Shown here: positions 1 through 64,000 of the stretch, in pieces
How the letters are laid out: each line of letters opens with the position of its first letter
How positions within the stretch are numbered: position 1 is the first letter of the stretch
Assembly (NCBI RefSeq): GCF_033954455.1
Contig: NZ_CP121473.1
Location: forward strand, 2,838,501-2,902,500
Direction of reading: 5' to 3'
DNA: 64,000 nucleotides
Source: Thiorhodovibrio litoralis
Lineage (GTDB): Bacteria; Pseudomonadota; Gammaproteobacteria; Chromatiales; Chromatiaceae
Made by a program: the position numbers and the translations under genes
The notes under the pieces: generated by a model
Databases searched by the model: none
Told to the model about the DNA's origin: nothing
Seen by the model: the letters and a program-made list of their open reading frames with translations, nothing else

Positions 1-1
1 T

Positions 2-745
2 GCTCCTCGCACCAAACTGCTGTTTGTCGAGACGCCGTCCAATCCACTGACCGAAATGACCGCCATCGCGCCACTCGCCGAGCTGGCGCACCAGCACGGC
101 GCTCTGCTGGTGGTCGACAACTGCTTCGCCACCCCAGCCCTACAGCGGCCACTGGAGTGGGGCGCCGATCTAGTCATCCACTCTGCCACCAAATACCTCG
201 ACGGGCAGGGGCGCTGCCTTGGCGGAGCTGTGATCGCGCGCGACCCAAAGCTGGTGGATGAGGTCTTCGGCGTCGTGCGCACCGCCGGCCCCTCCATGAG
301 CCCCTTCAACGCCTGGGTCTTCCTGAAAGGGCTGGAAACCCTGAGCCTGCGCATGCGCGCCCACTCAGAAGCCGCCCAGCAACTCGCCAACTGGCTGTCA
401 GCTCACCCAAATGTCACCGCTGTCCACTATCCCGGCCTGCCCAGCCACCCCCAGCACCATCTCATCGGCCGCCAGATGACCCGCCCCGGCGGCATTCTCT
501 CCTTCGATGTCAAAGGCGGTCGCGACGCAGCCTGGCGTGCCATCGACCAGACCCGAATGCTCTCCATCACCGCCAACCTCGGCGACACCAAGACCACCAT
601 CACCCATCCCGCTACCACCACCCACGCCCGTCTGACTCCCGAAGAACGCACTACCTCCGGCATCGGCGAAGGCCTGATCCGTCTCGCTGTCGGACTCGAA
701 GACATCGCCGATATTCAAGCCGACCTCTCTCGCGGGTTGGGGTGA
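2..745 (+). CDS. metZ: O-succinylhomoserine sulfhydrylase, C-terminal part (5' end outside window)
   Basis: This is the C-terminal ~247 residues of a Cys/Met-metabolism PLP-dependent enzyme; the reading frame is open to the left edge, so the gene begins outside the window. The segment VETPSNPLTE, the aspartate in VVDNCFATP and the PLP-binding lysine in SATKYLDGQG (codon near 191) are family hallmarks. The SATKYLDGQGRCLGG context matches MetZ better than MetB or MetC. MetZ makes homocysteine from O-succinylhomoserine and sulfide in the cytoplasm. The C-terminal domain is complete, ending in the usual RLAVGLED helix. The substrate (O-succinyl rather than O-acetyl) is inferred from family resemblance only. 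Confidence 0.88.
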   Translation, partial: APRTKLLFVETPSNPLTEMTAIAPLAELAHQHGALLVVDNCFATPALQRPLEWGADLVIHSATKYLDGQGRCLGGAVIARDPKLVDEVFGVVRTAGPSMSPFNAWVFLKGLETLSLRMRAHSEAAQQLANWLSAHPNVTAVHYPGLPSHPQHHLIGRQMTRPGGILSFDVKGGRDAAWRAIDQTRMLSITANLGDTKTTITHPATTTHARLTPEERTTSGIGEGLIRLAVGLEDIADIQADLSRGLG

Positions 746-1004
746 GCTTAACAGCCAACAGAGCGCTGATTTTCGGTCACCATCGGGGGTCGGCTGAAGC
801 GCTGGAAATATCGTCTGGAGGAGCTCGGTTATGATGTTGGTTGCGCGCCGCTATTCTTGCCACCCCGCGCCTTGCGCTCAGCCCGTTCAGAAACTGTTCG
901 GAGGCTACTCAATCTTCAGAATTGACCAGGTTTCCTGATCGTGAGTGTCATTCACCGAAAATCCGCACCGAGAAAACGTATAAAACTGCAGCGATAAGAG
1001 GATC

Positions 1005-1076
1005 ATGTACTTCCTGTTCCTTCTGAAAACGGTGCTAGCGGACTGGATATTGCAATCGCTGTGTTTGCTCGGCTAA
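1005..1076 (+). CDS. possible 23-residue hydrophobic small ORF
   Basis: An ATG with an upstream purine run (AAGAGG, about 3-4 nt spacing, rather close) opens a 23-codon frame ending in TAA. The peptide is almost entirely hydrophobic with one Lys and one Asp, so it could be a single membrane-spanning peptide. It is the only thing with any coding look in the 359-base gap between metZ and the GspF-like gene; the rest of the gap shows nothing recognisable. It may be chance. Confidence 0.15.
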   Translation: MYFLFLLKTVLADWILQSLCLLG

Positions 1077-1104
1077 ATGACCGCTTTTTCTGGAGTTTTT
1101 CTAG

Positions 1105-2061
1105 ATGAAAGACCACCGCTGGCAGGCTGATTTGTTCGCGCGCCTAGCCGTGCTCGAGCAGGCTGGGATTGCGCCGCAACAGGCGTTCTTGAGTCTGGCG
1201 CAAGGTGCGCCCGAGCCGGAAAAAACCGCGCTTGAGCGCGCGTCGCGCTGGTGCGGGAGCGGGATTGATGTGGCGCGGAGCCTGTCGCGGGCCGGTCTGG
1301 TGGATGAGATTGACGCCCGCGTGCTGGAGGCAGCGGTCGAGTCTGGGCGCCTGCAAGCGGCGTATCGGGAACTTGCGGCTCGCCATCAGGCGGCCGATCT
1401 GCGGGTGCGGCGCATTCGCGGCAAACTCTTGCTGCCCGGATTTGTGCTGTTCTTGGCCGCCTTCATTAAGCCATTCCCGGCGCTTTTTTCGGGCAAGCTG
1501 GACGTTTTGGGGTATCTGGGCGCATCGCTTGGGCTGCTGTTGGGGATCTTCGGGGCGATCGGGCTGGTGGTTGTCTTGATCCGGCGCCGGCGGGGAAGAC
1601 CCATTGGTCGCGCCCTGCTTGGCCTGCCGGTGATCGGAACCCTACTGATCCGCCGGCAGCGCACGCGCTATCTGGAGGCACTCGCCATGCTGTTCGCCGC
1701 TGGCGTGCCCTTGCTGAGTGCACTGGAAACCGCCGCCAAGGCGGCCCAGCCAGGGCCACTGCAGCAGGCTTACCGACAGTTGCATGCGCAGGTGAACGCT
1801 GGCGCAACCCTGGAGCAGGCCTTCGCAGGCTGTCCGTACATCACGCAATACAGCAGGCTCTTGGTGCGCTCGGCGGAGCAGTCTGGCACCCTCAGTGATA
1901 CCCTGGGTCGCGTCGCGCTCAGCGAGCGGGAGTCGCTCGAATCGCTCGAGGATGAACTGGCCAGCTGGCTGCCGCGCATTGCCTATATCCTGGTGGCGAT
2001 CTGGATGGCCGCCGGCATCCTGGCGGGTGGGGCGCTTACAACCATGCCCGATGACCTCTAG
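1105..2061 (+). CDS. type II secretion system F-domain (GspF/PilC-like) membrane protein
   Basis: The 318-residue protein has the architecture of the inner-membrane platform protein of type II secretion or type IV pilus systems. A first T2SF helical domain spans residues ~5-120, hydrophobic segments lie at ~112-125 and ~140-162, a second T2SF domain covers ~190-300 (EALAMLFAAGVPLLSALETA is the typical repeat motif), and a last hydrophobic segment sits at ~290-312. It is shorter than typical GspF/PilC (about 400 residues), mainly at the N-terminus. No gspE, pilB or other secretion gene is next to it, so it is an orphan here. The next gene, a thioredoxin-like protein, starts 17 bases downstream and is probably co-transcribed. 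A CTGGAG ribosome site precedes the ATG. Confidence 0.8.
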   Translation: MKDHRWQADLFARLAVLEQAGIAPQQAFLSLAQGAPEPEKTALERASRWCGSGIDVARSLSRAGLVDEIDARVLEAAVESGRLQAAYRELAARHQAADLRVRRIRGKLLLPGFVLFLAAFIKPFPALFSGKLDVLGYLGASLGLLLGIFGAIGLVVVLIRRRRGRPIGRALLGLPVIGTLLIRRQRTRYLEALAMLFAAGVPLLSALETAAKAAQPGPLQQAYRQLHAQVNAGATLEQAFAGCPYITQYSRLLVRSAEQSGTLSDTLGRVALSERESLESLEDELASWLPRIAYILVAIWMAAGILAGGALTTMPDDL

Positions 2062-2078
2062 CTGTATAGTCCTGGAGA

Positions 2079-2594
2079 ATGGCAATGCAGGAAAAAGCAT
2101 CACCCCGCTGGCGGCGCTGGGCCATCGACCTGGCGGTGGTGGTTGCTATCGTGCTGGCCGTTCAGTGGTGGCAGGCGCGCTCGCTGGCCTCGGGCATGGC
2201 GCCGCCGCTGGCGGGGGTGGATGCCAATGGCGACTGGCTGGATGTGGCGGCGCTGCGCGGGGAGCCGGTGCTGGTGCATTTCTGGGGTACCTGGTGCCCG
2301 GTGTGCCGGTTGATGGACGGAACCGTTGCGCGCATCGCGGAGGACCACGCTGTGGTTAGCGTGGCCTTGCAGTCGGGCAGCGCGCCGGAGGTGCGGGCTT
2401 ATCTCGAGGAGCATGCGCTTGAGCTGCCCGCAGTGCTGGACCCAGATGGTCGGCTAGCACGGGACTGGGGCGTGAGTGGTGTGCCGGCGAACTTCGTGCT
2501 CGATGCCGAGGGGCGCATTCGCTTCGCGACCCGCGGCGCGAGCTCTGGCCCCGGTTTGCGCGTGCGTCTGTGGTTGGCGGGATTGTCCGATTAG
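2079..2594 (+). CDS. thioredoxin-like protein disulfide oxidoreductase (TlpA/ScsD-like)
   Basis: The 171-residue protein starts with a basic N-terminus and an uncleaved-looking membrane anchor (residues ~14-32, AIDLAVVVAIVLAVQWW). A thioredoxin fold follows with the redox motif WCPVC at ~70-74 (HFWGTWCPVCRLMDG) and the cis-proline loop SGVPANFVLD. This layout is that of membrane-tethered periplasmic thiol-disulfide proteins such as TlpA, ResA and ScsD; the family acts in cytochrome maturation or periplasmic disulfide repair. The CPVC dipeptide resembles ScsD/DsbE-like members. It lies 17 bp downstream of the GspF-like gene and converges on the antiporter gene. The precise partner is unknown. 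Confidence 0.82.
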   Translation: MAMQEKASPRWRRWAIDLAVVVAIVLAVQWWQARSLASGMAPPLAGVDANGDWLDVAALRGEPVLVHFWGTWCPVCRLMDGTVARIAEDHAVVSVALQSGSAPEVRAYLEEHALELPAVLDPDGRLARDWGVSGVPANFVLDAEGRIRFATRGASSGPGLRVRLWLAGLSD

Positions 2595-2729
2595 AGGGCT
2601 GACCGGATCACGGTGGAATAGGTGGCCGGATGCTCTGGAATGCGCAGGCTGGCATCGGCGGGTTGTAAGCGCCTGCCTTGACCGCGAAACAGCGGCGGCA
2701 TCCTCCGGGGCGTTGCCGCACGATGAAGG

Positions 2730-3701
2730 TTAGGAAATGAACTGGCTCTGGATCAGATACCCGGTATAGCCAAGATATGCCGCGAGCAGCAGCGTGCCTT
2801 CCACCCGATTGATGCGGCCGGGGCCGCCAAAGCCGTAGCCGATGACGAACAGTGAGATGGTCAGGACGGCCATGACTGGCAGGTCACGGGTCAGAATGGC
2901 CGGGTCGACCGAAAGCGGATGAATTGCGCCGGCGATGCCGACCACGGCCAGGGTGTTGAACAGATTGGAGCCGATGACATTGCCGAGCGCGAGATCATGC
3001 TCGCCCTTGCGGGTGGCGGCGATGGCGGAGGCGAGCTCCGGTAGCGAGGTACCGATGGCGACGATGGTCAGGCCGATGATCAGGTCGCTGACGCCAAATG
3101 CTTGCGCGATGCCAACCGCACCCCAGACCAGCAGTCGCGAGCTGATGACCAGTAGCACCAGGCCCAGCACCAGCCAGAAGACCGCGCCCGGTAGGGGCAT
3201 CGGATGGCTATCGAGCTCCTGGTTCGTCTCGGTGCCCATGGCGTCGGCGTCCGTGCGCAGCCCCTGGACGATGGTCCAGCCCATGATGGCGGCGAACAGC
3301 CCGAGCAGAACATAGGCATCCAGACGTGACAGGCCGCCATCCCAGAGCTGCCAGGCGGCGAAGGCGGTGACCAGGGTCAGAATCGGCAGTTCCTTGCGCA
3401 GCACGCCGGAGTGCACCCGAATCGGGCTGATCAGCGCGGTGACACCCAAAATAAGTGCGATATTGGTGATGTTGGAGCCATAGGCATTGCCCAGCGCCAA
3501 CTCTGGCTTGCCCTGGAGTGCGGCAATGGCGGAGACGACCATCTCAGGCGCTGAGGTGCCGAAACCGATGACCACCATGCCAATCAGCAGTGGCGGGGTA
3601 CCGAAATGACGCGCCACGGCCGCGGCACCATCGACGAAACGATCAGCACTCCACACCAGGACGGCAAGGCCGACAAAGAGTGCTAGAAAAGCCAGGGTCA
3701 T
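2730..3701 (-). CDS. calcium/sodium antiporter, YrbG-type CaCA family
   Basis: The 323-residue integral membrane protein has about ten hydrophobic segments and the two inverted alpha-repeats diagnostic of the Ca2+/cation antiporter superfamily. The first carries GFGTSAPEM and GNAYGSN (residues ~47-80), the second AIGTSLPELASA and GNVIGSNLFN (~217-250). The acidic residues in each GTSxPE motif bind the cation. Full length for the YrbG-like bacterial family. Ion specificity cannot be read from sequence; Ca2+/Na+ is the family assumption. Transcribed convergently with the thioredoxin-like gene and divergently from hflK. Confidence 0.9.
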   Translation of the reverse strand: MTLAFLALFVGLAVLVWSADRFVDGAAAVARHFGTPPLLIGMVVIGFGTSAPEMVVSAIAALQGKPELALGNAYGSNITNIALILGVTALISPIRVHSGVLRKELPILTLVTAFAAWQLWDGGLSRLDAYVLLGLFAAIMGWTIVQGLRTDADAMGTETNQELDSHPMPLPGAVFWLVLGLVLLVISSRLLVWGAVGIAQAFGVSDLIIGLTIVAIGTSLPELASAIAATRKGEHDLALGNVIGSNLFNTLAVVGIAGAIHPLSVDPAILTRDLPVMAVLTISLFVIGYGFGGPGRINRVEGTLLLAAYLGYTGYLIQSQFIS

Positions 3702-3873
3702 GCAGGATTCTCCAAGAGTGCCCGAGGGCGTTCAAAACGGGTGTGCCAGCGATGCTCGACCGACCATACTCGACCGGCCATGCGCGCTCAGTATCGACCA
3801 GGGTAAAAGAATGGCCTGTCTTATGTACGCTAACGCACGGTCGGTTTGGTCGCAAAGGAAGACAATATTCTCT

Positions 3874-3901
3874 TCTCAATGCGCGCGACTCTCAATGCGC
3901 G
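3874..3901. repeat. 12-bp direct repeat upstream of hflK
   Basis: The sequence TCTCAATGCGCG occurs at 3874-3885 and again at 3890-3901, giving a 16-bp start-to-start spacing. It lies 58-85 bases upstream of the hflK start. Such spacing could suit a two-turn operator, but no family of regulator is recognised. Confidence 0.5.
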
Positions 3902-3958
3902 TGATCAGTGAGGATAGGATTCTGAGTTCAGCACTGCGGAACAGAGGAGGATTTTCCC

Positions 3959-5083
3959 ATGCCTGCGCACAAGGGTAACAACCCATCTGGTGGCAACCTG
4001 CCTAGTGACAGCTCGTCTGGTAACGAGAGGGGCAACGGCTCCTTGCCACCGGACCTCGAGAGTCTGATCCAACAGGGACAAAATCGGCTCAATCGAGTCT
4101 TTTCAGGCGGGAGTCCGCACGGCGGAATCGTCATCCTGCTGGCGATCCTCGCGCTCGTCATTCTGGGGGTATGGACCGCATGGACCACCTATTACACGGT
4201 GCCGAGCGACTCGGTGGCTGTGGTGCAGCGCTTCGGCAAATATCTCAAGGAGGTTCAGCCTGGGCTGCATTTCAAGCTGCCCTTGGGGGTAGATACGGCC
4301 ACCATTGTTCCGGTCAAGCGCCAGTTGAAGCAGGAATTCGGGTTCACGACCCCGGGCGCGACTGATCCCTACCAGAGCCCTCGCGATGGCAAGCGGGAAA
4401 CAGAAATGGTGACGGGAGACCTAAACGCCGCCTTGGTGGAATGGGTGGTGCAATACCGCATTTCCGATCCGGTGAAGTTTTTGTTCGAGGTTCGGGAGCC
4501 GAGTGAGACGCTGCGCTATGTGTCGGAATCCGTGATGCGCGAGGTGGTTGGTGATCGCACCGTCGATGAAGTCATTACCATTGGTCGCCAGGAGATCGAA
4601 ACCGAGGCGCTGGCCAAGATGCAGGCGCTCTCGACCAAATACGCCATGGGGATCAGCATCGATCAGGTGCAATTGAAGAACATCAATCCGCCCCAGCCGG
4701 TGCAGGAGTCCTTCAACGAGGTCAACCAGGCCCAGCAGGAGAAAGAGAAACTTATCAACGAAGCGCGGCGCGATTACAACAAGGTGATCCCGCTAGCTGA
4801 GGGCGAGAAGGATCAGCGCATTCGCGAGGCCGACGGCTACCGGCTTAAGCGCATCAACGAAGCAGAAGGCAACGTGGCGCGTTTCAGCGCTCTGCTGACG
4901 GAGTACAGCAAGGCCCCTGAGGTCACCCGCCGCCGCATCTATATCGAGACCTTGCAAGATGTCATGCCGAGCATTGGCTCCAAGATCATTATCGATGAGC
5001 AGACGCGCGGGATTCTGCCGTTCTTGAATCTGGATTCCCTCAAAGCAGATCGCCCCGACAATCAGACCGGAGGTCGGCCATGA
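3959..5083 (+). CDS. hflK: FtsH protease modulator HflK
   Basis: The 374-residue protein has a Gly/Asn/Ser-rich cytoplasmic N-terminus (residues ~1-50), one membrane helix (~57-80, IVILLAILALVILGVWTAW) and a band-7/SPFH domain starting at YTVPSDSVAVVQRFGK. A long Glu/Lys/Arg-rich helical region (~255-320) follows. HflK with HflC forms a large periplasmic cage around the FtsH protease and restrains its degradation of membrane proteins. The ATG has a strong GAGGAGG ribosome site. It overlaps hflC by four bases (ATGA), showing translational coupling. Confidence 0.96.
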   Translation: MPAHKGNNPSGGNLPSDSSSGNERGNGSLPPDLESLIQQGQNRLNRVFSGGSPHGGIVILLAILALVILGVWTAWTTYYTVPSDSVAVVQRFGKYLKEVQPGLHFKLPLGVDTATIVPVKRQLKQEFGFTTPGATDPYQSPRDGKRETEMVTGDLNAALVEWVVQYRISDPVKFLFEVREPSETLRYVSESVMREVVGDRTVDEVITIGRQEIETEALAKMQALSTKYAMGISIDQVQLKNINPPQPVQESFNEVNQAQQEKEKLINEARRDYNKVIPLAEGEKDQRIREADGYRLKRINEAEGNVARFSALLTEYSKAPEVTRRRIYIETLQDVMPSIGSKIIIDEQTRGILPFLNLDSLKADRPDNQTGGRP

Positions 5084-6075
5084 AAAAGTCAATCCTTATC
5101 TTGGTGGTCCTTGGCATCGGAATATACATCGCGGTCAGCTCAATCTATACCGTGAACGAAGTCGAGCAGGTGATCATCACTCAATTCGGCAAGCCGGTCG
5201 GCGAGCCGGTCACCTCCGCTGGCCTGAAGCTCAAAATGCCCTTTATTCAGGACGTAAACCCCATCGACAAACGGGTGCTGGAGTGGGACGGCAATCCGTC
5301 GGATATGCCGACCAAGGACAAGCTCTACATCTCGGTGGATCTGTTCGCCCGTTGGCGGATCACCGATCCGCTGCAATATTTTCTGCGCCTGCACGACGAG
5401 CGCAGCGCCCAATCGCGCTTAGACGACATTCTCGGCAGCGAGACGCGTAACGCAGTTGCGAAGCACGAGTTGATCGAGATCATCCGCACCACCAAGGATC
5501 GGGTGCCGCTGCGCGATGCGCTCTTGACCGACGCCGAGCAGGAGCAGGATATGGGCTCGCTGGTGCCGATCCAGAAGGGCCGCAAGCTAGTCGAGCAGGA
5601 GATCTTCACCGCCGCCGCCGAGAAGGTTCGGGTGTTCGGGATCGAGCTGCTCGACATCCGCTTCAAGCGCATCAATTACAACGAGAGCGTGCGCCCGAAG
5701 ATCTACGACCGCATGATCAGTGAACGGCGCCAGATTGCGGAGCGCTTCCTGTCAGAAGGCAATGGCGAAGCGGCCAGAATTCGCGGCAATCGGGTGCGGG
5801 ACCTGAACAAAATCCAGTCCGAGGCCTATCGGCAAGTCGAGGTGATCCGTGGAATGGCGGACGCCAAGGCTACTGAGATCTATGCCAGCGCCTACAACCA
5901 GAGCCCCGAAGCTGCGGCCTTTTATGAATTCACCCGCACCATGCAAGCCTACAAGACCATGATCGCGGAAAACACCACTTTGGTTCTGTCCACGGATAGT
6001 GATTTGTTTAAGTTCTTAAAGGGCGTGGCTCCTGGGCGCGATGCCGCGGCGGGCCAAGGTATTCTTGCAGAGTGA
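5080..6075 (+). CDS. hflC: FtsH protease modulator HflC
   Basis: The 331-residue protein has one N-terminal membrane anchor (residues ~4-22), then an SPFH domain opening with VNEVEQVIITQFGKPVG, and a helical segment (~220-275) rich in Ala, Glu and Arg. It is the partner of HflK in the FtsH-regulating membrane complex. The start overlaps the hflK stop by four bases. Full length, with no anomaly visible. The gene ends 21 bp from the convergent phosphatase gene, with no clear terminator hairpin between them. Confidence 0.96.
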   Translation: MKKSILILVVLGIGIYIAVSSIYTVNEVEQVIITQFGKPVGEPVTSAGLKLKMPFIQDVNPIDKRVLEWDGNPSDMPTKDKLYISVDLFARWRITDPLQYFLRLHDERSAQSRLDDILGSETRNAVAKHELIEIIRTTKDRVPLRDALLTDAEQEQDMGSLVPIQKGRKLVEQEIFTAAAEKVRVFGIELLDIRFKRINYNESVRPKIYDRMISERRQIAERFLSEGNGEAARIRGNRVRDLNKIQSEAYRQVEVIRGMADAKATEIYASAYNQSPEAAAFYEFTRTMQAYKTMIAENTTLVLSTDSDLFKFLKGVAPGRDAAAGQGILAE

Positions 6076-6096
6076 GCTCGCGAGAGTGCGCTTGCG

Positions 6097-6711
6097 TTAA
6101 TCTGCTGGGAGATCGCGCAGGCGGCGGGCGTTGATGTACTGAATGCCGGCCCCGAAGCGATCGTGGCGCACGCGGCTTAGGCCGGCGAAGTCGATGCGCA
6201 TGCGATACCAATGGCGTGGCTCGGCTTGGAGCAGATGCCCAAGGATGCCGCGGATGACACCGGCATGGCCCGAGATCAGCAGATGGCGGCCGCGATGCTG
6301 TTCTATCAGGCGGTCGTAGACATGGCCGACGCGGGCGACCAGGGCCTCCAGGGTTTCGCCGCCCGGCGGGCGATGCGCGGCCGGATCGCGGTAAAAGTTA
6401 ATAAAGGCCTCGGGCTCGGAACGGGCGATTTCCCGATGACGGCGCCCTTCCCAGCGGCCCATGCTGATCTCGTGCAGTTCGGGCTCGACCATCAGCGGTA
6501 GCTGATGGCGGCCGGCCAACTCGGCGGCAAACTCCCGACAGCGTGCGAGTGGGGAGGAGATGATCTGATCCCAGGGCGCGGCATCGCTGACCGCCGCGCG
6601 CATCTGCTGCCAACCAAGCTCGCTCAGGGGATGGTCTGCCGCAACGCCGCGAATCATGGTGCCGCCGCGCGGCTCGCCGTGGCGAATCAGGTCAACAAAG
6701 GTGTCGCGCAT
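6097..6711 (-). CDS. histidine phosphatase family protein (phosphoglycerate mutase-like)
   Basis: The 204-residue protein begins with the RHGEP catalytic motif (LIRHGEPRGG, residues 9-18) of the histidine phosphatase superfamily. It carries a second Arg in SSPLARCREFA and the downstream catalytic His in LISGHAGVIRGIL (~147-160). The family includes alpha-ribazole phosphatase (CobC), broad acid phosphatases and 2,3-bisphosphoglycerate-dependent mutases; nothing here decides between them. It lies 68 bp downstream of sdhB on the same strand and could be read through from that operon. No cobalamin genes are nearby to support a CobC role. Confidence 0.85.
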   Translation of the reverse strand: MRDTFVDLIRHGEPRGGTMIRGVAADHPLSELGWQQMRAAVSDAAPWDQIISSPLARCREFAAELAGRHQLPLMVEPELHEISMGRWEGRRHREIARSEPEAFINFYRDPAAHRPPGGETLEALVARVGHVYDRLIEQHRGRHLLISGHAGVIRGILGHLLQAEPRHWYRMRIDFAGLSRVRHDRFGAGIQYINARRLRDLPAD

Positions 6712-6779
6712 GACATTGACCTGTTAGCACCCGGAATCGGAGTTGGGCTCGGACGGGGGGAGTGGTGGTCAAAAATGGC

Positions 6780-7658
6780 CTAACCACCGAAGAGGTCCTT
6801 CAGCGCCTGAATGGTGGTGGCGCGTCCCAGTTCGCCGATAGCCGTGGTCAGCGGAATCTCCTTGGGGCAGACGCGCACGCAGTTCTGGGCATTGCCGCAG
6901 TCGCTCAGGCCGCCCTGACCCATGATGCGGTGTAGGCGCTCGCTGCGGTCGAAACGCCCGGTGGGTTGGGAGTTCATCAGGCGCACCTGCGCGAGCGCGG
7001 CCGGGCCGACGAAGTCCTGCCCCTCGTCATACTGCGGGCAGGCGGCCAGGCAGCAGCCGCAGCTCATGCAGCGGCTGAACAGATAATCCTTGGCCCACTG
7101 CTTTTGCGATACGCGCGGGCCGGACTCTTTGACGGGCCAGGCGCCGTCGATGCGCACCCACGCCTGGACATGCTTGAGATGCTCGGACATGCGGTCGCGG
7201 TCGACCAGCAGATCACGCACCAGCGGGAATTTCGGCAGTGGCTCCAGCACGATGGGCTGCTTGAGTTCCTCGATCAGCGCTGAGCAGGCGGGCCGGGGCT
7301 GGCCGTTGATCATCATGGCGCAGGCGCCGCAGACCTCTTCCATGCAGTTGTGATCGAATACGACCGGGTCGACTCGCTCGCCATCAATGGTGATCGGATT
7401 GGCGCGCAGACGTCGCAGCACGGCAACGACATTGTCACGCTCGAAGCAGGGCAGCTCGAAGCTTTGCCAGTAGGGCGGCGAGAAGGGATCATCCTGACGG
7501 CGGATTTTGAGCTCCACGACTTCAGCATCCAGCGACCGCGGCGGAGTCGGGGCGGCTTGCTCGATGTCGGCGCCGAGCGGCGTGTCGGACTCGTCCATGG
7601 GTGCGTTCGCCGGGGAGAGGTTGCTGAGTTCGGAGGCGTCGGAAGTGGACATGGGCAA
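6780..7658 (-). CDS. sdhB: succinate dehydrogenase / fumarate reductase iron-sulfur subunit
   Basis: The 292-residue protein has a ~40-residue N-terminal extension, then a plant-type ferredoxin domain with cysteines in CMEEVCGACAMMINGQPRPAC (~105-125) for the 2Fe-2S cluster. A C-terminal helical domain has CMSCGCCLAACP (~195-206) and CGNAQNCVRVCPKEIP (~254-269) for the 4Fe-4S and 3Fe-4S clusters. It passes electrons from the flavoprotein to the membrane cytochrome b subunit in the TCA cycle and respiratory chain. It is the last gene of sdhCAB, 31 bp after sdhA. The gene order and the b-type anchor resemble the Bacillus-type enzyme rather than the E. coli sdhCDAB operon. Confidence 0.95.
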   Translation of the reverse strand: MPMSTSDASELSNLSPANAPMDESDTPLGADIEQAAPTPPRSLDAEVVELKIRRQDDPFSPPYWQSFELPCFERDNVVAVLRRLRANPITIDGERVDPVVFDHNCMEEVCGACAMMINGQPRPACSALIEELKQPIVLEPLPKFPLVRDLLVDRDRMSEHLKHVQAWVRIDGAWPVKESGPRVSQKQWAKDYLFSRCMSCGCCLAACPQYDEGQDFVGPAALAQVRLMNSQPTGRFDRSERLHRIMGQGGLSDCGNAQNCVRVCPKEIPLTTAIGELGRATTIQALKDLFGG

Positions 7659-7689
7659 TGGCGTGTTGGGCGAAGAGTGATGGCAGGGC

Positions 7690-9576
7690 CTAGCGATAAT
7701 CGCGCGGCTCCTCGGGAGCGATCAGGCTGGTGTCGACGGGTTCGTAGCCGACGCGCGGACCATCCGGATGGTAATCCGCGATGGTGGTCTTGAGCCATTG
7801 GTCATTGTTTTCCTTCCAGCGCGCGCGAAACTCCTCAAACGCAGGGTCTCCCGGACTGCTGTGCGCTGGCGGTGGGTCCTCGAACGCCGGCTTGTGGTGC
7901 GCGCCGCGGCACTCATCGCGCGCATGAGCGCTGGCGGTGACCACCTGCGCGAGCTTGACCATGTCGAACACCTGGCGCGCATAGGCTAGGGTGTGATTGG
8001 CCCAGGGGTTGGCCTCGCCAAGCTTGAGCCGGGCGAAGGACTGCTCGAGCTCGACCAATTCGGCAAAGGCCTCGTTGAGCTGGGTGTTGTCGCGCACCAC
8101 GCCGACTGCATCCGTCATCAGGGCGCCGAGGCGCTGATGCAAGTCGTAAGGATTTTCCTCGCCATTGGCATGGATGAAGTGGTGATTGATCTGGTTTTGA
8201 TAGCGGATCTCGCTGTCGAAGGCGGCGTGCGAGTCATCTTCGACCGAGTGTTCCAGTCCCCCGAGATAGGCCACCACCGCCTCGCCCGCGACCCGCCCGG
8301 AGAAAGACGCCGAGAGCAGCGAATTGGCGCCCAGACGGTTGGCGCCGTGGTAGGCGTAGTCGCACTCGCCGCAGGCATAGAGACCGGGAATACTGGTTGC
8401 GTGGTTGCGCGGGCTACCGGCGAGCAATCCGCCGCTATGAGGGTCTTTCTCGAAATCGACCCACAGACCGCCCATGGAGTAATGCGCGGCAGGAAAAATC
8501 ATCATCGGGCTGCTGAGTGGATCGACCCCGGCGAACTTGCGGTAAATGGACAGAATGGCACCCAGGCGCGTTTCCACCTGCTGCGGGTCGAGGTGGGTCA
8601 GGTCGAGGTAGACCTGATCGTGCCCGCCGACACCCAGGCCAAGCTCGCGCGTCACCTTCCAGATGGCGCGCGAGGCGAGATCGCGCGGCACCGTGTTGCC
8701 GTAGGCCGGATACCATTCCTCGAGGAAGTAAAAACGCTCGGACTCGGGGATGGCCAGCGGCTCGCGCCTGTCTTGCGCCTGGCGTGGCACCCACACGCGC
8801 CCGCCCTCACCGCGCGCGGCCTCGCTCATCAGGCGGGTTTTGTCATCGCCGATCATGGCAGTGGGGTGGAACTGAAAGAACTCGGCATTGGCAAAGCGCG
8901 CGCCCTGCTGAAACACCCGGCTCGCCGCCGCGCCTGTGGAGTTGGTGGAGCAGGTGGTCTTGGGGCTGTAGATCTGCCCAAAGCCGCCGGTGGCGAGCAC
9001 CACGACATCGGCACGAAAAGCGCGCACCTCAAGACTGCGCAAATTCATCGCCACGATGCCGCGGCAATGGCCATTTGCATCCTTGACGATGGCGAGAAAT
9101 TCCCACCACTCGTGCTTCTCGACCTGCTTCTCGCTCTCCAGACGGCGCACTTGCTGATCGAGGCTGTAGAGCAGCTGCTGGCCGGTGCTGGCGCCGGCAA
9201 AGCAGGTGCGCCGATTGCGCACGCCGCCGAACAGGCGCTGATCGAGTGTGCCCTCGGGCGTGCGCGAGAAGGCCACACCCATGCGCTCGAAGGTGTGGAT
9301 CAGGCCTGGGGCCTCCTCGCACAGGGATTTGACCGGCGGCTGATTGGCGAGATAGCTGCCGCCCTTGATGGTGTCGCGAATGTGCTGCGCGACGCTGTCG
9401 CCCTCGCCCTTGGTATCAAGCACAGCATTGATGCCGCCCTGGGCGCAGACCGAATGCGAGCGCATGACCTCAAACAGCGAGAACAGCTGCACCTGATGAC
9501 CGGCGGAGGCGATGCGCAGGGTTGCCAGCAAACCGCCGAGCCCGCCACCCACGACAATGACATTGCGTCCGTTCAT
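7690..9576 (-). CDS. sdhA: succinate dehydrogenase / fumarate reductase flavoprotein subunit
   Basis: The 628-residue flavoprotein begins with a Rossmann FAD-binding motif (VVGGGLGGLLATLRIA). It has the region of the covalent-FAD histidine (RSHSVCAQGG) and the capping-domain and active-site segments RLMSEAARGEGG and HGANRLGANSLLSA. It oxidises succinate to fumarate on the cytoplasmic face. The frame remains open a further ~530 bases upstream, but that extension runs antisense-frame through sdhC and is not protein-like. The ATG at 9576 overlaps the sdhC stop in an ATGA, which fixes the start. Confidence 0.95.
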   Translation of the reverse strand: MNGRNVIVVGGGLGGLLATLRIASAGHQVQLFSLFEVMRSHSVCAQGGINAVLDTKGEGDSVAQHIRDTIKGGSYLANQPPVKSLCEEAPGLIHTFERMGVAFSRTPEGTLDQRLFGGVRNRRTCFAGASTGQQLLYSLDQQVRRLESEKQVEKHEWWEFLAIVKDANGHCRGIVAMNLRSLEVRAFRADVVVLATGGFGQIYSPKTTCSTNSTGAAASRVFQQGARFANAEFFQFHPTAMIGDDKTRLMSEAARGEGGRVWVPRQAQDRREPLAIPESERFYFLEEWYPAYGNTVPRDLASRAIWKVTRELGLGVGGHDQVYLDLTHLDPQQVETRLGAILSIYRKFAGVDPLSSPMMIFPAAHYSMGGLWVDFEKDPHSGGLLAGSPRNHATSIPGLYACGECDYAYHGANRLGANSLLSASFSGRVAGEAVVAYLGGLEHSVEDDSHAAFDSEIRYQNQINHHFIHANGEENPYDLHQRLGALMTDAVGVVRDNTQLNEAFAELVELEQSFARLKLGEANPWANHTLAYARQVFDMVKLAQVVTASAHARDECRGAHHKPAFEDPPPAHSSPGDPAFEEFRARWKENNDQWLKTTIADYHPDGPRVGYEPVDTSLIAPEEPRDYR

Positions 9577-10202
9577 TGCAAAAACCCGATCAGTCCATGG
9601 GTGCCGAGCGCGCCAAGCACCAAGCCGAAGAGGAGACAGAACCAGCCGAAGCGTCGTTGCGCGGCGGCGTCTGTGGTAAGCCCCCAGCTGATGGCGGAGG
9701 TGGCCAGCCCGTTGGCCAGGTGAAACACCGACAGCCAGAGCCCCAGCAGGTAGATCACCAGAGTGACCGGCTGCGACAGGGACTGCTGCATGTAGCGGAA
9801 CAGGTCGGCATCGATTTGGGGGTCGAGCATGCCGGCAAAGCGGGTTAGCCCCAGGTGCAGCGCCAGGAAGGCGATGATGGCGATACCGGACATGCGTTGC
9901 AGCCAGTAAAGCCAGTTGCGCGCATAGCGGTAGCGCAGTGGCTCGGCTCCACCGCTGCCGATGACCACCAGCCCATAGCCGGCGTGCAGCAGCAGCGGCA
10001 GGGCGATCACGACCACCTCGAAGATGACCAGGTAGTTGAGCTGCTGGATGCTGGCGACCTGTGCGTTGTAGTGCTCCGCTCCGAAGCGGGACTGGGAGTT
10101 CTCCCACAGATGGAACACCAGAAAGGCACCGAGCGGTATCAGCCCCAGGACCGAATGGAGCCGGCGCAGCAGAAAATGACTGTCGTGGATGGATGCGCGC
10201 AT
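9573..10202 (-). CDS. sdhC: succinate dehydrogenase cytochrome b558 subunit
   Basis: The 209-residue membrane protein has five hydrophobic segments (around residues 14-33, 56-78, 98-120, 145-165 and 183-205). Conserved histidines lie in LLRRLHSVLG, LVFHLWEN, LLHAGYG, FLALHLG and VFHLANG, the pattern of a di-haem b558 anchor as in Bacillus/epsilonproteobacterial succinate:quinone oxidoreductases. One polypeptide replaces the SdhC-SdhD pair. It anchors SdhAB and reduces the quinone pool. I chose the ATG at 10202 because the longer in-frame extension is antisense-like sequence of the metallo-hydrolase gene. It overlaps sdhA by four bases. Confidence 0.92.
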   Translation of the reverse strand: MRASIHDSHFLLRRLHSVLGLIPLGAFLVFHLWENSQSRFGAEHYNAQVASIQQLNYLVIFEVVVIALPLLLHAGYGLVVIGSGGAEPLRYRYARNWLYWLQRMSGIAIIAFLALHLGLTRFAGMLDPQIDADLFRYMQQSLSQPVTLVIYLLGLWLSVFHLANGLATSAISWGLTTDAAAQRRFGWFCLLFGLVLGALGTHGLIGFLQ

Positions 10203-10269
10203 AATGTCTCTGACGCGGAAACTGACTTGAAAGGATAAGCCTTTGGCGGCTGGATGCAAATGCGCCGGC

Positions 10270-10908
10270 TCAGTGCGCCTGCGCCAGAAAGGGATTGTCG
10301 CGCCGCTCGGTACCGAAGCTCGACATGGGGCCATGTCCGGGAATGAAGCGCACATGATCGCCCAACGGCAGCAGCTCGTGCTGGATGGACTGCAACAGCC
10401 GCGCGTGATTGCCGCGGGGTAGGTCGGTGCGCCCAATGGCGCCGCGAAAGAGCACGTCGCCCACCTGCGCCAAGGCATCGGAGCGGTCAAAATACACCAG
10501 ATGCCCAGGCGAGTGGCCGGGGCAATGCAAAACCTCCAGACACTGCTCGCCGAAGCGAACGGTCTCGCCCGCGTCGAGCCAGACATCCGGCGTGAACGCC
10601 CGCTGGGGCGGAAAGCCGAACATCCGCGCCTGTTCCGGCAAGGCGCCGAGCAGGAAGGCATCGTCGCGATGCGGCCCCATAATAGACAGCTGCAGCCGCG
10701 CGGCCAGCGCGGGCGCGGCGCCGACATGATCGAGATGCCCGTGGGTGAGCAGCAAGTGCCGTGGCTTGGCGCCGAGCTTCTCGATAGCGGCAAGGATGCG
10801 CTCAGGCTCGCCGCCCGGATCGATAATCACCGCCTCGCGCGTTTGTTCGCACATCAGCAGGGTGCAGTTCTGCTGAAAATCCGTCACGGGGATGAGCTCA
10901 AATTGCAT
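10270..10908 (-). CDS. MBL-fold metallo-hydrolase, glyoxalase II-like (YcbL/GloC type)
   Basis: The 212-residue protein has the metallo-beta-lactamase fold signature THGHLDHVG (residues ~55-63) with later metal ligands in CPGHSPGHLVYF and FIPGHGPMSSFG. The length and the short C-terminus match the type II glyoxalase branch (YcbL/GloC), which lacks the long substrate-binding domain of GloB. It probably hydrolyses S-lactoylglutathione or a related thioester in the cytoplasm. It sits between the RDD protein gene (19 bp upstream) and sdhC (67 bp downstream) on the same strand. Confidence 0.88.
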   Translation of the reverse strand: MQFELIPVTDFQQNCTLLMCEQTREAVIIDPGGEPERILAAIEKLGAKPRHLLLTHGHLDHVGAAPALAARLQLSIMGPHRDDAFLLGALPEQARMFGFPPQRAFTPDVWLDAGETVRFGEQCLEVLHCPGHSPGHLVYFDRSDALAQVGDVLFRGAIGRTDLPRGNHARLLQSIQHELLPLGDHVRFIPGHGPMSSFGTERRDNPFLAQAH

Positions 10909-10927
10909 AGGATAACCAGGACTCTTC

Positions 10928-11506
10928 TCAGCGACGGCGTTTCTTGGGTTTGGCCAGCATTACCAGGCGAGTGCGGGATAGACGGTCGTGCCAGCCCAGA
11001 CGCTCAGGATTCAGCCATGCCGCCCAGAGCCCGAGACCGGCCGGTGCCATGCACACCAGGACAAGCCCTAAGCGACGCAGGGAATCGCCCCAGCCGAGCG
11101 GCTGGCCATCCTCACGCACCAGCTGCAGGCGCCACGCGCGCATGCCGAGGCTTTGGCGTCCCGCCGACCAGAAAAAGACATAGTAGAGCGCGCCAACGCC
11201 CAGCAGATAGGCCTGAAACAGCACCCGCGGCAGCCCCTGGGTCAGATCACCGCCGAGCAGGCCCTGATACGCGATGGTGACCAGCGCCGTTGCCATGACT
11301 AGAACCCCAGCGACCAGCATCAGGTCATAGATGGCGCTGATGATGCGGCGCGCGACGCCAGGCGCGCGCGCCTGCTCGAGCTCGGCGGCATCCAACAACG
11401 GCGACCGGGTCGGGGCCTGAGCCTTGGCCCGAGCTGGATCTGGAGCCGAAACCGAATCTGGAAGTTGGGTTGGCGTCGGGGCAGACGATTGTTCTGAAAG
11501 CAGCAT
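10928..11506 (-). CDS. RDD-domain membrane protein
   Basis: The 192-residue protein has a Pro/Ala-rich N-terminus (~1-40) and an RDD domain with the typical Arg...Asp...Asp pattern: ARRIISAIYD at ~50-59 and WHDRLSRTRLV near the C-terminus. Hydrophobic segments lie at ~62-80, ~97-115 and ~148-165. The C-terminal tail is basic (KPKKRRR). RDD proteins are small membrane proteins, some of which behave as ion transporters; the role here is unknown. The ATG at 11506 is chosen over an upstream frame start at 11680 because the longer form would overlap the divergent sensor kinase gene. Confidence 0.8.
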   Translation of the reverse strand: MLLSEQSSAPTPTQLPDSVSAPDPARAKAQAPTRSPLLDAAELEQARAPGVARRIISAIYDLMLVAGVLVMATALVTIAYQGLLGGDLTQGLPRVLFQAYLLGVGALYYVFFWSAGRQSLGMRAWRLQLVREDGQPLGWGDSLRRLGLVLVCMAPAGLGLWAAWLNPERLGWHDRLSRTRLVMLAKPKKRRR

Positions 11507-11650
11507 GCGCGCTATTGTCCGGAAATTCGCCCCCGGCGTCACCCAAAAGAGTCCAATTCGGTTCACAATTTCGAGCCATGCGCGCCGCACGGGCCGCGCA
11601 GATGACGGATTGCAGCGGCTGCCACCACCATTGCCAAGGGCCACGAGCCA

Positions 11651-14266
11651 GTGAACATTCGGCTGACCAAATTCAAACACCTGATTTTCAGCCTGCTACG
11701 GCGCATGCCCATGCCGGTAATTGCCATCGTGATTGGCCTGGCGGCGGGCTTCGCCGTCTGGGGCGTGCTTGATCAAATCCAGAGCCGTGCGATCAAGAAA
11801 ATCTTCGGCGACGAGCTCCAGCAACGGCTTGATCTGGGCTCGCGCGAGAGCCTGCTGCGCTTCAATCAGTACCTCACCAATTACGCCGCCACCACGCGCC
11901 TGCTGGCCAATCACCGGCGCTTGTCGCAGTACCTGGAACCCCTGTTCTGGTTCCCGGAGGAAGAGGTCGACCCGGTCATCTACGAGGGATTTCGCCCCCT
12001 GTGGCTGCCGGATTTCTTCGAGCGCAATGCACTCTTGGCACCAAGCCATGTCGCCCTGGTCGATACCCGCGGGCGGATTCGGGAAATCTATCAGGCCGGG
12101 CCAGAGCCATTGCCCGCCGAGCTGCTGGAGGACACGCGCCAGTGGCTGAGCGATGACGAGGAAGTGCGCCCTGTGCTGATCCGGCTCGCCGATCGCCCCT
12201 ATCTGCTGGTCAGTGACCGGGTCGCGGACACTGGCGGCTACAACATGGGACGACTCATGGTGCTGGTGCCCATCGATGCGGCTTTTTTGGCCGCGTCCAA
12301 TGGCTCCGTGGCATCGGATCGGTCCTTGGTGGCGCTGATCGATCCGGACGAGCAGCGCATCCTGGCCACCGACGAGCCTGGCCGACTGGCGCTGGGCAGC
12401 ATGGTGGACGACTGGACCGACAGCTATCTGATCACCCGGCAGTCACTGCCCGCTTACGAGGGTTCCAACTGGAACATGCTGTTCGCGACCTTCGTCCCGC
12501 GTCACAGCATCAAACGCATGTCCCGTCATACGGTGCATTTCGAGCGGCGCCAGCGGGTGGTGGCGGCGTTGGTTTTCATCGGTGTCTTCACGCTGGTGAT
12601 TTATCTGGTCTCGGCACGGCTGAACAAGGTGCTGGTGCGCATGTCGTCGTTTTCCCAGCGGGCGCTCGGCATCGAGCATCCGTCCTTCAGTCGCGGCGGC
12701 AACCAGCTGCTGTTGCTGGAAGAGTGGATTCAGCAGTTCACCCAGCTGGTGCTGCACGCGCGCGAGGAAATGCGCCGCAAGCACGAAAGCGAAATGCGCC
12801 AGACCGAGGCGCTGAAGGCCGCCATTATGGAGGCCTCGCTCGATGCCATCATCACTCTGAACCGCGATGGGCGGATGATCGACTGCAACCCCACCGCGGA
12901 GCAGATGTTTGGTTTCGACGCCCAGCAGGCGCTGAACGAAGCTTTCGCGCAGGGTTTCGTCGCCGCGAGCGATGCAAGCGCCTTCGAGGCCATGCTGGGC
13001 GAGTCGGCCGGACATCGCATTGGAGAGCATCAGACCCATGTGCGCGGTGAGCTAAACGCCTGCCGCGCTGATGGCATGGTGTTCCCAATCGAGCTGTCCA
13101 TCGTGCCCATTGACCTGGAAGAGGAGCGCTTCTATACGCTCTACATTCATGACATCACCAAGCGCAAGCAGGCGGAGCGGGAAATCCGCAGTCTGGCGCG
13201 CTTCGCCAGCGAGAGCCCTAACCCCATCCTGCGCGCCAGCGAAAAGGGCGAGATCGTCTATGCCAATGTCGCGAGCAAGCCGCTGATGGACTTTTGGAAC
13301 ACACAGCCCAACGGACTGCTGCCCGAGCCCTGGTGCGAGACCCTGCAAGAGGCGCTGGGGGATGGCAACCCGCGCGAGCGCGAAGCCGACTTCGCCAGCC
13401 ATATCTTTTCGCTGCTGTTCGTGCCGATTCAGGATCTCGGCTATGTGAATGTCTACGCCCGCGACATCACCGCCGTGCGCCGCGCGGAGCAGGAGTCGCG
13501 CCAGCATCAGGCCGAGCTGGTGCATGTCTGCCGCCTCAGCACCATGGGCGAGGTGGCCACCGGCATGGCGCACGAGCTCAATCAGCCCTTATCGGCCATC
13601 GTCAACTATGCCAAGGGCGCCAGCCGGCGTCTGCAGGGCGGCATGTGCGAGACCGAGCCGCTGGTCGCAGCCATGAGCCAGATTTCCAGCCAGGCCGAAC
13701 GGGCCGGGGAGATCATCCGCCGGCTGCGCGCGCTGGTGGGCAAACAGCCGCCGATCCGCTCGCGGGTGGACCTCAATTATCTGGTGCGCGAGGTCTGCGG
13801 TTTCGTCGAGTTCGACACTGAACGCCTGGGGGTGGCCCTGGAACTCGACCTGGCCGCCGGCGAGATTCCCGTCGATGTCGACCTGGTGCAGATCGAGCAG
13901 GTCCTGCTGAATTTGATCCGCAACGCGCTCGACGCCCTGGCCGAGCAGCCGGCAGACGATCGCCTATTGCGCATCGCCACGCGCACCACCGAGGCCACCG
14001 CCATCGTCAGCCTGACCGATAGCGGGCCTGGCATTCCAACCGCACGCATGCAACGGTTGTTCGATCCCTTCTTCACCACCAAGGATACCGGTATGGGCAT
14101 GGGACTGCCGATCAGCCAGACCATCCTTGACAACCACGACGGGCGCATCTGGGCCGAATCCAATCCGGGGCAGGGGGCCTGCTTTTCCATCCAGCTGCCG
14201 GTCGCCCCGCCGGACGAGTCTGAGGCAGGCGAAGACGTGACAGCTCCGGATAACCAGACGGATTGA
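11651..14266 (+). CDS. membrane PAS-domain sensor histidine kinase
   Basis: The 871-residue kinase has an N-terminal membrane helix (~20-42), a large periplasmic sensor region (~45-305), a second helix (~307-330) and a HAMP-like or linker helix. A PAS domain follows (~395-515, ending [12 protein letters not shown]), then a second degenerate PAS (~525-620) and a HisKA dimerisation domain whose phospho-acceptor His lies in [19 protein letters not shown]. The ATPase domain has [10 protein letters not shown] (N-box), DSGPGIP (G1), [13 protein letters not shown] (F/G2). The HisKA context is FixL/DctB-like. No response regulator is adjacent, so the partner is elsewhere. Transcribed divergently from the RDD gene. 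Confidence 0.93.
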
Positions 14267-14418
14267 GCACCCGAGTCCGGTGCAGGCCCAATGCAGGTCG
14301 CGGCCGAAATCGCTACACTGCGGGATTATGGCGCAAGAATCCGGGGTTCCGGCCCAAAACCGGACATTCCCCTGCGATCACCATCTATCAATCACATTCC
14401 GCTTTGTCAGGAGAACGC

Positions 14419-15675
14419 ATGTTCGACACCACGATGCAGATTCAAGGCTACGACGATGAACTCTTCCAGGCGCTGTGCGACGAGGAGCGCCGCCAGGAGG
14501 AGCATGTCGAGCTGATCGCGTCCGAGAATTACGCCAGCCCCCGAGTGCTCGAGGCCCAGGGCTCGGTGCTGACCAACAAATACGCCGAGGGCTATCCGGC
14601 CAAACGCTACTACGGCGGCTGTGAGTATGTCGATGTCGCCGAGCGCCTCGCCATCGAGCGCGCCAAGGCCTTGTTTGGCGCCGACTATGCCAATGTGCAG
14701 CCGCATTCTGGCTCCCAGGCCAATGCTGCTGTCTACATGGCCCTGTGCCAGCCGGGCGATCATGTCCTCGGCATGAGCCTGGCCCACGGCGGCCATCTGA
14801 CCCATGGCGCCAAGCCGAACTTCTCCGGCAAGCTCTACAACGCCGTGCAATATGGGCTGAACCCCGACACCGGCGAGATCGACTACGACCAGGTCGCGGC
14901 GCTTGCGCGAGACCATCGCCCGAAGATGATCGTCGCCGGTTTCTCGGCCTACTCGCGGGTGGTGGATTGGCAGCGCTTCCGCGACATCGCCGATGAGGTG
15001 GGCGCCTATCTGCTGGTCGACATGGCCCATGTCGCCGGTCTGGTCGCCGCTGGTGTCTATCCGAGCCCCGTTGGCATCGCCGATGTCACCACTACCACCA
15101 CCCACAAGACCCTGCGCGGCCCGCGCGGTGGCCTGATTCTGGCCAAGTCCAACCCTGAGATCGAGAAAAAGCTCAACTCCCTGGTCTTCCCCGGCATCCA
15201 GGGTGGCCCGCTGATGCATGTCATCGCCGCCAAGGCCGTCGCCTTCAAAGAGGCTATGGAACCTGCGTTCAAGACCTACCAGCAGCAGGTTGTGACCAAT
15301 GCGCGCGCCATGGCGGAAGTCTTCATCCAGCGCGGCTTTGATGTCGTCTCCGGCGGCACCGACGATCACCTGTTCCTGGTCAGCTTCATCACCCAGGGCC
15401 TGACGGGCAAGGATGTCGACGCCTGGCTGGGCGCGGCCAATATCACCGTCAACAAAAATGCCGTGCCCAATGACCCGCAGTCGCCTTTCGTGACCAGCGG
15501 CATTCGCGTCGGCACCCCGGCCATCACCACCCGCGGCTTCAGCGAGGCAGACGCGCGCGGCCTGGCCGGCTGGATGTGCGATGTGATCGACAGCCGCGGG
15601 GACGCGGGCGCCATCGACAAGGTCAAGGCGCTGGTGCTTGAGCTGTGCCGTCGCCACCCGGTCTATGCGCGTTGA
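14419..15675 (+). CDS. glyA: serine hydroxymethyltransferase
   Basis: The 418-residue PLP enzyme interconverts serine and glycine while charging tetrahydrofolate with a one-carbon unit. The PLP lysine is in [14 protein letters not shown] (about residue 230), and the N-terminal [12 protein letters not shown] motif is typical. The ATG at 14419 is preceded by a clear AGGAGA site; an earlier in-frame ATG at 14263 overlaps the kinase gene and is not supported. It opens a glyA-nrdR-ribD run, with nrdR 17 bp downstream. The 152-base leader has no riboswitch I can recognise. Confidence 0.97.
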
Positions 15676-15692
15676 GCGCCTAAGGTCGCTCC

Positions 15693-16268
15693 ATGCGCTG
15701 CCCCTTCTGCGGTGCCCAGGAGACCAAGGTCGTCGACTCGCGCCTCTACGGCGACGGCGACCAGGTGCGCCGCCGCCGCCGCTGCATTGTCTGCGGCGAG
15801 CGCTTCACCACCTACGAGGTCGCCGAACTGGAACTGCCGCGGGTGATCAAGCGCGACGGCTCGCGGGTTCCCTTCGACGGGCGCAAGCTGCGCGCAGGGC
15901 TGCTGCGAGCCGTCGAGAAGCGCCCGGTCAGCGCCGATGATATCGAAACCGTCATCGCGCGCATCAGTCGCCGCCTGCTGGCGACCGGCGCGAGCGAAGT
16001 CCAGTCGCGCGAGATCGGCGAGTTCCTGATGGACGAGCTGCGCGGGCTCGATCAAGTCGCCTATGTGCGCTTTGCCTCGGTCTACCGGGAGTTCGAGGAT
16101 GTCGATGCCTTCCGCGAGGAGATCGAACGGCTTGAGCGCCAGCCCTCACCTGAGGTGAAACGCGCCCAGCTCGATCTGCTGAGCGTGCTCGATGCCAAGC
16201 AGGAGTCCCGGCACGAATCCCGCAAGGAACCCAAATCCGGCAAGCAACCCGGCAAGCCATCCCGATGA
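15693..16268 (+). CDS. nrdR: transcriptional repressor NrdR
   Basis: The 191-residue protein has an N-terminal zinc ribbon ([15 protein letters not shown] and [16 protein letters not shown] supply the four cysteines) and an ATP-cone domain (~49-139, from [12 protein letters not shown]). NrdR represses ribonucleotide reductase genes according to ATP/dATP level. Most family members are about 150-165 residues; this one carries an extra ~40-residue Lys/Glu/Ser-rich tail after ~150. glyA-nrdR-ribD is a common proteobacterial order. The stop overlaps the ribD start (ATGA). Confidence 0.96.
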
Positions 16269-17434
16269 CCGCCGCCGCTGATGCACACTGCATGGCCCGC
16301 GCGCTGCGCCTCGCCGAGCGCGGACTCTGCAGTACCGACCCCAATCCGCGCGTCGGCTGCGTGCTGGCGCGCGATGGCGAGATCATTGCCGAGGCCTGGC
16401 ATGAACGCGCCGGCGAGCCCCATGCCGAACCGCTCGCCCTGCGCCAGGCCGGTGAGCGCGCACGCGGTGCCACCGCCTATGTCACCCTCGAGCCCTGCTG
16501 CCATCGCGGGCGCACACCACCTTGCACCGACGCGCTGATCGAGGCCGGAGTCACGCGCGTGGTCTCAGCCATGCCGGACCCAAATCCGCAGGTGGCCGGG
16601 CAGGGGCACGAACAGCTGCGCGCGGCCGGAATCGCGGTCGAGGTCGGTTTGATGCAATCGCAAGCGCAGGCGCTGAACCCAGGCTTCATTCGCCGCATGC
16701 ACACCGGCCGGCCCTGGGTGCGCTGCAAGCTGGCGATGAGCCTGGACGGGCGCACCGCCATGGCCAGTGGCGAAAGCCGCTGGATCACCGGCGAGGCGGC
16801 AAGGGCCGACGTGCAGCGCCTGCGTGCGCGCTCCTCGGCCATTGTCACAGGCATCGGCACCGTGCTGGCCGATGATCCCTCGCTCAATGTGCGCATCGAC
16901 CCGCTCAGCGGCCAAGCATCGACCGGCGTGCCGGCAGTTGGCAAAGTCGCGCGTCAGCCGCTGCGCGTGGTACTCGACAGCCAGCTGCAATTGCCGACCT
17001 CCGCGCGCCTGCTCGACATCCCCGGGCGCACGCTGGTGATGACCACCGTTGGCCAGGAGCATGCAAACTGGAACTCGCTTGAAGTCGCCGGCGCCGAGAT
17101 TCTGAGCATGGTGCCGTCGGCGACGGGCCAGATCGACCTGGGCAGGGCGCTGCAAGAGCTCGCGCGGCGGGAGTGTAACGAGGTCCTGATCGAAGCCGGC
17201 CCGCGCCTGGCCGGAGCCGCCCTGCGCGGTGGCTGTATTGACGAGCTCTGGGTTTATCTGGCACCGCATCTGATGGGCGATGCCGCGCGCGGACTCTTTC
17301 AGCTGCCGGGCCTCACACACATGGACGAGCGCATTGAGCTCGAATGGCTCGAGCTGCGCCAGATTGGCGATGATCTGCGCCTGCGCCTACGCCGGCGCGA
17401 CGTCACGACCGCCAGCGCAGCGCTGGCTACCTGA
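16265..17434 (+). CDS. ribD: bifunctional riboflavin-specific deaminase / reductase
   Basis: The 389-residue enzyme has an N-terminal cytidine-deaminase-like domain with zinc ligands in [10 protein letters not shown] and [15 protein letters not shown]-terminal NADPH-dependent reductase domain follows (from about residue 153, [15 protein letters not shown]). It performs the second and third steps of riboflavin synthesis from GTP. It is translationally coupled to nrdR by a four-base overlap. Both domains are complete. Other rib genes that often follow (ribC/E, ribBA, ribH) are absent here; the next gene is an amidotransferase. Confidence 0.95.
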
Positions 17435-17451
17435 GGCGGGGCAGGGCGCTC

Positions 17452-18324
17452 ATGTGCGAGTTGTTCGCCATGTCCAGCCGAGTGCCCGCCACCCTCGGCC
17501 TGTCGCTCGGGCGCCTGGCGCGCCATAGCAGCGGTAGCGAGGCAACGCACCGGGACGGCTGGGGGTTGGCCTGCTACGAAGAACGCGACTGCCTGCTGCT
17601 GCGCGAGCCGCGGCCGGCGTGCGAGAGCCTGCTGTTGCGCTTTGTCGATGTCCAGGGCGTGCGCACCTGCATGGCCGTCTCACACCTGCGTCAGGCCACC
17701 TTCGGCGCCCGCTCATTGCAAAACACCCAGCCATTCGTGCGCGAACTGGGAGGCCGCAGTCATGTGTTTGCGCACAATGGCGATTTTCCGCAACTGCTGG
17801 AGCAGCCCGCGCCGAGCAACACACGCTTCCGCCCCATCGGCGATTCAGACTCCGAGCGCGCCTTCTGTATGCTGATGGAACGCCTGGCCCCGCTGTGGGA
17901 AGGCCGCGACGAGCCACCACCGCTTGAGCAGAGGCTGGCCGTGATTGCCGACTTTTGCCGCGAAATGCGCAAGCTAGGCCCCGCCAACTTCATCTACGCA
18001 GATGCCGACGCGCTCTTCATCCACGCCCACCGCCGCACTCAGCCTGACGGCGCCATACGCCCGCCGGGGCTCTACCTGCTGCAACGCTCCTGCTGGGAAT
18101 CGGCGCCCGAGCTCAAGGATGCCGGCGTACGCCTGCAAACCGTGCGCCAGGACGTGGCACTGATCGCCAGCGTACCCCTGACCGATGAGCTATGGGAACC
18201 GCTCGGCGAGGGCGACCTGATCGCCCTGCGCGCTGGCCGCTGCTACGACATCGAAGGCCGCTGGAGCACACCCGAGGACGTCAGTAGCCGGGCGCCCTCG
18301 CAGCCGCGGCCGGCGCTTGGGTAG
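17452..18324 (+). CDS. class II glutamine amidotransferase (YafJ-like)
   Basis: The 290-residue protein has the N-terminal nucleophile Cys2 (MCELFAMSS) of class II (Ntn) glutamine amidotransferases, plus HRDGWGLACYE and FAHNGDF, the glutamine-site motifs. Only the glutaminase domain is present, as in YafJ/EgtC-type stand-alone proteins, so the ammonia acceptor is unknown. It lies 17 bp after ribD and may be co-transcribed. It ends four bases from the convergent DsrC-like gene. Confidence 0.88.
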   Translation: MCELFAMSSRVPATLGLSLGRLARHSSGSEATHRDGWGLACYEERDCLLLREPRPACESLLLRFVDVQGVRTCMAVSHLRQATFGARSLQNTQPFVRELGGRSHVFAHNGDFPQLLEQPAPSNTRFRPIGDSDSERAFCMLMERLAPLWEGRDEPPPLEQRLAVIADFCREMRKLGPANFIYADADALFIHAHRRTQPDGAIRPPGLYLLQRSCWESAPELKDAGVRLQTVRQDVALIASVPLTDELWEPLGEGDLIALRAGRCYDIEGRWSTPEDVSSRAPSQPRPALG

Positions 18325-18328
18325 GGCA

Positions 18329-18625
18329 TCAAACGCAGCCAGTCGGCTTTGGCAAGCCGCCCCACTTGCAGATCAGCTTCATCGGACCTTTTTTGAAGAT
18401 GTTGTAAAGCTCTTTCGTCGAGACGCTCTGCTTCTTGGCAAAGATGCGAATCGGCGGCACCACGCCATCGTTCTCGTACATCGCCCGCGCCTCGCGGATG
18501 AAGCCCATCACCTGATCGTTCATCTCAAAATCATCTGTGGTGGCAAGCTCTTGCGCCACTTCCTCGCTCCAATCGTCACGATTGACCAAAAATCCCTCAT
18601 TATCAAGGGCAACGCTGATAGTCAT
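18329..18625 (-). CDS. DsrC/TusE-family sulfur carrier protein with two C-terminal cysteines
   Basis: The 98-residue protein has the DsrC/TusE fold signature and ends GGLPKPTGCV. Two cysteines lie in the C-terminal arm, the penultimate residue and one 11 positions earlier (MKLICKWGG), the arrangement of DsrC rather than TusE, which keeps only the penultimate one. DsrC carries sulfur as a persulfide or trisulfide and serves dissimilatory sulfite reductase; TusE serves tRNA 2-thiouridylation. No dsr or tus genes are nearby. The ATG at 18625 is chosen because AGGAG lies seven bases upstream; an in-frame ATG six codons earlier lacks this. A shortened N-terminus makes it slightly smaller than canonical DsrC (about 105-112 residues). 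Confidence 0.88.
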   Translation of the reverse strand: MTISVALDNEGFLVNRDDWSEEVAQELATTDDFEMNDQVMGFIREARAMYENDGVVPPIRIFAKKQSVSTKELYNIFKKGPMKLICKWGGLPKPTGCV

Positions 18626-18878
18626 GAGAAAGCTCCTGAACATTTTTTACTGAGAAATCCAAGCCTCGCGCGAACCCCGCTGCGCCCTTTTTCGATCAAC
18701 GCGCAAAGCCGAGTCGGCGACACCCAAGGACAGTGGAGGCAGAGCCGGCGCATATCCAGCCCTGACTCCCAAGCGCCACGCGGAACTCGGCGCGTTTTCT
18801 TTGGCCGGCTTGATTTGCTCGGCGTACAGTGCTTTCGGTGCATCACGCGGCAGAGACAACCGTAGCTTCTTGAATCGA

Positions 18879-19211
18879 TCAGGGATTGTTAGGCGCCGGT
18901 CTGATAAGTTTTATTTCCTCTGCAGCGATGCCAGCCTGCCATGTTCTATCAGGCATTTCGATCGTGTAAGCGATGCTTCCGTCAAACGCGATATCAATCG
19001 CAACGATCGTGCCGCTCCCGGAACCATTGTACTTGGATGCAAAGGTCACCTGATCGTTGAACTTGTAGGGTGTTTCAACCGACAGCTTATACCCTTTATG
19101 TGCCTTTTCAATCATCATGTTATTTCTCCCGCTGTGCGGTGACGCATTTGTGACAGAGGTGAAGGCCACGCCTAGGGCGACCAGTCCGGCAATAGTTTCG
19201 CTAACGCGCAT
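18879..19211 (-). CDS. small exported protein of unknown function
   Basis: The 110-residue protein from the ATG at 19211 starts with a Sec-type signal peptide (MRVSETIAGLVALGVAFTSV, cleavage likely after TNA). A ~85-residue mature part rich in beta-prone residues follows (VETPYKFNDQVTFASKY, GSGTIVAIDIAF). No family is recognised. An in-frame ATG ten codons earlier is possible but would blunt the signal peptide. The protein is encoded on the minus strand between the DsrC-like gene and an antitoxin remnant; the 253-base stretch 18626-18878 next to it shows nothing I can identify. Confidence 0.5.
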   Translation of the reverse strand: MRVSETIAGLVALGVAFTSVTNASPHSGRNNMMIEKAHKGYKLSVETPYKFNDQVTFASKYNGSGSGTIVAIDIAFDGSIAYTIEMPDRTWQAGIAAEEIKLIRPAPNNP

Positions 19212-19234
19212 CAGAATTCCCCGGTTACTAAGTC

Positions 19235-19465
19235 CTACCATTGTGAGGTAACTTTAGGCCATTTTTTCAGACGATGAAAATCCTCACTACAGGCCAGCTC
19301 TTCTGCCTCAGCGGTTTGCGCTCTGACAAGATCCCACCGAACCTGAAGGTTCAGCCAAAAATCGGCGGAAACCCTAAAGTTCGTGTTTGGGGCGAGCGTA
19401 GCGGCAGGTCGCCGTTGGCCTGTACGAGAATGGATTGCTTGATAAGATGATCCATTGGGCTGCAA
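19235..19465 (-). pseudogene. remnant of a HigA-family antitoxin (C-terminal part)
   Basis: The conceptual translation contains FRVSADFWLNLQVRWDL followed by a short helix, which is the conserved C-terminal end of HigA-type (XRE family) antitoxins (the usual motif is SAEFWLNLQ..YDL). The helix-turn-helix N-terminal half expected upstream is missing and replaced by unrelated residues, and no HigB toxin partner is present. The unit is best read as a decayed antitoxin. The extent of the remnant is approximate; the real homology covers about 19260-19385. Confidence 0.6.
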
Positions 19466-20115
19466 ATGAGGCGAGAAGGGTGCGTTTTTTCACTAGCGAG
19501 TTTTCAGTGAGGTTGGCGCCTTTGCTCGCGGCAAGGGGCGTTGGCTTGGCCGGTGCGCTCTTGATGGCTGTCCTGCTGCTCGGCGCGGGCGGCTGCGCTC
19601 CTACCATCCCCTCGGGGGACACGGGACTGCGTGTGAGTGTGACGGCGCCGATCAGGATTCCGGCGGGGCGGGCGCATGCGACCTTTCAGCGCGGTCGGCT
19701 GGCGAGCGCGAGCAGCAAGCTAAACCCGTATTGCGAGTTGGAGGTGCGCACGGTAGCGCCAGCGGAGGGGACCCGGATCGCGTCCGGGGACTTTGTGGTG
19801 AGTCGGATCAACTCGCGGATTTTGGTGGACCCGACGACGCGTATCTCGGCGGTGATGATGATGAGCAGCTGCTCGGACCCGCTGTTTCAGGAGTCGGTCT
19901 GGTGGCTGAAATCGAGCGCGCCGAGTGATGTGCCAAGTGATGTCATGTACCTGCGCTGTATCGCGCCCTATTACAATTGCGCCTTCGGTCCGCCGCTGCT
20001 GCCGGCGCAGGTGCAGCAGCAGGTTGGACGCTATTTGGAGGTGAAGTGGGCAACAGGCCCCAGCCTGGCTAAATCGTCCGGTCGGTTGATGTCCACCAGC
20101 GACGGCAGTCGTTGA
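19447..20115 (+). CDS. putative lipoprotein of unknown function
   Basis: The ~222-residue protein has a basic N-terminal stretch, a hydrophobic helix (GLAGALLMAVLLLGAGG) and a cysteine placed as a lipobox (LGAGGCAP), so it is probably exported and lipid-anchored. The mature part contains several cysteines, a run of three methionines and no recognised domain. The ATG at 19447 is chosen; a TTG four codons upstream is the alternative. The divergent 5' region overlaps the antitoxin remnant. The 103-base gap before the DUF3050 gene shows no clear terminator. Confidence 0.5.
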   Translation: MIHWAANEARRVRFFTSEFSVRLAPLLAARGVGLAGALLMAVLLLGAGGCAPTIPSGDTGLRVSVTAPIRIPAGRAHATFQRGRLASASSKLNPYCELEVRTVAPAEGTRIASGDFVVSRINSRILVDPTTRISAVMMMSSCSDPLFQESVWWLKSSAPSDVPSDVMYLRCIAPYYNCAFGPPLLPAQVQQQVGRYLEVKWATGPSLAKSSGRLMSTSDGSR

Positions 20116-20218
20116 GTTTGCCAGTTGAGGGCGTTTAATGCGGTCATGGTCCGCTCGGCAACCTGGGCCGTTCCCAAGGCATGTCCGTGAACAGGATGAC
20201 TGACGCTTTTTTATCCGA

Positions 20219-20992
20219 TCAGCCGCGCGCGGTTTCGATCGCCTCCAGCACGCCGTCCCAGAAGCGGATGCGGGCGCAGATGGCTTCCTCGGCGGCGGCT
20301 TCGGCCTCGGTGTGCTTTTCGGGATCATCGCCGCACAGGTGCTCGAGCAGTTGCAGTGACAGGGGGCCGTGGAAGTCTTCGTCGAGATGGATGTGGCGCT
20401 TGAGGTAGTAGTGGAAGCTTGGCGCATCCGCCTCGGTGATGTCCATGTCGCTGAGCAGGCGGCGAAACATTTGCGGGATGACGCGCTCGCGCCCGAGCGC
20501 CAGGGCGGCGGCGACTTCGTGCGGCTTGTCTTCGTCGATGAAGCAGAACGTGGTTTCCATGAAATCCCGCGCGGGGCGGGGCAGGGGGGTGGCGCGGATG
20601 GCCTCGCGCAGTCCGCCGCGGGCGACTTGCTCGACAAAGGCGATCGCCGGGCTGGCATCGGCGCCGATTTCGGCCATGGCGCCGGTGTAGAGTTCGAAGT
20701 GGCTGCCGTATTCTGGTCCCGCGCCACGGTCCATGCAGTCGGATTCTTCCTCCAGCACCAACTGGTTGATGAAATAGCGCACCGCCGGGTCGCCCACGGG
20801 CGTCCAGGGCACCCGAACGGGCGCGACCTGCTGTTGCAGGTATTTGATCAGCGACATGAAATCCCACACCGAGTAGATGTGATGCTGCATGAAGATGCGC
20901 AGGTCCGAGACGTCGCGCAAGGCGGCGTAGATGCGGTGTGATTCCAGCTCCTGTTGCAGCGGCTCGATGTGGTCAAGTTGCAGTTGGGTCAT
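20219..20992 (-). CDS. DUF3050 family protein (haem-oxygenase-like fold)
   Basis: The 257-residue all-helical protein matches the DUF3050 family in length and motifs: FMQHHIYSVWDFM near residue 34-46, NQLVLEEESD, YGSHFELY and HIHLDEDFHGP near 205-215. The spaced His/Glu/Asp residues resemble a haem-oxygenase-like or di-iron oxidase core, a fold placement I recall for this family and have not tested here. It is the last gene of a minus-strand run nadB - carbonic anhydrase - DUF3050, 42 bp after the carbonic anhydrase stop. The substrate is unknown. Confidence 0.8.
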   Translation of the reverse strand: MTQLQLDHIEPLQQELESHRIYAALRDVSDLRIFMQHHIYSVWDFMSLIKYLQQQVAPVRVPWTPVGDPAVRYFINQLVLEEESDCMDRGAGPEYGSHFELYTGAMAEIGADASPAIAFVEQVARGGLREAIRATPLPRPARDFMETTFCFIDEDKPHEVAAALALGRERVIPQMFRRLLSDMDITEADAPSFHYYLKRHIHLDEDFHGPLSLQLLEHLCGDDPEKHTEAEAAAEEAICARIRFWDGVLEAIETARG

Positions 20993-21034
20993 TGGTATTT
21001 GTGATCGCGATAGCTTTGGGTGTTTGCTGGAATA

Positions 21035-21688
21035 TCAGCGCGGGGCTTCGACAATCCAACCGGCATCGTCGCAACGGGCGGCAGCGAGGCCGGCGAGGGA
21101 GTCGATCTCCGGGACTTGCTGGCGCAGGATGCCGTCGCTGATGCTGTAGGTCCAGCCGTGGACGACCAGGCGTTGGCCTTTTTTCCAGGCATTCTTGACG
21201 ATGGTGGTGTTACAGACGTTGGTCACCTGCTCGGTCACATTCAACTCGCACAGGCGGTCGAGGCGCTGAGGGTCGCTGAGCGTTGCCAGTTCATCGGCAT
21301 GATAGCGGCCGACATCGCGGATATGGCGCAGCCAGTTGTCGATCAGGCCATGGTCGTGGGAGTCGAGCGCGGCCTTAACGCCGCCGCAATCATAGTGGCC
21401 ACAGACAATGATGTGCTCGACTTGCAGCACGTCAACCGCGTATTGAATGACCGACAGGCAATTGAGGTCGGTATGAACCACCACATTGGCAATATTGCGG
21501 TGCACGAAGACCTCGCCCGGCGGCAGCCCGACGATCTCATTCGCCGGCACTCGGCTGTCGGCGCAGCCGATCCACAGATAGCGCGGTGACTGCTGAGAGG
21601 CAAGCCGGGGGAAAAACTCGGGGTCGCGCTGCTTGACGCTTTCGGCCCAGGCGCGGTTATTGGTGAAGAGGTGGGGCAGTGTTTTCAT
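21035..21688 (-). CDS. can: beta-class carbonic anhydrase
   Basis: The 217-residue enzyme has all beta-class zinc-site motifs: GCADSRVPA (Cys plus the Asp-Arg dyad, about residue 42) and CGHYDCGG (His and Cys, about 98-105). It hydrates CO2 to bicarbonate in the cytoplasm, which matters for carboxylation or carbon fixation. The size and N-terminus (MKTLPHLFTNNRAWA) match the E. coli Can type. It starts five bases after the nadB stop, so the two are almost certainly in one transcript. Confidence 0.95.
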   Translation of the reverse strand: MKTLPHLFTNNRAWAESVKQRDPEFFPRLASQQSPRYLWIGCADSRVPANEIVGLPPGEVFVHRNIANVVVHTDLNCLSVIQYAVDVLQVEHIIVCGHYDCGGVKAALDSHDHGLIDNWLRHIRDVGRYHADELATLSDPQRLDRLCELNVTEQVTNVCNTTIVKNAWKKGQRLVVHGWTYSISDGILRQQVPEIDSLAGLAAARCDDAGWIVEAPR

Positions 21689-21693
21689 GGGGT

Positions 21694-23325
21694 TTAATCG
21701 GCCTTTCCCGGCGTGCGCGGCCGGTAGCGGTCGGGGATCAGGATGGTCGGCGAGCGCTGCAGCGGGTCGAGGTGCGGGAAGTCGAGCGTGAAGTGCAGTC
21801 CGCGGCTCTCGCGCCGGCGGTACGCGGACTGGACGATGAGATCGGCCACCTCGACCAGATTGCGCAGCTCGATTAGGTTTGAGTTGACGCGGAAGTGGCT
21901 GTAGTGCTCGATGATCTCCGAGCGCAGCAGGTCGATGCGACGGCGCGCGCGTATCAGACGTTTATTGGTACGCACAATGCCGACATAGTCCCACATGAAG
22001 CGGCGCAGTTCCTCCCAGTTATGGGAGATGACGATCTCCTCATCCGGCTCGGTGACGCGACTGGCATCCCAGTCCGCCACCTCGGGCGGCTGCTCCCAGG
22101 CAATCATCAGCTGTTCGATGTCCGCAGCGGCCAGTTCGCCGAACACCAAGCATTCGAGCAGGGAATTACTGGCCATGCGGTTGGCCCCATGCAATCCGGT
22201 ATAGGCGGTTTCGCCGATCGCATAAAGGCCGGGGACATCGGTGCGCGCCTGGGCGTCGGTCAGCACGCCGCCGCAGGTGTAATGCGCCGCCGGGACCACC
22301 GGGATGGGCTCTTTGGTGATGTCGAGCCCGATCTCCAGGCAGCGCGCGTGGATGGTCGGGAAGTGCTCAATGATAAAATCAGCCGGTTTGTGGGAGATAT
22401 CGAGCAGCACAAATTTACTGCCAATGCGCTTGATCTCCCGGTCGATGGCGCGGGCAACGATGTCGCGCGGGGCGAGCTCCGCGCACTCGTCGAAGCGCGG
22501 CATGAAGCGCTCACCATTGGGCAGCAGCAGATGGGCACCCTCGCCGCGCAGCGCCTCGCTGATGAGAAACGACTTGGCCTTGGAGTGATACAGGCAGGTC
22601 GGGTGGAATTGCATGAATTCCATGTTCGCCACCCGGCAGCCGGCGCGCCAGGCCATGGCGATGCCGTCACCGGTGGCGACATCCGGATTGCTGGTGTAGA
22701 CATAGACCTTGCTCGCACCGCCGCTGGCCAGCACCACAAAGCGCGCCAGCATGGTGCGGACCTCGCCGCTTTGGTTGTCGAGCACATAGGCGCCGAGGCA
22801 GCGGTTGTCGTCGCGCCCGATGCGATTGGCGGTGATCAGATCAATCGCCGTGTGATGCTCATACAGGGTGATGTTCGCCCGCGCGCGCGCGGCTGAGTCA
22901 AGTGTGTTGGAGACGGCTTGCCCGGTGGCATCAGCGGCATGCACCACCCGCCTGTGGGTATGGCCGCCCTCGCGGGTGAGGTGATAGCCATCCTCGCTTT
23001 CGCTGGCCGGGTCGCGGGTAAACTGCACGCCCTCTTGAATCAGCCAGCGGATGTTGTCCGGCCCATGCTTGACCACCAGCTCGACGATCTCGCGATCGCA
23101 CAGTCCGGCGCCGGCGCGCAGGGTATCCTGCACATGGGACTCCAGCGAATCATCGGCGGCCAGCACCGCGGAGATGCCGCCCTGGGCATAGAGAGTGTTT
23201 CCCTCGGGCAGCGCGCGCTTGGCCAACACGGCCACGTCGATATCCTGGCGCAGACGCAGGGCCAGGCTGAGACCGGCAGCGCCGCTGCCGATGATCAGCA
23301 CATCATGTCGAGTGGCACTTGGCAT
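21694..23325 (-). CDS. nadB: L-aspartate oxidase
   Basis: The 543-residue flavoprotein belongs to the fumarate reductase/SdhA superfamily and makes iminoaspartate for NAD biosynthesis. Evidence includes the FAD Rossmann motif [26 protein letters not shown], the long-chain motif [14 protein letters not shown] and the active-site region [14 protein letters not shown]. The helical C-terminal domain is complete. It is followed at once by carbonic anhydrase. The upstream 349 bases to rpoE contain divergent promoters but no gene. Confidence 0.95.
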
Positions 23326-23497
23326 GGCGATGATGTCCGGGTTGAGGCGAAGCTTGGGTGGATTGCGGTTTGCCGCGATTGCGCGTGCGCGTCACGCGGC
23401 GGGTGCCTGGTCAAAGTATAGCGAAACAAGCGGTGTAGTTCGGTTGGTTTCGCGCGGGTGATCTGCCGCAAAATCGAAAATCTCTTTGCGATCTCGA

Positions 23498-23503
23498 TAT
23501 AAT
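23498..23503 (+). promoter_or_regulatory. candidate sigma-70 -10 box upstream of rpoE
   Basis: A perfect TATAAT occurs here, 172 bases upstream of the rpoE start, but no good -35 hexamer lies 16-18 bases further upstream. It may drive basal transcription of the sigma-E operon. Confidence 0.3.
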
Positions 23504-23605
23504 GCCCGGTGAATGGTCCGAACGCGAAAGCCGCCACCGGCAGCGAGCGACGGGTGCGACCCGGTTAGGCTGCTCGCCACAGGCTTTCTGTCGTTCGGGC
23601 GGAAC

Positions 23606-23633
23606 GAACTTTTTCAACCAAGTCGATGTCAAT
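23606..23633 (+). promoter_or_regulatory. candidate sigma-E (ECF) autoregulatory promoter of rpoE
   Basis: GAACTT at 23606-23611 followed 17 bases later by TCAAT (23629-23633) fits the sigma-E pattern of an AACTT -35 and a TCnnA-type -10. It sits about 40 bases upstream of the rpoE start codon. Sigma-E operons are commonly autoregulated, so the placement is logical, but the match is by eye only. Confidence 0.45.
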
Positions 23634-23674
23634 GGCATCGGAGCTGGCAGGGAAGGGCCAGCAGGGCGACACTG

Positions 23675-24247
23675 ATGTCCGAGCGTGAAGTTGATCATGC
23701 CTTGGTGGTCCGGGCCCAGAGTGGTGACCGGCGCGCCTTCGACCTGCTGATGCTCAAATACCAGCAGCGCGTGGCGGGCTTGATCGGGCGTTATTTGCGC
23801 GACAGCGCGGAGGTGCTCGATGTCACTCAGGAGGCCTTTATTAAGGCCTATCGCGCCTTGCCGAACTTCCGTGGCGAGAGTGCGTTTTACACCTGGATTT
23901 ACCGCATTGCGATCAACACAGTCAAAAATCACCTGGTGGCCCAGGGGCGCCGCCCGCCGGGCGACGATGTCGATGCGGAAACGGCCGAGCAGATGGATGC
24001 CGGCGCGCGGCTGCGCGACACCGCCACGCCCGAACGGGAGCTGCTGAGCGATGAGATCGCGCGCACGGTTCAGCGGGCGCTTGATGAATTGCCGGATGAT
24101 TTGCGCACCGCCATCGTGCTGCGCGAGCTTGAAGGCATGAGCTACGAGGAGATTGCCGAGGCCATGGACTGTCCCATTGGAACTGTGCGCTCGCGCATCT
24201 TCCGCGCGCGTGAGGCCATCGACAAGCATTTGCGTCCGCTGCTTTGA
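23675..24247 (+). CDS. rpoE: ECF RNA polymerase sigma factor sigma-E
   Basis: The 190-residue ECF sigma factor has region 2 (VLDVTQEAFIKAYRALPNFR, then FYTWIYRIAINT) that recognises the -10 and melts DNA. A linker and region 4 (YEEIAEAMDCPIGTVRSRIF) that recognises the -35 follow. It directs the envelope-stress response and is held at the membrane by RseA, encoded next. The ATG at 23675 gives the family N-terminus MSEREVDHALV; the frame stays open upstream but the extension is not conserved-looking. It heads rpoE-rseA-rseB-rseC. Confidence 0.97.
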   Translation: MSEREVDHALVVRAQSGDRRAFDLLMLKYQQRVAGLIGRYLRDSAEVLDVTQEAFIKAYRALPNFRGESAFYTWIYRIAINTVKNHLVAQGRRPPGDDVDAETAEQMDAGARLRDTATPERELLSDEIARTVQRALDELPDDLRTAIVLRELEGMSYEEIAEAMDCPIGTVRSRIFRAREAIDKHLRPLL

Positions 24248-24270
24248 ACAGCGCAACCCGACCACCGCAC

Positions 24271-24312
24271 CCTGACAATCGAACCCTGACAATCGAACCC
24301 TGACAATCGAAC
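24271..24312. repeat. three perfect 14-bp tandem repeats between rpoE and rseA
   Basis: CCTGACAATCGAAC is repeated exactly three times head to tail, followed by a decayed fourth copy (TCTAACAACC...). It fills most of the 80-base space between the rpoE stop and the rseA start. The unit is not a multiple of three and the stretch is non-coding. Confidence 0.9.
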
Positions 24313-24327
24313 TCTAACAACCACACA

Positions 24328-25098
24328 ATGACACAGACTCTCGCGCAACAGCGAATTTCGGCTCTGCTCGATCAAGAAATCAGCCACGGCCAGATCGGCG
24401 AGGCTCTTGCGGAATTGGGCGATAACACCGAGCTGCGCGCCAGCTGGGGACGCTACCATTTGATACGCAGTGTCCTGCGCGGAGAGACAGTATCCGCTGA
24501 GTACCAAGGCATTGCCGAGCGCGTCAGTGTGCGCCTGGCGGGGGAGGCGATCTCTCCAGATGCAGCACCGCCAGATGCAGCACTGCCGGAACCGACGCTG
24601 GACGACGAAAACCGGCCTGCGGACCGACGCCGCCGCACCTCAGGCTTCTCCCAAGCCCACAGGTCCAGCCGCCCGCATACCAGACGCGGACTCGCACGCG
24701 CGCGCACCTGGTGGCCGCTAATCGGCGCGGCTGTAGCTGGTCTGATGGTGCTCGGCGTCGTGCTGCGCATGCCCGATGGGCTTGGTCCCAATGCAGCGCC
24801 GGGCGATATGCCAACGGCAGGCGCACCAAGAATTGCGAGCGATGCATCGCCGCTCAAAGCAACGCAGTCTTCCGCCGCTCCTGCGCTCGCCGCGACTGGG
24901 GCACTCGGCACAGCGACCAAAGGTCCGACGGCCTGGCGTTCGAGCTCGGATGCTATCCAGCCTTGGTCCGCGAGCCAGCCGCGCGTCAAAGCCAAGCTCA
25001 ATCACTTGCTTGTCGGACACCAGGACCGTGTCGCCACGGCCAGCATCAAGGGTTTTCTCCCCTATGCCACCCTCGTCGGTTATAACACCCAACCCTGA
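24328..25098 (+). CDS. rseA: sigma-E anti-sigma factor RseA
   Basis: The 256-residue protein has an N-terminal cytoplasmic anti-sigma domain (RISALLDQEISHG..., residues 1-70) of the RseA/MucA type and an Arg-rich linker. A single membrane helix (~132-152, WWPLIGAAVAGLMVLGVVL) and a periplasmic domain follow, ending in the MucA-like FLPYATLVGYNTQP. It binds sigma-E at the membrane and is degraded by regulated proteolysis when outer-membrane proteins misfold. It sits between rpoE and rseB as expected. Confidence 0.9.
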   Translation: MTQTLAQQRISALLDQEISHGQIGEALAELGDNTELRASWGRYHLIRSVLRGETVSAEYQGIAERVSVRLAGEAISPDAAPPDAALPEPTLDDENRPADRRRRTSGFSQAHRSSRPHTRRGLARARTWWPLIGAAVAGLMVLGVVLRMPDGLGPNAAPGDMPTAGAPRIASDASPLKATQSSAAPALAATGALGTATKGPTAWRSSSDAIQPWSASQPRVKAKLNHLLVGHQDRVATASIKGFLPYATLVGYNTQP

Positions 25099-25108
25099 GC
25101 CCCTGGTA

Positions 25109-26332
25109 GTGCGGCGGGGTTGGGGCCAGGTTTCCCTGATCATCTCCCTGGTCACCTCTGGGATCATCAGATTCCTGCTGCTTTGTGTCGCTAGTCCGCT
25201 AATTGCCTTGGCGTCCGCGGCACCCGTTCCCGGTGAAAATTTAGCCGCCGAGCGTCCGTTTGCGTTGCTCGAGCGCATGGCGCAAGCGCTTGAAACAACT
25301 GATTTTGAAGGGACTTTTGTCTATCAGTACGGCAATTCCTTATCGGCCATGCGCGTTGTGCATCGCCTGCGAAACGGCGACTCGCAGGAAAGCCTGCTGA
25401 CACTCAACGGTCCGATCCGCACCATCGGTCGCAACGGTCAGTCCGTGTCTTGTCTGCTCTCCGGAGGGCAGTCGGTGCTGCTGCGTCGCGAGCATCCGTC
25501 TGGGGTTCTTGCTCGGGACAATCCGACCCCGGCGCCGGATTGGCAGGCACTGTCCAAACACTATCGGTTCGGTCTGCTTGAGGCGACACGAGTCGCCGGG
25601 CGCGCGGCGGATGTGGTGGCCATCGCTCCCAGGGATAATCTGCGCTACGGTTACCGTTTCTCAATCGATCGCGCTTCCGGTCTGCCGCTTCGCACCGCGC
25701 TGCTTGACGCGGGCGGACTACCAATTCAGCAACTGATGTTCACCGAGGTACAATTCGGCGCGGAGCCCTCAACAGAAGCGGCAGCCGCTGCACAATCGGC
25801 AGTGTCCTCCGCTCGACAGCCGACCGCCAGGTCGCTTGGCGAGCCCGTTGCTGATCCAGTTGCTGATCCCGTTGCTGAGCCGGGCGGCCTGCCCGCTTTA
25901 GAGACAAATGTCGAAATTGCTGGCGAATCCTCTGGCGTCGCCCCCGATCCGATCCCGCTCACGCCCGCAAAAACCTTGGACAAAAATTGGGAATTCAAAG
26001 AATTACCGGATGGTTTTAATGTAATATCTCACGAATGGATCGACTCAGACGAGGGCGCGCAGCAGGAATACTTTCTGCTCGGTGACGGTCTCGCGTCCGT
26101 GTCGGTCTACGTCGAGCAAAGTGAGCAGCCCGGATTGGCGGGGCAAACCCAGATGGCAGCGATTCACGCCGCCGGCAAATGGCTGGATGGCTATCAGATC
26201 ACCGCAGTCGGTGAAGTGCCGGCAGAGACCGTGACCGCGCTGGTCGATGCGATCAGCAAAAAACCCGGGGGCGAGGAGGGGGCGGCTTGGTCCGCGGCGC
26301 CGGGTGCGTCGCAGCAGGAGCAATCACCATGA
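25109..26332 (+). CDS. rseB: sigma-E factor regulatory protein RseB (MucB)
   Basis: The ~407-residue periplasmic protein begins with a signal peptide (twin Arg, then LIISLVTSGIIRFLLLCVAS, cleavage near ALASA). The MucB/RseB N-terminal lipoprotein-like domain (LERMAQALETTDFEGTFVYQ) and the C-terminal domain ending ITAVGEVPAETVTALVDAIS follow. It shields RseA from DegS. Between the domains is an Ala/Pro/Val/Asp-rich linker with a VADP-type repeat, longer than usual. No ATG fits the signal peptide; the GTG at 25109 is the most sensible start, 10 bases after the rseA stop. Confidence 0.88.
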   Translation: MRRGWGQVSLIISLVTSGIIRFLLLCVASPLIALASAAPVPGENLAAERPFALLERMAQALETTDFEGTFVYQYGNSLSAMRVVHRLRNGDSQESLLTLNGPIRTIGRNGQSVSCLLSGGQSVLLRREHPSGVLARDNPTPAPDWQALSKHYRFGLLEATRVAGRAADVVAIAPRDNLRYGYRFSIDRASGLPLRTALLDAGGLPIQQLMFTEVQFGAEPSTEAAAAAQSAVSSARQPTARSLGEPVADPVADPVAEPGGLPALETNVEIAGESSGVAPDPIPLTPAKTLDKNWEFKELPDGFNVISHEWIDSDEGAQQEYFLLGDGLASVSVYVEQSEQPGLAGQTQMAAIHAAGKWLDGYQITAVGEVPAETVTALVDAISKKPGGEEGAAWSAAPGASQQEQSP

Positions 26333-26847
26333 TCGAGGAAGCCGCCATCGTCGTCGCCGTTCATGGCTCAGATGCAGAGGTCGAGCCTCAGCGACGCGCG
26401 ACCTGTGATCACTGCGGTGTGAAGGGAACTTGCGGCACCTCACTGATCGACCGCTTTTTGGGCCGGCGCCCGCTGCGGCTGCATGTCGAGAATGCCATCG
26501 GTGCGCGCGTGGGCGAGCGGGTCATGATTGGCATGGCCGATGCGGTTTTGCTGCGCGCCGCCGTTGCTGCCTACCTCGTCCCGCTGCTCGGGCTCATTTT
26601 CGGCGCTGCCGTGACGCTCGAGCTGGCGACCCGCTGGCAGTGGCCGGGCGCTGATCTCTGGTCCCTGGCCGGCGGCCTGCTCGGGTTCGCGCTGGCACTG
26701 CGCTGGACTGGCAGCTATAGTCGCCGCCTGCGCGCCAATCCGCATTATCGCCCCACGCTAATTGGGCGCGCTCCGGCCGATGCAAGCGTTGGTGATCGCC
26801 CCAGATCTGCGCGGGTCACTCTGAACCCCGAACTGCCGAAAACCTGA
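26329..26847 (+). CDS. rseC: SoxR-reducing system / RseC family protein
   Basis: The 172-residue protein has an N-terminal soluble part with the RseC cysteine cluster (CDHCGVKGTCGTSLIDRF, residues ~26-43). Two adjacent membrane helices follow (~75-97 and ~105-125), and then a short basic tail. RseC is a small inner-membrane protein encoded with rseA/rseB, linked in E. coli to SoxR reduction. Its ATG overlaps the rseB stop (ATGA) with AGGAG just upstream, so they are translationally coupled. Confidence 0.92.
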   Translation: MIEEAAIVVAVHGSDAEVEPQRRATCDHCGVKGTCGTSLIDRFLGRRPLRLHVENAIGARVGERVMIGMADAVLLRAAVAAYLVPLLGLIFGAAVTLELATRWQWPGADLWSLAGGLLGFALALRWTGSYSRRLRANPHYRPTLIGRAPADASVGDRPRSARVTLNPELPKT

Positions 26848-26876
26848 TCTCCAAACTAACGTGATCTCCAAACTGG
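26845..26876. repeat. 13-bp imperfect duplication at the rseC/next-gene junction
   Basis: TGATCTCCAAACT occurs at the rseC stop codon and again about 18 bases later at the GTG start of the following gene. The second copy provides the first codons of that gene. It looks like a small local duplication at the gene boundary. Confidence 0.6.
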
Positions 26877-28087
26877 CGACGCTGTTCAGGGCACCCAAAA
26901 GGCCCGGCACGGGCATGGCTGACGCGCCTCTGCCAGAGCGGCGGCGCAAGCGCTTTTCACTCTCTGGAACCATTGGCTTCGAGCGCCGCATCGCCACCGA
27001 TCAGCAGCGCATCGCCGATCAGGTGCTGGCCGTGCTGCCACCGGATCAGTTCCGCGCGCTTTACTTGTGCGGGAGTTATGGTCGCGGGGAAGGGGTACGT
27101 TTGCGCGGCGCTGATGGCAAGGAGATTGCAGAGCGTTACCAGTATGCCGTGGTGCTCGGTCGTACCGACCCGGCACTGCGCGGGGCCGTGCAAGACACCT
27201 TGGGACAACTGGCCGCGACACTGTCGGCCGCCACCGGCGTGGCGATTCATTTTCGGCTGTTTCGCGAGGAACGGCTGCGGGATTTTCCGCTCTCCTATCC
27301 GCAGGCCGATCTGCGCTGGAGTGGTCGCCTGCTGCGCGGCCCCCCGGAGGTTGTCGCGCAAATGACAGAGAAGCCATTCGAGCATCTCGCGCCCGGCGAG
27401 ATGCTGTGGCAGCATGTCCAGCATGGGCTGGGTCTGCTGCACAATCAGGAGCAGTTGCGCCAGGGCGCCAGCCTGGCAGAGGGCGAGCGGCTGGCATTCT
27501 TCCGCCACCTGATCCGCACCGTCCTGATTTGCGGCGATCTGCGCCTGGCCGTTGTCGGGCGCTATCATCCCGCGCATGCCGAGAAGCTTGCGCGACTTGA
27601 GGCGCTGGACCAGCGCCACCACCGCAAGTTCATGACGCTCTATGCGCTGGCGCACCAGGCCTATGCGGACATGGATGTCAGAGGCTTTGCCGATGGACAT
27701 CCGCTTGACTGGCAGGCGCGGGTGTCCTGGCTGTGGTTGGATTCTCTGCGGCGCTTCGAGCAATGGCGGCGCGGTGGACGCGTGCTGCCGAGTTGGGAGT
27801 ATTACTGTCGCTCGCGGCCCGCCAAGGGCCAGGGGTGGAACTCCCGCCTTGGCGAGCGTCTGACGAGCAACTTGGCCAGCTTCGGTGCTGCCAGCCTCAA
27901 AGCCCAGCCAGGGTGGTCGCTGCGTCACCCGCGCGAGCGCCTGATTGGCGCCATGCCCTTGTTGCTGAGCGGTCCGCAGACAGCGCCCGAGCCGGCGGTG
28001 GCCGCTGCGCTGTCACTGCCACCCGGCACCAGCTGGCCGCGCACGGTCGAGGCGTTTCTGCGTCTGTGCGAGAGTCACAGCGATTGA
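26861..28087 (+). CDS. nucleotidyltransferase-like protein with degenerate catalytic site
   Basis: The 408-residue protein has a nucleotidyltransferase-type turn CGSYGRGEG (~71-79). The following strand that normally carries the Asp-x-Asp metal site reads YQYAVVLG, and the later acidic position reads IHFRLF, so the expected metal-binding aspartates are absent. The remainder is helical, with many Trp, Arg and His residues and no recognised domain. The GTG start at 26861 lies inside a small duplication 13 bp after rseC; an ATG at MADAPLPERRR (~25 codons in) is an alternative. It is inserted between rseC and degP in the sigma-E cluster. Function unknown; it may be a pseudo-enzyme or binding protein. 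Confidence 0.6.
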   Translation: MISKLATLFRAPKRPGTGMADAPLPERRRKRFSLSGTIGFERRIATDQQRIADQVLAVLPPDQFRALYLCGSYGRGEGVRLRGADGKEIAERYQYAVVLGRTDPALRGAVQDTLGQLAATLSAATGVAIHFRLFREERLRDFPLSYPQADLRWSGRLLRGPPEVVAQMTEKPFEHLAPGEMLWQHVQHGLGLLHNQEQLRQGASLAEGERLAFFRHLIRTVLICGDLRLAVVGRYHPAHAEKLARLEALDQRHHRKFMTLYALAHQAYADMDVRGFADGHPLDWQARVSWLWLDSLRRFEQWRRGGRVLPSWEYYCRSRPAKGQGWNSRLGERLTSNLASFGAASLKAQPGWSLRHPRERLIGAMPLLLSGPQTAPEPAVAAALSLPPGTSWPRTVEAFLRLCESHSD

Positions 28088-28181
28088 CGCCAGTCCGGCG
28101 AAGGGCGATTCCCGCGTCATCATCGGCGAATCATCTTGCCGAATCCTCACCCAGAATCATCACTTGTCCGGGCTGAGTCGG

Positions 28182-28187
28182 TATAAT
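28182..28187 (+). promoter_or_regulatory. candidate -10 box upstream of degP
   Basis: A perfect TATAAT lies about 90 bases upstream of the degP start, in the 190-base gap after the preceding gene. A TTGTCC lies only 12 bases upstream, too close for a standard -35, so the assignment rests on the -10 alone. I saw no sigma-E type AACTT box in this gap. Confidence 0.3.
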
Positions 28188-28277
28188 CCCCGTTTTTGCG
28201 GTGCGAACGGCCACCTGGCCGTTACTTGCGCCTGATCTTCTCGCGCGTTTCAACCTTCCCGATTTCGGGCCAACACC

Positions 28278-29801
28278 ATGAATTTTTGTTGCTCGTTCGT
28301 CGCCCCACCGGCTCGCGGTCTGGGCTCGAGGCTGGCTTTGGGCCTGGTCCTGCTGTTTGTGCTCGCTGGTGCCTGGGCCGATACCCTGCCCGACTTCACC
28401 GGACTGGTCGAGCGCAACGGTCCGGCAGTGGTCAACATCAGCAGCTCGCAGACGACACCAGGCGAGATCCCCGGGCTCGGCGGCGAGGGCGACCTGCCGC
28501 CCGAGGACAGCCCGCTGTATGACTTTTTCCGCCGCTTCTTCGGCGACGAGGGTGAGTTTCCCGATTTCGGCGAGGAAGGGCGCTCGCTGGGCTCGGGCTT
28601 CCTGATTTCAGCCGATGGCTATGTGGTCACCAATGCCCATGTGGTCGAGCTGGCCGAAGAGATCATCGTGCGCACCAGCGACCGACGGGAGTTCGTCGCC
28701 AGCGTGGTCGGGGCCGACGAGCGCAGCGATATCGCGCTGCTGAAGCTGGACGCCAAGGATCTGCCACGGGTGGAAATTGGCAGCGCGACCGACCTCAAGG
28801 TCGGTGAATGGGTGCTGGCCATCGGCTCGCCTTTTGGGTTTGAGCATTCGGCAACCGCCGGCATCGTCAGCGCCAAGGGGCGCAGCCTGCCGAGCGAGAA
28901 CTATGTGCCTTTCATCCAGACCGATGTCGCCATCAACCCGGGCAACTCCGGCGGGCCTTTGTTCGATCTCGATGGGCGGGTGATCGGCGTCAATTCCCAG
29001 ATCTATAGCCGCACCGGCGGCTTCATGGGGCTGTCGTTCGCCATTCCCATCGAGGTGGTCATGGACGTGGTCGAGCAGCTACGCACCCAGGGTCGGGTCA
29101 CGCGCGGTTGGCTCGGGGTGCTGATTCAAGACGTCACCCGCGAGCTGGCTGAAACCTTCGGACTGCAGCGACCGCGGGGCGCCTTGGTGGCCCAGGTGAT
29201 TCCCGGCAGCCCAGCGGCAAATGGCGGCCTGCGCGCGGGCGATGTGATTCTGAGCTTTGACGGCCGGGAGGTGGCCACTTCCGGTGACCTGCCACCACTG
29301 GTGGGCATGGCCAAGGTGGGGGATCAGGCGCAGATTGAGCTGTTGCGCGGCGGCGAGCGGCAGGAGCTTGATGTTCTGCTCGCGGCGCTGCCCGAGGACG
29401 GCCAGACAAGCATGGCTGGACCGGTTCCGGAAGCGTCCAACGCCAATGCGATCGGCCTGGTGCTTGAGAATCTGAGCGCAGAGCAGCGCGAACGCTTCGA
29501 ACTGGCCGAGGGCGGGGTGCTGATCGAGGACATCGAGCCAGGCCCGGCTCAAAGCGCCGGTCTACGCCCTGGGGATGTGATTCTGGCCTTCGATGGCGTC
29601 GACGTGCGCGACCTGGCGCATTTTCGCGAGCTGCTCGCAGCAGCCGAGCCGCAGCGGCCTGTGGCGGTGCTGATACAACGCGGTGCCGGGCGCATGTTCT
29701 ATCCCTTGCGCATTCCTCCTTTGGACGCGCCCGCATCGAGCATGCCCGAGGAGAACGCCAGCGCCGCGCCCGCCCCAGCCAATGGCGGTCACTCCGAGTA
29801 G
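28278..29801 (+). CDS. degP: Do-family periplasmic serine protease (DegP/MucD)
   Basis: The 507-residue protein has a signal peptide (hydrophobic run ~17-33, cleavage near GAWA-DT), a trypsin-like domain and two PDZ domains. The catalytic triad is visible: His in VTNAHVVE, Asp in [10 protein letters not shown], Ser in [11 protein letters not shown]. The first PDZ runs ~265-365 and the second ~395-485. It degrades or refolds misfolded envelope proteins and is a typical sigma-E target; its place right behind rpoE-rseABC, as mucD in Pseudomonas, fits. lepA starts 34 bases downstream. Confidence 0.95.
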
Positions 29802-29835
29802 CGCTGACAGGACCCGCAACGAGCACGAAATTTTT

Positions 29836-31641
29836 ATGGCAGAACTCAAGGCAATCCGCAATTTCTCGATTATTGCCCATATCGATCATGGCAAGTCGAC
29901 CATTGCCGACCGTTTCATTCAGCACTGCGGTTCCCTGACCGATCGCGAGATGTCAGCGCAGGTGCTCGACTCGATGGACCTCGAGCGTGAGCGCGGCATC
30001 ACCATCAAGGCGCAGAGCGTCACGCTCGACTATCCGGCGCGCGACGGTCAGGTGTATGAGCTAAATTTCATCGACACCCCGGGCCATGTGGACTTCTCCT
30101 ACGAGGTGTCGCGCTCGCTCGCTGCCTGCGAGGGCGCGCTGCTGGTGGTCGATGCTGCCCAGGGGGTCGAGGCTCAGAGCGTCGCCAATTGCTATACCGC
30201 GATCGACCTCGGGCTTGAAGTGCTGCCGGTGCTGAACAAAATCGACCTGCCCTCGGCCGAGCCCGAGCGGGTAATCAAGGAGATCGAAGAAATCATCGGG
30301 CTCGATGCCGAGGATGCGCTGCGGGTCAGCGCCAAGACCGGCCTAGGTATCCCGGAGCTGCTTGAGATGCTGGTCGCCAAGGTTCCGCCGCCTCAAGGTG
30401 ACCGCTCCGCGCCACTGCAGGCATTAATCATCGACTCCTGGTTTGACCCTTACGTTGGCGTGGTCTCTCTCATCCGCGTCGTCAATGGCGTCATTACAAA
30501 GCGCCAGAAGATTCAGGTCATGAGCACCGGGCGCGTCCATCAGGCCGACAATCTTGGGGTCTTCACGCCCAAGAAGCTTGAGCGCGAGCGGCTGGAGGCG
30601 GGTGAGGTTGGCTTTCTGATCGCCGGCATCAAAGAAATCGACGGCGCACCCGTCGGGGATACCATTACCTCCCCCGAGCGGCCCGCATCGGAGCGGGTGC
30701 CGGGTTTTCGCGAGATTCGCCCACGCGTGTTCGCCGGGCTTTACCCGGTCATGTCCGACAACTACGAAGACCTGCGCGATGCGTTGAGCAAACTTCGGCT
30801 GAACGACTCGGCGCTTTTCTATGAGCCGGAAACCTCCCAGGCGCTGGGCTTTGGCTTCCGCTGCGGCTTTCTCGGCATGCTGCATATGGAGATTCTGCAG
30901 GAACGCCTGGAGCGCGAATACGATCTGGATCTGATCACCACGGCGCCGACGGTGGTCTATGAGGTTGAGCTCAACGACGGCGAGGTGATCAAGGTCGACA
31001 ACCCGGCGAATCTGCCCGAAACCGGCAAGATTCGCGAGATTCGCGAGCCCATCATTGAGGCGCACATCCTGGTGCCCCAGGATCTGCTTGGCGGCGTGAT
31101 TAGCCTGTGCATCGAAAAGCGCGGGGTGCAGAAGCAGATTCAATTCCTCGGCGGTCAGGTGCAGGCCACCTTCGAGCTGCCTCTCAATGAGGTGGTGCTG
31201 GACTTCTTCGACCGCCTCAAGTCCGTCAGTCGCGGCTATGCGTCCTTCGAGTACGAGTGGAAACGTTTCCAGGCCTCGAATCTGGTCAAGCTTGAGGTGC
31301 TGATCAACAGCGAAAAGGTCGATGCGCTGTCGCTGATTGTCCATCGCGACCACGCCCAGCAGCGCGGGCGGGACCTGACCGAGCGCATGAAAGACGTCAT
31401 TCCCAGGCAGATGTTCGAGGTGGCCATCCAGGCCGCCATTGGCAGCAAGATCATCGCCCGTAGCACTGTCAAAGCACTGCGCAAGAATGTCACGGCCAAA
31501 TGCTACGGCGGCGATGCGACGCGCAAGCGCAAGCTGCTCGAGAAGCAAAAAGCTGGCAAACGGCGCATGAAGATGGTCGGGCGGGTGGAAATTCCGCAGG
31601 ACGCCTTTCTTGCGGTGTTGAAAACGAGCAAGGATAATTAA
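29836..31641 (+). CDS. lepA: elongation factor 4 (ribosomal back-translocase LepA)
   Basis: The 601-residue translational GTPase has G1 [11 protein letters not shown]3 [11 protein letters not shown] and G4 [11 protein letters not shown]. The LepA-specific C-terminal domain ends [20 protein letters not shown], containing the lysine- and arginine-rich LepA CTD. It binds ribosomes and aids initiation or stalled elongation. The ATG at 29836 gives the family N-terminus [19 protein letters not shown]. It begins the lepA-lepB-DUF4845-rnc-era-recO-pdxJ run. Confidence 0.97.
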
Positions 31642-31682
31642 CCCTTTTTGTTGCCGGCTCGCGCTGGACAGGACCATTACGT

Positions 31683-32582
31683 ATGAATTTCGACTTTCCG
31701 ACCTTTCTGGTTGCTGCAACGGCCGTCACTGGCGGTATCTGGCTGCTCGATGCTCTGTTGTGGGCGCCGAAACGTCGCCGTTTGGCGGTGTCCGGAGATG
31801 CCGGGCAGAGCACGAATGCCGGGACGGATGCGGGGCAGGGGGCCGGCATGGGTGGCGCGCCTGCGGACGCAACCCGACGACAGGCCAAAGAGCCGGTCCT
31901 GGTCGAGTACGCCAAGTCCTTTTTCCCAGTCATCCTCGCCGTGCTGGTGCTGCGTTCCTTCGTGGTCGAGCCTTTTCGCATCCCGTCCGGCTCCATGATG
32001 CCGACGCTGCTGGTGGGTGACTTCATCCTGGTCAACAAGTTCTCCTACGGGCTGCGCTGGCCGGTGCTCAATTCCAAGTTCCTCGAGCTTGGCGAGCCGC
32101 AACGCGGCGATGTGGTTGTTTTTCGCTTTCCGCAGGATGAATCCGTTGATTACATTAAACGGGTGATCGGCGTGCCTGGCGATGTGGTCTACTACAGCGA
32201 CAAGCATGTCATCATCAACGGCGAGCGCGTCGAGACCATGCCGCTTGGCACCTACCAGGGCGTCGGCTCCGGCAAGCGTCTAACAGGGGAGAGCCTGGCG
32301 CTCGAGAATCTTGACGGCGTGAAGCACGATATACTTTTCAATCCGCTGGTACCCGACCTGCCACCCGGCTGCCGCATTCTCGCGCAAGGCCCGGTGCAGA
32401 TACCGGAGGGCTACTATTTCGTGATGGGCGACAATCGCGACAACAGCAACGACAGCCGCTGCTGGGGCCTGGTGCCCGAAGCTAACTTGGTCGGCAAGGC
32501 CTTTGCGATCTGGATGAGCTGGGACGGGAAACGCAGTGGCTTGCCAATCGCGTTCGGGCGCATTGGCGACGTGATTCACTAG
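31683..32582 (+). CDS. lepB: signal peptidase I
   Basis: The 299-residue protein has an N-terminal membrane helix (~6-26), a Gly/Ala/Thr-rich linker and a second helix (~80-97). The S26 peptidase domain follows, with catalytic Ser in RIPSGSMMPTLLVGD, catalytic Lys in DYIKRVIGVPGD and the box E motif GDNRDNSNDSR. It cleaves signal peptides from exported proteins on the periplasmic side. It sits 41 bp after lepA, the usual arrangement. Confidence 0.96.
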   Translation: MNFDFPTFLVAATAVTGGIWLLDALLWAPKRRRLAVSGDAGQSTNAGTDAGQGAGMGGAPADATRRQAKEPVLVEYAKSFFPVILAVLVLRSFVVEPFRIPSGSMMPTLLVGDFILVNKFSYGLRWPVLNSKFLELGEPQRGDVVVFRFPQDESVDYIKRVIGVPGDVVYYSDKHVIINGERVETMPLGTYQGVGSGKRLTGESLALENLDGVKHDILFNPLVPDLPPGCRILAQGPVQIPEGYYFVMGDNRDNSNDSRCWGLVPEANLVGKAFAIWMSWDGKRSGLPIAFGRIGDVIH

Positions 32583-32769
32583 CGGATTGTCGAACGGGTT
32601 ATTTAGCCACCTAAGGAATCCTTGTCTGCCGGAAACGCTAAATGAACCAGCGTTTCCCGAACGCTCTTGGTTAGCGAGCAGTCGGCTCAGGGCTGGCGGT
32701 TCTCGTCATGCCGTTATCTGGTTTTGGCAGTGGTGGATCTGGCACTCTGGTCAAAGTGGAGTTTCTCAT

Positions 32770-33159
32770 ATGCGCAACTTAAGAATTCATCAGCGGGGAT
32801 TGACCTTTAGTACTGCGATGCTGATCGTCGCGCTTGCCTCATTTTTCTTGATGCTGCTTTTTAAGATGGGGCCGGCGTATTTTCAATTCTGGCAGGTACG
32901 CTCGGCCATGGATAAGGTGCTTGAGCGACCGGAACTTGGCCAGCAGGGTCCACGGGCCATCCTCTCTGCGATCGATAAGCAGCTCTACATCAATGAAGTG
33001 CGCACAGTCCCAAGTGACAGCTTTAGTGTGAAGACGGCGAAAGATGGGAAGGGTTGGGATATCTTCGTCGAGTATGTTGTGCAGCAGCACATCGGTGCGA
33101 ACGTCGATGTCCTGATGAATTTCAACTACTCGGTTATATTGCCCAAGAAGCCGCAGTGA
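32770..33159 (+). CDS. DUF4845 single-span membrane protein
   Basis: The 129-residue protein has one N-terminal membrane helix (~10-32, GLTFSTAMLIVALASFFLML) and a small periplasmic domain. It matches the DUF4845 proteins that are encoded between lepB and rnc in many gammaproteobacteria and beta relatives. Function unknown. The ATG at 32770 follows TGGAG-type purines; an earlier open frame from 32587 has no support. Its stop overlaps the rnc start codon (GTGA), so rnc is translationally coupled to it. The 187 bases between lepB and this gene hold no gene. Confidence 0.85.
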   Translation: MRNLRIHQRGLTFSTAMLIVALASFFLMLLFKMGPAYFQFWQVRSAMDKVLERPELGQQGPRAILSAIDKQLYINEVRTVPSDSFSVKTAKDGKGWDIFVEYVVQQHIGANVDVLMNFNYSVILPKKPQ

Positions 33160-33887
33160 CGCGTTCACTTGATTCCCTGTTCAGGAATCTGGGCGCCCCA
33201 CCTTTTTCGCAGCCGGATCTCCTTGAACAGGCCCTGACGCACCGCAGCGCTGGCAGCCATAACAATGAGCGGCTCGAATTCCTCGGCGATGCGCTGCTTG
33301 GATTCGTGATTGCCGAGGTGCTTTGGCAGCGATTTCCGCAGGCCGATGAAGGCCGTCTGACCCGAGCGCGTGCCACTCTGGTGAAACAGGAATCCTTGGC
33401 TACTCAAGCTCGCTTGCTCGAGCTTGGAGAGTATCTGCGCATGGGTTCGGGAGAGATCCGCACCGGCGGACATGCGCGTGATTCCATTCTCTCCGACGCG
33501 TTCGAAGCGCTGCTTGGCGCTTACTATCTCGACCGTGGTTTTGAGCCTGCCAAAGCGCTTATTCTGCGGTTGTTTGAGGCCGGACTTGAGCAGGCGGGGC
33601 GCACTGCCCCAGTCAAGGATCCCAAAACCCGGTTGCAGGAATCGCTTCAAGCGGCCCAACGCGACTTGCCGATTTATGAGGTGATTGATGTCAGCGGCAA
33701 ACCCCATGAGCGCCAGTTTGTTGTGCGTTGTTTACTGCCTGACACCGCAGAGGAGGCGCAAGGCAGGGGAAAAAGCCGCCGGAATGCCGAGCAGCATGCT
33801 GCCGAGACCATGCTGGCGCGGCTTGCATCCCAGACCACAGCAGCCCAGAACAGCTCTTCTGGGGTTCAGCCCGCGCGCACTGTTTGA
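33156..33887 (+). CDS. rnc: ribonuclease III
   Basis: The 243-residue enzyme has the RNase III signature NERLEFLGDALLGFV and the second acidic cluster DSILSDAFEALLGA, supplying the metal-binding Glu/Asp residues. The double-stranded-RNA-binding domain follows (~157-225, DPKTRLQESLQAAQ to KSRRNAEQHAAETML). It processes rRNA precursors and structured mRNAs. The start is a GTG overlapping the DUF4845 stop. Confidence 0.97.
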   Translation: MTRSLDSLFRNLGAPPFSQPDLLEQALTHRSAGSHNNERLEFLGDALLGFVIAEVLWQRFPQADEGRLTRARATLVKQESLATQARLLELGEYLRMGSGEIRTGGHARDSILSDAFEALLGAYYLDRGFEPAKALILRLFEAGLEQAGRTAPVKDPKTRLQESLQAAQRDLPIYEVIDVSGKPHERQFVVRCLLPDTAEEAQGRGKSRRNAEQHAAETMLARLASQTTAAQNSSSGVQPARTV

Positions 33888-33922
33888 GCGCGTCGCGCCG
33901 ATTACCTTTGGCCAGTTCCGCC

Positions 33923-34828
33923 ATGACTGAGCATTCCAACCGCTGCGGCGCCATCGCGCTGATTGGCCGGCCCAATGTCGGCAAATCCACTCTGCTCAAT
34001 CGCCTGCTTGGGCAGAAGCTGTCCATCACCTCGCACAAAGCACAGACGACCCGGGACGCCATTGTCGGCATCAAGACCATCCCTGGGGGGCAGTTTGTTT
34101 TTGTCGACACGCCCGGCATCCACGACCGCGGCGATCACGCGCTCAATCGCAAGCTCAATCGCGCCGCGCGCGCAGCCATCGCCGATGTCGATGTCGCCGT
34201 GTTGGTGGTCGAGGCGGTCAAATTCGGTCCTGAAGACGCGCTGGCCCTGCGTGCTTTGACCAACACCCATGCGCCTGTTATCGCGGCGATCAACAAAATC
34301 GACCGCCTCGATTCCAAGGAGAAACTCCTGCCCTTTTTGCCAAGGCTCGCCGAGCGCCATCCCTTCGCTGGCCTGGTGCCGCTGTCCGCACGCACTGGCG
34401 ACGGCGTCGAGCGACTCGAGCAAGAACTGCTGGCCCGTCTCCCGGTCGGTGAAAACTGGTTTCCGGAAGACCAACTCACCGACTGTTCATCGCGCTTTTT
34501 GGCCGCCGAGCTGATCCGCGAGCAACTTGTGCGCCGCTATGGCGACGAATTGCCGTATCAGACTGCGGTGACCATCGAGGGCTTCCGCGAGGAACCCGAC
34601 CGCTATCGCATTAACGGGCTGATTTGGGTGGAGCGCGAGTCGCAGAAGGGCATTATCATCGGCCGCGGCGGCGAGGCATTGAAAGCAACCGCCACGGCGG
34701 CCCGCGAAGCCATGCAGCGGCTGTTCGAGATTCCTGTTCATCTGGAACTTTGGGTCAAGATCAGAAAGGGCTGGACGCGCGATGAGGCTGCCATGGATGC
34801 TCTGACCTCCGCCGATGCGCGCCTTTAG
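33923..34828 (+). CDS. era: GTPase Era
   Basis: The 301-residue protein has the GTPase motifs GRPNVGKST, DTPGIHD and NKIDRLD, then a C-terminal KH domain with the GIIIGRGGEALK loop (~245-256). Era binds 16S rRNA and acts in 30S assembly. The ATG at 33923 gives the standard length; a TTG at 33884 that overlaps rnc by four bases is a possible alternative with 13 extra residues. It lies in the usual rnc-era-recO order. Confidence 0.97.
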   Translation: MTEHSNRCGAIALIGRPNVGKSTLLNRLLGQKLSITSHKAQTTRDAIVGIKTIPGGQFVFVDTPGIHDRGDHALNRKLNRAARAAIADVDVAVLVVEAVKFGPEDALALRALTNTHAPVIAAINKIDRLDSKEKLLPFLPRLAERHPFAGLVPLSARTGDGVERLEQELLARLPVGENWFPEDQLTDCSSRFLAAELIREQLVRRYGDELPYQTAVTIEGFREEPDRYRINGLIWVERESQKGIIIGRGGEALKATATAAREAMQRLFEIPVHLELWVKIRKGWTRDEAAMDALTSADARL

Positions 34829-34845
34829 GGCGTGCCTTTTGCTAA

Positions 34846-35592
34846 ATGCAAGCGCGACTGCAACGCGGCTTTGTCCTGCATCGCCGCCCCTATGCCAACA
34901 CCAGCCTGCTAGTCGAGTTTTTCACCGCCGAGGAGGGGCGCTTGGCGATGGTGGCCAAGGGCGCCAAGCGCGGGCGCTCGCCACAGGCCGCGCTGCTGCA
35001 GCCTTTTCAACCGCTGTGGCTCGGCTGGAGCGGACGCGGTGAGGTCAAGACGTTGACCCGCGCGGAGGCCGCCGGCAGAGCGATCAACCTGATCGGCGCT
35101 AGACTGTATTGCGGCTTTTACGTCAACGAGCTTTTGATGCGGCTGTCGCCGCGCCAAGAAGCGCCAGAGGCGCTGTTTGCGGCTTATCAGCTGGTTCTCG
35201 ATGCCTTGACTGAACCGGAACCGCCCGATCTGGGTCTGCGTCAGTTCGAGCTCAGGCTGCTGGCCGCCATGGGCTATGAACTGGTCATCGATCGCTTAGC
35301 CGATGAGGGGGTTGCGGTTCGCAATGACGAGCATTATGTCCTGATTCCCGAGCAGGGCCTGCGCCGCGCGCTCGCACCCGGACCCGAGTCCGTGCGAGGT
35401 GAAACCTTGAGCCGTCTGGCCGCCGGCGAACCGCTGGATGCCGTCCACCGGCGCGAAGCCAAGGCACTGTTAAGACGGGCGCTCGCGCCGCATCTTGGCG
35501 ATAGGCCGCTACGCAGCCGCGAGCTATTTCGCCCGCGACCCGGCGCGGGAACGGGGCAGGGCGCAGATCAGCAAGACCAGTCTCATGGGTGA
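34846..35592 (+). CDS. recO: DNA repair protein RecO
   Basis: The 248-residue protein has the N-terminal OB fold ([21 protein letters not shown], then [10 protein letters not shown]) and the helical C-terminal domain. RecO loads RecA onto SSB-coated DNA in the RecF pathway. It follows era by 17 bases. Its last codons overlap an in-frame ATG of the pdxJ region, and its C-terminus is Gln/Asp/Gly-rich. Confidence 0.95.
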
Positions 35593-35599
35593 AGAACCC

Positions 35600-35662
35600 A
35601 ACCCAGTCGCATCGGCAGAGAATCCAGTTTCATCGGCAAAGAATCCAGTTGCATCGGTAAAG
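35600..35662 (+). repeat. three 21-bp tandem repeats ahead of pdxJ
   Basis: Three near-identical 21-base units (consensus AATCCAGTTGCATCGGCAAAG) lie head to tail at 35600-35620, 35621-35641 and 35642-35662. In the pdxJ frame they encode the heptad NPVASxK. The unit keeps the frame and contains no stop, so the repeats may be translated as an N-terminal extension of PdxJ if an upstream ATG at 35585 is used. Confidence 0.85.
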
Positions 35663-35683
35663 AATTCAATGGAAAGCCAAATC

Positions 35684-36451
35684 ATGCACGAGCAGGCCAG
35701 GCAACCGATCCTGCTAGGCGTTAACATTGACCATGTTGCCACGCTACGTCAGGCGCGCGGCACCCGCTACCCCGAGCCCGCGCAAGCGGCACTGCTTGCC
35801 GAGCAAGCCGGTGCCGACGCCATCACCCTGCATTTGCGCGAGGACCGCCGTCACATCCAGGATCGCGATGTCGCCCTGCTGGCGGACATGCTGCAGACGC
35901 GCATGAACCTGGAAATGGCTGCCACCGATGAAATGGTGCGCATCGCCTGCACACACCGTCCCAGCGATTGCTGCCTGGTGCCGGAGCGGCGTGAGGAATT
36001 GACCACCGAAGGCGGTCTGGATGTCGCAGGCCAGCGCTCGCTAATGAAAACTGTCTGCGCCGAGCTTGCCGAGGCAGGCGTGCGAGTGTCCCTGTTTATC
36101 GATGCCGAGCCGAAGCAGATTGAGGCCGCCGCCGAAGTGGGCGCGCCCGTGATCGAGCTGCACACTGGACACTATGCCGACGCGATTAGGCATCAGGCGC
36201 GCGCTGAACAACTCCAGCGCATCGCCGCGGGCACGCGTCTTGGGCGGTCACTGGGTTTGCAGGTCAATGCTGGCCACGGGCTTGATTATCATAACGTCTC
36301 AGCCATTGCAGCCATCGCCGATATTCGCGAGCTCAACATCGGCCACTCCATCGTTGCGCGCGCACTCTTCACGGGATTTGAGCGCGCGGTGGCTGACATG
36401 AAAACCCTGATGCGAGACGCCCGCGCCGCCACGGGCGCAGACCCCAGCTGA
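35684..36451 (+). CDS. pdxJ: pyridoxine 5'-phosphate synthase
   Basis: The 255-residue TIM-barrel enzyme condenses 1-deoxyxylulose 5-phosphate with 3-amino-2-oxopropyl phosphate to pyridoxine 5'-phosphate. The core begins [18 protein letters not shown] and includes the motifs [25 protein letters not shown] and [12 protein letters not shown]. The start at 35684 has GGAAAG seven bases upstream and gives standard family length. ATGs at 35669 and 35585 are in frame; the latter overlaps the recO stop and would add the repeat-encoded heptads. It closes the lepA-lepB operon; acpS, which often follows, is absent. Confidence 0.93.
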
Positions 36452-36514
36452 CACTTGGCCAGCCGAAACCGGGCCAGCTGACACCGGTATTGGCGCGCCA
36501 GGCGCCTTCACCGA

Positions 36515-36530
36515 GGGGCCATCAGGCCCC
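36515..36530. terminator. hairpin between convergent pdxJ and talB
   Basis: GGGGCC-ATCA-GGCCCC forms a perfect 6-bp stem with a four-base loop, lying across the talB stop codon in the 70-base space between two convergent genes. It could end transcription of either gene, but there is no T-run on either side, so intrinsic termination is doubtful. Confidence 0.3.
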
Positions 36531-37496
36531 AGCAACAGTTCCGATCTCGCGCGCGAAGGCCTCGAGCTTTTGGGTGTCGGCGGTGAACAGCCGGATGCCC
36601 TCGGCGAGTTTTTCCGTCGCCATGGCCACTTCGTTGAGCCCCCAGCGGAAGGCTTTTTCGTCGAAGCTGACCCGTTCGATGTCCATTTCCCGCGCGGCGG
36701 CGGCATCCAGCTTGCGCTCGAGTGGGCCATCCTTGCCAGAGAGCTCATCAAGCAGAGCAGGGGAGATGGTCAGATAATCACAGCCGGCAAGGGCCAGGAT
36801 TTCCTCGCGATTCCTGAAGCTCGCGCCCATCACCACGGTGTCATAGCCATGGCGCTTGTAGTAATTGAAAATGCGCTGCACTGAGAGCACACCAGGGTCC
36901 TGATCGGCTGGATAACTATCGACATGCTCAGCCGCCTTGTACCAGTCGAGAATGCGCCCGACGAAGGGCGAAATCAGTGTCACCCCGGCATCGGCGCAGG
37001 CGACCGCTTGCGGAAAGCTGAACAGCAGCGTCAGATTGCAATGAATGCCGCGACGCTCAAGCTCGGCCGCAGCCTGAATGCCTTCCCAGGTCGAGGCGAT
37101 CTTAAACAGCACCCGCGAGGTCGGATCGACGCCGATCTCCTGATAGAGATTCACCAAGCGTTCAGCACGTGCAATCGTCCCTTGGGTATCGAATGACAGC
37201 CTGGCGTCGATTTCGGTCGAGACCCGCCCAGGGACGATCTTGAGGATTTCCTGGCCAAAGTTGACCGCCAGTTTGTCCATAATCCAGCCGGTCTGTTCGT
37301 CGGTATCGCCGCCCTTGCGCTGACCATAGGCCAGCGCATCCTCTAGCAGATGCCTGTAGTGTGAGATTTGCGCCGCCTTGAAGAGCAAGGACGGATTCGT
37401 CGTGGCATCCTGCGGCTTGTAAGCGGCGATGGATTCGAAATCGCCGGTGTCGGCGACGACCGTCGTCATGGTCTTGAGCTGGTCGAGCTGATTCAT
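36522..37496 (-). CDS. talB: transaldolase
   Basis: The 324-residue enzyme ([20 protein letters not shown]) has the Schiff-base lysine in [12 protein letters not shown] (~residue 132). It also has the family motifs [12 protein letters not shown] and [19 protein letters not shown]. It moves dihydroxyacetone units in the non-oxidative pentose phosphate and related carbon-fixation pathways. Length and sequence fit the E. coli TalB class. It is read alone and converges on pdxJ. Confidence 0.96.
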
Positions 37497-37738
37497 AATA
37501 AGCCTCCGGAAGTGATGAAAAGAACGAGATCGAACAACGGGCGCAAAGCAATGGACCTTCTACGAATAATGGGGCCTTTCGCCTGAGTTTGAACGACGGG
37601 AAAACGACTAAAGTTACAATTCCGCGAGACCCGCACCGACAGGCGGAAGGATTAGCCGCGAACCCCTCAGCCAGCAAATCGGCTTCGGTCCAGTCCTGGC
37701 GCGGCTTCGCGGCCTGTCGGCCCCGACATGGAATTGCG

Positions 37739-37754
37739 CATAATCTATATTATG
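37739..37754. promoter_or_regulatory. AT-rich dyad in the talB/GIY-YIG intergenic region
   Basis: CATAAT-CTAT-ATTATG is a perfect 6-bp inverted repeat in an otherwise GC-rich gap, about 210 bases upstream of the GIY-YIG-like gene. TTGCGC lies just before it. It could be an operator or promoter element. The rest of the 469-base gap (37497-37965) shows no gene or RNA I can recognise. Confidence 0.3.
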
Positions 37755-37965
37755 TAAAGTCATGTATGGCAAGGTCAGCGCTGACCCATGCATCCGAACC
37801 AGCCTTCGTTCGGCTATTGAGCGCGTTGAGATGGCAGCCGCGTTTGTTTGGGACTGTCTCTGGCGAGCGGCCCCTCTTTCAGTCCCAGGGCTTTTCGCGC
37901 AGCGTTGCTCGGCTGTGATAACCTTCCGGCCAAGCCACAAGTAGAATGCAAGGAGCTTCCGAGAA

Positions 37966-38244
37966 ATGTCTGAAGGCTGGTACGTCTATATCGCCGAATG
38001 CACGGACAATTCTTATTTCACCGGCATAACGCAAAACATCACCGATGTCCGGGAAAGCTCGGATTACATCCGCAATCGTTCGCTCAAGTCGGTGCCCTGG
38101 TGTCGCATGGTCGAAAGCAAGGCCACCGCGACGCTGCTGCAGACGCACATCCGCGGCCTGAATCGCCAGCTGAAGGAATACGTCGTCTACAACGAGCTCG
38201 AATGCGACCGGGTGCTCAAGCTGTCAAAGAAAATGACCCACTGA
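37966..38244 (+). CDS. small GIY-YIG-like protein lacking catalytic residues
   Basis: The 92-residue protein starts WYVYIAECTDNSYFTGIT, which aligns by eye with the first strand pair of GIY-YIG nuclease domains of the UvrC/YhbQ type (usually WYVYILRCADGSLYTGIT). The catalytic Glu expected in the later EALRREAEIK helix is replaced (ATLLQTHIRGLN). The ERR part of the family's helix 1 becomes DVRESSDYI. It may therefore be a non-cleaving derivative. It stands alone, 28 bp before the convergent gspB stop. Confidence 0.7.
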   Translation: MSEGWYVYIAECTDNSYFTGITQNITDVRESSDYIRNRSLKSVPWCRMVESKATATLLQTHIRGLNRQLKEYVVYNELECDRVLKLSKKMTH

Positions 38245-38272
38245 TCCACCTGTTCGGTCTGGACGCGAAGCA

Positions 38273-39295
38273 TTATCGGTGCTCAAAGAAGTACTCGCCC
38301 TCAAAGCTCATGATGGCGCCTGCCTCGGTGATCTCTTCGATCTTCAATCCCCCGGGAGTCACTTCCTGCTCCCCCAGCTTGTTGCCGTTAATATAGACAA
38401 AGCGGCTGTCGGGGCTTTCATTGTAAACATGCACCGAGATGCGATATGGCGGCAAACGCTGACGCAGCGACGCGGACGGCGCGTCTGGTGAAGGATGATC
38501 CGATGTTATTGGGGTGTCCGTCCGGGCTTCAGGACCGGAGACGCTTCCATCTGGCGCGGTGCTTGTATTTTCTATGCTTGCGGTCTCTGAGTGTCTTGGC
38601 AGTTCTCGCGGAACTGCTTGTGCCTTGTTCGGTCTTGCACCAGTCGTCGCTGAAGCACCGCCGCGTCGCTTTACCGACTCCTTGAATGCGTCAATCTCCG
38701 CTTTGAGCTCTCGCGGCACTCCTGCGTCTTGTGGTAAGTCGTCCTGGCTGAGCAAGGACTGATCGAACGCCGCACCGGGCGGTGATTGGGCCGAGGTTGA
38801 AAGGCGATCCCCAAGCACCGCACGACGGATTTCGTCGCCCCCCCGCGGCAACGGCCGCCCATCGGGAGCTGGGGCCGGAACAATCAACAGGTTTGGCTCT
38901 TCTGCGACCAAATCGCCTGAGTCCTCCGTCCTCTCGGACTCCGCTCCAGACTGGGCAATCGGGTTGGGCGCGCTGGAACCCTCGCCGGCACCTTCCACAG
39001 CTGCGGGCTCCAAGCTTGAGGCATTTTGATCGGATTGCGCGGTCTGGGGCTGTAAGCCTGGCACATTGGGTGAGCTTTGGGAGCTGACAGGCGCTGGCAT
39101 TTCGGCCCCGGAGCGCAGGACGGCGTAAAGCGCCACCATAAGAGCTAAGGCAGCCAAAACAGCCGATGCGATCACCCACGGGTGCGGCTGGTCGCGGTCC
39201 GGCAACTGCTCAAGCCAGTTTTCCTCCATTCGCGGTAATTGGCCAAGCGCCCGCTGGTGTTGGGACTTTTTTAGCGCGTCGAGGATATAGGACAT
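38273..39295 (-). CDS. gspB: general secretion pathway protein GspB
   Basis: The 340-residue protein begins MSYILDALKKSQHQRALGQL, the typical GspB/PulB N-terminus. It has one membrane helix (~45-63), a long low-complexity periplasmic linker (Pro/Ser/Ala/Gln/Glu-rich, ~65-265) and the C-terminal T2SB domain (PYRISVHVYNES...VYINGNKLGE, ~280-340). GspB works with the ATPase ExeA/GspA in placing the type II secretin through peptidoglycan. It lies 67 bp downstream of exeA on the same strand; no other gsp genes are in the window. Confidence 0.92.
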   Translation of the reverse strand: MSYILDALKKSQHQRALGQLPRMEENWLEQLPDRDQPHPWVIASAVLAALALMVALYAVLRSGAEMPAPVSSQSSPNVPGLQPQTAQSDQNASSLEPAAVEGAGEGSSAPNPIAQSGAESERTEDSGDLVAEEPNLLIVPAPAPDGRPLPRGGDEIRRAVLGDRLSTSAQSPPGAAFDQSLLSQDDLPQDAGVPRELKAEIDAFKESVKRRGGASATTGARPNKAQAVPRELPRHSETASIENTSTAPDGSVSGPEARTDTPITSDHPSPDAPSASLRQRLPPYRISVHVYNESPDSRFVYINGNKLGEQEVTPGGLKIEEITEAGAIMSFEGEYFFEHR

Positions 39296-39362
39296 GACGG
39301 AAAGGCCGTTCTTCGTGCTTTCAGCTGCGCTTGTTGGTGAGATGTCGTGCTTTTACTTGCCT

Positions 39363-41330
39363 TCATGGCTCTGGTCTTTGCCGCTGCGCGTCCGCTTCGG
39401 TAGTCAACGCATTCGCAAGCAAAATCAGGGTGTGAGGCCCCGCAATGCCGTCGATATCAAGCCCTTGTGCGGACTGGAAAGCGCGAACCTGGGTCATTAA
39501 TGTCTGATCATAATCATCCCCCTCCGGGAGTAGTGGATCACCCGCCGGCCAGGCGCGCAATTGGGCGCGCAGCCAACGAATGCTCTCGGGCGCCGCCGCG
39601 CGACCGATGACACTGTCGCCAGTTGGCGGCAGTTGCCACAGGAGGAGATAGTCACCTGACCACCGCTGATCGATCTCGGCGATTGGCACAACTGCAGGCG
39701 CCCTGCCCTCGCCGGCATCGATGGACGCGAATTCATCGTTGATCCCGACAACGATGACCTGACCTTGGGCGCCATCCGCCAAACTGAGCTGCAATGCAAA
39801 GGGTCGATCGAAGCGCCGCAGATCGCTCCACCGCCCTTGACCGCGCTCGCAGGCCAGGCCAATAGACGGGAGTGTGTCGCAGGTCGCCGGCTTATCATCT
39901 GACTTACCATCTGAAAGCGAAACGCCCCAGGCATGCAGCAAGGTTTGCAATGCCTGTTCTGAATTTCTCAACAGGGTGTCCAATGGAGGCGATTGGATGC
40001 CAGATTGGATGCCAGAGATGATGCTGTCACTCGTAATCGTTAACAGCCGCGGACGCGCGGGCGCTTTGATTGGCTCAGACCCAGCAGCTTTGTTCGGTGC
40101 CTCGGGCTCGCTTGCGCTGACGGCTGGCTCCTCGGTCGATTCTGCAGTGTCGATTGGATCAGTCGATGTGCCGGCGATTTCCTCTTGCTGCTGTGGTAAG
40201 TCCGCTTCCGATGCGACGTCCGCATTGGCGGGGCTAGCCGTTTCAGATTGAATGTCCTGCGCCTGCGCAGCACCCGGGCTTCGATTTTTGACCTCCGCGG
40301 CCAGCGCATCCCCGCCCGATGCATCCGTTGGGTTCTCGCCGCTAGGCCCAGGCTGATCGGCGACATCTTCTTGCACGCCCGCTCGCTCGGGCACGTCGAC
40401 GCGAGGTGCCCATGGCATAGGCAGCAAGCCGGAGGCGCCAACCCATAATCCCGCCATGGCAGCCATCATCGCAGCTGCAGCAATTCCCAACCATTGCCGC
40501 CGGGGCCAGGGTTGCGAGCAGTCGTTGCCACGCACCTCACGCGCGGCCTGATCAACGATGGCTGCGTTGGCCTGCAGTCGATGACTGACCGCAGCACCGA
40601 GCAAGGCGCGGTCGCAGATCAGGTTGATCAGCCGCGGCACCCCGCCTGAATGATGATGCACGCGTCGCACAGCAGCCCGCGAAAACAGCGGGCGCTCGAC
40701 GCCAGCCACCGAGAGGCGATGACGGATGTAGGCGGAAGTTTCTGCCAAGGATAGCGGCACCAAATGAAACCGCGCCGTAATCCGTTGATTGAGCTGGCGC
40801 AGCTCATTTTTCGCAAGCAGGGTGCGCAATTCCGGCTGGCCGACCAGAAAGATCTGCAGCAGTTTGTGCTTGGTTGTTTCCAGGTTCGTCAGCAGGCGAA
40901 CCTGCTCGAGCACCACAGGCCTGAGATTCTGAGCTTCATCGATGATCAGCACTGGCTGCCGACCGCGTGCATGGCAATCAAGCAGATAATTGTTCAGTCG
41001 GTCGAGCATGATCTTGGTCGATCTTTCGCCGGGCGAAAGTTCGACGCCAAATTCCTCGCACACCGCAGCCATAAGCTCCATGCCGGTAAGCGCAGGGTTG
41101 AGCACCAGGCCGATTTCAACCCCCTCCGGCAGTTGTTCCAGAAAGGCACGGCAGACGGTGGTCTTCCCGGTGCCAACCTCGCCTGTCAAAAGCACGAATC
41201 CACCGGTTTCGCTCGCGCCATAGAGCAAATGCGCGAGCGCCTCCCGATGCTGTTCGCTGAGAAACAGGTACTGAGGGTCGGGCGTGATAGAAAAACTGGG
41301 TTCGGAGAGACCGAAATACTTTGGATACAC
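39363..41330 (-). CDS. exeA: ExeA/GspA-type ATPase with peptidoglycan-binding domain
   Basis: The 655-residue protein has an N-terminal AAA+ ATPase with Walker A LTGEVGTGKTT (~45-55) and Walker B VLIIDEAQNL (~127-136), then one membrane helix (~283-303). A low-complexity linker (~305-430), a C39-like region and a C-terminal peptidoglycan-binding repeat (MTQVRAFQSAQGLDIDGIAG) follow. This is the ExeA/GspA architecture; with GspB it helps insert the type II secretin. Transcribed ahead of gspB and divergently from mgtE. Confidence 0.93.
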   Translation of the reverse strand: MYPKYFGLSEPSFSITPDPQYLFLSEQHREALAHLLYGASETGGFVLLTGEVGTGKTTVCRAFLEQLPEGVEIGLVLNPALTGMELMAAVCEEFGVELSPGERSTKIMLDRLNNYLLDCHARGRQPVLIIDEAQNLRPVVLEQVRLLTNLETTKHKLLQIFLVGQPELRTLLAKNELRQLNQRITARFHLVPLSLAETSAYIRHRLSVAGVERPLFSRAAVRRVHHHSGGVPRLINLICDRALLGAAVSHRLQANAAIVDQAAREVRGNDCSQPWPRRQWLGIAAAAMMAAMAGLWVGASGLLPMPWAPRVDVPERAGVQEDVADQPGPSGENPTDASGGDALAAEVKNRSPGAAQAQDIQSETASPANADVASEADLPQQQEEIAGTSTDPIDTAESTEEPAVSASEPEAPNKAAGSEPIKAPARPRLLTITSDSIISGIQSGIQSPPLDTLLRNSEQALQTLLHAWGVSLSDGKSDDKPATCDTLPSIGLACERGQGRWSDLRRFDRPFALQLSLADGAQGQVIVVGINDEFASIDAGEGRAPAVVPIAEIDQRWSGDYLLLWQLPPTGDSVIGRAAAPESIRWLRAQLRAWPAGDPLLPEGDDYDQTLMTQVRAFQSAQGLDIDGIAGPHTLILLANALTTEADAQRQRPEP

Positions 41331-41526
41331 GAACTAACACTCAAGCAGTCACAACATTGGCACACCCGAACAGCAGCGACCGTCGGGGAGGAAAAATCAC
41401 ACGCGCACGCGTAAGAATATACCAAGCATGCCAGACCTTTCCCTGTCAAAACGGCCTTGGTGGGCGACAGCACCGCTAGCTCGCGGGATAATGCGCACAT
41501 CGGCACTCGTAAACAGGACTTGATGC

Positions 41527-42969
41527 ATGCCAAGCCAGATCGATCAAAACAATCCGCCATCGGCACAGGATGACTCCATCTCGCTGCGCTGGACGCATTC
41601 CGGGGATGCCGAGCTGTCTGCCGAGAATCGCGAGGTCATCAAGCGAATCGGCAAACTGATCAAGGCCGGCGAGCGCGATCAAGTGCGGTCCATCGTGCGC
41701 CGCTGGCGACCGCGCGATGTGGTGGAGTTGATGGTCAATTTGCCGCTCAAGCGGGCGCGCAAGCTGTTCCTCTCATTGCCATCGGGGGCGGCTGCCAAAG
41801 TAGTCGCGGCGCTAAACGACGATTTTCGCGCCGCGTTGCTTGAGGATGCCACCATCGATCGGCTGGTCGAGATTCTCGATTCCCTGGACCCGGAAACGGG
41901 TGCCGACGCGCTCGATGAGTTACCGGAGGAAGTGCAGGAGCGCCTGCTGCCGCAGCTCAAGCGCGCGAATGAGATCCTGGAGCTCAAAACCTACCAGGAT
42001 GAATCCGCCGGCAGCATCATGACGCGCAAGCTGGTCGCGGTGCCGCCCGACTGGACGCTTGAGGAAGTGGTCTCGGAGGTGCGCCGCAATGCCAGCGTGA
42101 TAAAAAAAATCTCGGTTGTCTATGTGGTTGATCGCGACCGTCGTCTGCTCGGGTACCTCAAGCTCCGCGACCTGTTGTTGAGCCCCAAGGAGCGCCGCGC
42201 CGCCGAGGCCATGCGCACCGATCATATCTCGGTCAGCTCGGAGATGGATCAGGAGGAAGTGGTGCGGATCACCCAAGCCCACGCGCTGACCTCGGTGCCC
42301 GTGGTGGACAGAGAGCGGCGCTTGCTCGGGCGGATCACGTCCGATGAACTGCAGCGCGTGACCCGCGACGAGGCCGAGGAAGACGCCCATCTGATGAGCG
42401 GCCTGTCGCCTGAGGCTCGCCCAGATGCGCCGGTACTGAGCATCGTGAAAACCCGCCTGCCCTGGCTGCTGGCCGGTCTGCTCGGCGCCACCCTGTCGGG
42501 CTCCATCGTCGGCTCTTACGATGATGAAATCGCCACGGCCGCCATCCTTGCGAGCTTTATCCCGATTGTGATGTCCATGGCCGGCAATGCCGGTATTCAG
42601 GCAGCCACAGTGGCTATTCAAGGCATCGCCACGGGCACCCTTTGGATTGGCGACCTGCCCGCGCGTCTGGGCCGCGAACTGCTTGGCGCCGCCATTAATG
42701 GTGCCACCGCGGCGGTCGTGCTTGCCGTCGTGGTCGCGGTGCTTGGCTTTGTGATTGAGCTCGAAGCGCCATTGAGGCTCGCCAGCACCGCCGGCTTCGC
42801 GCTCTTCTGCGTCACTCTGCTCGCGGTCTCCATGGGCGCCTCAGTGCCGATGATACTGAAGCACTTAGGCATCGATCCGGCCATGGCCACCGGAATTTTC
42901 ATCACCACCGGCAACGACATCATCGCGGTGCTGGTGTTCTTTTTGATTGCGACCAACCTGTATCTGTAA
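41527..42969 (+). CDS. mgtE: magnesium transporter MgtE
   Basis: The 480-residue protein has a cytosolic N-domain (~30-150, with MVNLPLKRARKLFLSLPS), two CBS domains (~150-280) and a five-helix membrane domain (~310-480), the MgtE architecture. The membrane motif for ion conduction, IVMSMAGNAGIQAATVAIQG, is present. The N- and CBS domains gate the channel by Mg2+ level. Full length. No upstream Mg2+ riboswitch is visible in the 196-base gap after exeA. Confidence 0.94.
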   Translation: MPSQIDQNNPPSAQDDSISLRWTHSGDAELSAENREVIKRIGKLIKAGERDQVRSIVRRWRPRDVVELMVNLPLKRARKLFLSLPSGAAAKVVAALNDDFRAALLEDATIDRLVEILDSLDPETGADALDELPEEVQERLLPQLKRANEILELKTYQDESAGSIMTRKLVAVPPDWTLEEVVSEVRRNASVIKKISVVYVVDRDRRLLGYLKLRDLLLSPKERRAAEAMRTDHISVSSEMDQEEVVRITQAHALTSVPVVDRERRLLGRITSDELQRVTRDEAEEDAHLMSGLSPEARPDAPVLSIVKTRLPWLLAGLLGATLSGSIVGSYDDEIATAAILASFIPIVMSMAGNAGIQAATVAIQGIATGTLWIGDLPARLGRELLGAAINGATAAVVLAVVVAVLGFVIELEAPLRLASTAGFALFCVTLLAVSMGASVPMILKHLGIDPAMATGIFITTGNDIIAVLVFFLIATNLYL

Positions 42970-43039
42970 AGGCCCCAGCGGATGTCTGACTGGCCTGCCC
43001 GAGGAGGCCCGCGCGATGATTTCTAGCCTGCCGTGCCCG

Positions 43040-43375
43040 CTACCAGGGCTTGTAGCTCAACCCGGGAATGCTCTGCTCATCGATCCGCTCCGGGAGGTCG
43101 CGAATCAAGTCGAGCAACTCCTCGCGTGTGACATAGCGCCCATATGATGCCTTGGCCGCGTCCAGCGGCACTTCGACATAGTAGCGGGACTGCTCGGGCT
43201 CCGGCAAAATCTGCAGCACGCGATCTTCGGCATCAAGAATGCCCAGGTAATCGTCCGGTGAGCTCAGCCGTCCGATCATCTGCTCGCAAATCTGCTTGGG
43301 GCTCATCGCAACCGCGCTGGTTGAAGAGACACATTCACCGGAACGGTTGATCAAGTAGAAGACACGATAGTTCAT
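43040..43375 (-). CDS. small conserved-looking protein of unknown function
   Basis: The 111-residue soluble protein (MNYRVFYLINRSGECVSSTS...) has no signal peptide or membrane segment and no recognised motif; the composition looks like an authentic gene. The ATG is preceded directly by a hairpin that covers its AGGTGG ribosome site. It converges on mgtE (70 bp apart) and shares the minus strand with, but lies downstream of, tyrA. Confidence 0.6.
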   Translation of the reverse strand: MNYRVFYLINRSGECVSSTSAVAMSPKQICEQMIGRLSSPDDYLGILDAEDRVLQILPEPEQSRYYVEVPLDAAKASYGRYVTREELLDLIRDLPERIDEQSIPGLSYKPW

Positions 43376-43390
43376 GACGCCACCTGGCGT
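43376..43390 (-). promoter_or_regulatory. hairpin covering the ribosome site of the 111-residue protein gene
   Basis: On the minus strand ACGCC-AGGT-GGCGT forms a five-base stem with the AGGT(GG) ribosome-binding element in and next to the loop, and the ATG begins one base after the stem. Such a structure could modulate translation. Confidence 0.35.
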
Positions 43391-43506
43391 GAATGGGCCG
43401 CGAAAACGCCGGCTTGATGGTTGGTTGAATACTCATAGCGGCCATGTTAGCACCGCCTGGCGGTGACGGATAATCTCCTTCTATCGCTTCCTTGTGACCA
43501 TGATCG

Positions 43507-44385
43507 CTAGGCGACCGGCTTTTCGATGCCGTCGACAAAGGCATCCCGGGCGGTCTTGGCGCGGGTGAAAATTTCGAGCAGATCTCCCTCGTCGGCGTCG
43601 CGGATGCTGGCAGCCAAATCGCTCATCTCGGTGCTAAAACGCGCGAGCATGGCGCTCAGGCTCTCGCGATTGGCGATGCAGATGTCACGCCACATCACCG
43701 GGTTGCTGGAGGCGATGCGGGTGAAGTCGCGAAAGCCGCCGGCGGCGTAGCGAAAGATCTCGTCGCTGCAGTCCATGCGGGTGAGCGCGTCGACCAGTCC
43801 GTAGGCGAGCATGTGCGGCAAGTGGCTGGTGGCAGCCAGGACTTCGTCGTGATGGGCGACTGTCATTTCGGTCACTTCCGCGCCAGTCGCCTGCCACATG
43901 GCGCGCACGCGGGCAGTGGCATCCGGGTCAGTCTCGGGCAGCGGGGTCAGGATCACCCGGCGCTGGCGAAACAGCTCCGGAAACGAGGCCCCTACCCCGC
44001 TGCGCTCGGTGCCGGCGATCGGGTGCCCGGGCACGAACCAGGGCGGAACCTGCCCGAAAACCGCGCGCGCGTCGGCCACCACGCTGCCTTTGACGCTGCC
44101 GCCATCGGTGACCAGCGCGCCGTCGGCCAGAGCTGGGGCAATGCTCGCCAGCAACGCACGCATGGCGCTGAGTGGGACAGCCAAAAACACCATGTCGGCC
44201 TCTCTCACCGCCACAGCCGGGTCCTGCTCGTAGCGGTCGATGACGCCAAGGTCCAGGGCTTGCTCCAGATTCTCGCGCGAGCGCCCGCAACCGACGATCT
44301 CGCCGACCTGCCCAGCGGCGCGCAACGCCCGGGCCAGCGAGCCGCCGATCAGGCCGACACCGATAATGGTCAGGCGCTCGATCAC
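43507..44385 (-). CDS. tyrA: prephenate dehydrogenase
   Basis: The 292-residue NAD-binding enzyme begins with a Rossmann motif, LTIIGVGLIGGSLARAL. It has the dehydrogenase motifs DGGSVKGSVV, PGHPIAGTERSG and HHDEVLAATSHLPHMLAY. It oxidatively decarboxylates prephenate or arogenate to the tyrosine precursor. It closes gyrA-serC-serA-pheA-hisC-tyrA, six bases after hisC. In many relatives aroA and cmk follow; here the operon stops. Confidence 0.94.
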   Translation of the reverse strand: MIERLTIIGVGLIGGSLARALRAAGQVGEIVGCGRSRENLEQALDLGVIDRYEQDPAVAVREADMVFLAVPLSAMRALLASIAPALADGALVTDGGSVKGSVVADARAVFGQVPPWFVPGHPIAGTERSGVGASFPELFRQRRVILTPLPETDPDATARVRAMWQATGAEVTEMTVAHHDEVLAATSHLPHMLAYGLVDALTRMDCSDEIFRYAAGGFRDFTRIASSNPVMWRDICIANRESLSAMLARFSTEMSDLAASIRDADEGDLLEIFTRAKTARDAFVDGIEKPVA

Positions 44386-44390
44386 GCGGC

Positions 44391-45518
44391 TCAGGCCTGC
44401 TCCCCGTCTTGTTGGAGCGCCTTGGCCAGTGCGGCGAGCAGACGAGCGTTCTCTTCTTGGAGCCCGATACTGATGCGCAAATGATTCGGCAGGCCGTAAT
44501 TGGCCACCGGGCGGCAGATGACGCCCTCGCGCAGCAGTGCCTGATCGACCGGGCCGGTCGGGCGGCCGAGATCTACGGTGATGAAGTTGCCGCGCGAGGG
44601 AATCGCATCAAGGCCCAGCGCGGCGAGCCCGGCGGTCAGTTGCGCCATCCCGGCGCGGTTTAGCGTTGCCGAGCGCTTCACATGATCCTGATCGGTCAGT
44701 GCCGCGATGGCGGCGGCCTGCGCTGCTGCATTGACATTGAAGGGATGCCGCACCCGGTTCATCAATTCCGCCGCGCGCGGATGGCTCAACCCATAGCCCA
44801 CCCGCAGGGCAGCGAGACCGTGAATTTTCGAGAAGGTGCGGGTGATAATCAGATTAGAAAATTCTGCCAACCAATTCACGCCATTGGGGAAATCCGGATC
44901 ATCGACATACTCGATATAGGCCTCGTCGAGCACGCAGATGCAGGTCTTGGGCATGGCGGCGATGAAGGCCTTCAGCGGATCAGCCGTCAGCCAGGTGCCG
45001 GTCGGATTGTTGGGATTGGCGATCCACACTACCCTCGTCTGATCCGTGATCAGGTCGGCCATGGCGTCGAGATCATGGCCGTAATCCTTGGCCGTGGCCA
45101 CCCGTGCCGTCGCCCCGACCGCCTGGGTGGCGATGGGGTAGACGGCGAAGGCGTGCTGGGAGAAGACGGACTCCTGCCCCGGGTGCAAAAAGGTGCGCGC
45201 AACCAGGTCGAGCACATCGTTGGAGCCATTGCCGATGGTGACCATGTCCGCATCGACATCATGGTGGCGCGCAATAGCATGGCGCAATGCAAAACCGCCG
45301 CCATCCGGGTAGCGACCCAGCTCGGCCGCCGCCTCGGCATAGGCTGCGCGCGCCTGCTCGCCGGGGCCGAGCGGATTCTCGTTGGAAGCGAGCTTAACCG
45401 ACTCACGAATGCCAAGCTCGCGCTCCAACTCGGAAATGGGCTTGCCGGGGACGTAGGGATTTAGCGCATCGATATGCGGTGCCGGACTGGGATGAAAAGC
45501 GTTTGCGGTTCGGGTCAT
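44391..45518 (-). CDS. hisC: histidinol-phosphate / aromatic aminotransferase
   Basis: The 375-residue class I/II PLP aminotransferase has the lysine in ITRTFSKIHGLAALRVGYG, the motif NPNNPTGTW and the N-terminal SNENPLGPG, typical of HisC. It converts imidazole-acetol phosphate to histidinol phosphate, and in this gene neighbourhood (pheA, tyrA) it probably also transaminates aromatic amino acids. It lies between pheA and tyrA, as in other proteobacterial aro clusters. Confidence 0.93.
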   Translation of the reverse strand: MTRTANAFHPSPAPHIDALNPYVPGKPISELERELGIRESVKLASNENPLGPGEQARAAYAEAAAELGRYPDGGGFALRHAIARHHDVDADMVTIGNGSNDVLDLVARTFLHPGQESVFSQHAFAVYPIATQAVGATARVATAKDYGHDLDAMADLITDQTRVVWIANPNNPTGTWLTADPLKAFIAAMPKTCICVLDEAYIEYVDDPDFPNGVNWLAEFSNLIITRTFSKIHGLAALRVGYGLSHPRAAELMNRVRHPFNVNAAAQAAAIAALTDQDHVKRSATLNRAGMAQLTAGLAALGLDAIPSRGNFITVDLGRPTGPVDQALLREGVICRPVANYGLPNHLRISIGLQEENARLLAALAKALQQDGEQA

Positions 45519-45590
45519 GATGATTCGGTGAGATTCTGCGCTTCAGGAGGAAACAGCATCGCTAGATCGCCATGTTTCGGGCAACCATGA

Positions 45591-46703
45591 TTAAAGCACC
45601 GCTTCCGGGTAGGAGCCGAGGACCTTGAACAGATTTGCCGAGGCTTTAAGCTTGGCGAGCGCGGCGGCAACCTGCTCAGTGTCGCGATGGCCGCACAGAT
45701 CGACGAAAAACACATAGTCCCAGACGCCCTGGCGCGATGGGCGCGACTCGATGCGGGTCATGTCGATAGCATGTTCGGCCAAGGGGGTGAGCAGCCGGAA
45801 CAGACCGCCTGCCTCGTTGCGGCAGGACAGCAGCAGACTGGTCTTGTCCTTGCCGCTCGGCGGTGCGTCCTCCGGGCCGATGATCAAAAAGCGGCTGGTG
45901 TTGCGCGGGTCGTCCTCGATGCGGTTGGCGAGCAGGTTGAGCCGATAGAGCTCGGCCGCCGCCTCGCCGGCGACGGCGCCGGCATCAGGGGTGTTTGCAG
46001 CCATGCGCGCGGCCTCGGCATTGCTGCCAACCGGAATGCGCTCGGCATGCGGCAAATGGCGGTCCAGCCAGGCGCGGCATTGGGCGAGCGACTGCTGGTG
46101 GGAGTAAACGCGCTTGACCCCATCGAGCCCGACGGCCTGGCTCATCAGGTGATGATGGATGCGCAATGTCACTTCACCCACAATACTCAGGGGTGACTGC
46201 ATGAAGGTATCGAGGGTATGGCTGACCACGCCCTCGGTGGAGTTCTCGACCGGGACAACGCCGAAATGACAGGCACCGGCCTCGACCTCGCGAAAGATGT
46301 CCCCAATGGCCCCGAACGGCAGGGAGCGCACCGAGTGGCCGAAGTGCTTGAGCGCGGCGGCCTGGGTGAAGGTGCCCTCGGGCCCGAGATAGGCCACTGA
46401 CAGGGGTTTTTCGAGTGCGAGACAAGCCGACATGATCTCGCGGAACAGACGTGCCACTTCTTCGCCATGCAGCGGCCCGGGATTCTCGGCCTTGATGCGA
46501 CGCAGAATCTCAGCCTCGCGCTCAGGCCGGTAGAAATGGCTCTGCGGGCCAGTCGCTGCCTTGATCTCGGCCACTTCCTGCGCGCAGCGGGCGCGCACCG
46601 ACAGCAGCCGCAAAATCTCGGCATCGGTTGCGTCGATGCGCTCGCGCACGGCTTTCAGCCGGCTGGCTGTATCCGCCGAAGAATTGGATGTTTCACTGGC
46701 CAT
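45591..46703 (-). CDS. pheA: bifunctional chorismate mutase / prephenate dehydratase
   Basis: The 370-residue protein has an N-terminal AroQ chorismate mutase domain (~10-95, RERIDATDAEILRLLSVRA). A prephenate dehydratase domain follows (~103-275, VAYLGPEGTFTQAAALKHFG; PVENSTEGVVSHTLD) and then a C-terminal ACT regulatory domain (~285-365) with the ESRPSRQGVWDYVFFVD Phe-binding motif. It commits chorismate to phenylpyruvate and is feedback-controlled by phenylalanine. It lies 72 bases after serA. Confidence 0.96.
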   Translation of the reverse strand: MASETSNSSADTASRLKAVRERIDATDAEILRLLSVRARCAQEVAEIKAATGPQSHFYRPEREAEILRRIKAENPGPLHGEEVARLFREIMSACLALEKPLSVAYLGPEGTFTQAAALKHFGHSVRSLPFGAIGDIFREVEAGACHFGVVPVENSTEGVVSHTLDTFMQSPLSIVGEVTLRIHHHLMSQAVGLDGVKRVYSHQQSLAQCRAWLDRHLPHAERIPVGSNAEAARMAANTPDAGAVAGEAAAELYRLNLLANRIEDDPRNTSRFLIIGPEDAPPSGKDKTSLLLSCRNEAGGLFRLLTPLAEHAIDMTRIESRPSRQGVWDYVFFVDLCGHRDTEQVAAALAKLKASANLFKVLGSYPEAVL

Positions 46704-46775
46704 CAGTCAGCGCGACCTGTGCATCAGGCAAATGCGTGAGCGCCTTTCGTGTGTTTCAAGCGAAATACCCTCAGA

Positions 46776-47957
46776 TTAGCCGGCATCCTTTCCGCCAAGC
46801 GCGTGCACCCGCAGCACCCCATTGATCGCGCCGATGTGCTCCAGGGTCTCTTGCGGGCAAGCACGGTCGATATCGATCAGAGTGACCGCCAGATCACCGC
46901 GCGAGCGGTTGAGCATGTCGATGATGTTGAGCTTGGACTCAGCCAGCAAGGTGGAAATCTGCCCAACCATGTTCGGCACATTACTGTTGACCACTGCAAT
47001 GCGATGGCCGCCATTGCGCGGCAGGTCGATCTCGGGAAAATTCACCGAATTGCGGATATTGCCATCTTCCAGATAGGCGCGCAGCTGCTCGGCGACCATG
47101 ACCGCGCAATTCTCCTCCGCCTCGCGGGTGGAGGCACCAAGATGCGGCAGGGTCACCACCCGGGGATGATCCTTTAACAAATTGCTCGGAAAATCGCATA
47201 CATAGGCATAGAGCTTGCCGCTATCGAGCGCGGCCGCCGCAGCCTGATCATCGATGATGCCATCGCGGGAGAAATTCAGCAGCACCGACCCATCGGGCAT
47301 GGCTGCAATGCGCTCGGCATTGATCATGTGGCGAGTCTGCTCGGTCAGGGGCACATGAAAGCTGATGAAATCCGAGCGCGAGACCAGATCATCGATGGAT
47401 ACCGCGGCCTGCACGTCGGCTTCCAGCTTCCAGGCGCTGCGCACGGTGATGCTTGGATCATAGCCGATGACCTTCATACCGAGCGCGCGCGCGGCATTGG
47501 CCACCAGCACGCCGATGGCGCCCAGACCAATCACGCCCAGGGTGCGCCCGGGCAGCTCGAAGCCAACGAAATCCTTTTTGCCCGACTCGACCGCCTTGCT
47601 GATGGCCGCATCCTCTCCTGAGAGTCCGCGCGCGAAAGACCAGCCTTGGGCGATGTTGCGCGCCGCCATCAGCATGCCGGCCAGCACCAACTCTTTGACG
47701 GCGTTGGCATTGGCGCCCGGCGCATTGAATACCACCACACCGCGCGCGCTCATTTTCTCAAGCGGAATGTTATTGACCCCGGCACCGGCGCGGCCGATGG
47801 CCTGCACACTGTCGGGGATTTCCATGTCGTGCATTTTCGCCGAGCGCACCAGAATGCCGTCGGGATGGGCGATCTCCGAGGCAATCTCAAAACTGTCGCG
47901 CGGCAGGCGCTCCAGGCCGGCCAGCGAGATGTTATTCAGCGTCAGAATTTTGAACAT
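46776..47957 (-). CDS. serA: D-3-phosphoglycerate dehydrogenase
   Basis: The 393-residue dehydrogenase has the NAD-binding GVIGLGAIGVLVAN motif, the D-2-hydroxyacid dehydrogenase signature region and the active-site LPHLGASTREAEENCAVM. A C-terminal ACT domain (from VVNSNVPNMVGQISTLLAES, ~320) follows. It makes phosphohydroxypyruvate for serine synthesis. It sits between serC and pheA, whereas many proteobacteria have serC directly followed by pheA. Confidence 0.95.
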   Translation of the reverse strand: MFKILTLNNISLAGLERLPRDSFEIASEIAHPDGILVRSAKMHDMEIPDSVQAIGRAGAGVNNIPLEKMSARGVVVFNAPGANANAVKELVLAGMLMAARNIAQGWSFARGLSGEDAAISKAVESGKKDFVGFELPGRTLGVIGLGAIGVLVANAARALGMKVIGYDPSITVRSAWKLEADVQAAVSIDDLVSRSDFISFHVPLTEQTRHMINAERIAAMPDGSVLLNFSRDGIIDDQAAAAALDSGKLYAYVCDFPSNLLKDHPRVVTLPHLGASTREAEENCAVMVAEQLRAYLEDGNIRNSVNFPEIDLPRNGGHRIAVVNSNVPNMVGQISTLLAESKLNIIDMLNRSRGDLAVTLIDIDRACPQETLEHIGAINGVLRVHALGGKDAG

Positions 47958-47987
47958 ACGACTCCCCTACTCCCGATTTTTCTCGCT

Positions 47988-49070
47988 TTATCCGCGCGTG
48001 CGCTCAAACTCGCCCATGAAGTCGATCAACGCTTCGACGCCTGCCTCCGGCATGGCGTTGTAGATACTCGCGCGCATGCCGCCGACCGAGCGATGGCCTT
48101 TCAGGGTCAGCAGCCCGGCGTCTTTGGCACCAGCGAGAAAATCTCCATCCAGGGCTGGATCGGCCAGGGTGAAGGGCACATTCATCCAGGAGCGCGAGCG
48201 CAGCTCAACCGGATTGGCATAAAAAGGCGAGCTGTCGATTGCTGCATAGAGTTTGGCCGCCTTACGCCGATTGATCTCGGCCATGGCATCAAGCCCGCCG
48301 ATGTCTTTCAACCACTGAAACACCAGACCGGCCAGATACCAGGCATAGGTCGGCGGCGTGTTGTACATGGAATCGCTCTTTGCATGGATGCCATAGTCGA
48401 ACATCGCCGGCGTGCCGGTCAGGGTCTCGCCGATCAGATCGGAACGGACAATCACAATGGTCAGTCCGGCCGGACCGATGTTCTTCTGCGCGCCTGCATA
48501 AATCAGCCCGAAACGCGACACATCGACGGGGCGCGACAGCAGGGTCGAGGACATGTCCGCTACCAGCGGGACATCGCCGGTGTCGGGAATCTCTGGGAAT
48601 TCGACTCCTTCGATGGTCTCGTTCGGGGTGTAATGGACATAGGCCGCATCGGCGGAGAGCTTGAGCTCGTCGCGCACCGGCGCGCGGGTGAAGCGCTCTT
48701 CCTCAGTGCTCGCGGCGATGGCCGGCGTGCAGAAGCGGCGTGCCTCGGCAATGGCCTTTTTCGACCAGCTGCCGGTATTGATGTAATCGGCGCTGGTATG
48801 TCCGCGCAGCAGATTCATCGGCACCATGGCGAACTGGCTCGATGCCCCGCCTTGCAGAAACAGCACCCGATAGTCATCCGAGATGCCGAGCAAATCGCGC
48901 AGATCGGCCTCGGCGCGCTCGGCAATGGACATGAACTCTTTGCCGCGATGGCTCATCTCGGCCACGCACATGCCACTGTCGTGCCAATCAAGCATCTCCT
49001 CGCGCGCGCGCCGCAGCACCGGCTCCGGGAGCATTGCTGGGCCAGCGCTGAAATTATACGGACGGGTCAT
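47988..49070 (-). CDS. serC: phosphoserine aminotransferase
   Basis: The 360-residue PLP enzyme begins TRPYNFSAGPAMLPEPVL, the family N-terminus, and has the PLP lysine in LIYAGAQKNIGPAG (~198). It converts phosphohydroxypyruvate to phosphoserine, and also acts in pyridoxal synthesis. It starts one base after the gyrA stop, so the two are in one transcript, a well-known arrangement. Confidence 0.96.
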   Translation of the reverse strand: MTRPYNFSAGPAMLPEPVLRRAREEMLDWHDSGMCVAEMSHRGKEFMSIAERAEADLRDLLGISDDYRVLFLQGGASSQFAMVPMNLLRGHTSADYINTGSWSKKAIAEARRFCTPAIAASTEEERFTRAPVRDELKLSADAAYVHYTPNETIEGVEFPEIPDTGDVPLVADMSSTLLSRPVDVSRFGLIYAGAQKNIGPAGLTIVIVRSDLIGETLTGTPAMFDYGIHAKSDSMYNTPPTYAWYLAGLVFQWLKDIGGLDAMAEINRRKAAKLYAAIDSSPFYANPVELRSRSWMNVPFTLADPALDGDFLAGAKDAGLLTLKGHRSVGGMRASIYNAMPEAGVEALIDFMGEFERTRG

Positions 49071-51698
<2,628 letters not shown>

Positions 51699-51988
51699 GG
51701 GCGTGGCAGACTGGCTGTGGCGCGCGAAACGCGGTCAGGGTTGATTAGGAAAGCACAACCGGATGCTGACGGCCGACAGGCAAAATCGAGCGATTCCGGT
51801 AAACTCGCAATCATAGCACGAACCGCCCTGCCCCGCGCCTGTCTCCGGTGCGCGACAAGGGACGCGCAAGACTATTTATCTACCCAATCAATACAAATAA
51901 AATAAGCAGTTTATCGCGTTTTTATAAGAAATCACTCAAGCCCGTTTTTCTAGCATTCCTAGCCATTGCCCCGAGGATCAGCACGCCC

Positions 51989-52360
51989 ATGTCTGCGCAT
52001 CATCACGCTTGCCCCCACGCTTTTCTTGTTGGACACGACGATTTCGACACCGCTGTCGTGCAGGCATCGCACCATGCGCCGATGCTGGTGGACTTCTGGG
52101 CCGATTGGTGCGGCCCCTGTCATGCGCTAACGCCCCATCTTTACCGCGTGCTCGATGAATATCAGGGCCGCCTGCGGCTGGCGCAGATCGAGGTCGATGA
52201 GGGCGAGAACATGAAAATCGCCGGACACTACCGGGTGCGCGGTTTTCCAACCGTGATGCTGTTCTGTGGTGGGGAGGAGCACGGGCGTTTCAGCGGCTCG
52301 CGCTCCGCAACGCAGATTCGAGACTGGCTAGAGCAGCACCTGCCGGCCTGCCCTAAGTGA
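51989..52360 (+). CDS. thioredoxin family protein
   Basis: The 123-residue cytosolic protein has a His-rich N-terminus (MSAHHHACPHAF), the redox motif WADWCGPCHAL (~42-52) and the cis-Pro loop YRVRGFPTVMLF. It is a thioredoxin-like disulfide reductase, shorter than fusion-type YbbN. The ATG at 51989 is chosen because the longer frame from 51848 runs through an AT-rich leader. The 290-base gap back to gyrA contains an AT-rich patch (~51880-51960) where promoters may lie, but no clear -35/-10 pair. Confidence 0.9.
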   Translation: MSAHHHACPHAFLVGHDDFDTAVVQASHHAPMLVDFWADWCGPCHALTPHLYRVLDEYQGRLRLAQIEVDEGENMKIAGHYRVRGFPTVMLFCGGEEHGRFSGSRSATQIRDWLEQHLPACPK

Positions 52361-52382
52361 CCACCGGCTGAGATCCTACGGT

Positions 52383-52532
52383 CGTCATGCAATACAGAGT
52401 GAGACCGCCTATTTGTTGCGTGATCCCGCCAACCGGCAGCGTTTGGTGGACGCTATCGAGAACGTCCGCCAAGGTCATACCCGCCCGATCGACCTTGAAG
52501 CACGAGCTGCAAGTTTGCCCCAGCAAACTTAA
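52383..52532 (+). pseudogene. YefM/Phd-like antitoxin remnant (C-terminal part)
   Basis: Reading the plus strand from ~52383 to the TAA at 52532 gives SETAYLLRDPANRQRLVDAI and then ENVRQGHTRP. This is the C-terminal half of YefM-type antitoxins (family motif ETAYLLRSPANARRL). The N-terminal DNA-binding half and any YoeB toxin are absent; the frame runs back into the thioredoxin stop region without a start. It is a decayed fragment too short for standard gene calling. Confidence 0.6.
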
Positions 52533-52534
52533 TT

Positions 52535-52861
52535 TTATTGGTGAGAAGCGAGCTTCAAGCCGATGATCCCAATCAAAATAAGTCCGACGAAAAAGAACCG
52601 AGCCAGGGTTGCCGGCTCGCTGAACAGGATGAGCCCAATAGCAAAGGTTCCGACGGCACCGATTCCGGTCCAGACGGCATAGGCGGTCCCCATGGGGATG
52701 GTCTTCTGCGCGATCAACAACAGGGCGCCACTCGCGGTTATGCAGAGGATGGAAAAGAAGATCCAGCCCCAGCGCATACCGGCTTCTGCCAGCCCAAGCT
52801 TGAGTCCGACAGGCCAGCCCCACTCGAAAATTCCCGCGATGATCAGATAAAGCCAAGCCAT
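52535..52861 (-). CDS. small multidrug resistance / guanidinium exporter (SugE/Gdx-like)
   Basis: The 108-residue protein has four membrane helices and the SMR signature: Glu in LIIAGIFEWGWPVGLK (the transport glutamate at residue 13), PMGTAYAVWTGIGAVG and the terminal LIGIIGLKLAS. These segments match the SugE (Gdx) branch, which exports guanidinium, better than EmrE. I looked for a guanidine riboswitch in the 70 bases upstream and did not find the paired ACGR hairpins. The ATG is preceded by AAGGAGAG some 16 bases away, too far to be a good ribosome site. Confidence 0.9.
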   Translation of the reverse strand: MAWLYLIIAGIFEWGWPVGLKLGLAEAGMRWGWIFFSILCITASGALLLIAQKTIPMGTAYAVWTGIGAVGTFAIGLILFSEPATLARFFFVGLILIGIIGLKLASHQ

Positions 52862-52933
52862 TTTGGTTGGGGGTCTCTCTCCTTATTGGAGGCTCACTCA
52901 GCGTTATCGTGAATCCGCGCTCGATGGCTTCGG

Positions 52934-53074
52934 TCAGCTGCCCGCGCCGATGTCTCTGATCTGCTGCAGCGGAAGGTCGATCTGCGCGGCAATACGTTCC
53001 TCGCTGATGGCCAGCGGAAGCAGGAACTCCTCGCGCAAGACTTCACCAGGGTGAATATCTTGAATTTTATCCAT
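52934..53074 (-). pseudogene. HigA-like antitoxin remnant (N-terminal part)
   Basis: From the ATG at 53074 the frame reads DIHPGEVLREEFLLPLAIS, the N-terminus of HigA-family antitoxins (PGEILREEFLEPLGLS), and continues into the first helix-turn-helix half (AAQIDLPLQQI). It then stops after ~46 residues, so the rest of the DNA-binding domain is lost. It is located directly after a HigB-like tail on the same strand, the normal toxin-antitoxin order. Confidence 0.6.
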
Positions 53075-53084
53075 GTTTCGACCT

Positions 53085-53213
53085 CTAATGGTAAGCGCAA
53101 ATTTCGACGCGATCCGCGTTGCCCTCGGTCCAAACAAAGCAGACGCGCCACAGATCATTGATGCGAACTGTTCTTGATTCTTCTCGGTTGCCAAAGATCT
53201 TGAAAATGTAGAG
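53085..53213 (-). pseudogene. HigB-like toxin remnant (C-terminal part)
   Basis: Reading the minus strand to the stop at 53085-53087 gives RTVRINDLWRVCFVWTEGN and a tail ending VEICAYH, the conserved end of HigB/RelE-type toxins (SIRINDQWRICFVW...VEIVDYH). An in-frame stop about 42 codons upstream and the absence of the N-terminal half show that only a fragment is left. It lies 10 bases upstream of the HigA-like start, as in an intact higBA pair. Confidence 0.6.
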
Positions 53214-53290
53214 TCACACTCTATAATTTCACAGATGATAGATCGGCGCCATTTAGAAGCATGTTGGTCTTTCCTCCCTACAGGGTTTTG

Positions 53291-54064
53291 TTATGTTGCG
53301 TCATCGTCACCTTCCGAGAACAGGTATTTCAGCATACGCTCCGGCGCATTTAGAAAGTCCTTGGTGACGAGGAAATGTTCTGTATCACGGTAGGCGACTT
53401 CCTCAATTCCGCTGCCTGTAAACTGGTAAAGAGTCGCTCCCGGGTACGCCAGCAAGATCGGGGAGTGAGACGCAATAACGAACTGCGCATGACCCGGAGC
53501 TTCAAGATCGTGGATTATTCTTAGAAAGGCCAGTTGGCGTTGGGGCGACAGGGCAGCCTCGGGCTCATCCAAAATGTATAGCCCCTGCTCAAATCGGTTA
53601 TCGAATAACGCAAGGAATGACTCTCCGTGTGACTGCGCATGGAGCGACTTGCCTCCGTATGCCTTGAAGTCCGAGACCCCATCTAAGTATGTGGCGAAGT
53701 TGAAGAAGCTCTCAGCCCGCATAAAGAATCCATCGGTCATCTTCGGCATCCAGGATAGGCGCAGCGCTTGAGCGAGTTCTGAGCGGTCCGCGAATGCTTC
53801 CCGGTGATGGTCCCGGCTCCCGCCTTCCGGATTGAATCCACATATTTCCGCAATCGCTTCGAGTAGCGTCGACTTTCCGCTGCCGTTCTCACCGACAAAA
53901 AACGTGACATTGGTTTCCAGTGGAATATCGATTCCATTTCGAAAAGCCGGGACCGCAAAGGGAAATTCCTCGCCTTTCCAGCGCTCAGCTAGACTCCTAA
54001 TCTGACGGAGATAGGGCGCGCCGGTCAGGGCTCTGGTGGGTGAATTGCGGCGGGCACGTACCAT
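53291..54064 (-). CDS. stand-alone AAA family ATPase (ABC/SMC-type, defence-like)
   Basis: The 257-residue protein has Walker A FFVGENGSGKSTLLEAI (~residues 55-71), Walker B LYILDEPEAALSPQRQ with a signature-like acidic triad, and the H-loop FVIASHSPILLAYP. This is the architecture of the predicted ATPases of the OLD/AAA_15-like group, but with no TOPRIM nuclease or other domain attached. Many such proteins act in phage defence with partner genes; none is evident here. The ATG at 54064 has GGA six bases upstream; a longer open frame to 54349 is not protein-like. It lies between toxin remnants and an rtcB fragment. Confidence 0.8.
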   Translation of the reverse strand: MVRARRNSPTRALTGAPYLRQIRSLAERWKGEEFPFAVPAFRNGIDIPLETNVTFFVGENGSGKSTLLEAIAEICGFNPEGGSRDHHREAFADRSELAQALRLSWMPKMTDGFFMRAESFFNFATYLDGVSDFKAYGGKSLHAQSHGESFLALFDNRFEQGLYILDEPEAALSPQRQLAFLRIIHDLEAPGHAQFVIASHSPILLAYPGATLYQFTGSGIEEVAYRDTEHFLVTKDFLNAPERMLKYLFSEGDDDAT

Positions 54065-54303
54065 AGGAGTTCCAAGCAACCTGACGAGTAAACATTGTAG
54101 CCGGCGTGCGCCAGACAGTTCTCGTGGTGATTTCTGCTGCGCAAAGACCGACAACATCCCCTTCGCGAGCGGGCCTTGCGCACTTCCACGCTGTTTTTTC
54201 TCTGCCAAAAAGGCGCCGAGGGTGCTCATCTTGACCCTATCCCCCAGCACCGAAAATGGCCCAAGGCTCGACCGAGTGGATGCCGTTGACCTCACGGGGT
54301 CGG

Positions 54304-54885
54304 TCAGGCGATCAAAAGCCGTGGGTACTCCTCCGCCATCTGACCCCAAAAACCCCCGCTCCAGTCCATCAGTACCATTGGCACCCAGTCTTCAGGGACC
54401 GCCCCCACGACAACATCAACGATGTGTCGTCCGTGTCCCTTGATGGCCGAGGTACACTTACGGCACACCACACCCTGGGTTTGGGCTTCCAGATCGGCCG
54501 GCTTGAACTGCTTTTCGGCGGCGGTGCGGCTCATGCGCCGCCCGGCACCGTGGGCGCAGGAGCAGAAGCTCTCGGGGTTGCCCTTGCCGCGCACGATGTA
54601 GCTTTTCGCGCCCATGCTACCGGGGATGATGCCGAAATCACCTTCGCGCGCGCGGATGGCACCCTTGCGGGTGACCCAGACCGGGATGATGGCCTTCCCG
54701 GTGGCGATGACGCTGCCGATGGTGGCGCCGATGCCAAGATGCACATCGGGCATGGCGGCAACATGCTTGTGAATGAAGAGCAGCCTGGAGATGTTGATGA
54801 GCTGCGCTTGCGAGCGTAAATCGATGTCATCGGTCCAGACCTTGACGGGCTTCTCGCCCTCGGTGAATACCTGCCGGATGGGCAT
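54304..54885 (-). pseudogene. rtcB: RNA-ligase RtcB remnant with internal deletion
   Basis: From the ATG at 54885 the frame encodes the RtcB N-terminus (WTDDIDLRSQAQLINISRLL; AAMPDVHLGIGATIGSVIAT). It then jumps, without frameshift, from the start of the catalytic core to the late core motif VTRKGAIRAREGDFGIIPGS (followed by ESFCSCAHGAGR). About 200 residues, including the metal-site cysteine of the GVDIGCGM motif, are missing. After CRK the sequence no longer resembles RtcB and ends in unrelated residues. RtcB normally has about 400 residues and joins 2',3'-cyclic-phosphate RNA ends; this copy cannot be active. Confidence 0.85.
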
Positions 54886-54932
54886 GCTTGTTCCTCCTCG
54901 CCGTTTCGGGGCGGCAGTGTTAATCGCACGCA

Positions 54933-56726
54933 TCAAGGCGCCGAGACGACATGACGGCCATTGGCTTTGATGCACCAACGGGGCCAAACCACGGCGGGAT
55001 GGCGTTGCGAAGAGGAGGTTTCGGGAAAAGAAGCCTGTGAACGCCGCTTACAATCTTGCATACTTGAAGCTCCATTGGATTGCTCCGATGGTTTTTCCGG
55101 GGTGCCGTTGTCATCCGGGTCGCCGATGTTTGGATCGGGATCAACCCGAAAAACCACCAGGATTTCCTCATGGTAAATCTCGATACGCTTGACAAGCGCG
55201 CGAATGATGCCGCGCTTGGTCTCGAAATCCAGGCCGGTTAAACGTTCCTGAATCGCGGCGGCAAATTCCTCCAGCCGATTGATCACCAGAAACAGTTCGG
55301 CCTGGCCAGCATCTTGTTGGCGAGCTGTCTCAATCTGAATGTGAAGTTGCTCGAGTTTGCTATTGAGCTGCGCCATTTTGGGATCGAAGTCGCTTTTATC
55401 GATTAACCCCTCGGTATAGCTATCGATCAGCCGCGATTTCCCTTGTTTCAGGTGCTGGTGCTGTTTTTCCAGCACATCTGTATCGGTGTGCGACGCATGA
55501 GCCTGCTGCAGGCGATTGAGGCGCTGTTCATATTCCTGCTGCAAGCGCTCAGGCTGTTGTAACAACGCCAGGACTTGCTCCCACACCAGGTCATCGAGCC
55601 GGCTGGTGCGCACTTGCTTGTTGTCGCAAATACGCTCACCGCCAAAGCGATAGGCATCGGTGCCGACGCAGCGATAATAGGCATAGCATTGTCCACCTTT
55701 GGCCGCGCTTTTGCTGACAGGCTTGCCATAATACGCATAGCGGCAGTGCCCGCAGACGATGAGCCCTTGCAGGAGATGGCGCGCGCCGCGCCGGCGTTGG
55801 CGTGCCAGGCGGCGATTCTCCTCCAATTGCTCCCCCACGGCGAGAAACAGCGCTTCGCTGACCAGCGGCGGGACAGGGATCTCAATCCAGTCCGCGCGCG
55901 GGGTACGCACGACGGAGGTGGCCTTCTTGGGCGTTTCGGCGCTGTGGCGGGCGGGGCGCACGCGCGGGCGGTGCGGCTGTGACTGGGTCTTGCCGAAGGC
56001 GGCACGACCCATATAGGCCGGGTTCTGCAGCATTCCCCACACCACACTGCGGTCCCAATGCGCTTTGCCGGTGGCGGTGGGAATGCCCTCGGCATCAAGC
56101 CGGCGGGTCACTTCGCCGATACTGAAGCGATCCACGCCAACCCAATGAAAGATTTGCCGCACGGTGGCCGCTTGGGACAGATCAATCACATACTGCGCCG
56201 GTGCGCCATCGAGTTGCTTGCGCTGATAGCGATAGCCGTAAGGCGCGCCGCCAAGCACATTGACGCGCCCATGACGCGCGCCATGCAATTTCCCGCGACG
56301 GTTGCGCTCCATGATCTTCGCCCGCTCGTATTCGGCAATCATGCCTTGCATCTGTAATAACAGGTCTTCTTCCGGGCTCACACCGCCGGCATGATTGAGA
56401 AAGACAACGGTGACACCGGTTTGCTGGAACTCTTCCAACAGCAGGGCCTGATGGGCGTATTTCCGCGCCAGGCGATCCGGGGCCAGCACATAGAGCCGAT
56501 CAATCAAGCCCATGGCCGCGCGATCGCGCAACCGCTCCAGTTGCGGGCGAATGAGGGTCGCGCCGCTGACACCAGCGTCGATGAAACACTGCTCTTCGGG
56601 AAGCTGTTCGCCATCACTGGCAATGCGCGCTTTCAGCGCCGCAACCTGGCTGTCGATGGTGCCGGCCTTGGCCTGGCGATCGGAGGAGACACGGGCATAG
56701 AGGGCGACGTTCAGGGGCTGGCTCAT
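54933..56726 (-). CDS. large serine recombinase with zinc-ribbon domain
   Basis: The 597-residue protein has an N-terminal resolvase domain with catalytic Ser14 (LYARVSSDRQ), APDRLARKYAHQALLLEEF and EYERAKIMERNRRGK. The recombinase domain follows (~180-290), then a zinc ribbon (CGHCRYAYYGKP, YAYYRCVG) and a coiled coil (~430-500). It would excise, insert or resolve DNA at specific att/res sites. The C-terminal ~50 residues after FRVDPDPN look like non-native read-through. The ATG at 56726 lies four bases from the end of an IS21-family element, so its native promoter and ribosome site have been displaced. Confidence 0.88.
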   Translation of the reverse strand: MSQPLNVALYARVSSDRQAKAGTIDSQVAALKARIASDGEQLPEEQCFIDAGVSGATLIRPQLERLRDRAAMGLIDRLYVLAPDRLARKYAHQALLLEEFQQTGVTVVFLNHAGGVSPEEDLLLQMQGMIAEYERAKIMERNRRGKLHGARHGRVNVLGGAPYGYRYQRKQLDGAPAQYVIDLSQAATVRQIFHWVGVDRFSIGEVTRRLDAEGIPTATGKAHWDRSVVWGMLQNPAYMGRAAFGKTQSQPHRPRVRPARHSAETPKKATSVVRTPRADWIEIPVPPLVSEALFLAVGEQLEENRRLARQRRRGARHLLQGLIVCGHCRYAYYGKPVSKSAAKGGQCYAYYRCVGTDAYRFGGERICDNKQVRTSRLDDLVWEQVLALLQQPERLQQEYEQRLNRLQQAHASHTDTDVLEKQHQHLKQGKSRLIDSYTEGLIDKSDFDPKMAQLNSKLEQLHIQIETARQQDAGQAELFLVINRLEEFAAAIQERLTGLDFETKRGIIRALVKRIEIYHEEILVVFRVDPDPNIGDPDDNGTPEKPSEQSNGASSMQDCKRRSQASFPETSSSQRHPAVVWPRWCIKANGRHVVSAP

Positions 56727-56856
56727 CGCTGTTAGCGGCTGAACAAACCTGCGGATAAACGGTGAAGTCCAGCCGCCCGACAAAGCGACGCCCTCGCTGA
56801 AGGCGAAGGGTGAGCCACCGAACAGCGAGCCGCGCCCGGTGGCCGGTGAAGGTCAC

Positions 56857-57066
56857 TCAGAACGGATCATCGTTGTAGGAAGGAAACAACGGCAAGGGCA
56901 GCTGACGTTCATCGCGCAGTTGCTCCTGATAGGCCTGTTCGCGGGCCTCGGCGATAGCGAGGCCATGGATCTCATAAATTCCCTCGCAGAGCATCTCCAA
57001 CCAGTCAACGACCGCCAGCGCCTGCTCGGGCGACCAATCATAGGGAATCATCGGGGGTGGATACAT
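56857..57066 (-). CDS. small accessory protein of the IS21-family element
   Basis: The 69-residue protein (MYPPPMIPYDWSPEQALAV...) is acidic and helical. It starts inside the end of istB (29-base overlap), with GAGAGGAG just upstream. It has no recognised domain. Its tight coupling to istB suggests it belongs to the element; I recall similar small frames after istB in relatives of this group, but have not verified that. Confidence 0.6.
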   Translation of the reverse strand: MYPPPMIPYDWSPEQALAVVDWLEMLCEGIYEIHGLAIAEAREQAYQEQLRDERQLPLPLFPSYNDDPF

Positions 57067-57862
57067 GCTCCTCTCCTGGCTGTGCTGGAGGCGTCTTTGA
57101 CGCCGGCTTGGTCCGTGCCGCGCGCTGCTCACGCCGCCGCGTCGCGGACTCCTTCGCCTCCTTGAGCCGATAGGACTCCCCATCGATCTGAATGATCTCC
57201 GCGTGATGGACCAAGCGATCGATCAGCGACACCACACAGGCGGCATTGGGAAACACCTCCCCCCACTCGGCAAAGGGGCGGTTCGTTGTCACCAGGGTCG
57301 GATGCCTCTCATAGCGGCGTGACACCACCTCAAAGAGCAAATCCGCGTGGCGGTTGGAATACGACAGATACCCGATCTCATCGATCAGCAACAGCTGCAC
57401 GCGGGCATAGGCATTCAGGCGCGCGCGCAGCGCCCGCTCCCCGTCGGCTTCCAGCAGCGCATTGAGCATCGCCGCCGCCGACGTGCACAGCACCGTGCGC
57501 CCGGCCAGCACCGCCTGCCGCGCCAGATTGCGCGCAATCGTCGTCTTGCCCACCCCGTTGGGGCCGATCAGCACCACATTCAGCGCCTCGGCGACAAAGC
57601 CAAGGCCCATCAACTCCTCAATCGCCGCGCGATCACAGCGCTTGGGCCAATTCCAATCGAAATCCGCCAGTGGTGTGAACCGCCCCAAGTGCGCCTGCTT
57701 CATGCGTCGCTCCAGCGAGCGCTGCGCCCGGGCCTCTTCCTCCCACTGCAACACGCTCACCAGCCAAGGCGCGTCCACCACCTCCGCCCAATGCGCCAGC
57801 ACCCCATAGAGCTTCAGCGCCTGGGCGCGTTGTTTCAGCATCTGCGGATCCTGTTCACTCAT
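57038..57862 (-). CDS. istB: IS21-family transposition helper ATPase IstB
   Basis: The 274-residue AAA+ ATPase has Walker A VLIGPNGVGKTTIARNLA (~98-115) and Walker B VQLLLIDEIGYLSYSN (~153-168), then the arginine region and HAEIIQIDGESYRL. It acts with the IstA transposase to choose targets and assemble the transpososome. Its start follows the istA stop by two bases. The C-terminus is Lys/Arg/Pro-rich, and slightly longer than usual. Confidence 0.93.
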   Translation of the reverse strand: MSEQDPQMLKQRAQALKLYGVLAHWAEVVDAPWLVSVLQWEEEARAQRSLERRMKQAHLGRFTPLADFDWNWPKRCDRAAIEELMGLGFVAEALNVVLIGPNGVGKTTIARNLARQAVLAGRTVLCTSAAAMLNALLEADGERALRARLNAYARVQLLLIDEIGYLSYSNRHADLLFEVVSRRYERHPTLVTTNRPFAEWGEVFPNAACVVSLIDRLVHHAEIIQIDGESYRLKEAKESATRRREQRAARTKPASKTPPAQPGEEHVSTPDDSL

Positions 57863-57864
57863 GC

Positions 57865-59364
57865 TCAGTCCTCCCGTGGCGGTTCATCATGCAACTGGTC
57901 GTAATCCCCCAGCGCCGGGGTGCGCACCACCACCTCGCGCACCCGCGCATCCGCCGGCAGGGTGACCGGAATCGGCGGCGGCTGTCCGCGCGCCTCGCGG
58001 CGGCGCTCCAGCGCCAGGCGCACCGCATTGGGATGCGGCACCTCGCGCGCCAGCGCCTCCTCGATTGCCGCTGTCAGCTCCGCCGCCCCATAGGAATCGA
58101 GCAGGCGCAGCAAAGCCGCCGTCATGCTGCCCAAGGGCTCCCCGCGTTCAGCGGCCTGGGTCAGCAGGGTCTGACTGATCGGTACCGCCTGGATCAACCG
58201 ATCCTGCCCCCGGTGCTGACGCGCGGCGCGCTTGCGCGCCACCAGCTCGGCCACATGCGCCGGGTCCTCCACCTGCGCCCCGGCATCGAAGGAGCGCGCA
58301 TGAGTGGCGATCACCGCGGCCCCATCGAGCACCCGCACCTGCCCGAGCGACGCCACCACCGTGAGCGTGCGGCGCACATGAGTGTGGGGAATGGAATAGT
58401 CGTTGCGGTCAAAGCGCACATAGGGCGTCTTCCCGACCGACACCGCCACCTGCTCTTCGGTAGGAAAGGGAACCGGCGGCAAGGCCAGCAGATGCGGGCG
58501 TTCTTGTTCAAAAACCGCGCGCACTGACTGCGCGCGGTCCTCCGGGCACGGCCGATCCGCCGCCTGGCCCTGACACCAGGTATCAGCCTGGGCATTCAAA
58601 TCCGCCAGATCACTGAAGGTGCGCGCAGCAAAGAAACTGTCGCGAATGTAGCGAATCGCCCGCTCCACGCGGCCTTTTTCATTCCCTCGCGCCACCGCGA
58701 CCGGACGTGGCTCGAAGCGATAATGACCGGCCAGTTCCAACAGCGTTGGATGAAAGCGTATTGCCTCGCCCTGGCGCTCAAGCACCGCGCTTTTGAGGTT
58801 GTCATACAGCAGCACCCGCGGCACGCCGCCCCAGGCCGCGAAGGCGCCGACATGCCCGCGCAGGAAGTTGGCCATCTGGGCATCGAGAAAGAAGCGCAGA
58901 AACACCGCCCGCGAGAAGCTCAGCACCATCACAAAGGCCATCAGGGTGCGGGTGGCCCGGCCAATGGTGAGCTTGCCAAAGTGGCCCCAGTCGACTTGGG
59001 CCTGCTCACCGGGCAGGGTCTTTAAGCGCAGAAAGGCCTCGGGCTGCGGGCGTGGGCGCACATGGGCAATCAAATGGCGGAAATGATCCGGCCCGCCGCG
59101 ATAGCCGCGCTCGCGCACCATGGCATAGAGCCGGCTGGCGGTGAGACGCGGATAGGTCTTGAGCGTCTCCACGACAAAGGGCAGATAGGGGTCGATGAGC
59201 GAGGGACGCGCGGCGCGCTCGACTTTGGGCAGTCCGGACTGGGACAGCACCCGATCGACGGTGGCGTGATGCACGCCGAGCTGCTGGGCGATGGTGCCGA
59301 CGCGCCAGTGCTCAGCAAGGAAGTAGCGCAGGATCTTGGCTTCGAGCTCGGAAGGGATGGTCAT
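57865..59364 (-). CDS. istA: IS21-family transposase IstA
   Basis: The 499-residue transposase has an N-terminal helix-turn-helix (~10-45, [20 protein letters not shown]). A DDE integrase core follows with Asp in [12 protein letters not shown], Asp in [15 protein letters not shown] and Glu in [14 protein letters not shown], and then the C-terminal beta domain ([16 protein letters not shown]). The ATG at 59364 has AGGAG six bases upstream. All catalytic residues appear intact, so the element may be active. Confidence 0.95.
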
Positions 59365-59381
59365 GATGGCTCCTGTTGGCT

Positions 59382-59852
59382 TCAGGGGTCGCGGCCAGCA
59401 ACGCCTGACTGCGGGCGGCGGAGAAAACCTTGGCGCAGAAGAGGCGAGCACTCACACCCGCAGCGATGACAGGGCACCTCGGGGACCTGGGCATCATCGG
59501 CAACCGCCGCGGGATTGAGAACGGCGACCGGCTCTGCCACGGCAATCGGCGTGGGGGTGTTCTCACAGGAGCATTGATCGGATGGGCGCGGGGGTGAACC
59601 CTGATGCGTCACTTTTTCGCGCTGGCGACGGCGGTAGCGCGCTTGGCGGGCGGCATGGGTATGGCGCCCGCGACGGCTGGATTGGTAGCGTCGGGCGGCG
59701 GCACGCTGGGCGTCGTGCCGGGCACGTTGTGCGCAGGTGGGGCCGCAATAGCGGTTGCCGCGATCACAGCGACTGCAGAGTACGACCTGCTGACGGCAAC
59801 GGGCACAGAGGAACAGACGGGCACTGAGGCATGGGGCGCAATGGGCGCACAT
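59382..59852 (-). CDS. cysteine-rich putative zinc-finger protein of the IS21-family element
   Basis: The 156-residue protein has a treble of CxxC motifs ([38 protein letters not shown]), an Arg/His-rich basic region (~45-90) and a second cysteine group near the C-terminus (CHRCGCEC). It could bind nucleic acid. I recall similar proteins accompanying IS21-type elements in proteobacteria. The ATG at 59852 lies right behind a hairpin holding a GGGAG ribosome site; an in-frame ATG 23 codons upstream is the alternative start. Confidence 0.6.
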
Positions 59853-59869
59853 CGGCGGCTCCCGCCGAT
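59851..59869 (-). promoter_or_regulatory. hairpin sequestering start site of the cysteine-rich IS protein
   Basis: On the minus strand ATCGGCGG-GAG-CCGCCGAT is a perfect 8-bp stem with a three-base loop. GGGAG, the likely ribosome site, spans stem and loop, and the AT of the start codon is the last base pair of the stem. Such a structure would block translation unless opened. The rest of 59853-60236 is non-coding and contains the element's right end repeats. Confidence 0.5.
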
Positions 59870-60252
59870 GAGGGTGGATGTATTCTCCCGCCAGGCCGAT
59901 ACTGCCGGCGGGCCGTGCCATGCACGGTTGGGGGCGCGGTCGCGGAGAGACTGTGGTGGTCGAAGCCGCGGTCGCGCCTGTCTCAACGGCCCCAAGCCTC
60001 TACCTGCTTTTTCCGCGGTTGTCACCCCCGACGAGGGCGATGACGCGACCCTCCCGCAACACCAAGCCGCCGCGCGCGGGCGCTGCGCCGAGGAGCGCAC
60101 ACCGTCCAGTCGCCCTCCGGGCTCCTTCCCGGTGTGCGCTCCTCGGCCCCTGGATCTGCCTTTCCACACCAACCTGAGACTGGGGTTTGTCACCAGCCTC
60201 GTTGGCGGTTGACTGCGCTATTCACCGGCTATAAGCGCTTTTTGAGCGCCAT

Positions 60253-60438
60253 CTACAATCGCGCACCTCGGCGCTGTTGGCGCTGTGGTAGAGCGGTCTT
60301 TGCCGCAGCAGGAGCCGTTTCGATTGGGCGTGATTCCGTCGGCTTGAGCTGGGCGTAGATCTCGCTCAAGCGTTCGGCTGAAAACCGGTTCGGTTCAAAG
60401 GCAATGCGCACCGACAACGCCCGCTGTGGTCGCTTCAT
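60253..60438 (-). CDS. small basic protein of a recombinase-type mobile element
   Basis: The 61-residue protein (from the ATG at 60438; a GTG one codon earlier is equally possible) starts KRPQRALSVRIAFEPNRFS and ends Gln/Arg-rich. Short proteins with this VRIAFEPxRLS-type beginning are, from memory, found next to serine recombinases in proteobacterial mobile elements, which suits this location just across the IS21-family insertion from the recombinase. GGAGG precedes the start. Confidence 0.45.
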   Translation of the reverse strand: MKRPQRALSVRIAFEPNRFSAERLSEIYAQLKPTESRPIETAPAAAKTALPQRQQRRGARL

Positions 60439-60722
60439 CACTGAGCCTCCCGCGTCGTGGGGACGTCAATGACCAGCCGAATCTCGGCATCCACCGTCCC
60501 CTGAAAGCCCCACGAGAGACAGGCTCGCGCGACCCGTAGGCCCCATTGTACGCGGGAGTTTGCTACGTTGTTGGTGGCGTTGGAACTCCGGTGTTGCTCC
60601 ACCCCGCCAGATCGACTGACGGAGACACCGGTCAGGCGATCAGCAAGTGCGCGCTGTCGTTTTGCCGAATGGTCGGCGGTTGAGGTGGCAGCGGCGCAGT
60701 GATGAGCTGAGGTAATCGACAT
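60438..60722 (-). CDS. possible small protein upstream of the element's short basic gene
   Basis: An open frame of ~94 residues from an ATG at 60722 ends with a TGA that overlaps the next gene's start region (TGATG), and its last ~40 residues (GLRVARACLSWGFQGTVDAE) look protein-like. The N-terminal part is low-complexity and unconvincing, and no ribosome site precedes the ATG, so it may be a decayed gene or start further inside. Confidence 0.25.
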   Translation of the reverse strand: MSITSAHHCAAATSTADHSAKRQRALADRLTGVSVSRSGGVEQHRSSNATNNVANSRVQWGLRVARACLSWGFQGTVDAEIRLVIDVPTTREAQ

Positions 60723-60845
60723 GGATCGCACTGGACAGATCGCATTTAAGAAAACCAGAACCCGGTAAGGTGCGGAACCGGTCATCCAGCGCGCTAGCAT
60801 GGTACGGGTGCAGAGCAGCAGGCGCAAAATTCCTATACCATCCCC

Positions 60846-61070
60846 TTAACGTCGACGATCTGGCTGCCAAGCACCAAGGTGCTTTCGGACGTTGCCCAAT
60901 TTCCACCGGTTACATGCCGCCTCACAAACACAGTGCATTTTTGATCCTCGCCCATGAATCTGGAACCGGCCATTCGCGAACAGCTCGAACAACGCCATCA
61001 GCAGCTCACCGACCAGGTGAGCGTAATCACGATAATTGCGGGACCCATTTCCAAGCCATTTGAAGGACAT
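60846..61070 (-). CDS. possible 74-residue protein of unknown function
   Basis: A short frame beginning MSFKWLGNGSRNYRDY has a reasonable composition and two helix-like segments, lying in the 730-base region between the RepB-like gene and the short basic gene. No ribosome site or family is recognised. It is listed because it is the only plausible coding unit in this part of the gap. Confidence 0.22.
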   Translation of the reverse strand: MSFKWLGNGSRNYRDYAHLVGELLMALFELFANGRFQIHGRGSKMHCVCEAACNRWKLGNVRKHLGAWQPDRRR

Positions 61071-61138
61071 GGAATGCGTGTGGGATCACGGGGGCCGTTA
61101 CTGGCCGACAGCGGGAAGCCGGAATCGTGAACCACGCT

Positions 61139-61155
61139 TCCCCCCTGAGGGGGGA
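61139..61155. terminator. G/C hairpin after the RepB-like gene
   Basis: TCCCCCC-TGA-GGGGGGA is a perfect 7-bp inverted repeat 15 bases past the stop codon of the RepB-like gene on the minus strand. It lacks a T-run, so it may be a rho-assisted end or simply an mRNA-protecting hairpin. Confidence 0.35.
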
Positions 61156-61169
61156 GAGACGCAGCGGGT

Positions 61170-61979
61170 TCAGTTGCCTCTAGCGCTCTGGCGAATGGCG
61201 CGAGCGAGGGTGTAGCGGGCATAGCGCTCGGCATCGGCTCCGCGACGCGGGGACGCGCGCTCGAGCAAGCGTTGGTAGACCGTGGTCGGTGCAAGGCCGG
61301 CCTCAAGAGCGCCGCAGACCCAGCCCCATTCGCGGGCAGATTCGGACGGATCACCGGTGGATAAGCGCGCCCGTGGAGCGCAGTTGACGACCGGCGGCGG
61401 AGCCGGAGCCATCGTTGGCAAGGCCGGAGTTGGATCCCAGACGCGCTCCTGCGGGCTTGGTCGCCGAAGGACATTGACCCACTCCCCGCCACGCTTGGCA
61501 TTCTTCATCCCGGCGAGCCGACCGAGGTGCTCACCGGAGACCGAGCCCGGATCGGCGCCAACGCGCGGGATCAGCCAACGCTGCACATCACAGCGCTGCG
61601 CCTCATCGAGCGCGCGGGTCAGCCGTAGCCACAGGTGGCAGCCCCCGAGCGTCGAAGTCTGCACCACCAGGGCCGCATAGTGCCGAGCGATGCGCTGCGC
61701 CATCGGCCGTGCGACATCATCGAGAAACACCATTGGCCAGGGATAGCCGCGGGCTGGACGGATATAAATATCGGCCTGTTGGACATTGCGCGCTCTGGCC
61801 AGCCCCAACGGAAGCTGATCCAAAGAGCGATCATGGAACCACAGCATCGTCGCCTTGGCGGTGCGCACCGCCAAATCGGCACGCACGATGCCAGCGTCGT
61901 GCCATGCCTCAAGCATCACGGCGGTGTGTCTTGCCGCTGTCATGGCCTGGTGCGGGCGCTCAGCGCTCAAGCGGCTCAT
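61170..61979 (-). CDS. RepB-like primase-domain protein of a transposon operon
   Basis: The 269-residue protein contains segments resembling the RepB-like DNA primase (archaeo-eukaryotic primase) fold. These are ADIYIRPARGYPWPMVFLDD (~70-89), then YAALVVQTSTLGGCHLWLRL and PGSVSGEHLGRLAGMKNAKR (~142-161). The Asp pair in FLDD and the His after GGC could be catalytic; activity is uncertain. The C-terminal ~70 residues are helical. Its ATG overlaps the preceding ATPase stop (TGATG), so it belongs to the transposase-ATPase operon. A role in element replication or repair is inference. Confidence 0.7.
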   Translation of the reverse strand: MSRLSAERPHQAMTAARHTAVMLEAWHDAGIVRADLAVRTAKATMLWFHDRSLDQLPLGLARARNVQQADIYIRPARGYPWPMVFLDDVARPMAQRIARHYAALVVQTSTLGGCHLWLRLTRALDEAQRCDVQRWLIPRVGADPGSVSGEHLGRLAGMKNAKRGGEWVNVLRRPSPQERVWDPTPALPTMAPAPPPVVNCAPRARLSTGDPSESAREWGWVCGALEAGLAPTTVYQRLLERASPRRGADAERYARYTLARAIRQSARGN

Positions 61980-62830
61980 CAGGCGCCCGCCCTGGCACTC
62001 GGGCGTTGGCGGGCGTTGCCCGCCGCTGAACCAAACACCTCAAGGTAGAGTTGTTCATCGAGCTGCGCGCGTTCGAGCCGAGCAGCCTGCGCCAGCAATT
62101 CTGCCGCCATGGTCGTGAGCACGCGATAATTGCCCAACGCATGCTCAGCGAGCGTCTTCATCAGCCCTGCGCTCATCAGACTCGCATTGCCGGCACTGTG
62201 TTGTAAATGCTCCAGGCAGGCGACCAGCGCCTCGCGACTGGCATACTCCATACTCAGGCGCGTACGGATACGACTGCCCAGCGGCAGCAACTCCTCACGG
62301 CGCAGCTTGGTCGCCAGGCGGCCATCGCCGGCCAGGATCACGCTCAACAACGTGCGCGAATCGAACTGCATGGAGGTCAGCAGACGCAGCTCATTGAGCA
62401 CCGTCGGATGCATCTCCTGCGCCTCGTCGATGAGCAACACCGGGCGCAACAGCGTCGTCTCCAGATGCGCCAGCCAGCGCTCGCGCAGGATCTTGAAGCC
62501 ACCCCAGCGGTTATGGGGCTTGAGGTCAACGGCGAACAGATCGCCCATCTCGCGGTAGAAGTCCGCCACCTTCGAGCTGGGATGCGTGAGCGCCCCAACG
62601 CTGATATCGGGCAGCTGGCGCAGACGCTCATCGAGCAGGCGCAGTACCGCACTCTTGCCGGTACCCGGATCACCTTGAATGAGCGCAAAACCGCCTTCGC
62701 GGATCAGGCTCTGCTCGATGCGCCAGCAAAACTGCTCCACCGGCGCGCTGCGATGCAGTGCCGCCGTCGGCAGCTCCGGGGAGAACGGATTGAACTTCAG
62801 TCCATAGAGGGCCAGCAGGGTCTTGTTCAT
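61979..62830 (-). CDS. transposition ATPase (TniB/TnsC- or ExeA-like AAA+)
   Basis: The 283-residue AAA+ protein starts YGLKFNPFSPELPTAAL, like ExeA/TniB-type ATPases. It has Walker A LIQGDPGTGKSAVLRLL (~52-67), Walker B RPVLLIDEAQEMHPTVL (~128-144) and sensor motifs LLSVILAGDGRL. No membrane helix or peptidoglycan domain is present, unlike the exeA gene near 40 kb. Its ATG overlaps the transposase stop (ATGA). In such pairs the ATPase selects targets for the DDE transposase. Confidence 0.88.
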   Translation of the reverse strand: MNKTLLALYGLKFNPFSPELPTAALHRSAPVEQFCWRIEQSLIREGGFALIQGDPGTGKSAVLRLLDERLRQLPDISVGALTHPSSKVADFYREMGDLFAVDLKPHNRWGGFKILRERWLAHLETTLLRPVLLIDEAQEMHPTVLNELRLLTSMQFDSRTLLSVILAGDGRLATKLRREELLPLGSRIRTRLSMEYASREALVACLEHLQHSAGNASLMSAGLMKTLAEHALGNYRVLTTMAAELLAQAARLERAQLDEQLYLEVFGSAAGNARQRPSARAGA

Positions 62831-63999
62831 CGACTGGATTCCAGGTCATCGTGTTTTGGCAGATAGGCCGGCGGCAGACCGGTGGCGGCATACTCGGCGA
62901 GCAAGTCGCGCAGCAACGGTGGCAGCGTCGTGGCGCGTTGTGATGGCGGTGGCGGTGCGCCGGCGGGCTCAAGGCGCCGACGCTGCCCGGAGGCATTGGC
63001 GGCTTTATCGAGGGGATAGAGGCGGCAGAGGATGGCGCCCGAGTGGGGATCAACCACGTCCACAGCACTCAGATCCCAGCGGGCATAAGCGATATGCAGT
63101 TGCTCAAGGTGACGCAAGCGCGCCGGCACCTCGAAGCGCTTGCCCGCCAGGCTGAGCGTCCCATCGCTGCGGCGCTGACGGCGTTGGACGCGACAACGAA
63201 AAGCGGCGCGGACCTGCTCGCTGTCCGGACAGGGGCGCCCCACGTTGGGCGCATCGAGAAGACGCGCAAGCGGCGTGGCGGCGGTCTCACTGTGGACCTT
63301 GCGGTGGTACTCCTGCTCCACCCACGCCTGAGTGAGGGTGTTGAGCCGCTGCAGGCTCAGCTCCTCCAGCCCCTTAAGCATCGCCATCAGGCGGCCTTCC
63401 AGCGTGGCCCAGAAGCGCTCCTGCTTGGCGTTCTGATACGGGCTGTACGGCAGGGTCGGCTCGTGGAGGATGCCCAGCGCATGCAATCCGGCGGTGAATT
63501 CCTCGGCCTGCATTGCCGCGCCGTTATCGCTCATCAGGGCGCGCGGCAGCCCGCGCTTGTGCAACGCCTGTCCCAGACCATGCACCAAGGTCTCGGTGGT
63601 CTCATCGAGGTACCACTGCAGATGGCAGATCAGGCGCGAGTGATCGTCGATGACCGCCAGCAGCAGGGGCTTGACCCAGACGCCACCCCGGGTGAGGACG
63701 TTGCGCGAGCCATGATGAAAGTCCAGATGCCACAAGGCATGGACATACTGGGCTTCATAGCTGCGCACCTCGCAGGCCTCCAGGCGCCGCGCGGCCTGCT
63801 CGGCCCCGGGTGTCTTGCGCGCCGGGACACGCCGGCGGTGCAGGCCCGCGCGCTTCATGAAGCGGCGCACGGTGGCATAGGAGGGCAGCGGCCCCAGGGT
63901 TTCATCGCCCGCGCACAAGGCGGCGAGGTTGTCGTAATGCAGCTGCACCGTCCAACCGGGGTAGTCGCGGTATTGCGCCTGTACGGCCTCCATCAGGCG
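62827..63999 (-). CDS. DDE integrase-type transposase (TniA/Mu-like), 5' end outside window
   Basis: At least 390 residues of a retroviral-integrase-type transposase are present; the frame is open to the right edge, so the N-terminus lies beyond. The catalytic triad is visible: Asp in HALWHLDFHHGS, Asp in PRALMSDNGAAMQ and Glu in YQNAKQERFWATLEG. A beta-barrel region (LAGKRFEVPARLRHLEQLHI) and a Pro-rich tail follow. It is the first gene of a coupled transposase-ATPase-RepB-like operon on the minus strand. Confidence 0.9.
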   Translation of the reverse strand, partial: RLMEAVQAQYRDYPGWTVQLHYDNLAALCAGDETLGPLPSYATVRRFMKRAGLHRRRVPARKTPGAEQAARRLEACEVRSYEAQYVHALWHLDFHHGSRNVLTRGGVWVKPLLLAVIDDHSRLICHLQWYLDETTETLVHGLGQALHKRGLPRALMSDNGAAMQAEEFTAGLHALGILHEPTLPYSPYQNAKQERFWATLEGRLMAMLKGLEELSLQRLNTLTQAWVEQEYHRKVHSETAATPLARLLDAPNVGRPCPDSEQVRAAFRCRVQRRQRRSDGTLSLAGKRFEVPARLRHLEQLHIAYARWDLSAVDVVDPHSGAILCRLYPLDKAANASGQRRRLEPAGAPPPPSQRATTLPPLLRDLLAEYAATGLPPAYLPKHDDLESSR

Positions 64000-64000
64000 C

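Follow-up and report, generated by a model that had tools for sequence, protein, structure and literature searches.

The window, a 64,000-nucleotide stretch of the single 5.47 Mb contig that makes up the Thiorhodovibrio litoralis genome, contains an rpoE-rseABC-degP locus whose genes are all on the plus strand. In order these are rpoE (23675..24247; TIGR02939, 4e-93), rseA (24328..25098, identified by a family-model match), an ORF holding rseB (24776..26332), rseC (26329..26847, its model matches starting from the ATG at 26329) and degP, encoding a Do-family protease (28278..29801; TIGR02037, 8e-144). lepA is located further downstream, beyond degP. As the rseB domains occupy only residues 163–493 of their ORF, the true start of rseB lies further inside it. 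Between rpoE and rseA, the stretch 24255–24333 contains short 14- and 28-nt tandem repeats.

Between rseC and degP lies an additional gene (26861..28087, plus strand), referred to here as X. Its ORF is uninterrupted, starts with GTG and encodes 408 amino acids. The ORF, an alignment and a predicted fold together identify the product as a protein with an AadA-like nucleotidyltransferase fold that has lost its catalytic acids. A first-pass annotation, made from the DNA letters, had placed a 408-residue protein with a GSYGRGEG turn between rseC and degP, and both the ORF and the model matches of the neighbours agree with it. X is not a chance ORF, as a 67–73% identical protein is encoded at the same place in three other genomes. 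A wrongly assigned start was considered and ruled out: homologous starts agree, being ATG at the corresponding place in two sister genomes and GTG/ATG in a third. The X start follows the rseC stop at a distance of 13 nt, and a 17-nt tandem duplication (26841..26874, plus strand) spans both. Residues 1–18 (26861–26914) form a short basic N-terminal extension of low model confidence; its outline is common to four close proteins of the group described below and is missing from most active-type relatives (alignment A1).

Upstream of rpoE is a candidate sigma-E-type promoter, GAACTT-N15-TGTCAA (23606..23632, plus strand), whose hexamers are identical in four genomes and which, as an exact match, occurs only here in the window genome. 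The element, which we take to resemble sigma-E promoters, was chosen by comparing the aligned upstream sequences of the four genomes and thus not blindly. The initial expression for sigma-E-type promoters gave zero matches in the upstream regions, and an E. coli-like sigma-E pattern gave one match in the window, away from rpoE and X, where 2.79 are expected by chance. The X–degP gap contains GTATAAT (28181..28187, plus strand), a candidate degP promoter element that is present in this gap in four of four genomes with the rseC-X-degP order; degP may therefore own a promoter while X would be read from the rpoE unit. We infer that X is co-transcribed with the rpoE unit, and RpoE, RseABC and X are probably co-produced. 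Elsewhere in the window, three 21-nt repeats (35603–35665) are found at the 5' end of an ORF that is presumably pdxJ-like, and a small minus-strand ORF (18329–18643) encodes what we take to be a DsrC/TusE-family protein.

Family models do not recognise X: there were zero matches in Pfam (E ≤ 10), NCBIfam (E ≤ 1), PADLOC (E ≤ 10) and PDB sequences (E ≤ 10). Fifteen relatives (alignment A2) searched against Pfam matched three families with one member each, the best relevant one being NTP_transf_2 at E 0.12, and a profile of the fifteen found one de novo design in the PDB (E 0.68). An FAD-dehydrogenase NCBIfam model, matched by 4 of the 15 (best E 0.0044), was taken as chance. The AlphaFold model of X has a mean pLDDT of 90.4 (94.6 for an active-type relative), and its best structural match by VIA-align is AadA (Z 13.7, rmsd 3.8, 226 residues), which is also the best match of the active-type relative (Z 13.3, rmsd 3.5, 226 residues). 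Foldseek against the PDB returned nothing at E ≤ 0.001, the best hits being HalB at 1.1e-3 and then AAD(9). The earlier proposal that X is nucleotidyltransferase-like is thus borne out by the predicted fold and by a family in which the catalytic acids are kept elsewhere.

Counting the window genome each time, relatives of X were found by protein search in 10 of 92 related genomes and by profile in 23/210 genomes of the order (G008 and G100 being counted on the strength of remnants), 4/369 drawn from the class and 2/398 drawn from the phylum. Scanning genome contigs with the single protein yielded no confirmed relative among 91 stretches. A profile scan of named contigs gave 152 loci, of which 80 were retained; they range over Chromatiaceae, other Pseudomonadota, Verrucomicrobiota, Planctomycetota, Cloacimonadota and others. 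This AadA-like family (L059–L137, for example L062:7986–9161 and L113:7992–9119) is widespread and has no convincing Pfam or NCBIfam match. The window genome itself has no paralogue able to supply the activity, the sole match at E ≤ 10 being X.

Residue counts were made on 86 distinct proteins, that is 101 sequences (21 + 80) minus 14 identical ones and minus L058, which comes from the same genome as G006. The copy in G048, which has an internal stop, was excluded from the G set; its contig is present as a cut row of 256 residues (L067). Six of the 86 form what is called here the sigma-E set: four are encoded between rseC and degP (in G000, G001, G002 and G006), a fifth directly before degP (G019) and the sixth beside nadB (G021). 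The other 80 are the relatives outside it.

X keeps the turn of the nucleotidyltransferase domain, GSYGRGEG (residues 71–78; 27071..27094, plus strand), and lacks the acids that should accompany it. In the alignment, R92-Y93-Q94 (27134..27142, plus strand) stands in place of D-x-D, and H130 (27248..27250, plus strand) in place of the third catalytic carboxylate. It had been claimed that Asp-x-Asp is replaced by Tyr-Gln-Tyr; the loss of the acids stands, and the register was one residue off, as Tyr-Gln-Tyr is residues 93–95 and the D-x-D columns hold Arg92 and Gln94. Aligning the catalytic positions, as had been proposed, places acids at all three columns in 71/80 of the relatives and in none of the three in X. 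The remaining 9/80 have two acids, eight reading N-x-D...D and one D-x-D...N. The first-pass annotation had set homologues with intact catalytic residues against a pseudoenzyme reading. They do exist in the wider family; as they lie mostly in polysaccharide loci, they show the direction of change and do not refute that reading.

The loss extends to the whole sigma-E set. At the D-x-D and third-acid columns the window protein reads R-Y-Q/H, those of G001 and G002 C-Y-E/R, G006 R-Y-D/H, G019 G-Y-A/Q and G021 G-Y-E/T. Thus, the first and third acids are lost in 6/6 and the second in 2/6 (window and G019). In 34 columns, 93% or more of the 80 relatives share a single residue; 16 of these columns are unchanged in all six proteins, and 14 are conserved in no more than two of them. 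These 14 include the N (kept in 0/6) and the R (kept in 1/6) of an NRG motif and a lysine that is invariant in the 80 relatives and kept in 0/6. From these residues, X is likely to be inactive as a nucleotidyltransferase.

It is also conceivable, and in our judgement improbable, that X remains an active enzyme of altered chemistry, the acid at position 91 or the retained second one sustaining a transfer that is slower or of another kind. Position 91, directly next to where the first acid was lost, carries an acid in 5/6 of the sigma-E set and in 0/80 of the others, which might stand in for the missing one; the second acid (D or E) is retained in four of the six; YGRGEG and E77 are retained throughout, except for G74A in G019. 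In addition, the eight distant relatives with N-x-D...D indicate that the family tolerates some variation of the first acid. However, with an acid at 91 the i,i+2 spacing of D-x-D is still broken, the third acid is replaced in every member (H, R, R, H, Q, T), and neither the window protein nor that of G019 has any of the three left. All six have likewise lost the N of NRG and the invariant K, and five the R of NRG. A misregistered D-x-D had been considered separately and rejected for the same two reasons, the wrong spacing of the acid at 91 and the loss of the third acid, and it is retained here only as part of this alternative.

A protein that has lost its active site may be a passenger that is decaying and will in time disappear from the genome. 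Decay does occur in the family: in G008 and G100 (loci L010 and L040) all that is left of an active-type X gene is a C-terminal part carrying an in-frame stop, and the G048 copy has its internal stop. The catalytic loss itself and the long branches of the G021 and G019 proteins (1.04 and 0.94) would fit this reading as well. Against it, the ORF is open in all six sigma-E-set genomes, the predicted model of X is well folded, and pairwise dN/dS of X (four genomes, six pairs) is 0.141–0.231, within the range of rseB (0.147–0.224) and rseC (0.081–0.213); the values for degP and rseA are 0.106–0.134 and 0.251–0.392. In most comparisons dS is close to 1 or higher; for G001–G002, which is the pair with the least saturation (dS 0.49), dN/dS of X is 0.141. 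X therefore looks to be under constraint, and decay is a very unlikely explanation. The G008 and G100 remnants adjoin a nucleotidyl transferase-hexapeptide gene.

The surroundings of the relatives point to where X came from. Outside the sigma-E set, 76/79 named loci have at least one of five polysaccharide genes within 8 kb, and a family-2 glycosyltransferase on the same strand lies less than 350 nt away in 49/79, 350–2500 nt away in 20/79 and is absent within 2.5 kb in 10/79. The glycosyltransferases beside other Chromatiaceae X genes are 69–83% identical to the probe; those in Verrucomicrobiota are approximately 35–45% identical, so that the glycosyltransferases may not all be one subfamily. 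A close glycosyltransferase was not found in any of the six sigma-E-set genomes or in G017, which give at most weak generic matches (G019 is 84% complete). The gene tree unites the six proteins in one clade (100/99), whose sister is the G017 protein (97/84), followed by five Thiohalocapsa-type proteins. The G017 protein reads D-Y-D...E and is encoded outside the rpoE locus of its genome. In a LepA host tree the six hosts are not one clade in the best tree, and enforcing their grouping is not rejected (p-AU 0.403), so that its shape is compatible with the gene tree. Descent of X from a nucleotidyltransferase of polysaccharide loci is, on this evidence, very probable. The loss of acids is a clade-wide disarming that accompanies the change of locus, and the loss of the partner, relocation and catalytic loss, each occurring once, make an economical story.

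The position of X was compared across genomes. From 194 genomes, 107 rseC places were taken among the matches listed, six of them with degP on another contig, and 101 family genomes with rseC and degP on one contig and strand were compared. This leaves aside second rseC places within a genome, genomes with no listed degP place, and G096 and G111, in which the two genes are on different contigs. Among the matches listed, rseC and degP are directly adjacent without X in 97/101, with a gap of −6 to 465 nt; X is thus not a general component of rpoE operons. In the four genomes with X in between, the distance is 1376–1516 nt. Conservation of the rseC-X-degP order in related genera had been suggested as a check, and the outcome is divided: the order is kept in four genomes of two genera, and the other 97 compared run without X at that position.

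The remaining two members are arranged differently. In G019, X directly precedes degP and overlaps its start by 20 nt (by the ORF calls), on a contig other than that of rpoE-rseABC; on the latter contig a HemN-type gene comes after rseC. In G021, which is 99% complete, RpoE has no match and degP is elsewhere; X lies beside nadB, which flanks rpoE in other sigma-E-set genomes, and next to an HDOD-domain response regulator. At L015:8080–9000 of G021 the rpoE-rseABC block is apparently gone from between nadB and X, and the gap, judged by eye from its sequence, seems to hold the remnant of a transposase. The six genes seem to trace to one locus, with the full order kept in four. Since X persists in G021 without an RpoE match and sits with degP apart from rseC in G019, the tie to sigma-E is not strict; by G021, X can outlive detectable RpoE.

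The reading we favour, held as a whole at slightly less than even confidence, is that of a former enzyme retained as a sigma-E-operon pseudoenzyme with a binding role. The ancestor of X would have been a nucleotidyltransferase of polysaccharide clusters, usually neighbouring a family-2 glycosyltransferase. One Chromatiaceae lineage would have lost this partner; the gene would then have been placed between rseC and degP in the common ancestor of the window genus, Rhabdochromatium and two more genera, after which its catalytic centre was dismantled. X would now be a folded cytoplasmic protein. Through its remaining cleft and its helical domain it would bind a nucleotide, the precursor of a glycan or another protein and, expressed together with the operon, would serve envelope-stress signalling as a sensor or scaffold. 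Such a binding function in the stress response is our best guess from the retention of X, its disarming and its embedding in the operon, and a role tied to sigma-E, taken by itself, is proposed tentatively, as close to an even call. More specifically, and rather unlikely as it stands, the pocket could sense how much of an envelope precursor, nucleotide-activated or lipid-linked, is available and signal to RseC, RpoE or DegP, giving a lineage-specific cytoplasmic arm of the sigma-E system.

Retention could instead reflect service in a polysaccharide or other pathway, with the sigma-E locus as a convenient expression site. This possibility is doubtful and still to be taken seriously, given the polysaccharide genes in 76 of 79 relatives' named loci, the survival of X in G021 beside an HDOD-domain response regulator with no RpoE detected, and the operons that run without X in 97/101 compared genomes (among the matches listed). 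Against it, X stays between rseC and degP in 4/6 genomes and beside degP in a fifth. Were X a cytoplasmic arm of the sigma-E system, living genomes would show the steps by which it arose: the paired enzyme, the solo enzyme (G017), the disarmed operon protein and the disarmed protein that has outlived RpoE (G021). With relatives at the earlier steps alive, the birth of a pseudoenzyme regulator would be testable through paired, solo and operon forms. The rpoE-rseABC-degP operon is much studied, and here a dismantled enzyme is fixed in a slot that is usually empty; no description of a gene like X in rpoE operons, or of the glycosyltransferase-paired family, was found in the open PMC literature.

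Compared with the known rpoE-rseABC-degP (algU-mucABCD) system, the window has the usual genes in their usual order and differs by the extra gene between rseC and degP, which 97/101 genomes compared lack among the matches listed. With respect to the pol-beta-like superfamily, X has the nucleotidyltransferase fold according to its predicted model (pLDDT 90.4; AadA Z 13.7), whereas of the G[GS] turn, D-x-D and third acid it keeps only the turn, G71-S72. AadA, or ANT(3'')(9) (PDB 5g4a, 6fzb and 7uy4), is, like X, a nucleotidyltransferase domain followed by a helical C-terminal domain, a likeness of fold only. The two are 12% identical; X, at 408 residues, has approximately 100 extra C-terminal residues, has lost the catalytic acids and has a gene context unrelated to drug resistance. 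GlnE domains match X at Z 9.3 and 8.6, and GlnD of the window genome reads GGYGRAE...SDIDLL where relatives of X read GGYGRGEGG...NDYDY. However, the GlnD/GlnE family (PF08335) has no match in X at E ≤ 10, and X is without a second or regulatory domain. MNT/HEPN toxin–antitoxin systems have a separate HEPN toxin gene, which is absent beside X (its neighbours are rseC and degP), and the helical domain of X is fused. Finally, the dimerisation domains of NF45/NF90 (PDB 4atb) share the nucleotidyltransferase fold of X (Z 8.1 over 114 residues), and NF45 is an inactive binding module; these are eukaryotic RNA-binding partners, and the likeness seen is one of fold.
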